This document shows positions 1 through 49,342 of a stretch of 49,342 nt of DNA, piece by piece. This stretch comes from a virus. The notes under the pieces are model-generated. The model searched no databases. It was not told the DNA's origin and saw only the letters and a list, made by a program, of their open reading frames with translations. Made by a program: the position numbers and the translations under genes. Location: positions 1-49,342 of IMG/VR virus record IMGVR_UViG_3300009068_000059; one strand, given 5' to 3'. The number at the start of each line of letters is the position of its first letter. Positions within the stretch are counted from its first letter, which is position 1.

Positions 1-539
1 ACTGGACGAGTCATGTAGTTTCCATTTAGTGTTCCACTACATAAGAATTGATCTGTGGCTGCAAGGCCATCAACCCTGATTAAACTATAAACATTGTATG
101 ATAAACCAGCACCACCAGCATTATTTAATGCTTGCTGAGCAGTTGATAAATTAATATTTGCTACACCAAGAGCATCGTAGGCATTGTTCTTATTAGTTAG
201 TGCAGTTGCTACTGTCACTGTTTGTCCATCTACTGCTGTTTGGGCTAATGCTTTTTGTTCAAGTGCCGTTGCTTTTGCATCAAGGGAATCATCATATAGG
301 TCTGAGGTTTGGGTCTGGGTTTCTTTTGCAGATACTGCAATGGCATATTTATCTTCTGCCTCTTGTATTAAGGATATGAATTCATCCTTGTAGCCAAGGT
401 CGTCAATGCTATCGTTGAGTTCTTGTATTTCTTGGGCTGCAACTGTGAGGGGATCATCAGAGTGGGCACCTTCTGGGGAGATAAAAAGCCAGCCAAATGC
501 TAATAATGTGGCTGCTGCTATTCGTATTAGTTTTTTGAT
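1..539 (-). CDS. Secreted coiled-coil protein, partial, apparent ATC start
   Basis: An open frame of 179 codons running off the window's left edge. It begins like a typical signal peptide (read as MKKLIRIAAATLLAFGWLFI, cleavage near GAHSDD), followed by a Gln/Ala/Asp-rich helical region (ALEQKALAQTAVDGQT, STAQQALNNAG) and then a beta-type stretch (LSYNVYSLIRVDGLAATDQF). There is no ATG, GTG or TTG near this start. The ATC at 537-539 lies seven bases after AAGGGGG, so it is the best start; a CTG upstream lacks spacing. A sequence error changing ATG is the main alternative. Likely exported, function unknown. Confidence 0.65.
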   Translation of the reverse strand, partial: MKKLIRIAAATLLAFGWLFISPEGAHSDDPLTVAAQEIQELNDSIDDLGYKDEFISLIQEAEDKYAIAVSAKETQTQTSDLYDDSLDAKATALEQKALAQTAVDGQTVTVATALTNKNNAYDALGVANINLSTAQQALNNAGGAGLSYNVYSLIRVDGLAATDQFLCSGTLNGNYMTRP

Positions 540-576
540 TACCTTTCCCCCTTGCAGACTGATGTCTGATAGGGTT

Positions 577-585
577 ATTATATCA
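577..585 (-). promoter_or_regulatory. Extended -10 promoter TGATATAAT
   Basis: TGA-TATAAT (hexamer 577-582), right after the terminator. A CAGAC-ATCA-GTCTG inverted repeat (555-568) lies at the expected RNA 5' end and could cap the transcript, followed by AAGGGGG. Confidence 0.6.
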
Positions 586-596
586 TTTTATTGCAC

Positions 597-626
597 AAAA
601 AAGGGGCTACCGTAATTGGTAACCCC
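597..626 (-). terminator. Rho-independent terminator after secreted-protein gene
   Basis: On the minus strand a 9-bp stem GGGGTTACC/GGTAGCCCC (618-626 with 603-611, one G-U pair) with a six-base loop is followed by TTTTTT (597-602). It lies 16 bases past the stop. Confidence 0.9.
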
Positions 627-642
627 TTAAATGTTGGACTAA

Positions 643-1782
643 TTACTTAACGTAAGTAACCTTTGCCTTTGGATTCTTTGCATTCCACTTCTTTGCAAGT
701 GCATTGAAAGCATCCTTAATTGACTTAAGTGCAGCAGCATTATCTGCTGTTAACTTAGCGATAGTTGCATCCTTAGCAAGGACAACTGCATCTGAAGCAG
801 TCTTTGCATCAGCAAGTGCCTTAGCAGAAGCAGCCTTCTCTGCAGCAATTGCAGTTGCAAGAGCAGCATCTGAAGCAGCCTTAGCAGCAACAGCATCTGA
901 AGCAGCCTTTACGACTGCAGCATCTGAAATTGCCTTAGCAGCAAGTGCTGCATCTTTTGCAGCCTTCTCAGCAGCAAGTTCTGAAACTAGATCACGAACT
1001 GTAATTTCTGCAAACGGTGCTAGTGCACGAGCAGGAAGACCAACTACATCTGCAGTTGTTGCATCTGATGATGTTGTAGGTGAGAATGTGATTAGTGATC
1101 GTGTTCCAGTTGCTGGAAGTGTTGCAACAAACTTTGCAACTCCAAAATCTGAAAGTGTAGCACCAGTTGTTACTGTTGCTGTATCCATAACTGCTGTTGA
1201 AGCAAACACTGTTGCAGTGATTGACTTAGCAGATACCTTGTTACCAAATGTATCTGTTGCAGTTACTGAGATGTCTTGCTTTGTACCAGCAGCACCAGCA
1301 GAAGGAGCAGATACTGTAAGAGTATTAATCTTACCAGCAGTTCCCTGTACGTAGTATGTAAGTTGTGTTCCACCGTTAGTGATTACAACTGTACCAATTG
1401 CTGTTGTCTTTGTGTAGACATAAAATGTTGCTGTTGTTCCTGTACCAGTTGCAATTGTCAAAGATGATGATCCTGATGTTGCTCCTACTGGTGCAGCAGT
1501 TGTGTGTAGTGCAGACACGATTGTTGCATTTGTTGCTACGACTGAAACGCTTGTTCCAACATCAACTGTTGCAATAAACTTTAGTGCGTCAGCAGCATCT
1601 ACTGAGTTGTCTGCAGGGACTGGTAGTGATGCAGGCGTTGCGATTGCTGATGCTGTAGTGTTTGCTACAGTGTCAAGCGATACAGCGACTGTCATTACAG
1701 CAGCACTTGCAGGCGTTGCTACGATTGTGCCCAAAGTCATGGCTGCAACCATGGCTAGTGCGATTTTCTTGAATGAATTCAT
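643..1782 (-). CDS. Secreted Ala/Thr-rich surface-type protein with Ig-like fold
   Basis: A 379-residue protein with a clear signal peptide (MNSFKKIALAMVAAMTLGTI, cleavage after about residue 27 at PASA). Mature part: Ser/Thr/Val-rich, an Ig-like stretch near 153-240 (SVTATDTFGNKVSAKSITAT), then an Ala/Asp/Lys coiled coil (about 262-355) and a basic end. The composition and architecture resemble actinobacterial surface/S-layer-type proteins rather than virion parts. The start has AAGGAG seven bases upstream and is 16 bases past terL. A possible role in altering the cell surface or blocking later phages is inference. A terminator follows. Confidence 0.8.
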   Translation of the reverse strand: MNSFKKIALAMVAAMTLGTIVATPASAAVMTVAVSLDTVANTTASAIATPASLPVPADNSVDAADALKFIATVDVGTSVSVVATNATIVSALHTTAAPVGATSGSSSLTIATGTGTTATFYVYTKTTAIGTVVITNGGTQLTYYVQGTAGKINTLTVSAPSAGAAGTKQDISVTATDTFGNKVSAKSITATVFASTAVMDTATVTTGATLSDFGVAKFVATLPATGTRSLITFSPTTSSDATTADVVGLPARALAPFAEITVRDLVSELAAEKAAKDAALAAKAISDAAVVKAASDAVAAKAASDAALATAIAAEKAASAKALADAKTASDAVVLAKDATIAKLTADNAAALKSIKDAFNALAKKWNAKNPKAKVTYVK

Positions 1783-1798
1783 TCGATATTCTCCTTGT

Positions 1799-3583
1799 TT
1801 ATAGTGTTTTTAGTCTGTCCAAATAATCTTTTATATCTTCTATTTGGCTAGGTTTATAGTGTATCACATTCTCAGGTAGAGTGTCAAACTGCTTAGGTCT
1901 ATCCCTAAATGTATGAATATCTATCTCTGTATTATTATCCTTTGGGGTATGTGATATTGCCCCAAATATTGCTCCACACACGGCGTCTGCTAAGTCTTTA
2001 GATTTTTTACGTGGGTGGTCAACTCTATCATTTTTCATTATCTTTAATTGTGTTAGTTCATCGAACAAGAGTTCGATTGCTGGCATTACTAGTCTTTCCT
2101 CATATACAAGCATAGCCATGTCCTCATAGTGCTTCTTAGCAACAGAAACAGTATCAGTTTTCATTCCTACCTGCTTTAATTCATTTTGAATATCAAAGGA
2201 TTGCCAACGGTCAAAGGAAACCATTCCAATATCAAACCCTATTCTTCTAAGGTTCTGAATCCATTGTTTAACTTCTGAAAGATTTACGGGGCCTTCTACT
2301 TTTGGCTCCCACCAAACTACCGCATCTACTACTACAATTGGTGCCACTTGCTCATAATTATTAATGACTTGTATGTTTACCCATTTTTCTACATGTGCAA
2401 TTGCAACTGCACACTTGTCGTGCTTTTGTGCAAGGTCAGCATGAACATAATATTTTTTATCTGGATCTGGTTTAAATGATTCATCAAACCTTTTAAAGGT
2501 ATCAATGGGGTTTCTTGATGTCATACATGCTCTAACTTTTTCATGCTGCTTAAAGAATGCATCAGAAGCAAAAGTTGGTACGCATGCAAAACGCATCATT
2601 GCATCACCAAGGTCTGTATAGAAAGCAATTTTAAAATCATCAATCTTTCTGGTAGGATTTACTTCCCATGTTGGTCTTTTTAATGCAAATACTCCTGGAT
2701 ATTTGTATGAAATAATATGGTCTTCATCCCATGAAATTTCCAACGAGTTGTTTGGATCATCATCTGGAAGGTCTGGATTAAGAACAAACTTGTGTGTTCT
2801 TTCAACAAGTTCTTTTTCAAGAACTACATCATCATATTTTTCTGAGATATAGTCTCCTGGGTATCTTGGAAATGAAAGCAAAACTACTTTACCAAGGTCA
2901 GGGAAACGAGAGTCTACTGATCCACGGAAAGCCTTGTATATATTCTCAGCAGTCTTTCCTTGTTCATTGCCTGTACCAACCTCAGATGCAAAACCAGAAA
3001 TCTCATCAAGTACTGCAAGTAGAAGGTTTAAACCCTCATGTGATTCTCTTTCTGAGTGACCAGAATAAACAGTAATTGACTTGTTGAACTCAACCGAATC
3101 TGCTTTTGCATAGTACTTTCCAGCAAACCAAGGAGACTTTTCAATCTTACTTTTAAAACCTTTAAAGAAAACATTCTTTGCTTGTTGAGCATTGATAGCA
3201 ACATTGATTAGGTCAATAGCATCTCCAGATGGCTTTCCAAAGTATCTTGCTGGATCCTTAAGGCATAAAAGTTTATATACAATATAAGCACATGCTACTG
3301 TAGATACAAAGTCCTTTCCAGATCCCTTGCCAAGTTGCAATATAATTTCATTCTTAGTATATTTGTCAAAATACCTTGAGCCTTCTGTTTCTCCCATAAT
3401 CTCAACAAGATCTTCTTTGCGATATATCTGACTCATAGCCTCAACAATGCTGTACTGTATGTCTGATAGTGGTGGCTGCCCTAAAAATGCTTCTCCCTCA
3501 ACAAAAGTTTTTGCATCTACTGGTGTTTCTTCAAAGTTGTTATCTTTAAGTACTTCAAAAAAATCATTGAATGTCGTGGACAA
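1799..3583 (-). CDS. terL: Terminase large subunit
   Basis: A 594-residue packaging motor. ATPase: Walker A GKGSGKD (85-91) and Walker B LLLAVLDEISGF (about 187-198, Asp-Glu pair). The nuclease domain starts about 370 with KYYVHADLAQKHDKCAVAIA (first Asp), continues VSFDRWQSFDIQNELKQVG and ends SKDLADAVCGAIFGA with the last acidic residue. It cuts and translocates DNA into the capsid through the portal. Placed far from the portal in this genome. Confidence 0.93.
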   Translation of the reverse strand: MSTTFNDFFEVLKDNNFEETPVDAKTFVEGEAFLGQPPLSDIQYSIVEAMSQIYRKEDLVEIMGETEGSRYFDKYTKNEIILQLGKGSGKDFVSTVACAYIVYKLLCLKDPARYFGKPSGDAIDLINVAINAQQAKNVFFKGFKSKIEKSPWFAGKYYAKADSVEFNKSITVYSGHSERESHEGLNLLLAVLDEISGFASEVGTGNEQGKTAENIYKAFRGSVDSRFPDLGKVVLLSFPRYPGDYISEKYDDVVLEKELVERTHKFVLNPDLPDDDPNNSLEISWDEDHIISYKYPGVFALKRPTWEVNPTRKIDDFKIAFYTDLGDAMMRFACVPTFASDAFFKQHEKVRACMTSRNPIDTFKRFDESFKPDPDKKYYVHADLAQKHDKCAVAIAHVEKWVNIQVINNYEQVAPIVVVDAVVWWEPKVEGPVNLSEVKQWIQNLRRIGFDIGMVSFDRWQSFDIQNELKQVGMKTDTVSVAKKHYEDMAMLVYEERLVMPAIELLFDELTQLKIMKNDRVDHPRKKSKDLADAVCGAIFGAISHTPKDNNTEIDIHTFRDRPKQFDTLPENVIHYKPSQIEDIKDYLDRLKTL

Positions 3584-4100
3584 CTGTAATCACCTCGTTG
3601 TCTTTTGCAAAGGAAGAAAGCCTACGCATAATTTCATCACGCACCTGCGGATATTCAGATGCAATATCTTTTAATATTGAAACAAGAACTTCTTGACGAT
3701 GCTCAATTTCCATCATCTCTTCTGCAAGTTCTTTATTCTCAAGAAGACCAGCCTTCTGAAGCATATCAATACGTTTTGATTCAATATCCATTACAAGTTT
3801 AATTGCAGCAGTCTTTGCACTAAGATTGTTAGTCATAGATGCTTCGTCAATAACTTCGTAAGTACGAGACACTAATTTACTATAATGTGTATCTGCTGCA
3901 GCAAGTGCTTCTTTAGCACGGGCACGGATTGCGTCATTGGCAGACGCCATAACTTTCCACTCGTTAATAAGTGTCACAACCTTTTGTCTTGGTATTGCAA
4001 GTTGCTTAGAAATTACTGTTGGATCGTTGCCTTTTAGGTACTCCTCTACCACTTGATTAACTTGATCAAGATGTTTAACTAAATCATCTTCTGTACTCAT
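3564..4100 (-). CDS. terS: Terminase small subunit
   Basis: A 178-residue protein. An N-terminal HTH (DPTVISKQLAIPRQKVVTLI, about 25-50) is followed by a long helical region and a coiled coil (NKELAEEMMEIEHRQEVLVS). This is the layout of TerS, which recognises the packaging site and recruits the large subunit. AGGAG lies before the ATG. It overlaps the large subunit by 20 bases. Confidence 0.8.
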   Translation of the reverse strand: MSTEDDLVKHLDQVNQVVEEYLKGNDPTVISKQLAIPRQKVVTLINEWKVMASANDAIRARAKEALAAADTHYSKLVSRTYEVIDEASMTNNLSAKTAAIKLVMDIESKRIDMLQKAGLLENKELAEEMMEIEHRQEVLVSILKDIASEYPQVRDEIMRRLSSFAKDNEVITVVHDIQ

Positions 4101-4122
4101 AAAGACTCCTGGTTCATTCTTT

Positions 4123-4386
4123 TCATATAGTTTCGTTAGCCACCTTAAAAAGTATTAAATATCCAATAAGGTCATCTATATCATTGTCACCGTAAAACTC
4201 TGTACCTCTTGATATACGAGATAGTTTGTCATCAATCCTAATCTTAATCTGCTCTGTTTTATCTGCTTTTGAAAATATTCTAATTGGATCTAGTGCAGAA
4301 TCTCCATACGATTTATTCTTTGCAATAAGCATATCTTTAATCTCATCGCATATTTGAGCAATTGTAAACTGTGTCTCAAAACTCAT
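4123..4386 (-). CDS. DUF1599-like (nucleotide modification associated) protein
   Basis: An 87-residue protein: ICDEIKDMLIAKNKSYGDSA, LDPIRIFSKAD, IRIDDKLSRISRG, then DDLIGYLILFKVA. This is the pattern of the DUF1599/nucleotide-modification-associated domain 1 family seen in phages, thought to be linked to nucleotide metabolism or DNA modification. ATG at 4386 has AGGAAG close upstream and is preferred to 4398. Whether it acts with the oxygenases is unknown. Confidence 0.7.
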   Translation of the reverse strand: MSFETQFTIAQICDEIKDMLIAKNKSYGDSALDPIRIFSKADKTEQIKIRIDDKLSRISRGTEFYGDNDIDDLIGYLILFKVANETI

Positions 4387-4513
4387 TTTCTTCCTCATCG
4401 TTTAGATCCCAGTCAAAGACTTCTGGGAAATTTTTAATAGCCAAAATTGTGTATGTCAAACCTGCAGCAGCAACCAGTGATACCAGCATAAATAAAGTTT
4501 TAATTCTGTTCAT
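4376..4513 (-). CDS. Small single-pass membrane protein
   Basis: A 45-residue protein: basic start MNRIKTL, one hydrophobic segment (about residues 7-26, FMLVSLVAAAGLTYTILAI), then an acidic tail ending DEEENEF. It starts in the ATGA overlap of the HTH gene and overlaps the next gene by 11 bases. A holin-like or membrane-anchored regulatory role would fit the size but nothing proves it. Confidence 0.65.
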   Translation of the reverse strand: MNRIKTLFMLVSLVAAAGLTYTILAIKNFPEVFDWDLNDEEENEF

Positions 4514-4665
4514 CGTCTTGACTTCCTTAAACCAAATTTAGCAAGGTATACGTAAATAGTCTCTATGCTCACACCGCACTCCTTTGCAATCTCTTCTGGA
4601 GTCTTTTTATCCATAAGATACCTCTTACGCATAAAATTCTCACTTGTATACAGTTTAGCAGACAT
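4510..4665 (-). CDS. Short helix-turn-helix protein
   Basis: A 51-residue basic protein starting MSAKLYTSENFMRKRYLMDK. The HTH is KTPEEIAKECGVSIETIYVY, followed by LAKFGLRKSRR. The pattern of a helix, turn with CGVS, then recognition helix matches small phage HTH proteins. It is encoded between the RuvC-associated protein and a membrane protein; its stop overlaps the following ATG (ATGA). A regulator or packaging factor is possible. Confidence 0.7.
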   Translation of the reverse strand: MSAKLYTSENFMRKRYLMDKKTPEEIAKECGVSIETIYVYLAKFGLRKSRR

Positions 4666-4669
4666 AGTT

Positions 4670-4843
4670 CTATTTTTCAACTCTTTCAATTGGTTTGAGT
4701 TTATCCCAGTATCCCCCAGGATTTCCTACGTATACCTGACCAGTTTCACGATCAATTAATAACCATTTTTCTGGAGAGCGAGTTCTGACTGTCAAGATTA
4801 CGTCCTCAGCCTCTTCTTTAAAATTAAAAGGTTCTCGACTCAT
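4670..4843 (-). CDS. Small conserved protein after RuvC
   Basis: A 57-residue protein with KWLLIDRETGQVYVGNPGGY and WDKL, a pattern recurrent in tiny actinophage proteins. ATG at 4843 chosen because it forms ATGA with the previous stop and has AAGGCGG upstream. No function known; the WLLIDRETG phrase may form a small beta module. Confidence 0.65.
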   Translation of the reverse strand: MSREPFNFKEEAEDVILTVRTRSPEKWLLIDRETGQVYVGNPGGYWDKLKPIERVEK

Positions 4844-5430
4844 AATTGAACCGCCTTTTCCCAATTATTAATTGCCCAGTGTCCTATGCCACAAGCATCA
4901 GCAACATCATTATCTGTAATAGTTCTATCATACATAGTATTAATATATCTAATAGTTCTTTGCTTTCTTAAATCCCTTTCATAAGTCTTGATCCAAGAGT
5001 CAGACTTGTCTGGATTCAAAGCCTTTATAGATAGTTTTTCTTCTTTAGATATTTTTTTGTTTCCTATATAGTTTTGCCAAGTTATCGGAGCAACACGGCC
5101 AATGGTAGTTGTATTGGCCTGTCCTGCTGCTCCAAGAATAGCACCTTGTACTAGTGCAAGATCTGCAGCAGTCTTAGGACTATTCATAAAAACAGTATGC
5201 TCAATAACTATTGCTTCGAACCCACCGTAGATATCTATAAATGCTTTTACTTTTTTACCCGCATCCATAACTTTTTCATAAGTATTTAACCCTTTAAAGT
5301 TAATTTTACCTATAGAACTTAGTGTTTTTTCTTTAGTATCAAAAATAGCAAAAGCAAGGCTGTTAGTGCTAGCATCAATAGCGCATACAGTTTTTGGCAT
5401 AACCTTAATCCCCCACTTGTTACTTGTCAT
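4840..5430 (-). CDS. RuvC-like Holliday junction resolvase
   Basis: A 196-residue RNase H-fold nuclease. Acidic active-site residues: D19 (VCAIDASTNSLAFAIFD), E77 (EAIVIEHT), and D175/D178 in DNDVADACGIGHWA, the canonical RuvC order. It cuts branched DNA formed in replication and recombination, likely debranching before packaging by the terminase encoded downstream. An ATG at 5400 (GGGGATTAAGG upstream) is a possible shorter start. Its stop overlaps the next gene as ATGA. Confidence 0.85.
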   Translation of the reverse strand: MTSNKWGIKVMPKTVCAIDASTNSLAFAIFDTKEKTLSSIGKINFKGLNTYEKVMDAGKKVKAFIDIYGGFEAIVIEHTVFMNSPKTAADLALVQGAILGAAGQANTTTIGRVAPITWQNYIGNKKISKEEKLSIKALNPDKSDSWIKTYERDLRKQRTIRYINTMYDRTITDNDVADACGIGHWAINNWEKAVQL

Positions 5431-5701
5431 TTAAGTACCTTTTGATATCTTTTATTGCTTGTTGAACTTCTTTTGGATCTATAGCGCAGGTATTGCATAG
5501 TTTTTCATCATTATATATAGACAATTGTTTATTACAAGATCTACATACCCTGGATTTTCCAATTCGTTTTTGTCTCTTAGATTGCACATACCTATCTGAA
5601 ATTTTTTCTTTTGTCGCAGCAGACCTGCAATCTGCAGAACAATATATCTGATAAGATATATCAGAAATAAAATTATTGTCACACCATTTGCAGTTCTTCA
5701 C
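5420..5701 (-). CDS. Small zinc-finger protein
   Basis: A 93-residue basic protein with two zinc sites: CKWC (near residues 4-7) with a second pair in YCSADC, and CRSC with CNTC further on. This treble-clef-like arrangement suggests nucleic-acid binding. The GTG at 5701 is preferred (GGAG seven bases upstream) over the adjacent TTG at 5704. It overlaps the Cas4-like gene by 23 bases. Its last codons overlap the next gene's start. Confidence 0.65.
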   Translation of the reverse strand: MKNCKWCDNNFISDISYQIYCSADCRSAATKEKISDRYVQSKRQKRIGKSRVCRSCNKQLSIYNDEKLCNTCAIDPKEVQQAIKDIKRYLNDK

Positions 5702-6503
5702 CAAGAATCTCCAAGGGTCTGATTTTTATAACCCCTGCCCCTGCAGACTCACATGCTTTTTTAATTGGGCATGATTTGCATATCTTGGAATTAGACCTGT
5801 AATTTTTAATTGGAAGAGTTTTATTCTCCCAATTGCTTCTTACTTCTCTCATCCAATCAAATGCCTGGTCTACCCACCGACGGTAATGATCGTTTACTTC
5901 TACTGGAATCAAAAGGAGTTCGTGATTATTTTTATTTTCATAAATCATAACGCCCTTTGCTCTTTTTAATATCTTCATGTAAATTAGTAATTGCATCAAG
6001 TGGCCATTCTTGGCTTTCCCAGATGCCTTTCTATACTCAAAGCCCTCGTTCATCATTGTTTTAATTTCACAAATAAGTTCATCTCCTTGCCAATCAAGCA
6101 TGGCATCACCATATCCAAAAATAGGAGGGTCTTCATTCTTGATTTTAAACTCTGTTGTTTCTTCACCATCATCATCTTTATATATTTTTGCTATTTTTGA
6201 ATTCATCATGGCTGCTTGAATTCTAGCGTGAGACAGTGTTCCAGCAGTCATATTTGCTGCACTATATGCATCAGCATTGTCTTCAAACATTTGACCATCA
6301 AATGCCAAATACCAGTATCTAGCACACTCCCCATGACCGTAGGCAATAGTTGATGGTGCAAAGGTTTTTTTAATAGTGTGTTTATCTACACGCTTTATTG
6401 TATAGCCTTCTTTAATTCTTTGCTCTAATCCTGCAATATCCATTGAATGAATAGGTTTTTGTTCTTGTCGTATCATTACAGTATGCAATAAATTTTTTGT
6501 CAT
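5679..6503 (-). CDS. Cas4-like exonuclease (PD-(D/E)XK with Fe-S cluster)
   Basis: A 274-residue RecB-family nuclease. Active-site residues D133 (FGYGDAMLDW), E146 and K148 (LICEIKTM), and Q171 in the motif QLLIYM; H92 in LSHARI is the likely additional metal ligand. Four cysteines, C60 near the N-terminus and C242, C245, C251 at the C-terminus (ICKSCPIKKAC), are the Cas4/AddB-type pattern for a 4Fe-4S cluster. It probably resects DNA ends for recombination with the phage RecA; no CRISPR array is present, so a defence role is not implied. Confidence 0.85.
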   Translation of the reverse strand: MTKNLLHTVMIRQEQKPIHSMDIAGLEQRIKEGYTIKRVDKHTIKKTFAPSTIAYGHGECARYWYLAFDGQMFEDNADAYSAANMTAGTLSHARIQAAMMNSKIAKIYKDDDGEETTEFKIKNEDPPIFGYGDAMLDWQGDELICEIKTMMNEGFEYRKASGKAKNGHLMQLLIYMKILKRAKGVMIYENKNNHELLLIPVEVNDHYRRWVDQAFDWMREVRSNWENKTLPIKNYRSNSKICKSCPIKKACESAGAGVIKIRPLEILGEELQMV

Positions 6504-6528
6504 TTTTTTCTCGTTTCTATTAGTTATA

Positions 6529-6537
6529 AGTATAGCA
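6529..6537 (-). promoter_or_regulatory. Extended -10 promoter TGCTATACT
   Basis: TGC-TATACT (hexamer 6529-6534), directly after the stop of the 101-residue protein gene. Expected start near 6522, about 20 bases before the ATG at 6503. Drives the nuclease/resolvase/terminase set. Confidence 0.55.
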
Positions 6538-6539
6538 GA

Positions 6540-6845
6540 TTATCGAGTTATATATTTGAGTGCTGAGACAAGACTGTTTATTGACTCCGCTGCAGTATAG
6601 TACAAATTTTTCTTTCCACGATCTGATTTGTCAACATTAGCCATCCAGGTTGCTTTAAAAGACATTTTAGCAGCAATTGCCTGTAGCCTTACAATCTCCA
6701 CATGTGCAACATTGATTGGAATGTCTGGCTTTATAATTAATTTAGCAATCATTGTAAGTGCAACCGTAAGTTCTTCGTCCTGCATATAGTCTGCAATCTC
6801 TGATAGACCATTTACCATATCTATTGTTGTTTGTTCTTGTTGCAT
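6540..6845 (-). CDS. Conserved helical protein, unknown function
   Basis: A 101-residue, mostly helical protein (ADYMQDEELTVALTMIAKLI, then INVAHVEIVRLQAIAAKMSF). No motif of known function. Residues 72-90 (DRGKKNLYYTAAESINSL) look like a C-terminal helical hairpin. Ends in the promoter sequence for the following nuclease gene. It lies between the oxygenases and the nuclease; small helical proteins of this type are frequent in actinophage replication regions. Confidence 0.65.
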   Translation of the reverse strand: MQQEQTTIDMVNGLSEIADYMQDEELTVALTMIAKLIIKPDIPINVAHVEIVRLQAIAAKMSFKATWMANVDKSDRGKKNLYYTAAESINSLVSALKYITR

Positions 6846-6848
6846 TTT

Positions 6849-7541
6849 TTATACCCCAGTTTTTCTATTATTAAACTTTACTCTTTCTTGTTCCCAAACT
6901 AAATTATATCTTTTAAGATCTTCATCTTTGCTATTGATTTCGTGTCTACGCTTTCTGTCTTCTGGATCTCTGGACAAATCATTAAGTTTTTTATAATCAT
7001 CTTCATTAGCAAAATGAAATGTTAAGACTGTTGATGTTTCATTTTCATCTAATACGATATTTTCTCTCCAGTGTATCAGACCTGCTCCCCAGAAAGCAAG
7101 CATATCTCCAATTTCAAGCGAGTATCTTTTGCCCTCAATAAGAAGATCCCAATCTACAGTTTTTTCTAATTGATAATCTAGTGTAAGTTTTGTGTAGTAG
7201 TTATCAAAGTCTCTATGTGGTTGGAGTTTTGGAGTATCCATTTCAAAATTATACTTTTTATTGTAATGATAATAACTATTGTGTGACATTATAACTGGCT
7301 CACCACAAAGATCAGAGGCAAAGGCTTCAACCTTTTTTAATATATGCTCTGGATAAATTAGTTCAATATGCAGTCTTGATAGTTTTTCTTGAATAATAGG
7401 AGCGTTGAGACTGCTTTCGTACTTAACTTGTTTTAAATCTTCTATGCATTTGTTAATTACTTTTAATTCTTCATCACTAAAAAAATCTTTATATATTTTT
7501 ATTTCTATATCTTTTTTAGGTGCAAACTCTTTGTATAGCAT
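6849..7541 (-). CDS. 2OG-Fe(II) oxygenase, tandem paralogue 3
   Basis: A 230-residue protein. Facial triad: H109-x-D111 in LQPHRDFDNYY and H157 in GAGLIHWRENI. N-terminal FFSDEELKVINKCIEDL matches the previous gene's FSDEQVLRMKSII. The distal motif is IHWRE rather than IHWRP, so this copy is the most diverged. The C-terminal ~50 residues are charged and helical (DPEDRKRRHEINSKDEDLKR). It follows the second copy after two bases. Together the three look like successive gene duplications. Confidence 0.75.
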   Translation of the reverse strand: MLYKEFAPKKDIEIKIYKDFFSDEELKVINKCIEDLKQVKYESSLNAPIIQEKLSRLHIELIYPEHILKKVEAFASDLCGEPVIMSHNSYYHYNKKYNFEMDTPKLQPHRDFDNYYTKLTLDYQLEKTVDWDLLIEGKRYSLEIGDMLAFWGAGLIHWRENIVLDENETSTVLTFHFANEDDYKKLNDLSRDPEDRKRRHEINSKDEDLKRYNLVWEQERVKFNNRKTGV

Positions 7542-7543
7542 GC

Positions 7544-8332
7544 TTAGCCCATAGACTTTCCGCTAATTCCATCCAGGATTCCATCCTCATTCCATAAATC
7601 AAATGCTGCTCTCATGTCTGGTCTTGCTTGTAAAGTTTGCAAATATTTTTTTCTTCTGTCTGGATAAAGTTCTGGATCAATTGGGTTTTCACCATTTAAA
7701 AATCTATAACTATCCATTGGTGAATAATCCATGCTTATAATTTCACAGAATTCTCCGTCTTTAAACTTGCGTTTTGGCCTCCAGTGAATTTGATTAACAG
7801 CGCTAAATATTATTGTCTGCCCAGGACTTAAAGAATACTTTGTAAAATTGCCAGTATCTTCCCAGTTACCAATATACAAATCCCATTCTACGTTTGCATC
7901 TAAGCAATAGTTTACAGTAATTAAATTATTGTCTGCGTCTAAATGAGGAGGAAGTGCTGGACTGTTATCTCCATATCCATATTTAAGATTATAGTCTATG
8001 TAGTTGTAGTGGCACAAAGCAATATCTTCTTTATATAGAGGCTTTACAATTTTATCCATTGATTCTTCACAGTCTTTTGGAATATCAAACTCAATAAGCA
8101 TTCTTGACATGTTCTTTGCAATTTTTGGCTGAAACCTACTTATAAAATTTGATGTTCTTATATAGCCATCCTCAACTCTATCACCAATAATAAGAGGCTC
8201 TAGTTTTCTATTTTCCTCAATGATTGATTTCATTCTTAAAACTTGCTCATCACTAAATAAATTGTCAAGATAAAATGGTAATGGTTTGTTGTATTTATCA
8301 AATCCTGTTAGGTAATCATGTAACTCATGCAT
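7544..8332 (-). CDS. 2OG-Fe(II) oxygenase, tandem paralogue 2
   Basis: A 262-residue protein. Facial triad: H130-x-D132 in LPPHLDADNN and H183 in AVNQIHWRPKRKF, with LITVNYCLDANVEWDLYIGN between. It is clearly related to the gene before (QIHWRP, then a C-terminal strand IISMDYS). It has a longer N-terminal helical part (LFSDEQVLRMKSIIEENRKL) similar to the next gene's. The middle and longest member of the run. Substrate unknown. Confidence 0.75.
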   Translation of the reverse strand: MHELHDYLTGFDKYNKPLPFYLDNLFSDEQVLRMKSIIEENRKLEPLIIGDRVEDGYIRTSNFISRFQPKIAKNMSRMLIEFDIPKDCEESMDKIVKPLYKEDIALCHYNYIDYNLKYGYGDNSPALPPHLDADNNLITVNYCLDANVEWDLYIGNWEDTGNFTKYSLSPGQTIIFSAVNQIHWRPKRKFKDGEFCEIISMDYSPMDSYRFLNGENPIDPELYPDRRKKYLQTLQARPDMRAAFDLWNEDGILDGISGKSMG

Positions 8333-8954
8333 TTATATACTTCCCATCAACATATTTTCCATTGGAGTAACCACCATTTTCATCAAACCATTTTTGATAT
8401 TTTGCTGATTTAGAATCCATAATTTCATTTGCATCTTTATCTTTAGGCCCACCTGTTGGATCAGAAAAATGAAAATAGATCATCTCGACAAAATCATTAT
8501 TATTAAATACCATTGTTGGTCTCCAGTGAATCTGATTAGTTCCACTAAAAGTTAAAGCCTGATTGTCAAAAAGAGTAAATTCTACTTCTTCAACAACCAA
8601 AGGCCATTGGATGTTTGACTTTAATTGAAAGTCAATTGTAAAGCGTTCCTCTTTAAATGTTTCATCATAGTGTGGAAATAGTGATGGTTTATATTCCTTA
8701 CCATCAACCTCACGGTTTTCATATTTACTGTGACAGTATTCTGTTAGGATTAGATTATTATTTTCATTAATAGATCTTGCATAACCCGTAAACTTATCAA
8801 TAATGTTTTGTGGTAAATTTATAAAATTATTTGTTTGACAGTGAACCTCTACAAACTTGTTTCCATGGCTGTTTTCTACTGCAGACAGAACCTGTAGGGT
8901 CTCTTCTTCTGACAAAACCTCATTAATAACGGTATTTGGGTGATCATGCTTCAT
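8325..8954 (-). CDS. 2OG-Fe(II) oxygenase, tandem paralogue 1
   Basis: A 209-residue protein. Facial triad: H95-x-D97 in FPHYDETF and H143 in GTNQIHWRPTMVF. Between them is the jelly-roll pattern TIDFQLKSNIQWPLVVEEVE. The QIHWRP motif is shared almost exactly with the next gene. Known family chemistry is oxidation of a protein, nucleic acid or small molecule using 2-oxoglutarate; the substrate cannot be told. First gene of a three-gene run, with a short overlap (eight bases) into the second. Confidence 0.75.
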   Translation of the reverse strand: MKHDHPNTVINEVLSEEETLQVLSAVENSHGNKFVEVHCQTNNFINLPQNIIDKFTGYARSINENNNLILTEYCHSKYENREVDGKEYKPSLFPHYDETFKEERFTIDFQLKSNIQWPLVVEEVEFTLFDNQALTFSGTNQIHWRPTMVFNNNDFVEMIYFHFSDPTGGPKDKDANEIMDSKSAKYQKWFDENGGYSNGKYVDGKYINA

Positions 8955-8994
8955 ATATATTTTTCCTATTCATTTTACTTTTTATCATAGTTAC

Positions 8995-9005
8995 ATTATA
9001 CACCA
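8995..9005 (-). promoter_or_regulatory. Possible -10 TATAAT before oxygenase cluster
   Basis: TGGTGTATAAT on the minus strand (hexamer 8995-9000) overlaps the preceding stop. Expected start near 8988 leaves about 34 bases before the ATG at 8954, which has AGGAAA seven bases upstream. The TG-to-hexamer spacing differs from the other promoters. Confidence 0.4.
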
Positions 9006-9280
9006 TCTACTAGTTGTTCTAATATTGACATCTCTATTACTGCAAGTCTTACTTTTGAGTTACCCTCGCCAAGAGCAATAACAATTGCTGGATCGTTACC
9101 ATTCCTAATAGCATCGGTTGTAGCCTTTGCCCAAACCTCTTTATTAAGAGTAAAAGATTTTCCAACTTCTTTAAAATCAACCGTAAAGTTTTCCCAAGAA
9201 GCGTCGCCCTTGTGTGTTCCACGACCTGAGTTCTTATGCTGTTTAGCACCTATCCTCTTAGACTCACTCTTTTCTGTCAT
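8996..9280 (-). CDS. Putative PD-(D/E)XK Holliday-junction-type nuclease
   Basis: A 94-residue protein: SKRIGAKQHKNSGRGTHKGD, then NFTVDFKEVGKSFTLNKEVW. This resembles small actinophage endonucleases with a KGD...(E/D)xK active site (here D26, D35, K37) of the archaeal Holliday-junction-resolvase fold; Asp in place of the more common Glu is conservative. The ATG at 9280 (preceded by GAAGG) is chosen over a TTG at 9304. A role in recombination fits its position after recA. A RuvC-like resolvase lies further on, so the two may act on different structures. Confidence 0.5.
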   Translation of the reverse strand: MTEKSESKRIGAKQHKNSGRGTHKGDASWENFTVDFKEVGKSFTLNKEVWAKATTDAIRNGNDPAIVIALGEGNSKVRLAVIEMSILEQLVDGV

Positions 9281-9440
9281 CACCCTTCCATTTCTGTTTA
9301 CCAAACTTAACAGTACTTAAGTGTTTTTCCTTACACATCCAAGTTGCGGTTTTTGTTTCTGGATACAGCCTTAATGATGTAACTTCAATTTTACAACTAT
9401 GGCAAATAAACTTACCATTGTATACTGTGTAACTAGCCAT
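9264..9440 (-). CDS. Small zinc-binding protein
   Basis: A 58-residue protein starting MASYTVYNGKFICHSCKIEV, with the Cys pair C13-x2-C16 and a third Cys in TWMCKEKHLS (C36) plus His 40 as a possible fourth ligand. Short basic C-terminus. Such proteins follow RecA in several actinophages; function unknown. Its ATG overlaps the end of recA by eight bases, and its stop lies 17 bases into the following nuclease gene. Confidence 0.7.
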   Translation of the reverse strand: MASYTVYNGKFICHSCKIEVTSLRLYPETKTATWMCKEKHLSTVKFGKQKWKGDDRKE

Positions 9441-10443
9441 TTAGTTTAGACTTGATTGATTCTTGCAAATCAAGATCCTCTCTTACACGATTAACAAATG
9501 CTTCTTTACCCTGAACCTTTGAGCCGTCAGGAAGGATATACCAAGCACCTGTTCGTTCCACAATGCCGTTTAGTTCAGCAGTAGTAACAAGATCGCCGAT
9601 GGTGTCAAGACCAATATCATCACCTCTAAAATAAAAATCATACTCGCCAGATTGAAACCCTGGGGAGGTTTTTGAGAACTGGAGTTCCCACTTAATAGTT
9701 CTACCAATTTTTTCTTCAATTAATTTATCTCCTATCTTGATCTTTCCTTTAATTGCTTGATTGTCTGACTCTGAAGAAAAGAGTTTAACAATACATGAGG
9801 AATAAAACTTAGTAGCCTGACCGCCAGAAGGCTGCTGGCTAGTATACATAGCGTTAATATTGTTACGAGACTGAGAAATAAGAACAAGCAGAGTTGGCTT
9901 AACTTTATTGTTTGCATAGTTAAGCATCTTCCATGCGTTACTAAAGTCACGGGATTCTGCTCCAATCTGTTTAGTATTTTCTAATGCTTTCATTTCATCT
10001 GTATCTTTTTCAAAATAGATTGCAGGAAGCATTGATGTAATAGAGTCTACCACTATTATATCAACTCCTGCATTCATCAATCCAACGCCAACATCTACCA
10101 TATCACTGATAGTTCTTGCTTGTGAGTAAATAAGTTTTTCTGGATCTACCCCTAGGGTTCTGGCCCAGTCTTCTGAGTACGACATCTCTGAATCAATCCA
10201 TGCACATAGTTTTCCTTCTGCCTGTGCTAAGGCAATCATCTGAAGGCACATAGAAGACTTTGCAGAGGACTTAGACCCCCAGATGAGTACCTGTCTACCA
10301 TATGGAAGACCACCACCCAGAGCACGGTTTAGTCCGTAACTAGGTGTTGGCTGATATTCATAACTAATTCCAACTCCGCTTCCAAGTCTTTTCCTTAACT
10401 TAGGATCAAGTTGTGCTAATGCTTCTTCTATACTAACTGACAT
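9433..10443 (-). CDS. recA: RecA-like recombinase with altered P-loop
   Basis: A 336-residue RecA-family protein. The P-loop reads GSKSSAKSS (residues 56-64): the usual Gly before the catalytic Lys is Ala61. Walker B is GVDIIVVDSITSMLP. L2-type residues follow (LLVLISQSRNNINAMYTSQQ). The C-terminal domain ends QESIKSKLNG. It pairs homologous DNA for phage recombination and repair. The ATG at 10443 is chosen because GGAGG lies six bases before it; the ATG at 10449 directly abuts GGAGG. It overlaps the polymerase stop by 11 bases and ends within the next gene's start. Confidence 0.88.
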   Translation of the reverse strand: MSVSIEEALAQLDPKLRKRLGSGVGISYEYQPTPSYGLNRALGGGLPYGRQVLIWGSKSSAKSSMCLQMIALAQAEGKLCAWIDSEMSYSEDWARTLGVDPEKLIYSQARTISDMVDVGVGLMNAGVDIIVVDSITSMLPAIYFEKDTDEMKALENTKQIGAESRDFSNAWKMLNYANNKVKPTLLVLISQSRNNINAMYTSQQPSGGQATKFYSSCIVKLFSSESDNQAIKGKIKIGDKLIEEKIGRTIKWELQFSKTSPGFQSGEYDFYFRGDDIGLDTIGDLVTTAELNGIVERTGAWYILPDGSKVQGKEAFVNRVREDLDLQESIKSKLNG

Positions 10444-13400
10444 GTACATCCTCCAATGTTACTGTTCCGTCTTTTGTTTTTCCAAAATCAAACTTATAAG
10501 ATTTTCCTTCTTCTATGTGCATGTATGCTTTTGCAAACGATGCAGGAAATACTGTAATAGAATGCAAGTCTCTGCTTGTGTCTGCAAGTGTAAGAGATGC
10601 CATCTTCTTTCCTGTCTTTGTAATTCTTGGCTTAAATGAAACCACAAACATCTCATCATCCTTGTATGGAAGTTGCTTATAACTTAAGAACTTCACAAGT
10701 GCGTGTGATGATTCTTTTATCTCATCTGAAGGTATGAAAGAAACAATCCTGTTATCATTACAAAGAAGCAAGTAAGAGCGACCCGTCTCAATAGTTGTAT
10801 TTTCATCATCAAATATACCGACACTGCCAGTTTTGTCCAAAACTTCAACTCGTGACCATCCTGTTCCTCGCTTAATTGATTTTACCATACCCATAAAAAT
10901 GTATGATCCCTTTTCTTCAAAGTCAACAATATCCTGAATAAATGCATAATAATGAGAAGGAATAGTAATATTAAACTCTGGAAGGTTTAAGTATTCATAT
11001 AGGTTCTCTTTAATTTCTTGATCATTTCTAGGATTGTCATTAAAGGTCGCAGCGCCTATCGCTCTTAGTGCTTGGAGTGCACGGCTATTTACTCCGTTGC
11101 CCTTGGTAAATGTAAACTCTTCAAGTTCTTTGTACGAATTAAATGGTCGTGCCGATATGTATCGTTCACCAATTTTGTCAGATATGAACTTGATAGCACT
11201 GAGTCCAAACCTAATACCTTTACCCTCAATTTTAAAATCGATATCCGAATCGTTAATGTGAGGTAACTTAACGCTAATGCCCATTCTTTTTGCTTCAATA
11301 AGATATTCAGTTCTCGCATCTTTATCCTTTTCATTTTTTAGTACTGAGTACATAAACTCAAGTGGGTAATAGTACTTTAGCCATGCTGTCCAATAGGATA
11401 GCGTTGAGTATGCTACTGCGTGAGACTTATTAAATGAGTACCCTGCGTGGGCCTCAAAGTCATGCCATAGATCACGAGCAGCGTTAGGAGCAATAAACTT
11501 AGAGGCTCCTTCTACAAACTTCTCTTTAAACTGATCAAATTCTTTAGCATCCTTTTTCTTTCCAATGATCTTTCTAACTTTATCTGCTTCCGACATGGAC
11601 ATACCGCCAAGGTGTACGCATGCTTGCATAACTTGTTCCTGGTAAAGAATACAACCATAAGTGTCCTCCGTAAATTGTTTTAGTACTTGGTGAGTATAAG
11701 AAATATTTTGACGACCATGCTTGCGATCAACATAGTCCTTTCCAATAGTATTCATTGCACCTGGACGAACAAGAGCATTTGATGCTGCAAGTTCGTTTAG
11801 GTTCTTAACGCCCATCTTAACAAGAAGATTTGTGTATGGTGCTGCTTCACACTGGAACACACCTTTTGTGTATCCATCTGAAAGCATTTGATATACGTTT
11901 GCATCATCCATTTTAATCTTGAGCAGATCTATCTTCTTGCCATCTCGTTCTTTAATAATATCGATTGTATTCTTAAGAACAGACAAAGTCTTAAGACCCA
12001 AAGCATCAATCTTAATTAGACCAATTCTTTCGGCTTCTTCCATGTCAACACCTACAACAGGAATTCTTTCATCTGATCCTGTAGAAGATCTTGTCTCTAA
12101 TGGTGCGTATCTAAAGATTGGTTCCTTACTTGTTACTACACCTGCTGCGTGAATACCTGTACCACGAATACGACCACGAAGTTGTTCTCCGTATACTTCT
12201 ACTTCTGGATATTTTTCACGAAATTCATATGTTGATTTAGATGTACAGAAGTCATCCCATGAGTCTACAGTCTTTAAAACCTTATTGACATCTGACAAAG
12301 GAATATTTAATACTCGTGAAACGTCTCTAACAATGCCCTTGCCAGTAAACTCAAGGAAGGTAGCAATAGATGCAACATGTCGATACTGTCTAACAAGATA
12401 ATCTTTAACTTCTTCACGACGAGTATCCTGAATATCTGTATCGATATCTGGAAAGTCGTTACGTTCTGGATTAATAAAACGGAAGAACAAAAGGTCGTGC
12501 TCAATAGGATCAATGTCTGTAATTTTTAAAGCATAACAAACAAGAGAACCAGCAGATGAACCACGACCTGGTCCAACCATAATCTCTTCTTTCTTAGCCC
12601 AGTTGATCATATTGCTTACAACAAGGAAGTACGGGGCAAACTTCTTGTCCTTAATAATTTTTAACTCTTCTTGAAGTCTGTCAAGATACTCTTGGTTTTC
12701 TGACAAACCTCTTTCTACCAAACCATCTAGTGCAGCCTTTGCAAGTTCTTTATCAGGACCCTTGTACTGTACTGGGAGCAAGTCTAATCCTTCTTGAATG
12801 CCGTAGTCTCCTACTGTCTCTGCTAATAGGATTGTGTTGGAGTATATGTCAGGTCTATCTATTCCCTGCAATTCCATCGCTGTTTTAATCTCTTCATATG
12901 AGAGCAGGTGAATATCAAACTTATTAAATGTAATCTGACGGTCTTCGCCATAAAGATAGTCAAGGCGTTCCATCATGTTGCCCTTTTTCTTTGACTTTTC
13001 ATATGTTGCATCTTTTACAAACTTACCGTGTGTGTTCATAAGCAACTTAAACTCTTGAACTTCTTTTTGTGATGGGTCAACATGGTGGCAGTCTGGTGTT
13101 ACAACAACCTTAATTCCAAACTCGTCTGCGAGTTCTATAAGATATTTGTTGATCTGTGTATCATTGTGAGGCATGACCTCGATATAGTAATCATCTTTAA
13201 ATCGTTCCTTGAACCAAGATATGTACTTCTTGGCAAGGGCAAACTCTTCTTCTTCTAATGCTTTTACAAGCACACTACTTGGACAAGCAGAAGTAACAAT
13301 AATTCCTTCTTTATACTTTTCCAAAATAGCAAAATCAAATCTTGGCTTTTTAAAGAAACCATCTGTCCAAGATAGTTCACTAATCTTGTTAAGGTTTTCT

Positions 13401-13708
13401 AAACCAATTTGATTCTTGGCTAGAAGGATAATGTGGTTGTAGACAAGATCTTGTTGACCTTCTCTTTCAGACTTATCTCTTGTATCAGATATGTCTGCAC
13501 ACATGTATCCTTCTAGACCTAGAATTGGCTTAATGCCCTTTGCTTTTGCAATACGGTGCAGTTCCCTATGCCCAGATAAAGTACCGTGGTCAGTGATGGC
13601 AATTGCTGGCATCCCTAACTCAACTGCACGGTCAACGTATTCTTCTGGAGTAGCAATCCCATCAAATAAACTAAAATGGGTATGGACATGTAAGCCTACG
13701 TAATTCAT
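10433..13708 (-). CDS. dnaE: DNA polymerase III alpha subunit
   Basis: A 1091-residue C-family replicative polymerase. The PHP domain opens the protein (H7-V-H9-T-H11, then ITDHGT and later TPDCHH). The palm has GPGRGSSAGSLVCYALK at about 388 and FPDIDTDIQD at about 420 with the catalytic aspartates. A tandem helix-hairpin-helix region lies near 790-900, and an OB-fold near 950-1040. It is the phage's own polymerase; no 3'-5' exonuclease or clamp gene was recognised in the window. Starts one base after the SSB stop. Confidence 0.95.
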   Translation of the reverse strand: MNYVGLHVHTHFSLFDGIATPEEYVDRAVELGMPAIAITDHGTLSGHRELHRIAKAKGIKPILGLEGYMCADISDTRDKSEREGQQDLVYNHIILLAKNQIGLENLNKISELSWTDGFFKKPRFDFAILEKYKEGIIVTSACPSSVLVKALEEEEFALAKKYISWFKERFKDDYYIEVMPHNDTQINKYLIELADEFGIKVVVTPDCHHVDPSQKEVQEFKLLMNTHGKFVKDATYEKSKKKGNMMERLDYLYGEDRQITFNKFDIHLLSYEEIKTAMELQGIDRPDIYSNTILLAETVGDYGIQEGLDLLPVQYKGPDKELAKAALDGLVERGLSENQEYLDRLQEELKIIKDKKFAPYFLVVSNMINWAKKEEIMVGPGRGSSAGSLVCYALKITDIDPIEHDLLFFRFINPERNDFPDIDTDIQDTRREEVKDYLVRQYRHVASIATFLEFTGKGIVRDVSRVLNIPLSDVNKVLKTVDSWDDFCTSKSTYEFREKYPEVEVYGEQLRGRIRGTGIHAAGVVTSKEPIFRYAPLETRSSTGSDERIPVVGVDMEEAERIGLIKIDALGLKTLSVLKNTIDIIKERDGKKIDLLKIKMDDANVYQMLSDGYTKGVFQCEAAPYTNLLVKMGVKNLNELAASNALVRPGAMNTIGKDYVDRKHGRQNISYTHQVLKQFTEDTYGCILYQEQVMQACVHLGGMSMSEADKVRKIIGKKKDAKEFDQFKEKFVEGASKFIAPNAARDLWHDFEAHAGYSFNKSHAVAYSTLSYWTAWLKYYYPLEFMYSVLKNEKDKDARTEYLIEAKRMGISVKLPHINDSDIDFKIEGKGIRFGLSAIKFISDKIGERYISARPFNSYKELEEFTFTKGNGVNSRALQALRAIGAATFNDNPRNDQEIKENLYEYLNLPEFNITIPSHYYAFIQDIVDFEEKGSYIFMGMVKSIKRGTGWSRVEVLDKTGSVGIFDDENTTIETGRSYLLLCNDNRIVSFIPSDEIKESSHALVKFLSYKQLPYKDDEMFVVSFKPRITKTGKKMASLTLADTSRDLHSITVFPASFAKAYMHIEEGKSYKFDFGKTKDGTVTLEDVHVS

Positions 13709-13709
13709 A

Positions 13710-14366
13710 TTACCAATCTGCGTTGGTAGATGAAGTTACGGATGGGCTATCAAAGCCCAGGTAGAACGCTTCTTGTTCAGCATATGGAATCTTTTTTAGT
13801 GCTGACTCTAATGGATAAGGCTCAACATCTTTCCAGTCAAATGGTTCCTTGTCTGGTGCTGATGGAATTAGTGTGTAATTGGTTTCTGTACCTTGGCCGT
13901 TACGCTTCAACTTCCAAAGAACATTTGAAATACTGCCAGTCTCCATGGCGTATTCCTTAATTGTGTTAAAGGATGACTGCTTGCTAATACCCATTGACCA
14001 AATAGCAGCATATGGTGGTTCAATACCATCATCAACTAAAACATTGCAGTAAAAACGAAGACGGCCTCTCCAGCCAGCCTTTGGATCTTTGCGATGCATT
14101 TCTTCTGCCCAGTCACGTCCTTCTGATTCCATTGTATCTACAGCCTTGCGCTTGTAGTCCTTTGGGTTTACGTGTTCTTTTACAACAAGTGCAAGTCCAC
14201 GCTTTTCATTATAGTTTGCAGAATCCTCATCAAGTTCTTCGATGAATCGGATCTTTACAGACTGACCGTCTGCTAGTTTTAACCACTTGACCTTTGGTCC
14301 GTCGTTTTCATACTTTGGCTTGTCGAGCAGGGCATTGATTGCTTTTAATCCCTTTACTACGCTCAT
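13710..14366 (-). CDS. Single-stranded DNA-binding protein, gp32-like
   Basis: A 218-residue protein with KVKWLKLADGQSVKIRFIEE, a LDEDSANYNEKRGLALVVKE segment and the later RGRLRFYCNVLVDDG and GTETNYTLIPSAPDKEPFDW, the layout of OB-fold ssDNA-binding proteins annotated next to Pol III alpha in actinophages. Zinc-binding cysteines found in some relatives are missing. The C-terminus lacks the strongly acidic tip of bacterial SSB. AAAGGAG lies before the ATG. It coats single strands at the fork. Confidence 0.75.
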   Translation of the reverse strand: MSVVKGLKAINALLDKPKYENDGPKVKWLKLADGQSVKIRFIEELDEDSANYNEKRGLALVVKEHVNPKDYKRKAVDTMESEGRDWAEEMHRKDPKAGWRGRLRFYCNVLVDDGIEPPYAAIWSMGISKQSSFNTIKEYAMETGSISNVLWKLKRNGQGTETNYTLIPSAPDKEPFDWKDVEPYPLESALKKIPYAEQEAFYLGFDSPSVTSSTNADW

Positions 14367-14390
14367 ATTATTTCTCCTTTGTTTGTTATA

Positions 14391-15335
14391 TTAGTTTAGC
14401 ATAAGCGATATAGATTTGTCAAATTGAAACTCTAAATTCTTAAGTTCTTCGTCTGGCATGTCTCCAATATCTTTATACTGATTATTTAGTTTAATAACAG
14501 AAACACGTGAAGAAAGTTTTTCAACTATTCTATCTTTCATGTTTCCTCCTGCCTCATCGTTATCGGCAATAACAATAATGTTATTGAAATACTTTTGAAG
14601 CAATTCTGTTTGTATGTTTGATACGTTTGCACCCAAAGTTGCAACGGCTGGAAGACCCACCTGGTCAAGCCTTATTGCATCAAATGATGACTCCACTACA
14701 TATACTCTATCAGACTTCTTTACTCTATGCAAGTTAAACAATGTTTTGCTTTTTGGAAGTCCTGGAGTATTTTTAAAATCTTTTCCTTCAATAGATCTAC
14801 CAACAAATCCAATTGGAATTCCATCTGGGCTATGGACTGGAACTGTAACCATATCTTGTTTATCAGAATAGCCAAGTAAAAACTTTGCCCAAGACTGCAT
14901 TTCTATATGCCTTGATTTAAAATAATTTTTTGGTCTATCTAGTAAGACTAAATTATTATAGAGTCTTTTTAATATATCTATGTCAAATTGTTTAAACTCT
15001 TCTTCAACTATAAGGCTTTTATTAATATCATCAACAAGATTGCTTAATTTTTCTTTTGACTTAATGTATCTTGCTGATTCAAAATAAGTTCTTCCAGAAG
15101 TGTGCATTATTAATTCAATAAGATCTGCTGTTTTTTGACATGAAAAACAAAAAAATAATCCGTTTGTATTATGAACTTCTCCTGCGGGGGTTCTGTGATT
15201 ATTGTGGAATGGACAAAAAATTATATAGTTTTCGGATAGTTCGGACTCAACATCTATACCAGATCCAACAAGCACTCTTTTGACTTGCTCTTTGCTATAG
15301 GCATTACTTTGCTGCCGTCTATTCCTAGTATCCAT
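14391..15335 (-). CDS. dnaG: DNA primase (DnaG-like)
   Basis: A 314-residue primase. The zinc-binding domain has C41-P-F-H44 and C63-F-S-C66. A TOPRIM catalytic domain follows (VYVVESSFDAIRLDQVG at about 215 with the essential Glu, VATLGANVS, then IIVIADNDEAGG with the DxD-like acidic pair at about 258). It synthesises RNA primers with the DnaB helicase encoded upstream. It is short compared with bacterial DnaG (about 600 residues) because the C-terminal helicase-binding domain is absent, common in phages. Start assigned to ATG at 15335 with a weak purine-rich site. Confidence 0.88.
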   Translation of the reverse strand: MDTRNRRQQSNAYSKEQVKRVLVGSGIDVESELSENYIIFCPFHNNHRTPAGEVHNTNGLFFCFSCQKTADLIELIMHTSGRTYFESARYIKSKEKLSNLVDDINKSLIVEEEFKQFDIDILKRLYNNLVLLDRPKNYFKSRHIEMQSWAKFLLGYSDKQDMVTVPVHSPDGIPIGFVGRSIEGKDFKNTPGLPKSKTLFNLHRVKKSDRVYVVESSFDAIRLDQVGLPAVATLGANVSNIQTELLQKYFNNIIVIADNDEAGGNMKDRIVEKLSSRVSVIKLNNQYKDIGDMPDEELKNLEFQFDKSISLMLN

Positions 15336-15580
15336 TTGCTTTTTCTCTTTCCCGTATATGTTCCGTATATTGTTATTTCAAAATTAAAGTAATTCTTTGT
15401 CTCGTTATAGTCTATAGTAAAATCTACACTTATGTCAAGTCTGGGGACATACCCACCAATACGCATCTCTGATATTAATAACCTCTCGTATTCTTCTCTG
15501 AGACGAAGAATAGAGGCTTCGTCTTGAATGATTCCGCCAAGGTTAAACTTCCTGATTGGTTTGTGATGAAAAGTCTCCAT
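15254..15580 (-). CDS. Conserved protein between helicase and primase
   Basis: A 108-residue protein: an N-terminal helix (ILRLREEYERLLISEMRIGG), then strands (YVPRLDISVDFTIDYNETKN, FNFEITIYGTYTGKRKSKWI). The YVPRLD and YG-x-Y-x-GK phrases are characteristic of a small actinophage replication-region family without assigned function. It overlaps the primase gene by 82 bases, in another frame, which is the longest overlap in the window; both frames look genuinely coding. Confidence 0.6.
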   Translation of the reverse strand: METFHHKPIRKFNLGGIIQDEASILRLREEYERLLISEMRIGGYVPRLDISVDFTIDYNETKNYFNFEITIYGTYTGKRKSKWILGIDGSKVMPIAKSKSKECLLDLV

Positions 15581-15585
15581 GCCAT

Positions 15586-15591
15586 ATTATA
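15586..15591 (-). promoter_or_regulatory. Possible -10 TATAAT, leaderless
   Basis: TATAAT just past the helicase stop and five bases before the ATG at 15580, which has no Shine-Dalgarno. It lacks the upstream TG seen in the other promoters, so this is a weaker call. Confidence 0.3.
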
Positions 15592-15592
15592 A

Positions 15593-16813
15593 CTACTTAT
15601 CTTCAAAATCTTTGTATCTGTAGTATCCCTTGTCAAAATCACACTGGACTAAGAAGTCTCCCATAAAACCATTACGGTTCTTTCTAAAAGCGCATTCAAT
15701 AATATCACTATTTGTGGCACGACCAAGGGCTAAAACCCAGTCTGCATCATAGGCAATCTGTCTAGACCAAGAAGTTTGTCCCAGGGTTGGAACGCTATTT
15801 AAATCATTTGCATCATCAGGTGTGGCAGATGAGATGGCAATAATAGGAACTTCTTCACCAATAGCCATTAGTTTTAGTTCTCTTGAAAGGTTCTTCATTC
15901 GTACCGTTTCATTATCTGATTTCTGATTAGGAGCCATTAATTGAAGGTAGTCAACGATTACAAAGTCTGGCTTGTACTGGTCAATCTTTCCACGAAGAAC
16001 TGAAGGATTAATCTCTCCACCCTGATCATTTGAAATGATGTGGAACTCTGGTTTTCCTTGAAGATTCTTTGCATGCCAATCCTTAAGCATATCCAATTCT
16101 ACTTCACCATTGCTTAGTTTTCTGTGAGACCAACGACCTTCTCCCATAATTGTAAACACACGGTTACGAACTTCTGTTTCACTCATCTCAAGACTGATAA
16201 CCAATGGGCTACGACCCTGTTTCCAGGCCTGTACAGCGAAGTAGAGAGCCAACCAGGACTTTCCGATACCAGGATATGCCAAGAAGACTCCCAACTGCCC
16301 TGGCATGATTCCAGATGGAAGATAGTTGTCAAACCCTGGCAAGCCAGTCTTTATACCTACATGCCCAAGTGCTTGCTGCTTCTTTACATTTTCAAAGTAA
16401 GCAATTGCAGACTCTAAGTCTGTAACATCAATATCACGAATTGCCGATGTATTCTTTTTTAATTCTGAAGTCTTTGTAATAAGGTCGTTTAGTGCAACTA
16501 CTCCCTGATTATTTTGAACATTGCCTGCAGCAGATCTTATAATATCTTTAAGGCTATCATTTAAATACTCACCCTGTAACTCTTCAAGGTGATGCTTTGT
16601 TGCACCAATCCCTACTGCTGGCTCAAAATCTCTAAACTTTTCAGTAACTAATTCTACTGGTGGAAGAACAGAATTGTTCTCAAAATATAGTCTAATAAAG
16701 TTCCAAATATCTACATGAGTTCTTAGGAGGTTGTCAACATTTGCCTGAAGAAGAACATGTATTTGCTTATCTTTTAAAACAGCCGTAAGTAATTTTGCCT
16801 CTGTATTATTCAC
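15593..16813 (-). CDS. dnaB: Replicative DNA helicase (DnaB-like)
   Basis: A 406-residue RecA-fold helicase. An N-terminal helical domain (residues 1-100) is followed by the ATPase: Walker A AYPGIGKSW at about 180, VISLEMSETEVRNRVF, Walker B DFVIVDYLQLMAP at about 288, and the DnaB-type SWSRQIAYDADWVLAL near the C-terminus, ending RKNRNGFMGDF. It unwinds DNA at the fork and should work with the primase and Pol III alpha encoded just downstream. About 40-50 residues shorter than host DnaB, as usual for phage versions. Confidence 0.92.
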   Translation of the reverse strand: MNNTEAKLLTAVLKDKQIHVLLQANVDNLLRTHVDIWNFIRLYFENNSVLPPVELVTEKFRDFEPAVGIGATKHHLEELQGEYLNDSLKDIIRSAAGNVQNNQGVVALNDLITKTSELKKNTSAIRDIDVTDLESAIAYFENVKKQQALGHVGIKTGLPGFDNYLPSGIMPGQLGVFLAYPGIGKSWLALYFAVQAWKQGRSPLVISLEMSETEVRNRVFTIMGEGRWSHRKLSNGEVELDMLKDWHAKNLQGKPEFHIISNDQGGEINPSVLRGKIDQYKPDFVIVDYLQLMAPNQKSDNETVRMKNLSRELKLMAIGEEVPIIAISSATPDDANDLNSVPTLGQTSWSRQIAYDADWVLALGRATNSDIIECAFRKNRNGFMGDFLVQCDFDKGYYRYKDFEDK

Positions 16814-17114
16814 TTAACCACTCCTTAGCCATTTTTCTACGCTCTGCCCTATCGTTTTCGTCTTTTGCTTTATCTTTTTTTGCTTGTAAAATTTTTTCTG
16901 CGTTGTATGCAAAGTAGTTCCAGGATGGGCTAACCGCAACCAAGAAATAATACTCAAGTATATCGTAGCATACTGAAACTCCATAAGATTCAATCAGAGC
17001 ATCAGAAGCCCACTGCTCAACATTTAAATTGAGAGATGGCTTTGACTCGTACTTTGCAGTATGATACTTGCTGTATCTTGAAAGCAAAGCCATTCGGTCT
17101 TTGCGTTCAGCCAT
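16806..17114 (-). CDS. Conserved helicase-adjacent protein, possible loader
   Basis: A 102-residue helical protein with VEQWASDALIESYGVSVCYD and LEYYFLVAVSPSWNYFAYNA, a tryptophan/tyrosine-rich pattern found in actinophage proteins just upstream of the replicative helicase. The tail is highly charged (KKDKAKDENDRAERRKMAKE). A helicase-loader role is suggested only by position. It overlaps the helicase start by eight bases. Confidence 0.65.
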   Translation of the reverse strand: MAERKDRMALLSRYSKYHTAKYESKPSLNLNVEQWASDALIESYGVSVCYDILEYYFLVAVSPSWNYFAYNAEKILQAKKDKAKDENDRAERRKMAKEWLSE

Positions 17115-17320
17115 TATTCGTTAATCTCAGCCTTTGCCTCGTTAATCTTTTCAGTTAACTTGTCCTCTACAAACTTATAAACACGATCAAAAGCCTGATC
17201 TGGACTTTCTCCATTTCGTCTTGAATCAGTAACGCCAAGATCAAGTCTTAGTGATTGAAAGTTTCCTAGGTTAAGCGTGTACCCTAATGTAACAGATACC
17301 CTTGTCTCTTCGTTTTCCAT
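17114..17320 (-). CDS. Small conserved protein before helicase genes
   Basis: A 68-residue acidic protein (RVSVTLGYTLNLGNFQSLRL, then a helix rich in Lys and Glu). The phrase NLGNFQSLRLDLGV is familiar from small actinophage proteins of unknown function near replication genes. The ATG at 17320 is chosen because GAAGGG lies six bases upstream; the in-frame ATG at 17401 would extend into the neighbour's coding region without such a site. Ends with TAATG. Confidence 0.65.
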   Translation of the reverse strand: MENEETRVSVTLGYTLNLGNFQSLRLDLGVTDSRRNGESPDQAFDRVYKFVEDKLTEKINEAKAEINE

Positions 17321-17333
17321 TTTATACCCTTCG

Positions 17334-17876
17334 TTAAATAGATTCAGACCATAGTGGAATAAATCGTCCATCTTCAGTTCTCGTATATGTAAGTATACCA
17401 TCGCCCATTCTTCGTGTCAACTCTTGTTTACTGGGCGTAATATCATTAGTAATTAACTTATCTTTTCTTGGTCTTCCAATATGTCTTGTAGCAAGTATAT
17501 CACGTATCTCTCTTACTTGCGACTCTGAATAATATGATCTTACTTGCCATCCTCTGTCCCCTCCTTTTTGGGAGCCAGTTGGAAATGGTATTGAACCATT
17601 TTTCATAAGTGATGGCATATATTTTTTGTGACGATTGACTAGGTCTGCAGTCTGACCAACAGTGTAGGCTCTTTCTCTTTTATTTTTAAAATCACTAATT
17701 AAACAACTTTCAATTTGATCTTTTGTGATATTATAAACAGACATTATTCCATTAGACTGATTCAAATGATAAATTCTTACAAGGCTACCATTAAGAAACC
17801 AAACTTTTTTATTTGCTTTTATTACAGGGAGGCTATTGTAGCCTTCGCTCTTAATTGTTCCTTTTTTAGTAGCCAT
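17334..17876 (-). CDS. HTH/MerR-like DNA-binding protein
   Basis: A 180-residue basic protein. Residues about 68-140 contain YTVGQTADLVNRHKKYMPSL followed by a wing-like segment and YYSESQVREIRDILATRHIG, resembling the winged-helix (MerR-like) DNA-binding proteins of actinophages. A GRPRKDK basic patch follows. Its position at the head of the replication genes suggests a regulator or origin-binding factor. The TGGTATACT and TGATATACT sequences near 17392 and 17494 lie inside it. The upstream half is lysine-rich and may be dispensable if a later start is used. Confidence 0.65.
   Translation of the reverse strand: MATKKGTIKSEGYNSLPVIKANKKVWFLNGSLVRIYHLNQSNGIMSVYNITKDQIESCLISDFKNKRERAYTVGQTADLVNRHKKYMPSLMKNGSIPFPTGSQKGGDRGWQVRSYYSESQVREIRDILATRHIGRPRKDKLITNDITPSKQELTRRMGDGILTYTRTEDGRFIPLWSESI
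17392..17400 (-). promoter_or_regulatory. Possible promoter TGGTATACT inside HTH gene
   Basis: The same nine bases as three intergenic promoters, located 72 bases before the ATG at 17320 but inside the coding sequence for the HTH protein. It could drive the replication genes. Codon constraints may equally explain it. Confidence 0.35.
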
Positions 17877-18013
17877 CTTCCCTCTTCATAATTCTGTGCT
17901 GGATTAAAAAATTTTCTATTTCCACATATAATACAAAAAGTTTCCATATGGCTATGTTCACTAAATATCCTATCAATGAACATTCGCCCTTTGCATCTAT
18001 TACATAAAAGCAT
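17822..18013 (-). CDS. Small zinc-ribbon protein
   Basis: A 63-residue protein with two Cys pairs, CNRC at the N-terminus and CIIC about 20 residues on, the spacing of a zinc ribbon. The C-terminus is basic (WLLKKEQLRAKA), consistent with nucleic-acid binding. It is the first gene after the tail module and is coupled to it by TAATG. It overlaps the following gene by 55 bases, unusually long here, so the next gene's start may be further in. Confidence 0.6.
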   Translation of the reverse strand: MLLCNRCKGRMFIDRIFSEHSHMETFCIICGNRKFFNPAQNYEEGRWLLKKEQLRAKATIASL

Positions 18014-18456
18014 TAATTTGGTATGCCAATAACAATTAGGTTAATACCAATACTAGTGTCTCCACCTGTATTAAATTTTACTGTTCCGTCTACTCTTGAG
18101 GTTGAGATACTCTTTATTGTTACCGTCACATCTTTTCCAGCATCAGTATTTCCAACGTTGATTGGGGTTGCAGTGACGATGGGTGCAAACTTAAAGTCAG
18201 TATTAAAGTTATAAAAGAATGGTTGAGAAGATCCAGCAGTTTGCGTTTGGCTTGTAGTGACCTGGACGTAGCCTCCTATTATTCTGGTTTCAGAAGTTTT
18301 GGCGCTTTGTTGTCCATTTTGAACAGTATCAACTGTGACATATTTATAGGTCGACGGAGAAACCTGAACTGCAAGATCATTGAGTTCTTTAACAATTTGA
18401 TAAATATATGTTACATCTAGAGGTTGTCCACGCTCTGGTAATGGTAATATAGACAT
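18013..18456 (-). CDS. Small fibre-like structural protein
   Basis: A 147-residue protein: an N-terminal helix (PLDVTYIYQIVKELNDLAVQ) followed by a beta-rich C-terminal half (FFYNFNTDFKFAPIVTATPI and GTVKFNTGGDTSIGINLIVI). This helix-plus-beta-head plan is that of short trimeric phage fibres. It is the last clear tail gene before the replication genes. It starts from an apparent leaderless promoter and ends with a TAATG overlap into a zinc-ribbon gene. Confidence 0.6.
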   Translation of the reverse strand: MSILPLPERGQPLDVTYIYQIVKELNDLAVQVSPSTYKYVTVDTVQNGQQSAKTSETRIIGGYVQVTTSQTQTAGSSQPFFYNFNTDFKFAPIVTATPINVGNTDAGKDVTVTIKSISTSRVDGTVKFNTGGDTSIGINLIVIGIPN

Positions 18457-18462
18457 AATATA

Positions 18463-18471
18463 ATTATACCA
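18463..18471 (-). promoter_or_regulatory. Extended -10 promoter TGGTATAAT, leaderless
   Basis: TGG-TATAAT (hexamer 18463-18468) overlaps the stop codon of the FN3-like gene. Six bases lie between the hexamer and the ATG at 18456 and there is no Shine-Dalgarno, giving another expected leaderless transcript. Confidence 0.6.
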
Positions 18472-18895
18472 GAGACTTCAGTCCAGAGTTGTAAACTTGC
18501 AAAGAACCATTTATTGCTGGATTAATTGATGATATTTGAACCACAACTCTGACAGAGGTTGTGCCATTTTTTAAAAATGAATAACTAGAGTTATTACATG
18601 TTCCAACATGTATAAAGTTTCCACCATCAAATGAAGCAAAAACATCGTATAGTACTTGCGTTGATGAGCCTGACCCATTTGACCAGTTTACAAGTATAGT
18701 GTTACCAATAACATTCACGTCCCCTGGTAAAACCAAAACTGGTACAGATTCTACTAAAAATAATTGCGACCATGCTGACTTTCTGTTTTTATCCTCTGCT
18801 ACTATTCTAAATCTAACTACATTTGAATTAGATGTTGTTACTTTTCCAAGTAATTCTTTTTTAATAATAACATTTTTTATTCCAGCATCAGCCAT
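18464..18895 (-). CDS. Fibronectin III-like minor tail protein
   Basis: A 143-residue protein whose residues about 25-125 read as an FN3-like beta sandwich (VVRFRIVAEDKNRKSAWSQL, then NTILVNWSNGSGSSTQVLYD, VFASFDGGNFIHVG and SVRVVVQI). FN3 modules are common in tail proteins and help surface binding. Begins with a TAATG overlap. The last codons (GTA TAA) form part of the promoter for the next gene. Confidence 0.6.
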   Translation of the reverse strand: MADAGIKNVIIKKELLGKVTTSNSNVVRFRIVAEDKNRKSAWSQLFLVESVPVLVLPGDVNVIGNTILVNWSNGSGSSTQVLYDVFASFDGGNFIHVGTCNNSSYSFLKNGTTSVRVVVQISSINPAINGSLQVYNSGLKSLV

Positions 18896-20253
18896 TATGC
18901 CACATCCAAAGAAAACCTAAACTCTATATAGTTGGTTGTATTTGCTGATTTAATAATTGTTTTTGCATCTGTACTTCTAATAACTGAATAACCAGTCATT
19001 CCGTAAACAGAGTTTGTTGATGTTGTATTTTCAAGTCTAAGCCCATCTAAACAAACATAAAAGTCTGAAGTCGGGGCAGAGTCTTTTATTACTGAAGAAT
19101 AAATTCTTACAGTATTTATATCTGACCATGCAAAATTGTCACTCTTGTAAAGTTCTTGTATTTGTTTTGATATTACAAAATATCTGTTTGTTGCAAAGTT
19201 AACTCCTGGGTCATTGTAATTTATTTCTGCTTCAAACCTTGCCCAAGATCCAGTTGCAAAAGTTCCAGAAGATGAAAACTCAACAATGACTCTAACCTTG
19301 TCTGGAATTGTTACTGCTGCACCATTTTTATTTATTAGAGAAAATGCAAGCCTTAACTCATCAGTTGGTGAATTTTTGCTTAGGTCAATAGCAGTATCAC
19401 TTAACTGAATATAGTTAGAGCCACTCTCTGCAATTAAATGATTAGCACTATTTTTAGATATGTTTGCATTGTTTCCCACAATAGCAATAATATTATTTAA
19501 GAACCTGCATCTCTCATATCTAAGAACCCTGTTCGAGTTTGTAAAAGTTTTATTGTCTGCATTGGTTTGAAAAACTGGATATACCTGATTAATAACATTT
19601 GTTTCAACATCATTTATTAAATAACCAGATGATTCAAAAGTTGCTACGACAGGACTAGCACTTTGAAGAGTAAAAGATGTAGTGGTTGGAACTGACACAA
19701 TGTTTTTATTTGATAGATTAAAACTGGATGGAAGTATGCCCGATACTGATATCTGTGTTCCAGTTGTCAATCCGTGGGGAGTATCAGTTGTATAAGTTAT
19801 GGTAGTCCCTGATGCCACAGCATTTGTTACAGTAACAATCCTGTCATCTAGTGGTTCATATATTGAAATAATTTCAGATGCTTGAGATCCATACTTCCAA
19901 TTATCAGTATCTGAAAATGAATAAATGGTTTTACTATCTGAATTTCCTGCTGCTGGGTTGGATGCACCAGAATATATTCCTACTTCAGTTATTTCATACC
20001 TATCTTGAGTCGGCAGTTCTGCTGTCAATACAACCTTTGACACTCCATCTTCACTAACAAATCCTCGTGAAATAATTGGTACACGAAACATTTCAAAACT
20101 AAGAGATTTTTTGTTTGAAAAGTCTTGATCAGATAAGTTGTCATCTGTAGACAATGGCTTTACTCCACACCCTATAGCAATGTGTGATGCATAGGATGGA
20201 GTTTGGCCTACTAAATATTTGGCTAAAATATTTTTACCTGTATTAGTTATCAT
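18895..20253 (-). CDS. Tail fibre/baseplate-like minor tail protein
   Basis: A 452-residue protein. The N-terminus (NTGKNILAKYLVGQTPSYAS, then HIAIGCG and later YEITEVGIYSGASN) follows the pattern of phage fibre or baseplate proteins that attach to the tail and of J/wedge-like tail fibre bases. The middle has a repeated-strand stretch (GLTTGTQISVSGILPSSF). The C-terminal ~200 residues look like a jelly-roll carbohydrate-binding module. Likely receptor-binding or tail-side structure. Its stop overlaps the following start by one base. Confidence 0.6.
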   Translation of the reverse strand: MITNTGKNILAKYLVGQTPSYASHIAIGCGVKPLSTDDNLSDQDFSNKKSLSFEMFRVPIISRGFVSEDGVSKVVLTAELPTQDRYEITEVGIYSGASNPAAGNSDSKTIYSFSDTDNWKYGSQASEIISIYEPLDDRIVTVTNAVASGTTITYTTDTPHGLTTGTQISVSGILPSSFNLSNKNIVSVPTTTSFTLQSASPVVATFESSGYLINDVETNVINQVYPVFQTNADNKTFTNSNRVLRYERCRFLNNIIAIVGNNANISKNSANHLIAESGSNYIQLSDTAIDLSKNSPTDELRLAFSLINKNGAAVTIPDKVRVIVEFSSSGTFATGSWARFEAEINYNDPGVNFATNRYFVISKQIQELYKSDNFAWSDINTVRIYSSVIKDSAPTSDFYVCLDGLRLENTTSTNSVYGMTGYSVIRSTDAKTIIKSANTTNYIEFRFSLDVA

Positions 20254-20261
20254 TTATTTCC

Positions 20262-20771
20262 TCACTCATATATTGTACCATCAAAGATTCCTCCACTTAG
20301 TAAGGTTTGAACTTCTGCTTGCATACCATCTTTTATATTAATAAGGTTTATGACTAGATCACCAGTTAATGGGTCTATATAAATAGACTTACAGTTTGGC
20401 ACTTTAACTCCAGCCACCAGGTCATACCCTGTACCACATTCTGGCAAGTAGTCAAGAATTGAAATAGAAAGAGACTTAAAGAATGAGTCAGAGGATTGCA
20501 GTCTTAGAATATTGTTTGGATTGTATTGTAAATATAGATCTGTTAAATTTTTAATTGGAGCATAGACAACTTTTTGTCCATTAACTAGATCATGTCTTGA
20601 TATTGTTGCTAGTTCGTGGCCACCAATATCTTCAAATAACAGATCAGTCATTATATCAATTGGCATTAACTCGTCATAATTTAAAATTAAATCAGGGGTT
20701 GCAATTTTAACTGCACTGACATCTAACTGTGTTTGTGGATCTGGAAGGTTTGCTACCGCATCATTTGCCAT
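20262..20771 (-). CDS. Conserved minor tail protein, unknown fold
   Basis: A 169-residue protein with MPIDIMTDLLFEDIGGHELA and HDLVNGQKVVYAPIKNL, no signal peptide and no membrane segment. It lies between the tail tip and a fibre-like protein, so a small baseplate or tail-tip component is likely. It overlaps the tip gene's stop by one base (TAATG). Function is inferred from position only. Confidence 0.65.
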   Translation of the reverse strand: MANDAVANLPDPQTQLDVSAVKIATPDLILNYDELMPIDIMTDLLFEDIGGHELATISRHDLVNGQKVVYAPIKNLTDLYLQYNPNNILRLQSSDSFFKSLSISILDYLPECGTGYDLVAGVKVPNCKSIYIDPLTGDLVINLINIKDGMQAEVQTLLSGGIFDGTIYE

Positions 20772-23700
20772 TACACTACCTCACTTAAGAATAAGGTCAT
20801 CTCTGGACCATTAGAACTTCTTGAATAGTCTATGTTATAAACCACAAACCTACTTAGTGGATCGGACACTTGACTCACTGTATTTTCTTCATAATCCAAA
20901 GTCACTATATCTCCTAGTTGAATTGTTGGAATTGAAAAAATTTTAACACCAACAGATTTTCTTGGTTTTGATATTTTATCAATAACCCATTTCATTAAAC
21001 TTTTTGCATCATCATGCGACTGAATGTATTGTGCGTTTAATGTAAAATCTTTTTTGCCGTATGTCATTCTGCTTAACTTTATATCTTCATAATCCTTTTT
21101 AAATTTATATGGATTTGATACTGTTTTATCTGTTAAAAATTGTGGATTAGAAAGATCACTATTTTTATTAAAATAATCATCTACTGTCATTTTGTTATCT
21201 GATTGCTGTGTAAATGTAATGCCCTGTATTCTTAAATAGTTTCCAGTTGTTTCATCCAAACTAATGGCAGTGTCTGTTGAGTTTAAGACTAAAAACTCTG
21301 CCCCATATGAACCAGCCCTAAATCCAGAAACAACATAACCTTTTATTTTATTAAATGTTGGAGATATTTTAGCGGTAAGTGCTGGAAAGGCTTTATCATA
21401 TTTAAACTTAAATGTTGCAGCCTCTCGCATAATGCTGCCAAATTCTTCAAAATAAATATTGTACTTAGGCATTTCAGAAGAACCTATGCCAGCAAGATAG
21501 GTATTTTGAATTAATCCACTAAGGGCATACTTTCTAAATGATTCATTTGCATCAATATCAGAATCTCCAAACACAGAATTTACAGGTGCACCTAAAGAGA
21601 ATGAAGTATTTTGAGAATAATTATTGCAAAGCGCATAAACATTTTCAAACATTATTTTTGAAGATCCTCTTGTAAATAATGCTATGTTTGAATATGCTGG
21701 AAGTGGGTCTAAGTCATCTACTGTTTTTATTAATCTGCCGTTTAAATATAAGAAAAAGCGTCTTAAATTTCCAATGTCTTCGTACTCTACAGCAAGATCG
21801 TAAACTGTAGTATTTTCCTCAGCAACCATCCTTGCTTGGCCAGTAAATCTTCCTGCGTCTACAGTAATCTCACCTAAGCCTTCCCAAAGTTTAACTGGTA
21901 TAGCCTTTCCATTTTCAGATTTAACTTTATAAAAAAGAACGTTAGAGACTCCCTGTCTTTCTTCTTCTGACAGTTGTCCAAGTCCCAGTGCTGCTATTTC
22001 GAAATAATACCCAACGTTTGTTGTTGGATTTAACATGAATGAAAGCCCTCCAGAACCACCAGATATATTTATATTTTTATCTGGGCTGCTACCATTAACA
22101 ACATAGTACGTTGATGCTCCATTAGAGGTTTGGCCCCTATCAAGATTGTTTTCTATTTTACCAACAATTCTCATTCTTGTTCCAAAGTGTTTATATTTTT
22201 TTTCTAGATTTTTATGAACATAAGAAACAAAGTCTCTAGGTTTTTCTGCTGTTGTAAAGTTGGGACCTGTCAAAGAAAGAGCAGAAGACTGAAGTGTTCC
22301 AGACTGTACTTTTGTCAATGTATTGATTTCTCCTATAAAAGATGTTGACATAAAGTTTTTAATAATTCCACTTCTTGATGAAGTTTTAGCAAGTGCATCT
22401 GATGAAATTCCAGAGTTTGTTGTTTTTCCAGAAGATGAGTCAGTTGTTGTTGGCACAGTTAGGTCAGTTTCAAACAAATATTTAGAGTCCATATAACATC
22501 CCTTAACATTGTCATCAGACTTCCAGTAATCGGATATTCCAGAACTGTGTGCTACAACCTCGGTACCAAACTGACCACGACCATGCTTGCTTACATCTCC
22601 ATTTTGTAAACTTGTGATCCCATCTTTTTCAAAATATTTTGGTTCAGAGTATATTCTTACTAGTCCAGTTGGATAAATTTTTCCATTAAATGGAAGTTTG
22701 GCAAAATAGTTTTGATAATCCTCGACAGAAGTTATCCACACATTTCCTATACCTCCCACATTATATTGCACTGCATCATATTTTATAATTTCTCCTTGAG
22801 AATAAAAGTATCCATTATATCTTGTAATCCAATATACTGCTTCTCCAAGACTAAAAGTATTGTTTATTAATACATTGTTTTTAACTATAGGAAGTTCTGA
22901 AGATAAATCTGAGTTTAATGGTATTGCACTAAGAACGTATGCCGATTGATTACCAACTTCATTATTTATAGATTTTGTATTTTCAGTTCCAGAAACTTCC
23001 CACAGTAATGCTGGCTTGTACGTATAATATCTTTCTCCATCCACAAGACTTGCTTGCTTTATGGATCCAACAGACCTTTGTATATGCCTTACCTGATAAT
23101 TAATTGTTCCGCCATTGTATACAGATTGGTCTTGAGATGAAACGGTGATTATGTTTGATAATTTTGTAGTGGTTTTTTGATTTTGAACTCTTCCTACTGT
23201 TTCAAAATCTTTTGTTCCTTTAAGTTCAAATGTGGCGGGTCTTTCTTCTTTTGTTGGAAGTATGTAGTTTTTGCTCATCATTACAAAATTATTGTATTCA
23301 TCAAAGAACATTGCAGTCTGTGTTGATATGGCAAGGCCTTGAAGAATTTCAGCAACATTGCTACCTGGAGAAACAAAAAAATATGGGATAATCATTTCTT
23401 TTTCTCCAGCAACTCTTTTAAATGTATAGTTTGCAAACCCAATATAGTCAAGCAAAAGTGAGACTGCCGAACTTACTGAAACCTCTGTCATCAATATTTC
23501 TGGAGCCTCCATAGACTCTAGATACCAAAACATATCTCTTAGGTTCATGGATATTCTTTTATTAATAATATCTGCTTTTGGGAAAGAGTCTGAATATAAT
23601 GTTTTCATTGGAACGTAATAATCCCATCCATCAACATCAACTATTACTTCATAAAATTTTATTTGAACATGTCTTGTTATGTATTTTGCAATTATGCTAT

Positions 23701-25057
23701 CAATATTATTTTCATTAAATCCTTGATCATAGTCAAACAGTGTGATGTTTCCATTTGATGCAACTAGTTGACCAACTGGCAAACCAGAAAGACCAAGATC
23801 TGATGCACTTTTGTTTATAGAGTAATCTAAAGTTTTATCTGATAAGTTAACTGAAAGTCTTGGAGATATTTCTATAAGGTCAAATGTTGCATCTTTTGAT
23901 GTCATTGTTTCAACAACAACCCTTACTCCAGAAATATACTCAAACTCTCTATATTGTTTCTTACCATCAACCACCTTTATGAATGAACTAGGGTTTGTTA
24001 CGTCTGTTACAAAGTTTGTTAGTCTGTTTGTTTGTGTGTCTTCTAAATACCAGCCATATTTTGGGGTCTTGGTTACATACTGTGTACCGTCCCAAATATG
24101 GTACGTTCCAATATCATTTTCATTTTCTTTAATTAAATATGCATATCCAACTACAGACTTTTCTGGAAGAAGGTCTACGCTTGTATATGTCTCCGCTATA
24201 ACAAAATTTAAAACCCAGTCTTCTGGTACCACTAATCCGTACGCAATCTCAACATATCCATCACTTGGAATTACAGGAGAATCGTCTTTTCTTCGTATTG
24301 ATGGATTGAAAGATATTATATTCTCCCAATTTCCATTTTTTAAAAATTGTATTTTCCATTTGCTTGGAGTTTTTTGATTTGTTTCTCCATAGAAGGGGTC
24401 AGAAAATGATCCAATAGACGATGAGAAAGGACCAAGATTTTCTGTTCCTATGTGGGTTTGCATTTTTATAACAACCCTATTGGCTGGTATATTTTCTTTA
24501 TAAACAACAAAAGGACAGGCATCTTCTATGTTGTACTGTGAACCACGAATACTAGATGCAATACCATACTCTTGTCCAAACTCTGTTCTATATGAAGTCC
24601 AGTATTTAAAAATATCTTCTCTGTCTGGCATATAGTATCTTGGTCTGTCTGCCATTACAAGGTTTGGGTGGTGGAGTTTCCTATTTTGAAAAAATGCTGC
24701 TTTATTAATTCCAGACCTAGGTCGAAACTGATTAAAACAATCTTCTAAAGAATAAAGACTTTTAAGTTTTTCTTTTTTAGTAAGTAGAGTTGTTGGTAAG
24801 CCAGCATTGTCATAAGATCCATCAAGAACAATATCGGCATCTGTTGCCCCAGTATAAAAATTACCAGAATCATTAATATCAAAACTTGTAGGTAGTGATG
24901 AGTATACAGACCCTGTCTGTGTTGGTCGAAACCTATAATTTCCTATGTGTTTAATGTTGGTTGGTATGTTCATGTTCCATTCAGCAACTACAAGAGATTT
25001 GTTTCTTATCGTTGGGGATGTTTCTAAAAAGTTTTGTAAATCTTTATCTTCAAACAT
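20771..25057 (-). CDS. Large tail tip protein (Tal-like)
   Basis: A 1428-residue minor tail protein. The middle (about 460-640) has the strand pattern of baseplate-hub/tail-associated proteins (ITRHVQIKFYEVIVDVDGWD, LRDMFWYLESMEAPEILMTE, VSPGSNVAEILQGLAIST). A later section (about 950-1120) looks LamG/jelly-roll-like (YYFEIAALGLGQLSEEE, RFFLYLNGRLIKTVDDL). The C-terminus (QLGDIVTLDYEENTVSQVSD) resembles the end of other hub proteins. I chose ATG at 25057 because it overlaps the previous stop as TAATG with GAAGAAG upstream. No lysozyme or peptidase motif was recognised. Confidence 0.7.
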   Translation of the reverse strand: MFEDKDLQNFLETSPTIRNKSLVVAEWNMNIPTNIKHIGNYRFRPTQTGSVYSSLPTSFDINDSGNFYTGATDADIVLDGSYDNAGLPTTLLTKKEKLKSLYSLEDCFNQFRPRSGINKAAFFQNRKLHHPNLVMADRPRYYMPDREDIFKYWTSYRTEFGQEYGIASSIRGSQYNIEDACPFVVYKENIPANRVVIKMQTHIGTENLGPFSSSIGSFSDPFYGETNQKTPSKWKIQFLKNGNWENIISFNPSIRRKDDSPVIPSDGYVEIAYGLVVPEDWVLNFVIAETYTSVDLLPEKSVVGYAYLIKENENDIGTYHIWDGTQYVTKTPKYGWYLEDTQTNRLTNFVTDVTNPSSFIKVVDGKKQYREFEYISGVRVVVETMTSKDATFDLIEISPRLSVNLSDKTLDYSINKSASDLGLSGLPVGQLVASNGNITLFDYDQGFNENNIDSIIAKYITRHVQIKFYEVIVDVDGWDYYVPMKTLYSDSFPKADIINKRISMNLRDMFWYLESMEAPEILMTEVSVSSAVSLLLDYIGFANYTFKRVAGEKEMIIPYFFVSPGSNVAEILQGLAISTQTAMFFDEYNNFVMMSKNYILPTKEERPATFELKGTKDFETVGRVQNQKTTTKLSNIITVSSQDQSVYNGGTINYQVRHIQRSVGSIKQASLVDGERYYTYKPALLWEVSGTENTKSINNEVGNQSAYVLSAIPLNSDLSSELPIVKNNVLINNTFSLGEAVYWITRYNGYFYSQGEIIKYDAVQYNVGGIGNVWITSVEDYQNYFAKLPFNGKIYPTGLVRIYSEPKYFEKDGITSLQNGDVSKHGRGQFGTEVVAHSSGISDYWKSDDNVKGCYMDSKYLFETDLTVPTTTDSSSGKTTNSGISSDALAKTSSRSGIIKNFMSTSFIGEINTLTKVQSGTLQSSALSLTGPNFTTAEKPRDFVSYVHKNLEKKYKHFGTRMRIVGKIENNLDRGQTSNGASTYYVVNGSSPDKNINISGGSGGLSFMLNPTTNVGYYFEIAALGLGQLSEEERQGVSNVLFYKVKSENGKAIPVKLWEGLGEITVDAGRFTGQARMVAEENTTVYDLAVEYEDIGNLRRFFLYLNGRLIKTVDDLDPLPAYSNIALFTRGSSKIMFENVYALCNNYSQNTSFSLGAPVNSVFGDSDIDANESFRKYALSGLIQNTYLAGIGSSEMPKYNIYFEEFGSIMREAATFKFKYDKAFPALTAKISPTFNKIKGYVVSGFRAGSYGAEFLVLNSTDTAISLDETTGNYLRIQGITFTQQSDNKMTVDDYFNKNSDLSNPQFLTDKTVSNPYKFKKDYEDIKLSRMTYGKKDFTLNAQYIQSHDDAKSLMKWVIDKISKPRKSVGVKIFSIPTIQLGDIVTLDYEENTVSQVSDPLSRFVVYNIDYSRSSNGPEMTLFLSEVV

Positions 25058-25692
25058 TATACTTCTTCCAGACTTACCGAAACATTCCAATAATCAAAAT
25101 TTGGTCCTCGTTTTTCTACAGAAAATGAAAAATCTGATATAAACATTTCTATAACCTGATTGTATTGTCTTAGGTGGCCATATGGACCTTCTGTTCCCCT
25201 AAAAATTCCTTTTCTGTCATATGCAAGAAATACCCAGAATGATCCCTTATGGTCGTTATACCATTCTTGAATATCTGCTCCTCCTGCTCCTCCGTCAGTA
25301 GTATAAGATTTATTTGTAGATATTCCTGTTGCTTGGTCAAAATTGGGAATATTTTCATGAGACCTTGACGGAAGCATGTTCCAACTAGTGCTAATTTTAA
25401 TTTTGTCTGCAATATGATAAGACCTCATACGACCATTGATCATTCTTTCTCTTTTTTCAATTCTTTCATCTGAAAAATTTAATGGCTCTCTGTTATCATC
25501 AGACAAGATTAAGAACTGATCAATTAAAGATTCATCCTCTACTTGTCCTGGATCTGCGCCAATTTCTAAACCATATGGGATATAAAGTCCATCTATTAAT
25601 GTACCTGAATTTTCAGACCAAAGCATTGCACTAGGTCTTTGATATTTTTTACGACTTTGCATATACGTAAATCTTGGATCAATTTCTGGCAT
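25057..25692 (-). CDS. Distal tail (Dit-like) minor tail protein
   Basis: A 211-residue protein following the tape measure, where siphoviruses place the distal tail protein that forms the ring between tube and tip. Visible features are YIPYGLEIGADPGQVED, a middle section KIKISTSWNMLPSRS, and a strand-rich C-terminus VIEMFISDFSFSVEKRGPNF ending in SVSLEEV, consistent with a Dit fold. It overlaps the tape measure by 14 bases and the next gene by a TAATG. Confidence 0.65.
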   Translation of the reverse strand: MPEIDPRFTYMQSRKKYQRPSAMLWSENSGTLIDGLYIPYGLEIGADPGQVEDESLIDQFLILSDDNREPLNFSDERIEKRERMINGRMRSYHIADKIKISTSWNMLPSRSHENIPNFDQATGISTNKSYTTDGGAGGADIQEWYNDHKGSFWVFLAYDRKGIFRGTEGPYGHLRQYNQVIEMFISDFSFSVEKRGPNFDYWNVSVSLEEV

Positions 25693-28600
25693 TTGTATTT
25701 ATCCCCCTTACGCTTCTGTCGTTTACTGTTTTTATTTGTGACATTACTGCTTGTGCAATTTCATTTGGATTAGCGCCTGTTTTTGCATTAACTGTTAATG
25801 TATATGTATTATTATACACTGCCCCGCCAATAGATTCACCGCTATTAATTTTTTTCATGTTGTCTACACCATAAGAATCTACAGCATACTTACTCATTAT
25901 AAATTCTCCTGGGGTTAACATTGCTGGAACTGTATCTGTTCCCTTTGCAAAACCACCAAATGAGAAGTACTTAGGAATAAGACCACCCATTGACCAGTTT
26001 CCAAATGCATTTGCTGCTGCTGCATTTCCACCAAACTTTTTTAATACTGCAGCATCTTGGGCTTTTTTGGCAGATGCTGCTGCTGCGGTGGCGTTGGCTG
26101 CATCTCTTACGGCTTTTTCTTGTGCAAGCATTCCTGAAGTTGGGGCCATGGCTTTTTGTACAGCAAGATTATTTTGTAACTTGTATAAATCTGCTAAGTG
26201 CATTCCTGGAGTACTTCCAGCATTTTTTGTTACATCTCCAACATTCATTGCCTGATTAAATAGCATGAAATTCTTTGCTGCATCGTCTGCAATCCTTTGT
26301 AGGTCATCAAAGTGCATCTGAACAACAGATGACTGATCTGTTGGTCTATTTGAACCTGTTTGGTAACCTGTAGGGTCTGTCTTGGGGTCTGTCTTGGGGT
26401 CTGTCTTGGGGTCTACCTTGGGGTCTACCTTTGGGTCTGGTTTAGGGTCTGGAGTTGGGTCTGGTTTAGGGTCTGGAGTTGGGTCTGGTTTAGGGTCTGG
26501 TTTAGGGTCTGGTTTAGGGTCTGGTTTAGGGTCTGGAGTTGGGTCTGGTTTAGGATTTGGTTGTGTAGTTGCAGGTGTGACTGCTGCTGCTGGAGTCTGT
26601 GCGCCATAGGCATCAATAAGTCTTTTCTGAACATCTAATGCAAGTTTCATAGAATCAACAAATGCTGCGCTCTTAATTAATGCAAGGTCTACTTTATTTT
26701 TAATTGCTTCCCAAGCATCTTTTGTTAATCCAAGAACTGTGAGTCCTTCTATATCTTTGTCTAATAGTATTTGTCTTAAGCGAATAAACTCTTGTGCTGG
26801 TTCTAGTTTATCTTCTTCAATTTTAAATATTTCATCTTGAAGATCTTTAATTTCTTTTTCAAGTTGTAGTCTAGTTTTCCCACCCTGAGTTACTCTAGAT
26901 AGTTCATATTCTCTAGATTTTTCTATTGCATCTTTTTGTTTTGTTACAGCGTCTGCTGCTTCTTGGGCTCTCATATCTTGTACAGCCCTTGCTGCTGCTG
27001 CAATATCTCCAGAGGTTAGCGCTTCAGCAAGTGTTAGTTGACCCTTTTGCTGATTGGAAATAGAAGCATTTGCTTTCTCTACTTCGTCTAAAGCCTTAAT
27101 TCTTTCATCATACTTGTCATTAATTTTTTGTTCTTGATCTTCGATTCCCTTTAGTGCTGCCTCTTTATCATCTATTTTATACTGAATTGCTGAAATTGCA
27201 TTCTGTGCATCTTTAATTACTGTATCTTGTGCTTTTGTATCTATTTTAAATTTTATGTTTAGTTCTGTTTCTTGAACATCAAAAGCCTGCATTGCATTGC
27301 CAAATCCTTTATCAAACAGACCTTGCATGAATTCAACGGTAGATTTTAATTGATTTAGTCTTTCATTAAAGTCAGAAATTAACGCATTTAATTCTCCTTG
27401 TGCAGCACCAATAATTACTGCTGGTGCATCAATTCTCATCAACCTATCTACTTTTGCTTGTGCTAAAGCAACTTGGTTTTCCATTGATTTTAAGTGTTCA
27501 TCTGATGAAATTGCAAAAGCGTTTTCTGCGCCATACTTAGATCTTAGTCTTGCTTCTTGCATTGTATCTTTCTTAAATTCTGCAATGTCTGTTTTTACTC
27601 CACTTATTGCTGCTGATTTTTCTTGTGCTGCAGTCAAAGTTTTATATCTCTGAATTAATGTTTTTAATGTCTTGTCGTTAACGCCATTGGCAATTGCTGA
27701 TGCTATTGTCTTATCAGAAATTAACTGATATGCATCTGCTACTGGAACCCCAAGGTTTGCCAACTTATTAAATGCAGAAGATTGATTTTCAATAGCCTTA
27801 AACTCTGCTTCCATGCTAGAATTCCAGTCACCCATAGTTATAGAGTTTAGTGCTTCTTGAATATTGGTAGCATCTCTCTTTAAAGCAATAATATTTCCCT
27901 TATTGTCAAACTTAAACAAAGAGTTCTTTTTCTCTTCATATACCTTTGGGTCCATTCCGACTATAAGAGAGATAAGATCTTCGCTTCCGCCCAAACCTCT
28001 TATATCGTTTTCTATACCGCTAAATACATCTATGGTCTTCTTACCACCAAAGAGACCTTCTAAGGCCTTACGAGAGGCACTCCAGCCTTCTGTGACCTTT
28101 ATCTGGTTCTTGCGTACATCTCGTAGTTTCTTTACTAGGTCGTCTAGCGGTGAAGACTGAACTTTCGTCCCCGTGGTAGTTGGAGTAGTTCCTGTTGGAG
28201 CAACAACACCTACCTGTGTGTTATCTGTAACGGCTTTAAATCCTTGGGCTTCTTTATATTTTTGTATTTTATAAGAAAGACTTCCAGTTACTCCTTGTCC
28301 ACCTCTAGGTCCAGGCTCTTTAAGCCACGCTTGGTAATCTTCGTCTGCCTGAATTATTGGATCTGGAATATTTACAATTGATGCAATGGTAGTTGTGTAT
28401 ACTAATTTTTGATCATCTGTCAATGTCTTAAAATATGCTTCATCGAATGCTGCGGTGCCTTTAAGTTGTGGCATTATATTATAAACAGCCTCTATTGTTT
28501 TTGGCTTTTGTGTTTCGATTGCATCAAGAATTCTATTTAGTTCATCGTATGCTGTTTTATTTTTTGGGTCTATGTAAAATCCAACTAAGAAATCTGAAGG

Positions 28601-31600
28601 GATTACCGTATTGAGGTTGTTCAACTTAATCATATTCTTTGCAAAGTCAAGAGCATCTGAATCTTTTTCAAATGCTTCTACCTTGGTTATAAAGTTTGTC
28701 TGAACTGTCTTGTTAACGGTGCCCTTTGCATCAAGAATATTCTGTGCTGCAACACCAATTGACTCAGCAGTTGCTCCACTAAACTTAGTAATAATTTCCA
28801 TCATCTTTGGAGCAATGTCTTTATTGTCTGTTGCCATTTGCAAAAGAGTTCTAAATACGGCTGGAGGAATATCTCCACTTGCCATCTTTGCTTGAATTAA
28901 AAACTCTTGACCACTATCTATTGCTCCAGATTTTCTTAAATCTTTTGATTGTTGATTTACAACATCTACATAAGCCAACTGATTAGGATCATTTTTGTAT
29001 TTTGCAGTTGTGGCTTTTTTCATTCCAGACATCATTGCTTCTTGAAGTCCACCAGCAGAGTTATACTGTGAAACAACATCTCCCTGTAAAGTACTTTGAG
29101 CAGCAGTCAATCTGTCTCTTTCTTTTATGTACTTAATTTGCAGATCATTGGCCTCATTAATTTTACCCTGCAGTCTTAACTCTTCAATTTTTTTCTGATA
29201 ATACATATCAAATGAATCTAGCATTTGCTTATTTTGTTCCATTGCAATTTTTGCGTCTACGGATGCTGCTGCACCAAGAACGGCTGCTTCTTTTACATAC
29301 TTTTGTGATGCAAAATATCCAAGTGCTGAACCTGCTATTGCTCCAATTCCTGCACCAATGGCTGCTCCAATAGGTCCTCCAACCATTGTTCCAAACCCTG
29401 CTACTGCTGCTGCTCCTCCAAGTGCTGAAGCCCCGATTCCTGCAATTTGTGTTGTTTTTTGTCCAGCAATTTTAGTTATTTGGTTAGCATTATTAATGTT
29501 ACCTATGCTACTCTTCATATTTTTTGCATTTTCATTAATCATGTTTATTCTAACATTTAATGGATCATTAATAAGGTTTTCTCCGTTTGGTCCCAGCAAA
29601 CTTTCTAGTTGAGCAATAACCCTTATACCAATAGACATATCTCCTGCTTGTCTAGCAGCATTCATAGCCAAACTTTTTGCTTGTGACATATCAATAGCAC
29701 CAGACATAATTGCTGAAGATAATTGACCACCTAAATCTTTTACTGCAACGCTTCCTTTACCTGCAGCATTTTGTTCTGAAATTCTTGCTGTTAATGCTTT
29801 ACCCTCTGCTGTTTGAGCAAATGCTTCTCCATAGGTAGTTTTACCAGTTGCTGATCCAAGCATTGCAAAAGAATTTTTTCTTCTTAGATCCATCTGTTCT
29901 GATGCCGTTGTTTTGCCACCAAACTTTGCTATGGCCTGAAGTGCAGAGGTAGATCCTTTAAACTTTTCACCTTCTTCTAAAACCTGATCTGCTGCTTTAT
30001 CAAATGCCATTCTTAAAGCAGCCATTGCTCCTACTGTTGCAACAAGTCCTACTGCAATGGCTGACATAGGACTTTTTAACATTGGAAGAATCATAGATAA
30101 TCCCATAAGTGGCATCATTAGTTTTTGTGAAAGTTCTCCAACTTTTCCTGGAACCATTGATCCAACCATTGCTGCTCCTGCTGCTACTCCAACACCGCCA
30201 GCCAATCCCATCTTTCCAGTCTTTCCTTGTGCTGCTCTTTGTGCTGCTTCTGCTTTTTTGTTTGCAGAATAAGTTTTAAGTCTGCCAGATAAAGTTTTCT
30301 TTTGTGCTTCGGCTGCTGCTCTTTCATCAATAATTGATTGTCTATATGCAACCCTTTGTGCTAACTTACTTCTTTTTTCTTGTGCTTCTAATTGACGGCG
30401 CAAAGATTTTTGTTCAGCATCAATTATTCCCTGGCCGTACAGCGCTGTTCTAGAGGCTGCTGCCTTTGCCTGTGTTTTTGCATTGTCTGCTTGTCTCTTT
30501 TCCATTTGACGACGTAAAGATTTTGATTCAGCATCAATTGGGCCATTGCCATATAATGCAGTTCTAGAGGCTGCTGCTGCAGATTGAGATGATGTTGCTT
30601 CTGGAGCATATGCATGTCCAGGAAGTATAAGTCTTGTTTTTGGACCTTGAACAACCCTTGTTCCTTTTTTAGGCGTTGGAGTCATTCTTGTATCTTTTGA
30701 ACTGCCAGAAGAAGAAACAACGTTTGAAGGTTTAGGAGTTGTATTTAATTTTTTTAATTTTCCAGTCTTTTCATCTTCAAGCATTTCAGTTGGCTTAACA
30801 ACAACAGATGAATGCATTTTGTGAAATGCTTTCCAATCAACCTTTCTGCCTTCTTCAAGTCTTTTAATCATTCCATCGTATATTGGTTTTTCTACATCAG
30901 AAAGATTCATACTTGCTACTGTGGCTTTTAACTTTGGAAGAACTTTATCAATTTCTGCTTTCATTGCTCTGTCATATTGCTCTGCAGTCATATTCTTTGG
31001 AATATCCAATGTTGATTCAGCAAAGAACCTTTTAGCACCACCCTTTACCCCAAGTAAATTAATTTTTGCTTGCTCTTCCATTGAAGGCATGCTTGTAGCA
31101 TATTCTCTCTTTCCAGATGCACGATTAAAGACTCCTGCTGTTCCAACATCTGCAAGAGTGTTTGCTGAAAGATTTCCTCTTCCAAGATCTTTGTCACCAC
31201 GAAGATTTGCTGCGACAAGTTGTCTAAAGTATTGATCTTGTGAAAACTTTCCTGTCATTTTTGCTGGATCAAACCTCGTATCATATGCAGACTCTAAAAC
31301 AATTATCTTTCTTTTACCCTTTGGATCTTTAGGGTCAATCATTGTACTAATCTTTTGATCTGGAGAATCTAATCCGTGAACTTCTCTAGCAATCCTTGTT
31401 GCTCTTTGTTCTGCAAGAGCAGCCTTTTCGTCCATCATTGGCTTTACAAATACTCTACTGCCATCTGGCTTTTCATATAATCCACCAATTCCCTTAACTG
31501 GAAAACTAAACCCAGAAGTTGGAGATATCTGGGTGCCAAAGTTTGTAGGCTTTAATCTTCCAGAGGCTGTTTTCTTTGCTTCTTTTGCAATTTCTTTTAA

Positions 31601-34567
31601 CGTTCTTGTGTCTGCATCATCTACAACTTTTGCAGACTGACTTATTGCTGGGCGTGTTCCTGCTCCAAGTCTATTCATGTTTACAACTGATCCATCATTT
31701 AACGTAACCGTTGAAGACTTAGTTACAATTTTTCCTTGTCTTCCATTACTTGTTCCTGTGGCAGGACCTTCTATAATACTGAAGCCCTTAATAAATCCCT
31801 TGTCTACAGCATCTTGTAGTATTTTCCTACTTTCTGCTGGAGTATTTCCTAATCCTTTTCCAAGATTAAAACTTGTAGATGTGTTGTATAATTTTTGCGC
31901 TTCTTGATATCCCTTAGTTTCTGCAACTGCTGGATGCTCTAAAGGAATTCTCTTTGTAAATATGTCACGAACATAGTTATCATTTACTCCTTTTATTTTA
32001 CCATCTGCTAAATCTTTTTTAATTGTTTCAATTATTGCACGGTCCATAGCCTGTGCATCTACAGCAGAAAGTCTAGAAGCAGCCCATTTTCCTGGACCCA
32101 TTCTTTCCCATTCAGCAATAAATGATGCTGGGTTAACTCCAACAGAACCAGTCATTGCCTTGTTCATTTCTTGTGGGAAATTAAACATTAACTTGTGAAG
32201 TGTTGAAACTGTTTCTGGTAATCCTTGTGATCTTAAAATTGAAGCCATTGCTTTTAATTTGTTTCTTTGATCTTCCGTCATAAATGGATTATCTTTTATA
32301 ACATCAGAAATTAATTTTTGATCACTTTTTCCACCAACGTGAGTTTTGTTCATTGGAACAGTTGTTGTTGATGATGCCTTGTCTGCTTGAGCCAAACTTA
32401 CAGTTCCAGTTTCGTATCCCTTTAGTTTGCCCTGAATAATTGCTTTAATAATTGGTCGGTTTTGTGGATCTTGTGCTTCTTTTGCAGGAATAATTGCTTC
32501 TCCAGGAGAACCAAGAATTGGAATAATATCTCCAGCCCCTGCTGGACCTGGTAATCCAGTTGTCCCTGTTGCATATTTCTTTAAGCCTTTAACGCCTGGA
32601 GCACCACGCATTGGACCAGAAAATCCTGCTTGTGCTGCGATTGCTCTTCTGTATGCATTTGCCAAAATGTTAACTGCTGTTGCTTCAGATGTAAAAGTTT
32701 GCTTTAGTCTTTGATGAACCTGATCAAGTGACGCTGCAACTGCTGCTGCCTCAAGTTGTTCTTTAGTTAAATAGTTTGTCTGTTCTCCCAATATTTGACT
32801 TGATTGACCAGTTCTGTTATAGATAGATTTTAATCCTGCAAACATTTTAATTATATTAGCAACAGCATTTGCAATCAAACCAAATCCCATTAAGAGAACT
32901 GGGCCAACGCCAGCAAGTGCCACTGTTAGAATGGTTAAGAACTTTTTGCTACCTTCTCCCAGGTTATTAAACTTATCAAGAATTTTTCCAACAAACTCAA
33001 CAATTGGTGTTAGTGCTTTTAAGAATTGTTCTCCTACTGGAGCAATAGCCAATTTTAAATCTTCCATTGATTTTTTAAACTTGTAGGTTGTTGTGTTTTG
33101 TATCTTATCTAATTCTCGTTGTGATAAAATTGCAAGTTCTTCTGTAGTTGCTTTTGTTAGACCTAACACTCTTTGAGCCTGTGTACCCTGGGCTGTTACG
33201 TTCTGGAATAGCGTAGATAGTCTTGAGAACTGGAACTTGCCAAACAGTTGTTCAATAGCACGAGCACGGTTAAGAGGATCAAGTGTATCAAGTGCCTGAG
33301 CAAAGCCAACTACTGTTGCTTTGATATCACCTTTATTTGCTTCAACAATTCCTTTTATGTTGACTCCAAGGTCTCCAAGGAATGCGCTTGCTTTTGCAGA
33401 TGGATTAATCAAAGATGCAAGACCAGATTTGAGTGCGTTAGCACCTTCTGATGCGTTAATACCACCTTCCTTCATTGCTGTAAGGAAGAATGCAAGATCT
33501 TCTACATCTCCACCAAGTTGCTGAACAACTGGGCCAGCCTTTGGAATTGCTACTGTTAAATCTTCAATAGAAACAACAGTCTGGTTTTCAACTGCGTTAA
33601 GGAAGTCAATCTTTTTAGCAAGATCTGATGCTGCCACTCCAAATGCATTGGTTACTGAAATTGTTGTCTCTAATGCCTGTGTTTGTTCTACTCCACCAAG
33701 TACCGCAAGCCTTGTTGCCTGCACAACTTGGGCTGTCAACTCCGCACCCATCTTACCCATTGCTGCTGCATCTGCTGCCATCTTCATTGTGTCTTCTACT
33801 GCAACACCATACTTGGTATACTCTTTTGCAAGAATCTGAATCTGCTTAACCATTGCATCGGTTTCTTCTTGTGTTGTAAACATCTCTCCGTATACACGTT
33901 TGAATCTAATTGCCTGCTCTTCAAGTTTCATGAATGTTTTTGAAGCAGTAACACCGAGCATTGCAAGTGGAACTGTAAATCCTACCATCAACTGACGGCC
34001 AGCCCACTGAGTATTCTTACCAAAATTTAAAAGGTTGGTTGATCCTTGCTTTAGTAATTGATTAAGCAGTTGCTGTCTTTGTGCTGCTATGGCTGTCTGC
34101 GTACCCAGGTTTTTCATATCAAGCGTTAAAGGTCTTACCGCAATTGCTTGTAAAGCACCATTTGCACCACGGCCCATTTTTATATACTGAGTCTGTATGT
34201 CTTTTACACGCTCTCGTGCAACTTTATTTAATGTCTCAAACTCAGACTTAAATAACCTACCAAAAGTTTTTGTTGCAGCACCAGTATATCTAAAATATTC
34301 TCTTGAGGTTAATTTATTTTTTTCTAAAGCATTAGTAAAAGACTCTGTACTTGATGTTACTGTTCGCATCGATGCTTGGAATTGTCCAGCAGCATTGATG
34401 CTGTTCATTAAATTTTGTGCTTGATTTGCTGCTACTGCTGCTGCTGCAGTACCAGACTTTGACATCTGTGTATGGAAGGCTGATACTTGACGTTGGAGAA
34501 GTTTTAAACTTGCTAAAGCATCAGACGTATCAATATTTACATGAATATTGGATTCTACATCAGCCAT
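25679..34567 (-). CDS. Tape measure protein with embedded extra domains
   Basis: A 2962-residue protein that sets tail length. Residues about 180-470 match the phage tail tape-measure family (PhageMin_Tail type: GKNTQWAGRQLMVGFTVPLA, GGDVEDLAFFLTAM). Hydrophobic segments lie near 540-580, 1455-1520 and 1705-1750. Two Gly-rich motifs, GSPGEAIIPA (about 690) and MLTPGEFIMS (about 2890), recur in actinophage tape measures. A possible kinase-like domain lies at about 1020-1260. A 38-residue segment is tandemly repeated near 1330-1400, and a Pro-Asp-Pro-Lys stretch lies near 2670-2735. At about 1.5 angstroms per residue the upper limit is a tail of some 440 nm, less if inserts are not extended. 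Starts after GAGGTG. Confidence 0.92.
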   Translation of the reverse strand: MADVESNIHVNIDTSDALASLKLLQRQVSAFHTQMSKSGTAAAAVAANQAQNLMNSINAAGQFQASMRTVTSSTESFTNALEKNKLTSREYFRYTGAATKTFGRLFKSEFETLNKVARERVKDIQTQYIKMGRGANGALQAIAVRPLTLDMKNLGTQTAIAAQRQQLLNQLLKQGSTNLLNFGKNTQWAGRQLMVGFTVPLAMLGVTASKTFMKLEEQAIRFKRVYGEMFTTQEETDAMVKQIQILAKEYTKYGVAVEDTMKMAADAAAMGKMGAELTAQVVQATRLAVLGGVEQTQALETTISVTNAFGVAASDLAKKIDFLNAVENQTVVSIEDLTVAIPKAGPVVQQLGGDVEDLAFFLTAMKEGGINASEGANALKSGLASLINPSAKASAFLGDLGVNIKGIVEANKGDIKATVVGFAQALDTLDPLNRARAIEQLFGKFQFSRLSTLFQNVTAQGTQAQRVLGLTKATTEELAILSQRELDKIQNTTTYKFKKSMEDLKLAIAPVGEQFLKALTPIVEFVGKILDKFNNLGEGSKKFLTILTVALAGVGPVLLMGFGLIANAVANIIKMFAGLKSIYNRTGQSSQILGEQTNYLTKEQLEAAAVAASLDQVHQRLKQTFTSEATAVNILANAYRRAIAAQAGFSGPMRGAPGVKGLKKYATGTTGLPGPAGAGDIIPILGSPGEAIIPAKEAQDPQNRPIIKAIIQGKLKGYETGTVSLAQADKASSTTTVPMNKTHVGGKSDQKLISDVIKDNPFMTEDQRNKLKAMASILRSQGLPETVSTLHKLMFNFPQEMNKAMTGSVGVNPASFIAEWERMGPGKWAASRLSAVDAQAMDRAIIETIKKDLADGKIKGVNDNYVRDIFTKRIPLEHPAVAETKGYQEAQKLYNTSTSFNLGKGLGNTPAESRKILQDAVDKGFIKGFSIIEGPATGTSNGRQGKIVTKSSTVTLNDGSVVNMNRLGAGTRPAISQSAKVVDDADTRTLKEIAKEAKKTASGRLKPTNFGTQISPTSGFSFPVKGIGGLYEKPDGSRVFVKPMMDEKAALAEQRATRIAREVHGLDSPDQKISTMIDPKDPKGKRKIIVLESAYDTRFDPAKMTGKFSQDQYFRQLVAANLRGDKDLGRGNLSANTLADVGTAGVFNRASGKREYATSMPSMEEQAKINLLGVKGGAKRFFAESTLDIPKNMTAEQYDRAMKAEIDKVLPKLKATVASMNLSDVEKPIYDGMIKRLEEGRKVDWKAFHKMHSSVVVKPTEMLEDEKTGKLKKLNTTPKPSNVVSSSGSSKDTRMTPTPKKGTRVVQGPKTRLILPGHAYAPEATSSQSAAAASRTALYGNGPIDAESKSLRRQMEKRQADNAKTQAKAAASRTALYGQGIIDAEQKSLRRQLEAQEKRSKLAQRVAYRQSIIDERAAAEAQKKTLSGRLKTYSANKKAEAAQRAAQGKTGKMGLAGGVGVAAGAAMVGSMVPGKVGELSQKLMMPLMGLSMILPMLKSPMSAIAVGLVATVGAMAALRMAFDKAADQVLEEGEKFKGSTSALQAIAKFGGKTTASEQMDLRRKNSFAMLGSATGKTTYGEAFAQTAEGKALTARISEQNAAGKGSVAVKDLGGQLSSAIMSGAIDMSQAKSLAMNAARQAGDMSIGIRVIAQLESLLGPNGENLINDPLNVRINMINENAKNMKSSIGNINNANQITKIAGQKTTQIAGIGASALGGAAAVAGFGTMVGGPIGAAIGAGIGAIAGSALGYFASQKYVKEAAVLGAAASVDAKIAMEQNKQMLDSFDMYYQKKIEELRLQGKINEANDLQIKYIKERDRLTAAQSTLQGDVVSQYNSAGGLQEAMMSGMKKATTAKYKNDPNQLAYVDVVNQQSKDLRKSGAIDSGQEFLIQAKMASGDIPPAVFRTLLQMATDNKDIAPKMMEIITKFSGATAESIGVAAQNILDAKGTVNKTVQTNFITKVEAFEKDSDALDFAKNMIKLNNLNTVIPSDFLVGFYIDPKNKTAYDELNRILDAIETQKPKTIEAVYNIMPQLKGTAAFDEAYFKTLTDDQKLVYTTTIASIVNIPDPIIQADEDYQAWLKEPGPRGGQGVTGSLSYKIQKYKEAQGFKAVTDNTQVGVVAPTGTTPTTTGTKVQSSPLDDLVKKLRDVRKNQIKVTEGWSASRKALEGLFGGKKTIDVFSGIENDIRGLGGSEDLISLIVGMDPKVYEEKKNSLFKFDNKGNIIALKRDATNIQEALNSITMGDWNSSMEAEFKAIENQSSAFNKLANLGVPVADAYQLISDKTIASAIANGVNDKTLKTLIQRYKTLTAAQEKSAAISGVKTDIAEFKKDTMQEARLRSKYGAENAFAISSDEHLKSMENQVALAQAKVDRLMRIDAPAVIIGAAQGELNALISDFNERLNQLKSTVEFMQGLFDKGFGNAMQAFDVQETELNIKFKIDTKAQDTVIKDAQNAISAIQYKIDDKEAALKGIEDQEQKINDKYDERIKALDEVEKANASISNQQKGQLTLAEALTSGDIAAAARAVQDMRAQEAADAVTKQKDAIEKSREYELSRVTQGGKTRLQLEKEIKDLQDEIFKIEEDKLEPAQEFIRLRQILLDKDIEGLTVLGLTKDAWEAIKNKVDLALIKSAAFVDSMKLALDVQKRLIDAYGAQTPAAAVTPATTQPNPKPDPTPDPKPDPKPDPKPDPKPDPTPDPKPDPTPDPKPDPKVDPKVDPKTDPKTDPKTDPTGYQTGSNRPTDQSSVVQMHFDDLQRIADDAAKNFMLFNQAMNVGDVTKNAGSTPGMHLADLYKLQNNLAVQKAMAPTSGMLAQEKAVRDAANATAAAASAKKAQDAAVLKKFGGNAAAANAFGNWSMGGLIPKYFSFGGFAKGTDTVPAMLTPGEFIMSKYAVDSYGVDNMKKINSGESIGGAVYNNTYTLTVNAKTGANPNEIAQAVMSQIKTVNDRSVRGINTNARN
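26370..26560 (-). repeat. Tandem 12-base repeat coding Pro-Asp-Pro-Lys/Thr
   Basis: About 16 imperfect copies of a 12-base unit (plus strand GGTTTAGGGTCT and variants) inside the tape measure gene. They encode an alternating PDPK/PDPT/VDPK/TDPK stretch: a stiff, extended charged linker between two helical domains. Low unit divergence suggests copy number can change by slippage. Confidence 0.9.
30370..30590 (-). repeat. Two-copy 38-residue repeat in tape measure
   Basis: Two adjacent copies with period 114 bases, each reading AAASRTALYG-x-G-x-IDAE-x-KSLRRQ and followed by a charged helix. The shared TCTAGAGGCTGCTGC at 30450 and 30564 on the plus strand marks the period. It looks like an internal duplication that lengthens the tape. 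Confidence 0.75.
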
Positions 34568-34585
34568 CCATTAACACCTCTTTAT

Positions 34586-34909
34586 TTAATTATTTACAAG
34601 ATTGCCTAGAAGTGAAGCGTCGGAAAGTTTGATTCCTGATGCTTCTTCAACAATTTTGTATACAGTTGGAAGATCTAGGTTTTCTTCTAGGGCTTCCTTG
34701 TCTTCTGCCAATTCTGGCTTGTATTGCTTCATTGCGATTTGGACACAGTCCATTAGCAAGTCCATAGATTTTTCGTTATCTTCTGCGACCTTTGCAATAT
34801 CTTCAAACTTCTTCATAAACGGACGAAGTAGAGAAATCTTAAGTGGTCTGACTTTTACCTTGGTGCCATCAATCAGTGTTACTGTCTTTTCTTCAGTGGC
34901 GATTGCCAT
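34586..34909 (-). CDS. Short tail assembly chaperone (G-like)
   Basis: A 107-residue protein aligning along its length with the N-terminal domain of the previous gene: L-x-R-x-F-x3-FE-x-I, IAMKQY, ENLDLPTVYKIVEEASGIKL. It lacks the T-like extension. It stops 18 bases before the tape measure start and leaves no room for a frameshifted extension; I see no X-XXY-YYZ slippery heptamer at its end. It therefore plays the role of the abundant short chaperone (lambda gpG). The strong AAGGAGG site and own promoter contrast with the long form's leaderless start. Confidence 0.8.
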   Translation of the reverse strand: MAIATEEKTVTLIDGTKVKVRPLKISLLRPFMKKFEDIAKVAEDNEKSMDLLMDCVQIAMKQYKPELAEDKEALEENLDLPTVYKIVEEASGIKLSDASLLGNLVNN

Positions 34910-34935
34910 TTATTCCTCCTTATAAGGTTTAGTAA

Positions 34936-34944
34936 AGTATACCA
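34936..34944 (-). promoter_or_regulatory. Extended -10 promoter TGGTATACT for short chaperone and tape measure
   Basis: TGG-TATACT (hexamer 34936-34941), 22 bases past the long chaperone's stop. Expected start near 34929 leaves a leader of about 20 bases containing AAGGAGG, five bases before the ATG at 34909. Confidence 0.65.
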
Positions 34945-34965
34945 TAAATCAGGCTTATTTTTTTG

Positions 34966-35646
34966 TTATTCGTAAACCTCATAATCAAGGCCCATACCAA
35001 TACCAAAACCTACTCTTTCTGCATTCATTCCTTGTAAAGCCAAAATATCATTGCCATCTCCTGTTGAGCCTTTACTAAATACTCTAGCCTTCATATCTTC
35101 CCATTCATTACCGCTACCCGAATTCTTATCTAGATCTACACCCTGCATAGCAGCAGCAAATTTTTTATCGCTATAGTCTAACTCTCTTTTTATTTTTAGT
35201 GTCGCTGTTAATTCTTGCATAGACATTGATGATTCTAACTGGTCATAGTCTTTCCATATACCGATTAAAAAAACTTCTGACTCTAGTTTTGCTAAATCTA
35301 AAGTATCCCACGAAGATCCGCTATCAACTGCCTGATCTTTAACAGTGTCTTCTGATTTTGCATTAATTTTAATTCCTGCTGCTACATCAATTATTTCATA
35401 GATTGTTGGTAAGTCTAGGCTATCTTCTAGGTCTTCTATTGTTTTTATTGATGGACAATACTGTTGCATTGCAACAAGTGCACATTTAGCCAGAACTGCA
35501 ATTGATTCGTCATCAGTTTTTGCTTCTTTTATTGTTTCAAAAGTTTCTAAAAATTCCCTTAAATATTTAATTTTTAATGGCGCAGCAATAACTACTCTGT
35601 CGTCTACTAATGATATTTTTTTAGTGTCGTATATTTTTGTTGCCAT
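34966..35646 (-). CDS. Long tail assembly chaperone (GT-like)
   Basis: A 226-residue protein in one uninterrupted frame. Residues 1 to about 100 are a G-like chaperone domain (LREFLETFETIKEA, SLDLPTIYEIIDVAAGIKIN). The rest is a T-like extension (IGIWKDYDQLESSMSMQELT, then KKFAAAMQGVDL and a Gly-rich end). Lambda-type phages make such a protein by ribosomal frameshifting; here it is a direct fusion. The start at 35646 (MATKIYD) fits the promoter; the upstream in-frame extension would run through the terminator hairpin and is rejected. It is paralogous to the next gene. It should bind the tape measure during tail assembly. Confidence 0.75.
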   Translation of the reverse strand: MATKIYDTKKISLVDDRVVIAAPLKIKYLREFLETFETIKEAKTDDESIAVLAKCALVAMQQYCPSIKTIEDLEDSLDLPTIYEIIDVAAGIKINAKSEDTVKDQAVDSGSSWDTLDLAKLESEVFLIGIWKDYDQLESSMSMQELTATLKIKRELDYSDKKFAAAMQGVDLDKNSGSGNEWEDMKARVFSKGSTGDGNDILALQGMNAERVGFGIGMGLDYEVYE

Positions 35647-35652
35647 TATACA

Positions 35653-35661
35653 AGTATACCA
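35653..35661 (-). promoter_or_regulatory. Extended -10 promoter TGGTATACT, leaderless
   Basis: TGG-TATACT (hexamer 35653-35658) begins directly after the terminator's T-rich tail. Six bases separate the hexamer from the ATG at 35646, with no Shine-Dalgarno, so the long tail assembly chaperone should be made from a leaderless mRNA. Confidence 0.65.
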
Positions 35662-35693
35662 AACAGAAAGACCCAACCCACTAAAGGGTTGGG
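35661..35693 (-). terminator. Rho-independent terminator after tail tube gene
   Basis: Perfect 8-bp stem CCCAACCC/GGGTTGGG (35686-35693 with 35672-35679), loop of six, then TCTTTCTGTTT on the minus strand. It lies 22 bases past the tail-tube stop and overlaps the start of the following promoter region. Confidence 0.85.
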
Positions 35694-35715
35694 CCAACTG
35701 TATTATTAAGTTGTA

Positions 35716-36372
35716 TTATGCTAGTGAGCGGTCTACGATTTTACCATATGATGCATCATCGTTTGGAAGAAGGCGGAATGATACTTCAAACATTGAAGCC
35801 TCATCACGCTTTGCTGATACTGAAACATTCTCAATTGAGAGTGCACGGTATGCAACATAAATTCTTTCCTTTGGATCTAGAGAAGAACCAGAACCTGGTC
35901 CTACTGCGACAAGTCCACGCTCTAGTGGAACGTCACCAATATCTCCTGCAGACATAGTGAGTGTTTGAAGACCCGATGCTTCTGCTGGAAGATCTGTATT
36001 CTTTCCTGCAATTGCTACTAGAAGATTTTCTAGTGTTGCCTCTGCGAAAGATGTATTTAGATTAACTGTCATACCCTGCTTGAATAAACGAGCAACGTCG
36101 AGAAGTTGATCTACTGCTACATCACCAAAGTCTGGCTGGAATGCGAGTTCCAAACCATTTGATGTGTATCCTATATTTGTGTAATCTTCATCAAGTGACA
36201 AAGTGTCCTTATAGGAAGTTGCGGATGCTGTGAGTACTGGAAGATCTGTTGCTGCTTTAGCATTAGTAACTTTTCCAGTTGCTTCTACATATCCGATTGG
36301 GCCTGCATCATGCGTAAATAGTGCTGCTGCACCTACGATAATGTTACTACTTGAACCACGGCTGTATGCCAT
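35716..36372 (-). CDS. Major tail tube protein
   Basis: A 218-residue beta-rich protein (NIIVGAAALFTHDAGPIGYV, then TNIGYTSNGLELAFQPDFGD and EATLENLLVAIAG) matching actinophage major tail proteins, which stack as hexameric rings to form the tube. I chose ATG at 36372 because GAGGTG lies six bases upstream; the ATG at 36390 has no good site. The C-terminal RPLPNDDASYGKI-type region ends just before a strong terminator. Its own promoter and terminator make it a monocistronic, highly expressed unit. Confidence 0.8.
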   Translation of the reverse strand: MAYSRGSSSNIIVGAAALFTHDAGPIGYVEATGKVTNAKAATDLPVLTASATSYKDTLSLDEDYTNIGYTSNGLELAFQPDFGDVAVDQLLDVARLFKQGMTVNLNTSFAEATLENLLVAIAGKNTDLPAEASGLQTLTMSAGDIGDVPLERGLVAVGPGSGSSLDPKERIYVAYRALSIENVSVSAKRDEASMFEVSFRLLPNDDASYGKIVDRSLA

Positions 36373-36422
36373 ATATTTCACCTCTTTCATTTTTATTAAA
36401 AGGGGGTTGTTTCCTCACCTTA

Positions 36423-36431
36423 ATTATAACA
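36423..36431 (-). promoter_or_regulatory. Extended -10 promoter TGTTATAAT before tail tube
   Basis: TGT-TATAAT on the minus strand (hexamer 36423-36428), ten bases after the previous stop codon. The expected start near 36416 gives a leader of about 45 bases before the tail-tube ATG. The leader contains purine-rich GAGG stretches. Confidence 0.6.
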
Positions 36432-36438
36432 CTGTTTA

Positions 36439-36954
36439 TTAAGAGTTTATGGGGTGCCAGTCATAGTCGATAATTATCTTGTTCCCCGCATAAGTACGTG
36501 CTGTTGCAAAGTCAACAATGTCTCGTGTTTCTTCTAACTGGTATATCTTAAAATTATGGAAAAATACAGGCTTAGATTCTATAGTCTCATAGTCTAGGTT
36601 TGCTGTGGCCCACTCATTTAGATCTTTTGCTGAGTCATCTCCATTATCCAAAAGGTCACTTACCTGCTGCTGGGTTATGACCATATTCTTTTGTGCGTCA
36701 TCACCTACTGAATAAAAATAATATAGTAACTGCTCACACTTGATGTATGGGAATGGAGTCCTTCTCATTTTAAACATTCTGTCATATACTCCAAATACAC
36801 CATTACTTTGTGGAAATGTTTCGGTTAATGAATCAATTTCTGTTGGCAGTGTTGGGAAGAAATATGTTGTTCCTTGAGCATTAAATGCAGGATCTATTTT
36901 TGCTGCTAAGTACGCATTAATAATTGTAGGTGGGTGATGAATTACTGCAGCCAT
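36439..36954 (-). CDS. Tail terminator/minor neck protein
   Basis: A 171-residue protein starting MAAVIHHPPTIINAYLAAKI. The pattern of a short N-terminal helix followed by GVYDRMFKMRRTPFPYIKCE and a YDWHPI C-terminus is seen in actinophage genes directly before the tail tube, where the tail terminator is expected. It caps the tube and binds the head connector. Function is assigned from position and general resemblance. Confidence 0.55.
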   Translation of the reverse strand: MAAVIHHPPTIINAYLAAKIDPAFNAQGTTYFFPTLPTEIDSLTETFPQSNGVFGVYDRMFKMRRTPFPYIKCEQLLYYFYSVGDDAQKNMVITQQQVSDLLDNGDDSAKDLNEWATANLDYETIESKPVFFHNFKIYQLEETRDIVDFATARTYAGNKIIIDYDWHPINS

Positions 36955-37628
36955 TATGCACCCATCCCAGCGTTAGCAATCCAGCGATATCCAGTTGATA
37001 GTCCCTTTGCTTTACCCATTTTTTTGCCTGCTGGCATATCTTTTTTATATACCTGTGGGTTTTCAAGATATCTTGCTACACCACTTGTTCTTAAAAATGC
37101 TTGTGAAAAATACTTATTAAAAAACATATCAAAGGCTTTTTCAAAACCTCCCTCTACTTCTGTTCCTCCAGGATTCATAACCTGAACTGGGCCTCTAGTA
37201 AAAATAGTTTCACCGTTATCATCAAAGGCTAAAACTTGTGCAACCTTTGGTCTAATTGTAACTGGAATGCCGTATTCCATAATCCTTGCTTTATCATAAA
37301 ATGGTGTTCGTGAACCATCTTTGATAGATGTAGACTGGCTAAATGATGATCTAAAAGATAATCCTAGATTGCTTGTTGTATACGAAATATCATAAAGTCT
37401 TGCATCTGGGCTTCCAACCATAGTCCATTCGTAAACATGGTGTAGCATCTGAGGGTTAACTCGTGCATTTGAATCTATAAACTCTTTCATTACCTCTACA
37501 GTTTCCATTCCAAGAGTTTTTAAAAATACAGTCTTTCCTCTTTGAACGCCTTCTAAAAATCCTATAGAATAGTTAACAATATTATTCATATCTTTTTTAA
37601 ATTGATTTGAGTTAAATTTTGTTATCAT
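36954..37628 (-). CDS. HK97 gp10-like head-tail joining protein
   Basis: A 224-residue protein with the long N-terminal helix (KKDMNNIVNYSIGFLEGVQRG) and the central pattern of HK97gp10-type neck proteins. The C-terminus contains TGYRWIANAGMGA. It helps complete the neck between connector and tail tube. Length is somewhat above the usual family size. It starts with an ATGA overlap to the previous gene and ends TAATG with the next one. Confidence 0.6.
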   Translation of the reverse strand: MITKFNSNQFKKDMNNIVNYSIGFLEGVQRGKTVFLKTLGMETVEVMKEFIDSNARVNPQMLHHVYEWTMVGSPDARLYDISYTTSNLGLSFRSSFSQSTSIKDGSRTPFYDKARIMEYGIPVTIRPKVAQVLAFDDNGETIFTRGPVQVMNPGGTEVEGGFEKAFDMFFNKYFSQAFLRTSGVARYLENPQVYKKDMPAGKKMGKAKGLSTGYRWIANAGMGA

Positions 37629-38074
37629 ACATCACCTGACTGATTCTCTGATCTTCTGATTACCAACTTGTAAGATTCAATAGAGCCAAATGGTCCAGTA
37701 AATGGTTCATAAGTTGCCACTTCAAATAATGTTCCCTTGCCAGATCTGGGTCCTGAAGTCTCCATGTATATAAGATTACCCTCTTGATCTTTTATATCAG
37801 AAATTAATATATTTGTTAAAGCATTTCTGCTATCCAACAAAGAAATTCTAATGTCAGATCTTATTCTTCCAACTAGAATTGAGTTTTGTGTAATATTTAC
37901 ATTTGGCTTTACTTCTTCTTTAAATGCTGACCCACCTGAAGAAAAACTACAGGCAAATACTCTATCTAAAACCCATTTCTTTTTTATTGCTCCAAAGTCT
38001 CCTTGCTCAACTATTGGATGATATACAGATGCCTGCATTGGAAACATAAAATCTGGGCTCTCACAAACTGTCAT
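37625..38074 (-). CDS. Head-tail stopper-like protein
   Basis: A 149-residue, mostly beta-strand protein (SFSSGGSAFKEEVKPNVNIT, DIRISLLDSRNALTN, FEVATYEPFTGPFGSIESYK). Between adaptor and HK97gp10-like genes, siphoviruses carry the stopper that closes the connector and joins the tail, so this is the best fit. No catalytic motif was seen. It overlaps its neighbours by TAATG and ATGA. Confidence 0.5.
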   Translation of the reverse strand: MTVCESPDFMFPMQASVYHPIVEQGDFGAIKKKWVLDRVFACSFSSGGSAFKEEVKPNVNITQNSILVGRIRSDIRISLLDSRNALTNILISDIKDQEGNLIYMETSGPRSGKGTLFEVATYEPFTGPFGSIESYKLVIRRSENQSGDV

Positions 38075-38961
38075 TACAATACCCCAATTTTTGTAATAGA
38101 CTTAGAGTACTTTGAAAGTATCTTGTCTACAATTATGTTTCCTGTTCCTTCGAAAAGACCTTTATCAAATTGAATTCTATATTGATCTGTGTTGTAAGAA
38201 GAAATGAATCTCTTGTAATAATCTAACTTACCACACTCTATATCATGAATAAGCATTTCTGTTGCTCTGGTTATGTCTGTTGGTACAGAAATATATCCAC
38301 ATTCAACTTCAATCCTATAGTCCCAGGTGTGTGCAAAACCTCTATATACAAACAAAGGATTTAGAGAGTCGGATGATGCTGCTGGCAGTACCAAAGGAGC
38401 AGATTCAACACGATTAACATTTTCTGTAGAAGACTGGACTATTGCTGATTTGTCAGATATTATTTCATATGTTCTATCTTCTACTAGTTTATTATTTTCA
38501 TATACCGACAAAATTTTCTTAACATCATCCCAGACTGGGACATAGTCGGATCCATTTCCTGTAAAATTTAAAACTTTTCTTTTATAGTAAAACCCTTCTG
38601 GAACAATAGAGTCAATTATTGCTCTTGCCAACTCTTCATTTTTTGCATATTCTCCAATGTCAGAAGCAGTTGTTGCATTGTCTGATGGGTTTGAATATGG
38701 CCTAACCACTTCATAAAACTCAGAGTGTATTACTTCTTCATCTTCATTTAAAACTGTTAGTTCGTAATTAGAATCATATCTTCCATTTAGAGTTGTTGAG
38801 ATTACCTGTCCACTTACTTTATTTAAAAATTCATTATGAGAAAATGAAAGATCCGCCATATCATACAAATACATTTTAAAATCTGTTGCTACAGGGTAAC
38901 CTGCAGGAATAGTAAAATTAATTGTAGTGTCTGAGTATGGCGGAACTCTCAATATTTTCAT
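38074..38961 (-). CDS. Head-to-tail connector/adaptor protein
   Basis: A 295-residue protein. The N-terminal half is beta-rich (YELTVLNEDEEVIHSEFYEV). The C-terminal half is mostly helical (DITRATEMLIHDIECGKLDY, then YNTDQYRIQFDKGLFEGTGN), resembling the helical adaptor that docks below the portal in siphoviruses. Its place, second gene after the capsid and followed by three small closure proteins, supports the adaptor role. It is coupled by TAATG overlaps to the genes on both sides. The assignment rests mainly on gene order. Confidence 0.6.
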   Translation of the reverse strand: MKILRVPPYSDTTINFTIPAGYPVATDFKMYLYDMADLSFSHNEFLNKVSGQVISTTLNGRYDSNYELTVLNEDEEVIHSEFYEVVRPYSNPSDNATTASDIGEYAKNEELARAIIDSIVPEGFYYKRKVLNFTGNGSDYVPVWDDVKKILSVYENNKLVEDRTYEIISDKSAIVQSSTENVNRVESAPLVLPAASSDSLNPLFVYRGFAHTWDYRIEVECGYISVPTDITRATEMLIHDIECGKLDYYKRFISSYNTDQYRIQFDKGLFEGTGNIIVDKILSKYSKSITKIGVL

Positions 38962-39359
38962 TATAGATTACCGAAAGCCTGTTCTACTTCTTCTTGTGTA
39001 GCCGAACGAATATGATCACGAGTTAACCACTTGTCTGCATCAGACTTTGAAACTACGTTATATCCCTTATAAACTACTCCAACTTCTGGCCATCTGACAT
39101 TGCTTGTTGAAAACAATGCCACCTTATTGCCCAAGTCTGTAGAAGAAACAGCATCAACCTTTGGACCATCTGCTGCCATTGAACCAATAGCGCCTGTTTC
39201 CGTAAATCCTAATGCCTGAACTGGATCTTCTGCAACCTGTGGCTCAACATGTATCTCAATTGGTGCTTCAACTGGTGTATCACTTGGTTGTTCCATTGAG
39301 TATTCAGTATCTTCATTGTTTGATGAATCTTGTTCATCAAATTCAAAATTATTTTCCAT
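38961..39359 (-). CDS. Conserved head-region protein, unknown function
   Basis: A 132-residue protein with an acidic, low-complexity N-terminal half (many Glu, Asp, Pro) and a folded C-terminal half carrying KVALFSTSNVRWPEVG and KWLTRDHIRSATQEEV. This C-terminal pattern recurs in actinophage head modules between capsid and connector genes; I know no proven function. Candidate roles are capsid decoration or a connector accessory. It has its own promoter, a 20-base leader and an AAGGAGG site. Its stop overlaps the next start as TAATG. Confidence 0.7.
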   Translation of the reverse strand: MENNFEFDEQDSSNNEDTEYSMEQPSDTPVEAPIEIHVEPQVAEDPVQALGFTETGAIGSMAADGPKVDAVSSTDLGNKVALFSTSNVRWPEVGVVYKGYNVVSKSDADKWLTRDHIRSATQEEVEQAFGNL

Positions 39360-39378
39360 TTTTATCCTCCTTGTTTTT

Positions 39379-39387
39379 ATTATATCA
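39379..39387 (-). promoter_or_regulatory. Extended -10 promoter TGATATAAT
   Basis: TGA-TATAAT on the minus strand (hexamer 39379-39384), directly after the capsid terminator. It is 20 bases before the ATG at 39359, which has its own AAGGAGG. No TTGACA-like -35 is seen at the normal distance. Confidence 0.6.
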
Positions 39388-39389
39388 TT

Positions 39390-39429
39390 AAAGTATTAAG
39401 GGGGACAGGAGAGTGAACTCCCGCCCCCC
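39390..39429 (-). terminator. Rho-independent terminator after capsid gene
   Basis: On the minus strand a 12-bp stem (39418-39429 with 39400-39411, two G-U wobbles) encloses a six-base loop (39412-39417). It is followed by the T-rich TTAATACTTT. It lies 22 bases past the capsid stop and just before the next promoter. Confidence 0.8.
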
Positions 39430-39450
39430 ATTAAAGGTACTGTTTACAGA

Positions 39451-40584
39451 TTATGCATCTGAAGCAGCGTCAGCGAATGCAACTGCATCCTCTTCTTCCC
39501 ATTGAATACCAAAGCGGACGAATACTGTGTATTCGATTGTATCCTTCTTTGCTACGTACTCACGGTTTACAGTGATATCGCGCTGGAATCCCCATACACG
39601 GTTTGCTGGGAATGTCAAGTCGACATATCCTGCAGGGTAGTAAGGAACTTCCTGAACGTCAATTCCTAGAACACGAGTTGTACGTGCTCCACCGAATGTC
39701 TGTCCCATACCATCAAGGTATGACTGGCGGTTTGACTGTGTGCTTCCGACAGATTGTCCTGCAAGTGCTTCTGCTACTGCATCAGCGAGTGTACCGTTAT
39801 GCTTAACGATTCCGCCGAATACATCTGTACCTGCATAGAACTTAAGGTTATTCTTAAGTGCACGGTACTTGCGTGGCATTGCTGTGATGATGTCTTGCAT
39901 TACATCAGGTGTCCAAGCATTGTCTGCTACGGTTACTACTGACTCATGTGCATCTCCGTTTGTCTTTACCTTCTTGATAAAGCCTGGCATGATTGACAAG
40001 AATGCTCCTGTTGCACCATCACCATTGATAGCGAGATCTTCGATATCATTTGCGAATGCGTTGGTCATTAAGCGTACCAAGTGATCTTCTAGAGCGTCAC
40101 CTTCTACACCATCTTCCAATGATTCTGCTGTTACTTCCCAATCAAGACGAATCTTCTTGGTAGTAAGTTCGACCTTAGAGAATGTTGCACCTGTGTTTGT
40201 GTATGTACCAATTGCTTGCGCTGCTGCACGAATTACACGCTCACCGACGTTTACCTTCTCAAGTTCCATAGAATTAGCCTTCATTGTTACACGACGGCCA
40301 TCCTTTGCTAATACTGTTGCATCCCAAACATAGTCGATAAAACGACGTGCCTGCTCAGGGCGCAAAATTCCAGAAGCCGCTGAACCACTAGGGTTTACAG
40401 CGTTGGCTCCGCTTGTAGATCCAAGTGTTGCTGTTGGAATATTTCCAAGTGTATTTGCACCTGGGTTTGATACTCCACCAATTCCACCTGATGCGAAAGC
40501 ACCTTGACCCTGGTAAAGTCCTGGTGCTGTTGCACCTAGATCTCCTGCAGCGCCTGGCTGGTTTTTGATTATTTCTTCTGACAT
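39451..40584 (-). CDS. Major capsid protein
   Basis: A 377-residue HK97-fold major capsid protein. The N-terminal ~70 residues are Gly/Ala/Asn-rich and flexible. They are followed by RPEQARRFIDYVWDATVLAK, then KVELTTKKIRLDWEVTAESL and DLAINGDGATGAF, which match the N-arm, E-loop and P-domain pattern of actinophage capsids. The chosen ATG is at 40584 because AGGAGGTG lies seven bases upstream; the in-frame TTG at 40611 has no such site. The gene is followed by a strong terminator at 39400-39429, as expected for a highly expressed capsid gene. Confidence 0.88.
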   Translation of the reverse strand: MSEEIIKNQPGAAGDLGATAPGLYQGQGAFASGGIGGVSNPGANTLGNIPTATLGSTSGANAVNPSGSAASGILRPEQARRFIDYVWDATVLAKDGRRVTMKANSMELEKVNVGERVIRAAAQAIGTYTNTGATFSKVELTTKKIRLDWEVTAESLEDGVEGDALEDHLVRLMTNAFANDIEDLAINGDGATGAFLSIMPGFIKKVKTNGDAHESVVTVADNAWTPDVMQDIITAMPRKYRALKNNLKFYAGTDVFGGIVKHNGTLADAVAEALAGQSVGSTQSNRQSYLDGMGQTFGGARTTRVLGIDVQEVPYYPAGYVDLTFPANRVWGFQRDITVNREYVAKKDTIEYTVFVRFGIQWEEEDAVAFADAASDA

Positions 40585-40607
40585 ATTGTCACCTCCTAGT
40601 GATTTGT

Positions 40608-41183
40608 TCAATTGAATAGATCGGCTGTTTTGAGGAAACTACCGCCCCATAGGGATTTTTCAACCATTTCAGATTGAGACTGATAGATCTCGCCGAGATC
40701 TCCAGACTTTCGGAATGCGGTTTCTGCTTCCACAGCGTCTACTCGTTTTCCAAATTCATTAAACTCATCTGAAACTAATGCAATATCTTTTGCAACTGCT
40801 TCAAATGAATACTTCGCTGTATCAATATCAACCTTTGTAGACTTAAGCATTTCTACTTCTGCCTGCAAAGACTTTACTGTTTCAACTAGATCGCTAAAGG
40901 CTGATGTTAGATTATTCGTGATTTCTATAGTTGTTTCAACTACTTCATCTGACTTAGATACATCTGCGACTGCGTCTGCTACCTTTTCTAATGCTTCGGC
41001 AACTGGTGCCTCTGCAATATCTTCTGCAAGAACATCTTCTGACTTAACAACATCTGCTGTTTCAGTCTCTTCTGCTTTTGCAACTTCTTCGGTAACTTCT
41101 TCAGTCACGGCATCTGCCTCTGGAGCGACCACAACATCTTCAACTACATCTGTCTTTTCAACTTGTGTTTTTGATTTTGTCAT
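40608..41183 (-). CDS. Nested scaffold protein, in-frame internal start
   Basis: Within the protease gene the minus strand has AAGGAGG, eight bases and then ATG at 41183, in the same frame. It would give a 191-residue acidic protein beginning MTKSKTQVEK and containing the coiled-coil region. This is the arrangement of lambda C/Nu3, where the protease gene contains an in-frame scaffold gene. The site is stronger than those of many main genes here, so it is unlikely to be chance. Expected role: abundant scaffold that fills the procapsid and is removed by the protease. Confidence 0.7.
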   Translation of the reverse strand: MTKSKTQVEKTDVVEDVVVAPEADAVTEEVTEEVAKAEETETADVVKSEDVLAEDIAEAPVAEALEKVADAVADVSKSDEVVETTIEITNNLTSAFSDLVETVKSLQAEVEMLKSTKVDIDTAKYSFEAVAKDIALVSDEFNEFGKRVDAVEAETAFRKSGDLGEIYQSQSEMVEKSLWGGSFLKTADLFN

Positions 41184-41942
41184 AGGTTGTACCTCCTTGT
41201 TAATCTTAGAAGTATTAATGCCTTTAGCACTATCAACTAAGAATTTTATCATTGTTACTTTTTCATTATCTGTTTTTTCAACGAAACCTATATTTTCCAT
41301 AGCATTACCAGTTGCAGGACTTACTTCTGAATCATTTTCTGAAATCTGAACTATTCCAGACTCTCTATCATAAAAAACATTCTCTAATATAGTAGAATCT
41401 GCTTTAAATACATTTACTCCGTCAACTTTTTCAACAGATACAATGTTTGCAAACTGATTTGCTGGGGAATCTACAAGACTCAACTCAATCAAATCGTATT
41501 GCTTAATAATTCTAATTGCTTTGTCTGACTTCTCATCAAAACCATCGTCCCACTTGTTCATTCTTCCGCCAATTGAAAAACCAGAAAGAGTTCCATCAAG
41601 GACCTTTTCCCAAGTATCTTGTGCGCCTTTTGAAACATAGGCAGATACAAAGACACCGCTATAAAACTTTTTTGATTCTGGATCAAAATATTTTTCTGCC
41701 TTAAAGTCAACCATTTTGCCAACTGCTAATGGCTGATGCATTTCACGAATATTTCCTCGGAATTTTGCAAATGCCTCCATTGATGCTTCTGCTGTAACTA
41801 TGTCATCTTGCTTGTCAATATTATCTAGGGATGCAAATCCAGATACGGTTCTTCGTTCTTTGTCTACCTTTGAGAAAGGCATTGAAAGACGTAAATTCTC
41901 CCCATCTGAATTCCAATGGGCTTTGGATATATTGCTCACCAT
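40608..41942 (-). CDS. Prohead protease (XkdF-like) fused to scaffold
   Basis: A 444-residue protein. Residues about 10-165 resemble the XkdF-like prohead serine protease family (peptidase S78-type): H69 in REMHQPLAVG and S123 in LSGFSIGGRM are the likely catalytic His and Ser, followed by IELSLVDSPAN. From about residue 250 the protein becomes an acidic, Glu/Val/Ala-rich helical region with a coiled coil, as in scaffolding domains. It processes the procapsid and organises capsid assembly. A strong internal ribosome-binding site and ATG at 41183 allow the C-terminal scaffold to be made separately (see the nested feature). The gene ends inside the 5' region of the capsid gene. Confidence 0.82.
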   Translation of the reverse strand: MVSNISKAHWNSDGENLRLSMPFSKVDKERRTVSGFASLDNIDKQDDIVTAEASMEAFAKFRGNIREMHQPLAVGKMVDFKAEKYFDPESKKFYSGVFVSAYVSKGAQDTWEKVLDGTLSGFSIGGRMNKWDDGFDEKSDKAIRIIKQYDLIELSLVDSPANQFANIVSVEKVDGVNVFKADSTILENVFYDRESGIVQISENDSEVSPATGNAMENIGFVEKTDNEKVTMIKFLVDSAKGINTSKINKEVQPMTKSKTQVEKTDVVEDVVVAPEADAVTEEVTEEVAKAEETETADVVKSEDVLAEDIAEAPVAEALEKVADAVADVSKSDEVVETTIEITNNLTSAFSDLVETVKSLQAEVEMLKSTKVDIDTAKYSFEAVAKDIALVSDEFNEFGKRVDAVEAETAFRKSGDLGEIYQSQSEMVEKSLWGGSFLKTADLFN

Positions 41943-41993
41943 TATATTATAAACCCCTTTTAAAGATATATCATAATATGGACATATCAGACA

Positions 41994-43586
41994 TTAGGGA
42001 GTTTTTCTTCCCTCTCCCTTTGGTGCTCTTCCAGAAACCGTTGAAGTGCTGTCTGAATTATTATTTGTTCTTGCAGAATCTCTTGCTCTTGTTGTGTTAG
42101 CCTCGGCTGCTGCTGCTGGCTTAAGTTCTAAAACCTCATCGCCACCTTCTCGTTGTGGCATGTCCAAAACAGTACGGGCTTCATTTGGAGTCATTATCTG
42201 AGTTTTTACATAACGCTCAAGGATTTGTGATTGAGCAATTTCATCAGTCAAAGTTAATTCATTAAATCCAAATTCAAGAATATCTGTTTTTTCCCTAATG
42301 ATTTTGTTAATCATTTTTTCAAGTTGTCTTTGTGCTGGTCTTGCAACCTGCTCCTTAAAGGTGCGGTCCTGTGCAAGTGCTGCTGCAATAGATCCAGAAT
42401 CGCCACCTCCAAGTTTAGATAGTGGCACTTGATGTGCAACCAGGATGTCATCACGGTTTTGTTTACGATACTCTTTAAAAGAGCCGTCTTGTATTCCGTC
42501 TTCGATGGGATCCATTTTAAACTCAACTTTATTTGTATCACTATCACCTGGAAGGGGTATGTACAAAGTTCTATGAGACTGCCCCTTAAGACTTGTCTGT
42601 AAAAACCTAAACATTTTATCTTCTGCATCTGCAGAAAGTTTTGCACCCTTCAAAGTAATTACGTACCTTGGCACGGCCTTATTTGCAAAATAATCAATAT
42701 TATATTGTGATGCCAAAGAGTCTCCATGAAGAGAGTTAATTGCAGACATAATGTCTGGTACTCCATAAAAAGTATTGAGTGGTGAATATTGCTTAAAATG
42801 AATAATCTCGTTTGGTCTGGCATCTGTTGTTAGTGGGTTCTTATTCTTTGCACCAAAGTTACGGAAGTAAACAATCTTATTTCCAATAATCTGAACATAT
42901 CCATCTTTAATTCTTCTAACTCTCATAGTTGTGGAAGGAATATGTCCTACATATCCAATCTCTCCACGAGTAGTTCTGCCAATTTCTAGATATCCGTTAC
43001 CTGTAGACTGTAGATCTGTGTAAACCTTTTCCATTGTTGCAGTAAAAGAATCGTCATCATTTAATGACTCTAGCCAGTCTCTTACTTCAATCTTTGCTCT
43101 TTCAATTCTCTTACGTGCTTTTTGTGTAGCACTGTTATCTTCTGAAGATTCAAGCCTTAACATTGTTCTTGGAGAAACCTTGAACTCATATCCAAGTCCA
43201 ACAATGTTTTCTACCTTGGCATCGATTGCTGCGTGGTTTGCAAATGATGTGTCATAGTAGTTTGCCAATTCATAAAGGTTCCATGGTGGTGTGATAACAT
43301 CAAACATTCCGTAGCCGTTTACATATACTAGGCCTGGGTTTATTTCTTTTGACTCTGCTCCATCTATACCGCTTTTTCCAGCCAATGCTGCTGATGTGTA
43401 AGCAGTTGTTGGCTCAACCATTTTTGTAGATAATCTTCCAATTCTTCTTTTAGTGTTTAACTCTAGACCATCAAGAGATTTTAAAGTATTCCAGTCTCCG
43501 TTAAACGGATCAGACTTTGAAAATAAATCATCTGACTTACTGGCTTTATCAATTTTAGCATTAATAATGTATTCGTTATCTTCCAT
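41994..43586 (-). CDS. Portal protein
   Basis: A 530-residue protein with the features of a phage portal (PBSX/SPP1-type): an N-terminal variable segment, then PPWNLYELANYYDTSFANHA, the core LQSTGNGYLEIGRTTRGEI and HIPSTTMRVRRI, and later PLSKLGGGDSGSIAAALAQD. These are typical of siphovirus portals. The portal forms the dodecameric DNA entry channel at one capsid vertex and binds terminase during packaging. It is followed by the protease/scaffold and capsid genes, the standard order. Unusually, the terminase genes are not adjacent but about 38 kb away at the opposite end of the window. Confidence 0.88.
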   Translation of the reverse strand: MEDNEYIINAKIDKASKSDDLFSKSDPFNGDWNTLKSLDGLELNTKRRIGRLSTKMVEPTTAYTSAALAGKSGIDGAESKEINPGLVYVNGYGMFDVITPPWNLYELANYYDTSFANHAAIDAKVENIVGLGYEFKVSPRTMLRLESSEDNSATQKARKRIERAKIEVRDWLESLNDDDSFTATMEKVYTDLQSTGNGYLEIGRTTRGEIGYVGHIPSTTMRVRRIKDGYVQIIGNKIVYFRNFGAKNKNPLTTDARPNEIIHFKQYSPLNTFYGVPDIMSAINSLHGDSLASQYNIDYFANKAVPRYVITLKGAKLSADAEDKMFRFLQTSLKGQSHRTLYIPLPGDSDTNKVEFKMDPIEDGIQDGSFKEYRKQNRDDILVAHQVPLSKLGGGDSGSIAAALAQDRTFKEQVARPAQRQLEKMINKIIREKTDILEFGFNELTLTDEIAQSQILERYVKTQIMTPNEARTVLDMPQREGGDEVLELKPAAAAEANTTRARDSARTNNNSDSTSTVSGRAPKGEGRKTP

Positions 43587-43588
43587 GA

Positions 43589-43975
43589 TTACTCTTCATC
43601 TCCATACTTGGCAATTGTATCTTTTGCTGCTTGTACGGCACCAAGATCATTAAGAGAAGGAATAAGTCCAGCCTTCATACGATCAACTTGCTCAGAATAT
43701 TCTTCTTCAGAAACTCTTGTTAATCCTGGAACAAATACGCAGGTGCCGTCTCCTGGATCTCCGTAATGCATTGCAGTCTTTTTAAGTTCTGCCATTCTGG
43801 AAATGTCATTTTTGTCTGATGGGATGTTTAGGACAGATCCATTTCCATCTGTAAACCACTTGCCATCTGCTTTCTTATACACATAAAGACCCCAGTCGTA
43901 ATTCTTTTCAATTACCTGACGTCTAACGTTTTTTACAATAGGTTGACCAGTTTTTGGGTCTATAAGAGAATCCAT
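43589..43975 (-). CDS. Conserved small protein before portal, unknown function
   Basis: A 128-residue soluble protein with no signal peptide or membrane segment. It opens with a short phrase that reads like a virion or assembly protein (DPKTGQPIVKN) and has a GDGTCVFVPGLTRVSEEEY stretch and a charged C-terminus. It is the first gene of the head operon and stops three bases before the portal start, which suggests a head-assembly role, but I do not recognise the family securely. Its ATG has no ribosome-binding site; the promoter hexamer lies seven bases upstream, so it is probably translated from a leaderless mRNA. Confidence 0.7.
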   Translation of the reverse strand: MDSLIDPKTGQPIVKNVRRQVIEKNYDWGLYVYKKADGKWFTDGNGSVLNIPSDKNDISRMAELKKTAMHYGDPGDGTCVFVPGLTRVSEEEYSEQVDRMKAGLIPSLNDLGAVQAAKDTIAKYGDEE

Positions 43976-43982
43976 AACTACA

Positions 43983-43991
43983 AGTATACCA
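43983..43991 (-). promoter_or_regulatory. Extended -10 promoter TGGTATACT for a leaderless gene
   Basis: The minus strand reads TGG-TATACT, with the hexamer at 43983-43988. Only seven bases separate it from the ATG at 43975, and no Shine-Dalgarno lies between. Transcription should therefore start at or next to the A of ATG. The same nine bases occur at 35653, 34936 and 17392. Confidence 0.6.
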
Positions 43992-43993
43992 TA

Positions 43994-46900
43994 TTAGACT
44001 GGATCAACAACAAGTTGTTGCCAACCAATGTCCATATATAGGTTGTACTCATATTTTCCTAAAGTCAAAACTTTTGAGTCATCAACTACTATTTTATTTG
44101 TTCCTGTATAACTTTTGTAAATTTCTGAGGGATTAACACCATAGTAACTAACTTCGGACAAGACAAGAACCTTGTTCCAAATAAAAGATCCAATCCAAAA
44201 CTCCCAGTCAAGGTCATAACTTCCAAGAACTTTAACCCTAAACCAGGGTCTTTCTGAAACATTTTGGACTTCTTGAAGGTTGGTGGACTGATAAAAAGAT
44301 ATATTGTTAAATAAAACTGGACCAGTTATTCTAATTGCTCCCTCAAAATATGAAAAGTCTAAACTGCTTGCAAAACTAATTCCTAAGAATCCCCACTCCT
44401 GTAAAGTTATAACTGGCTCTTTTACAATTTTACCATTCCAATAAAACCCTATTCCGTTTTGAACAAGACCAGTCTTAGAATCAATTGCATAAATTTTTGC
44501 TCTTCTTCCAGTTGGATCACAGGCAACCATATAAAACTTAATGTAGGAATCTTTACTTTGAACTTCAAAAATTTCTGTAGGAGCATAAGGGAAATAGTCT
44601 CCATCAAACCTAATGCTAGTTTGCATTGCAATAACTTTAAATCCATCTGCCTTACTTGTGTTTACTGGAATCATCAATCCTCTGTTTATTAGTGGATCGT
44701 ATCTGCCTCTTAATTGTATTCCGCTTGTCTTAGTCAAATACAGATATGGGGATGACCCGCTATAAATTGAAAATGGATTGTTTTTCTTAAAATCATAATA
44801 TATTCCAGCCTTTGTGTATGGATATATAGATGTACCAAACTTTGTTCCAATCGGACTTGCATCAGATTCATTCAAAGCCTGAGACGCATAAGATAATTTT
44901 TTAATATTTACATTATTTGTTTTTGAATTTTTCACATTTATATCTATGTGTGTAACAATTGACAAATCATTAAAATCAACTCCACTAGGAGGATAGATAA
45001 TCATATTATCAACAACTTCATACTTTGTTGTCATCCAATCTGTGCCTGGAATTAAAACTCCATCTCTTTTTGGTCTTTCTATTTTTGTGAAGTAAGATGA
45101 TGTTGCATTTGCACCAAGTTCTGTATACTGAAATGTTATATAAGACTTTACAATTGCGCCATCTGTATCATATCTGTAGTCTTTTGATATTTTATTTTTT
45201 AAGTCTTCATAATCGTTGTATCCTGTAAACAAATAATTATCTAAAGAATCATATGCTCTTTGAATTGGAACTCCATATTCATTTGCAAGTTCGGCATATG
45301 TCCAGTCTACTGGATCAGTTTCAATTGCTATTGTGTTTGACGGAATTGGATAGTTAATATTAAACTGAATAAAATCAAGATCAAGGTATGTGTCTCCTCT
45401 TTTATCTAAGACAGATTCTGCAAAATATGTAAGAGGAAGATTGTCTTCCCAATAAGCATTTGAAGATACAGCCAATTTATAAGTATCAAATATAAGTTCT
45501 GGGATTAATGTATAACTTGCTACGTGATCCATAAGGGAATCTTCTTCTAGGGAGACAACCCCTCCTGCACTAATAGAGCCATTTGCTATATCGGTTAACC
45601 CTCCAGAAGGAGCCTGTGAGGTTGTATCAACTCCTCCATCAATGCCAATAAGTTGATTGTTTTGATAAAATGAAAACAAATCTTCATTCCATTTTGGAAC
45701 TCCAATTTCATTAAACAAAGATTTAATCTTTTCAAAATTGTGAGCAGTTGAAATACCAATTTTATAAATCTTGCCAGTAAATCTTGATAGACCATTTTTG
45801 TCTCCCCCAACATACATTCTTAGATCTGACAGAGAGCCAAAAAATTCAGACGCTGGCTTTCCAAACCTAGAAATAAATGCTGGAATATTAACGCCTACCT
45901 GAAAACGTTCATTTTCATCAATTTGCAAAGGAGAATATATAACTTCTGTTGTACCTTCGTGACTAATAGTATAACTAATAGTGTTGTTATGTACGCTTAT
46001 TAAAAAATAATTATTGCTATTTTGTTTTTCAATTTTAAACAAAGTTTGTACTGTTAAAGGGCTTTCTCTTAATTGAAAACAACCATAAAAAGCAGATACT
46101 GGAGTATTAAGTATATCAAAATTTTTAAAGAATAAGTGCCCACTTATATTGTTCCATGAAGTATTTGGTCTAAAAGAAAAATAATCTAAACTATCATATA
46201 AAAAACTAAGTGTATTAATTGTTGAATTTGCTTCTTTGCAATCTGCAAGCAAATCATATTCTGTTTTTGAAGACAAAATAACTTCTGGTGTTGAATAAGA
46301 AACTGCAGATAAAGATCCTTTTGAGGTATATACGTTATCACTAAAACCTTGACGCCAAGATCCTGTTTGTGGATAAGAATAATTGGAAGTATAGTCTGCA
46401 AAAGAATAATCAATTGCAACAGATGTTCCACTATAAGATGTATTTATATTTTCTGGATTTTCTACTCCCTGCCCAAAAACAAAACGTCTTTTTGCAACTT
46501 GAGAAGCAACTAGGTATGGATATATACCAACACAATCAATGTCTATTGGTGAAATTTTATCATATGCATAAAACCCAATCCAGTCTTGATCTTTTCCAGT
46601 TAAATTTAATTTTGATGGTAAAGAAAGTAATGATGTAGAATAACTCAAAGAGATTACTTGCTCGCCATTAACCATTAATGAACCAACATCTTTTCCTATT
46701 TTCATATGCACTAGCATTGGCCTTGTCCATTCACCAATATAGTGGGTGGAATATTCATTACCAATCTTAAGCCCAATGGCTGGCCCATCAACATAAATTC
46801 CATCATCTGAGGCTATTGGGCCAATTATTCTTTTTCTTTCGTTAGTGTAAGAATTTATTCTAAGCCAAGTTTCTAAAGTATATTCTGAAAACTGACCAGA

Positions 46901-47731
46901 ATCATTTAACATTCCTAGTCCAGGAACAATTAAAGATGGAAGTCCAGAGTTTGAGTATAAAGTTGTAAGACTTGAAGTTCCATACACTAGCGGAATTCCA
47001 GAATTTTTAGCCATCAGCATATTGTTATTTGAAAAGTAGTAGCCATTTAGTTCTTGAAGTCCATAGCATTTTGCTATAATTGCTTTTTGTGGAGACAGAG
47101 ATATGTTACTAGGAATATCAACTGGAATAGCCCCAAGGGATGTAGAGGCAAACTCTTCTGACCATTGGCCAAAACTAATTCCATTTACACGAAAGGCATC
47201 TTCTGTTTTAGATTTTCCAATAAAATTAATTTTAAAAACAATTTTTATTTCTGTGTAATCTGGTGGTGTGTCAAAAGTTTCTGATATAAAAATCCAATTT
47301 TTATTTACGACTGTATCATAATTTTTTAAATTAGTTATAGTTTCTCCGCTTGTGGTATCTATATATCTATATCCAATTTCAAATCCTGCAATATAAGAAC
47401 TTTCTGAATAAAAATAACCTCCTATTGAAAATGTTCTTAAGTACTGATTGATTTCTGAGATTTCTATTATGTTATTGCTAATCATTGTTATTGATCCAGA
47501 ATCATCTTCAGTTGGGGTTGCAACAATTCTTCCTACATAACTATTAATAAATGGCTCACCCAATGACTCTGGGTATGCAGAGCATGTTCCTCCAATTATT
47601 GTCCAGTTAGAAAAATCTCTCTGCTGCTCTGATATTAAAGAAATATAGTCACAGTTATCGTCAAGTGCCCAAAGACCCATTGGGTGTTCAGAAAAAACTT
47701 TTTCTGCGTATAAGTTTGATGGGGTTGACAT
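43994..47731 (-). CDS. Large LamG/concanavalin-like structural protein
   Basis: A 1245-residue protein with no signal peptide. It contains several beta-rich stretches in the style of laminin-G/concanavalin-like lectin domains, for example the N-terminal GLWALDD phrase, and repeated patterns such as ETWLRINSYTNERKRIIGP and SLMVNGEQV. Such proteins in actinophages are usually virion components that contact the host surface or glycans. That role is inferred from fold and size. It starts after a good AGGAGA site six bases before ATG and sits between the nucleotide/oxygenase genes and the head genes. It could be a fibre, a capsid-decorating or a baseplate protein. No enzymatic motif was seen. Confidence 0.6.
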   Translation of the reverse strand: MSTPSNLYAEKVFSEHPMGLWALDDNCDYISLISEQQRDFSNWTIIGGTCSAYPESLGEPFINSYVGRIVATPTEDDSGSITMISNNIIEISEINQYLRTFSIGGYFYSESSYIAGFEIGYRYIDTTSGETITNLKNYDTVVNKNWIFISETFDTPPDYTEIKIVFKINFIGKSKTEDAFRVNGISFGQWSEEFASTSLGAIPVDIPSNISLSPQKAIIAKCYGLQELNGYYFSNNNMLMAKNSGIPLVYGTSSLTTLYSNSGLPSLIVPGLGMLNDSGQFSEYTLETWLRINSYTNERKRIIGPIASDDGIYVDGPAIGLKIGNEYSTHYIGEWTRPMLVHMKIGKDVGSLMVNGEQVISLSYSTSLLSLPSKLNLTGKDQDWIGFYAYDKISPIDIDCVGIYPYLVASQVAKRRFVFGQGVENPENINTSYSGTSVAIDYSFADYTSNYSYPQTGSWRQGFSDNVYTSKGSLSAVSYSTPEVILSSKTEYDLLADCKEANSTINTLSFLYDSLDYFSFRPNTSWNNISGHLFFKNFDILNTPVSAFYGCFQLRESPLTVQTLFKIEKQNSNNYFLISVHNNTISYTISHEGTTEVIYSPLQIDENERFQVGVNIPAFISRFGKPASEFFGSLSDLRMYVGGDKNGLSRFTGKIYKIGISTAHNFEKIKSLFNEIGVPKWNEDLFSFYQNNQLIGIDGGVDTTSQAPSGGLTDIANGSISAGGVVSLEEDSLMDHVASYTLIPELIFDTYKLAVSSNAYWEDNLPLTYFAESVLDKRGDTYLDLDFIQFNINYPIPSNTIAIETDPVDWTYAELANEYGVPIQRAYDSLDNYLFTGYNDYEDLKNKISKDYRYDTDGAIVKSYITFQYTELGANATSSYFTKIERPKRDGVLIPGTDWMTTKYEVVDNMIIYPPSGVDFNDLSIVTHIDINVKNSKTNNVNIKKLSYASQALNESDASPIGTKFGTSIYPYTKAGIYYDFKKNNPFSIYSGSSPYLYLTKTSGIQLRGRYDPLINRGLMIPVNTSKADGFKVIAMQTSIRFDGDYFPYAPTEIFEVQSKDSYIKFYMVACDPTGRRAKIYAIDSKTGLVQNGIGFYWNGKIVKEPVITLQEWGFLGISFASSLDFSYFEGAIRITGPVLFNNISFYQSTNLQEVQNVSERPWFRVKVLGSYDLDWEFWIGSFIWNKVLVLSEVSYYGVNPSEIYKSYTGTNKIVVDDSKVLTLGKYEYNLYMDIGWQQLVVDPV

Positions 47732-47752
47732 AGGTTCTCCTAGTCTATTTTA

Positions 47753-48283
47753 TCACACAATGCGGGTAAACCATCGAGGAAGTGTATATCTTATACCATC
47801 TTTAATTTCTTTAACCCCATGGACATAATCTTGATTATCTGGAAAACAAAGCAGGTCTCCTGGCTCTGGTTTATAAGATATTCCTAATTCAGGAAAATAG
47901 ATATCTCCACCAAGATAGTCGTTATTCAAATATAACAGAATTGCAATATCGTTTGGTCTGCTAGTATCATAGTGCTCATGCATGCCCCTACCTGGAGTAA
48001 ACTTTGCAATGTGTGTTTTTTCATCCAAGAAAGGCTGAAAAGGTCCTTCATAGTTATCAACAACAAAATCATAACATTTTTTTGCATAATCTTGAATCAT
48101 ATTTAAAAGCAACTGATCATTTTTTTGTATTTCGTGATAAGTATGAATTGTAAACTCTTTTTCTCCATTTCCGTGTTCTGCAAAAAGAAGCGTGTGTGAT
48201 TTAGCGTATTCTGAAATAGAAGCAGCCAATTCTTTCGGCATAAATTCTTTTACATATAAAACTTTTGATTTTAATTCTTCCAT
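47753..48283 (-). CDS. 2OG-Fe(II) oxygenase, prolyl-4-hydroxylase-like
   Basis: A 176-residue protein with the facial triad of 2-oxoglutarate/Fe(II) oxygenases: H104-x-D106 within MHEHYDTS and the distal H155 within DYVHGV, followed by R165 in the position expected to bind 2-oxoglutarate. The core (LLYLNNDYLGGDIYFPELG, then a PGDLLCFP turn) is the double-stranded beta-helix pattern of the P4H family. It starts at TAATG overlapping the ribonucleotide reductase stop, with AAGG seven bases upstream, so the two are translationally coupled. The substrate is unknown; protein prolyl hydroxylation is only a family-based possibility. It differs in motif from the three tandem oxygenases at 6849-8954, so it is not a recent copy of them. 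Confidence 0.85.
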   Translation of the reverse strand: MEELKSKVLYVKEFMPKELAASISEYAKSHTLLFAEHGNGEKEFTIHTYHEIQKNDQLLLNMIQDYAKKCYDFVVDNYEGPFQPFLDEKTHIAKFTPGRGMHEHYDTSRPNDIAILLYLNNDYLGGDIYFPELGISYKPEPGDLLCFPDNQDYVHGVKEIKDGIRYTLPRWFTRIV

Positions 48284-49342
48284 TATTTTACCTTAATTTC
48301 GCAATAGTCTGTTGTGCAATATGCTTCACCTTGAGCCTCTAAATTATCTACACCGTCGTAAATTGCTCCAAAGTCAATGTGCTTCAGTTTGCCAATATAG
48401 CCATTATACTCTTCTTCTGTAATCTGAGAATAAGGTTGCTGTGGATAAACTGTATTTCCCATTGGCAAGAATGACACAGCCTTTAATTGTCCCTCGTACA
48501 TATTAAGTGCTGGGACAATATGCTTTGACTCTGTTTCCTTATCAAATGAAAGTGTTACAGAGACACCATTGTCAGACCAATACTTCTGAGCAGTTGCAGC
48601 AAGGGCAATCTTTTCAAATAGTGTTACATCCTTTTCAGATCTTGGATGACCTGATTTGATTGGGAAGTAAACTACTGATGTATTTGCTGATACTACGTCA
48701 TCTTCAATTGTGTACCCTGCTGCTTTGAACAAATGAATCATTGGATCTGTGTTTCCAAAACGAACGGCACGAAGGAAGAACTCTCCTCCAGGACCCCAGT
48801 GAACTCCAGGAGTTGCACCAGAAAGAATTGAAACTGATCCTGATGGCTTAACTGTTGTTACTCGAATTGATTCACGAACACACAGCCATTCAGAGTATTG
48901 ATGATCGTAGTGACGAATCTTATTGTATCCTTCATCCATCCACTCACGAACAATTGGCAAACCTTTTTGATCTGCAAATGATGCAATACCAGTAAGTGAT
49001 GTACCAATGCGACGATTGCGTTGCATGATACCGTTTGTTTGTGGCCAATGTGTTGGAACAAGTGTTACAGTCTTTCCATAAAGGTATGCAAACTTCAGGG
49101 TACGCAGGAAGTCCTCCTTAGATTCATGACGATTCAAGTGCACTTCTACAAGTGTACATAATTCATATGATTCCAATGGCTGCTCCGCACATGGGTTAAA
49201 TCCCATCACACGATAATCTTTACCGTCTGGCGCATCCTTTAGTCGTCCATAATTACGAGCAACATCAAGCCAGATAAAACCTGGTTCTCCGTTTTCTGTA
49301 ATTAAATCTACATAGTCTTCGTACTTTGTTCCTACTTCTGCT
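48283..49342 (-). CDS. nrdJ: Class II (B12-dependent) ribonucleotide reductase, 3' part
   Basis: Reduces ribonucleotides to deoxyribonucleotides for phage DNA synthesis. The reading frame is open to the right edge of the window, so the N-terminus lies outside; about 353 residues are visible. The catalytic loop motif NPCAEQ (Cys codon 49189-49191) has the Asn-Cys-Glu arrangement of RNR active sites. The motif KPSGSVSILSGATPGVHWG is typical of the monomeric adenosylcobalamin-dependent class (RTPR type). The C-terminus carries a Cys-x4-Cys pair (CTTDYC), as in class II enzymes where it re-reduces the active site. The GTG at 49209 is only an internal codon: conserved residues continue upstream of it. 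The stop overlaps the next gene's start as TAATG. I am confident of RNR and fairly confident of class II. Confidence 0.9.
   Translation of the reverse strand, partial: AEVGTKYEDYVDLITENGEPGFIWLDVARNYGRLKDAPDGKDYRVMGFNPCAEQPLESYELCTLVEVHLNRHESKEDFLRTLKFAYLYGKTVTLVPTHWPQTNGIMQRNRRIGTSLTGIASFADQKGLPIVREWMDEGYNKIRHYDHQYSEWLCVRESIRVTTVKPSGSVSILSGATPGVHWGPGGEFFLRAVRFGNTDPMIHLFKAAGYTIEDDVVSANTSVVYFPIKSGHPRSEKDVTLFEKIALAATAQKYWSDNGVSVTLSFDKETESKHIVPALNMYEGQLKAVSFLPMGNTVYPQQPYSQITEEEYNGYIGKLKHIDFGAIYDGVDNLEAQGEAYCTTDYCEIKVK

Follow-up and report, generated by a model that had tools for sequence, protein, structure and literature searches.

An accessory, swappable cassette of HxR-signature Fe(II)/2-oxoglutarate oxygenases at a single phage gene junction

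Between two replication/recombination genes of the uncultured phage studied here and its relatives lies an accessory, swappable cassette, inserted exactly at the gene junction, that carries zero to five genes for 2-oxoglutarate (2OG)-Fe(II) oxygenases. The three copies in the window (the whole 49,342-base IMG/VR virus record that was analyzed) belong to a phage oxygenase family that lies outside Pfam, bears an HxR signature, and is new as far as searched. The explanation that best fits the data is that these proteins are active 2OG hydroxylases that anchor 2OG with an arginine two residues past the distal histidine (H+2), are encoded by an accessory cassette, and have protein side chains as their most likely substrates; we give it about an even chance of being right. 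The array occupies positions 6849-8954 of the window, on the minus strand, and the features discussed below are as follows.

6540-6845, minus strand: phrog_9818 gene, function unknown; downstream border of the insertion
6849-7541, minus strand: oxygenase C, 230 aa; HRD and LIHWRE motifs
7544-8332, minus strand: oxygenase B, 262 aa; HLD at residues 130-132, distal H183, R185
8325-8954, minus strand: oxygenase A, 209 aa; HYD at residues 95-97, distal H143, R145; phrog_2954 match and AlphaFold model (pLDDT 94.8)
8996-9304, minus strand: phrog_2002 gene, labelled Holliday junction (HJ) resolvase; upstream border of the insertion
47753-48283, minus strand: oxygenase D, 176 aa, P4H-like; PF13640 at 36.8 bits against a cut-off of 27
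48283-49209, minus strand: adenosylcobalamin-dependent ribonucleotide reductase (class II), C-terminal part, cut by the contig end; adjoins D

The preliminary description of this DNA had proposed three tandem paralogous 2OG-Fe(II) oxygenases sharing HxD and a distal QIHWRP/LIHWRE motif, which the open reading frames, the shared motifs, the PHROG matches, the predicted fold, and an invariant triad all bear out. Each protein carries HxD and the distal motif (QIHWRP in A and B, LIHWRE in C), and each separately matched phrog_2954 (E 1.7e-3 for A, 3.6e-6 for B, and 1.5e-6 for C). An HMM built from A, B, and C alone retrieved 328 ORFs in related loci in a first pass; HxD, the distal His, the Arg of HxR, one Trp, and one Tyr were invariant in 128/128 and later in 161/161 distinct proteins, among which the loss of triad residues, named earlier as a possible refutation, does not occur. 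None of the three proteins matched a Pfam family at E ≤ 1, PF13640 included, none of 76 family members had PF13640/P4H among the families listed for it, and NCBIfam and PDB sequence searches with A-C and with the whole family alignment returned nothing relevant. Relatives of B were also sought in GTDB genome contigs, where none was found. Two loci encode fused double oxygenase domains: one (G009:150-1376) keeps both sets of iron ligands, while the second domain of the other (L042:2244-3446) has apparently lost them, as judged by inspection.

AlphaFold models computed on family alignments, which the preliminary description had suggested as a check, showed the double-stranded beta-helix of the 2OG-Fe(II) oxygenase fold for both A (pLDDT 94.8) and B (pLDDT 89.4). 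Their Foldseek and VIA neighbors fall almost entirely within the 2OG-Fe(II) oxygenase superfamily and include OGFOD1, PHD2, P4H, P3H1, a viral collagen prolyl hydroxylase, SnoN, BesD/HalB, AlkB, and NMAD-1. The best VIA score of A was to SnoN (Z 14.7 over 170 residues, rmsd 4.0), with a prolyl hydroxylase at Z 13.2; that of B was Z 13.9 over 160 residues, rmsd 2.5. Phage proteins that match human prolyl hydroxylase in structure were already known (PMC12774648).

From these models and the retained residues, we infer that the three proteins are active Fe(II)/2OG hydroxylases with a prolyl-hydroxylase-like double-stranded beta-helix. Fe(II) would be bound by HxD and the distal His, and reaction with O2 would yield succinate, CO2, and a ferryl species that hydroxylates a C-H bond. 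PHD/P4H enzymes anchor 2OG by an Arg or Lys about 9-12 residues past the distal His, and the position of this basic residue differs among oxygenase families. A-C share with PHD2, P4H, and OGFOD1 the fold and the H-x-D...H triad but are only 8-15% identical to them, lack a PF13640 match, and lack the downstream Arg/Lys: none of the aligned columns from H+9 to H+20 exceeds 19% R/K. Because the Arg at H+2 is invariant in 161/161 distinct relatives while these columns hold no conserved basic residue, the H+2 Arg is probably the 2OG anchor, replacing the usual one on the next strand. The family would be phage-specific, absent from Pfam, and marked by an apparent relocation of the 2OG anchor. That A-C are instead degenerate, inactive scaffolds or relics, as the fused second domain seemingly devoid of the triad might suggest, is very improbable given that triad and Arg are kept in all 161 distinct proteins across wide divergence.

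The array is located exactly at the junction of the HJ-resolvase and phrog_9818 genes, in a neighborhood of DNA replication and recombination genes with RecA and DnaE nearby. Through the flanking genes, RecA and phrog_9818, 84 distinct junctions were sampled from the top-scoring loci of close relatives (with a RecA identity of 96% or more where listed; not de-replicated by species). No copy was present in 50 of these, one in 24, two in 1, three in 8, and five in 1; loci found through A or B hold two to five copies, but this way of sampling is biased. At empty sites, the stop codon of the HJ-resolvase gene overlaps the start ATG of the phrog_9818 gene (TAATG). Most single-copy cassettes of relatives match the C clade best (43-50% identity), and one relative of 105 kb lacks the family altogether. 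A sequential oxidation cascade, as had been proposed for the array, found no support: most copy-bearing relatives have a single copy at the site and most relatives none. That the array is so cleanly present, absent, or exchanged at a single site is new as far as searched, and thanks to the natural empty sites, near-identical phages with 0, 1, 3, or 5 copies can be compared to test what it does.

The run had also been taken for a local duplication, and a recent one is rejected: A, B, and C are only 20-23% identical to each other and a maximum-likelihood tree places them in separate ortholog groups. The copies are anciently diverged, and the cassette is gained, lost, and exchanged. B is the best conserved copy, with 48-84% identity across relatives. 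Among eight near-complete genomes, the closest relative of the window is 95-98% identical in RecA, terminase, capsid, and portal (RecA 98, terminase 96, capsid 95%) but only 33% in A and 50% in B, a mosaicism which argues that the cassette was exchanged as a unit; the identities of A and B also follow those of the structural genes least closely (r 0.28 and 0.18). Since the cassette varies from zero to five copies and is exchanged between close relatives, it probably has a dispensable, diversifying role rather than one in basic replication, and this role could lie in phage-host interaction or virion modification.

The Streptomyces phages BillNye and Yaboi (Stanwilliamsviridae) have the same gene order (RecA, HJ resolvase, phrog_9818 gene, exonuclease, RuvC ... 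terminase) and are 54% identical to the window in terminase and DnaE, but they encode no member of the A-C family anywhere and hold only small ORFs at the site. As the window has a G+C content of 36.5% and is related to Stanwilliamsviridae of high-GC Streptomyces, it probably infects some other bacterium with a lower GC content. Cyanophage S-SCSM1 sets a precedent for a phage with very many 2OG oxygenases of low mutual identity: it carries 24 2OG-Fe(II) oxygenase genes (PMC9602691); these are mostly of Pfam-recognized families and scattered, without a defined insertion cassette, unlike A-C. Elsewhere in the window, a signal-peptide-like secreted protein is encoded downstream of the terminase (643-1782; 44-88% identity in most of the eight relatives), near whose counterpart several relatives encode a proline-rich protein, and a 1245-aa ORF (43994-47731) matches neither PHROG nor NCBIfam. 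One array-bearing phage encodes an RsmI-like gene of the tetrapyrrole-methylase family (PF00590, L181:12481-13245), with similar-looking ORFs in L183 and L191.

The fourth oxygenase, D, had been described as of a different, P4H-like type beside the ribonucleotide reductase. It passes the PF13640 cut-off as an ordinary member of that family, abuts the class II enzyme, and has a best match in 8/8 relatives compared. Against TET/JBP (PF12851), it scored 16.3 bits, below the cut-off of 34.9. Its best PHROG match, phrog_2297, is named 'DNA endonuclease', a name that looks wrong. The gene at 4123-4398, previously called DUF1599-like, matched no Pfam family at E ≤ 1 and corresponds to phrog_1485, function unknown.

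The fold alone cannot choose the substrate of A-C, because the neighbors include AlkB and NMAD-1 as well as small-molecule oxygenases. Protein hydroxylation, in which each paralogue might have its own target side chains, is our preferred reading, held at roughly even confidence on circumstantial grounds, namely the prolyl-hydroxylase-type fold neighbors and the fiber and glycosyltransferase genes found elsewhere in relatives. Nine relatives of 100-123 kb each encode 3-7 family members and 3-7 PF13640 enzymes; dispersed family members lie near collagen-like or proline-rich fiber genes and PF11397 glycosyltransferases (GT60 type), and a PF11397-like gene with P4H-like genes forms a conserved unit in 13/19 contigs. 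GT60-type glycosyltransferases act in Skp1 hydroxyproline modification. Against protein substrates, this context concerns loci other than the window cassette, which lies among replication and recombination genes and not beside fiber genes. PF11397 and carbamoyltransferase genes were rejected as specific partners, since relatives holding a single array copy or none have them too. In a co-occurrence analysis of 19 contigs and 153 clusters, the best associate of the array was a Methyltransf_24-type gene (9/10 vs 1/9, p 0.001), an association that is not significant over 153 clusters and is confounded by incomplete array-minus contigs. A fuller scheme, in which P4H-like and HxR oxygenases would hydroxylate proline-rich or collagen-like fiber proteins in a Skp1/collagen-like pathway, GT60-type (PF11397) glycosyltransferases and an O-carbamoyltransferase would decorate the resulting hydroxyls, and the cassette would retune the modified residues from phage to phage, is speculative and rather unlikely as a whole.

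The recurrent unit in relatives (G001:29199-33680, G005:74678-80515, and 11 others) comprises an unknown gene of ~224 aa, either one or two 'P-[ED]WY[KR]' proteins, and a PF11397-like glycosyltransferase together with P4H-like genes; in most cases, an O-carbamoyltransferase comes next. Family members also have a proline-rich protein as a neighbor at two loci: at L189:4206-7258 it is of TPVAPTPVAP type and accompanied by a GT60-type glycosyltransferase, and at L190:6526-9286 it is accompanied by a weak O-fucosyltransferase-like gene.

Two other substrate classes have to be weighed against protein side chains. Oxidation of DNA bases or nucleotides by TET/JBP-, AlkB-, or NMAD-1-like chemistry, giving hypermodified or repaired phage DNA, would suit a cassette placed between recombination genes near RecA and DnaE; AlkB and NMAD-1 are among the Foldseek neighbors, and in cyanophages P-SSM7 and S-CAM22, a family relative is encoded immediately after a gene for a DNA methyltransferase. 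However, no A-C match to PF12851 (TET/JBP) rose above the Pfam cut-off, and just 2/76 family members matched PF13532 (AlkB-like; best E 0.11), none, A-C included, reaching the cut-off. The nine relatives of 100-123 kb also lack PF00303, PF01555, and PF00145 genes, which extends to PF01555 and PF00145 in these genomes the earlier remark that no DNA methyltransferase was seen in the window. Some relatives do encode a carbamoyltransferase of Pfam families tied to 5hmC, but without the thymidylate-synthase partner that together with it marks modified contigs (PMC8670742). Most close relatives replicate without the cassette. The acidity of A-C (pI 4.9-5.6) might count against DNA as well, yet RecA and SSB are likewise acidic, so charge is uninformative as a hint on DNA binding. 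DNA-base modification, which the preliminary description had offered as an example, was therefore not upheld, and we consider it unlikely.

Slightly less doubtful, though still improbable, is an action on small molecules, lipids, or envelope glycans, or a consumption of 2OG that shifts host metabolism, an auxiliary metabolic role of the kind proposed for cyanophages (PMC3037559). Consistent with it are the strong structural matches to SnoN, BesD/HalB, and further small-molecule oxygenases, as well as a copy number that varies as in accessory metabolic genes. On the other hand, that multiple diverged copies all keep the catalytic residues points to separate substrates more than to a simple sink for 2OG, and no biosynthetic operon adjoins the window cassette.

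The names of the best-matching PHROGs, 2954 and 3531, would make A-C ferrochelatases, a reading that we reject as having almost no chance of being correct. The ferrochelatase family PF00762 was found in 0/18 phage records by a search that was positive in 8 control genomes, and Pfam showed no ferrochelatase domain in the PHROG 2954/3531 proteins themselves. Ten of these 'ferrochelatases' carry the HxD...HWR/HYR motif and have Y, L, HxD, W, and HxR in common with the window family, to which HHalign aligned them with a probability of 97.7% (E 1.4e-12); phrog_3531-type proteins additionally end in a PF13640 oxygenase domain. In a viral structure library, the S-SM1 'ferrochelatase' came first among the named matches to A, and its BFVD model matches the A model with an E of 5.4e-8. 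Profile similarity and the invariant residues place A-C among phrog_2954-like 'HxD...HxR' oxygenases.

The PHROG 2954/3531 proteins (T4-like gene cluster 615, from cyanophages and pelagiphages) resemble A-C in fold class, in the invariant Y, L, HxD, W, H, and HxR, and in adjoining other 2OG oxygenases. They differ in being only ~13% identical, in having extra motifs of their own (CEIS, GDAVLY, FLHY), in belonging to different phages, and in lying often in tail-fiber neighborhoods, unlike A-C.

Such genes have been discussed as ferrochelatases co-occurring with oxygenases (PMC9599517; PMC11561400, which names phrog2954), and cluster 615 has been listed as having a ferrochelatase domain (PMC3037559). 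The auxiliary genes that these reports call 'ferrochelatase' in pelagiphages, cyanophages, and seasonal marine viruses are very probably 2OG oxygenases, in which case the inferences on heme synthesis or iron insertion drawn from them fail. No published correction of the label was found in the literature searched, and the link that re-annotates these genes is new as far as searched; it corrects a label in use in published marine-phage ecology. Cyanophage and pelagiphage genes labelled 'ferrochelatase' (PHROG 2954/3531) that show the HxD...HWR/HYR oxygenase motif and no PF00762 match are located at L171:3157-4273, L172:3501-4073, L175:3848-4468, L176:3839-4609, and L178:3965-5053. In S-SM1, the 'ferrochelatase' genes stand in tandem with PF13640- and PF13759-type oxygenase genes and one for a 4Fe-4S protein.
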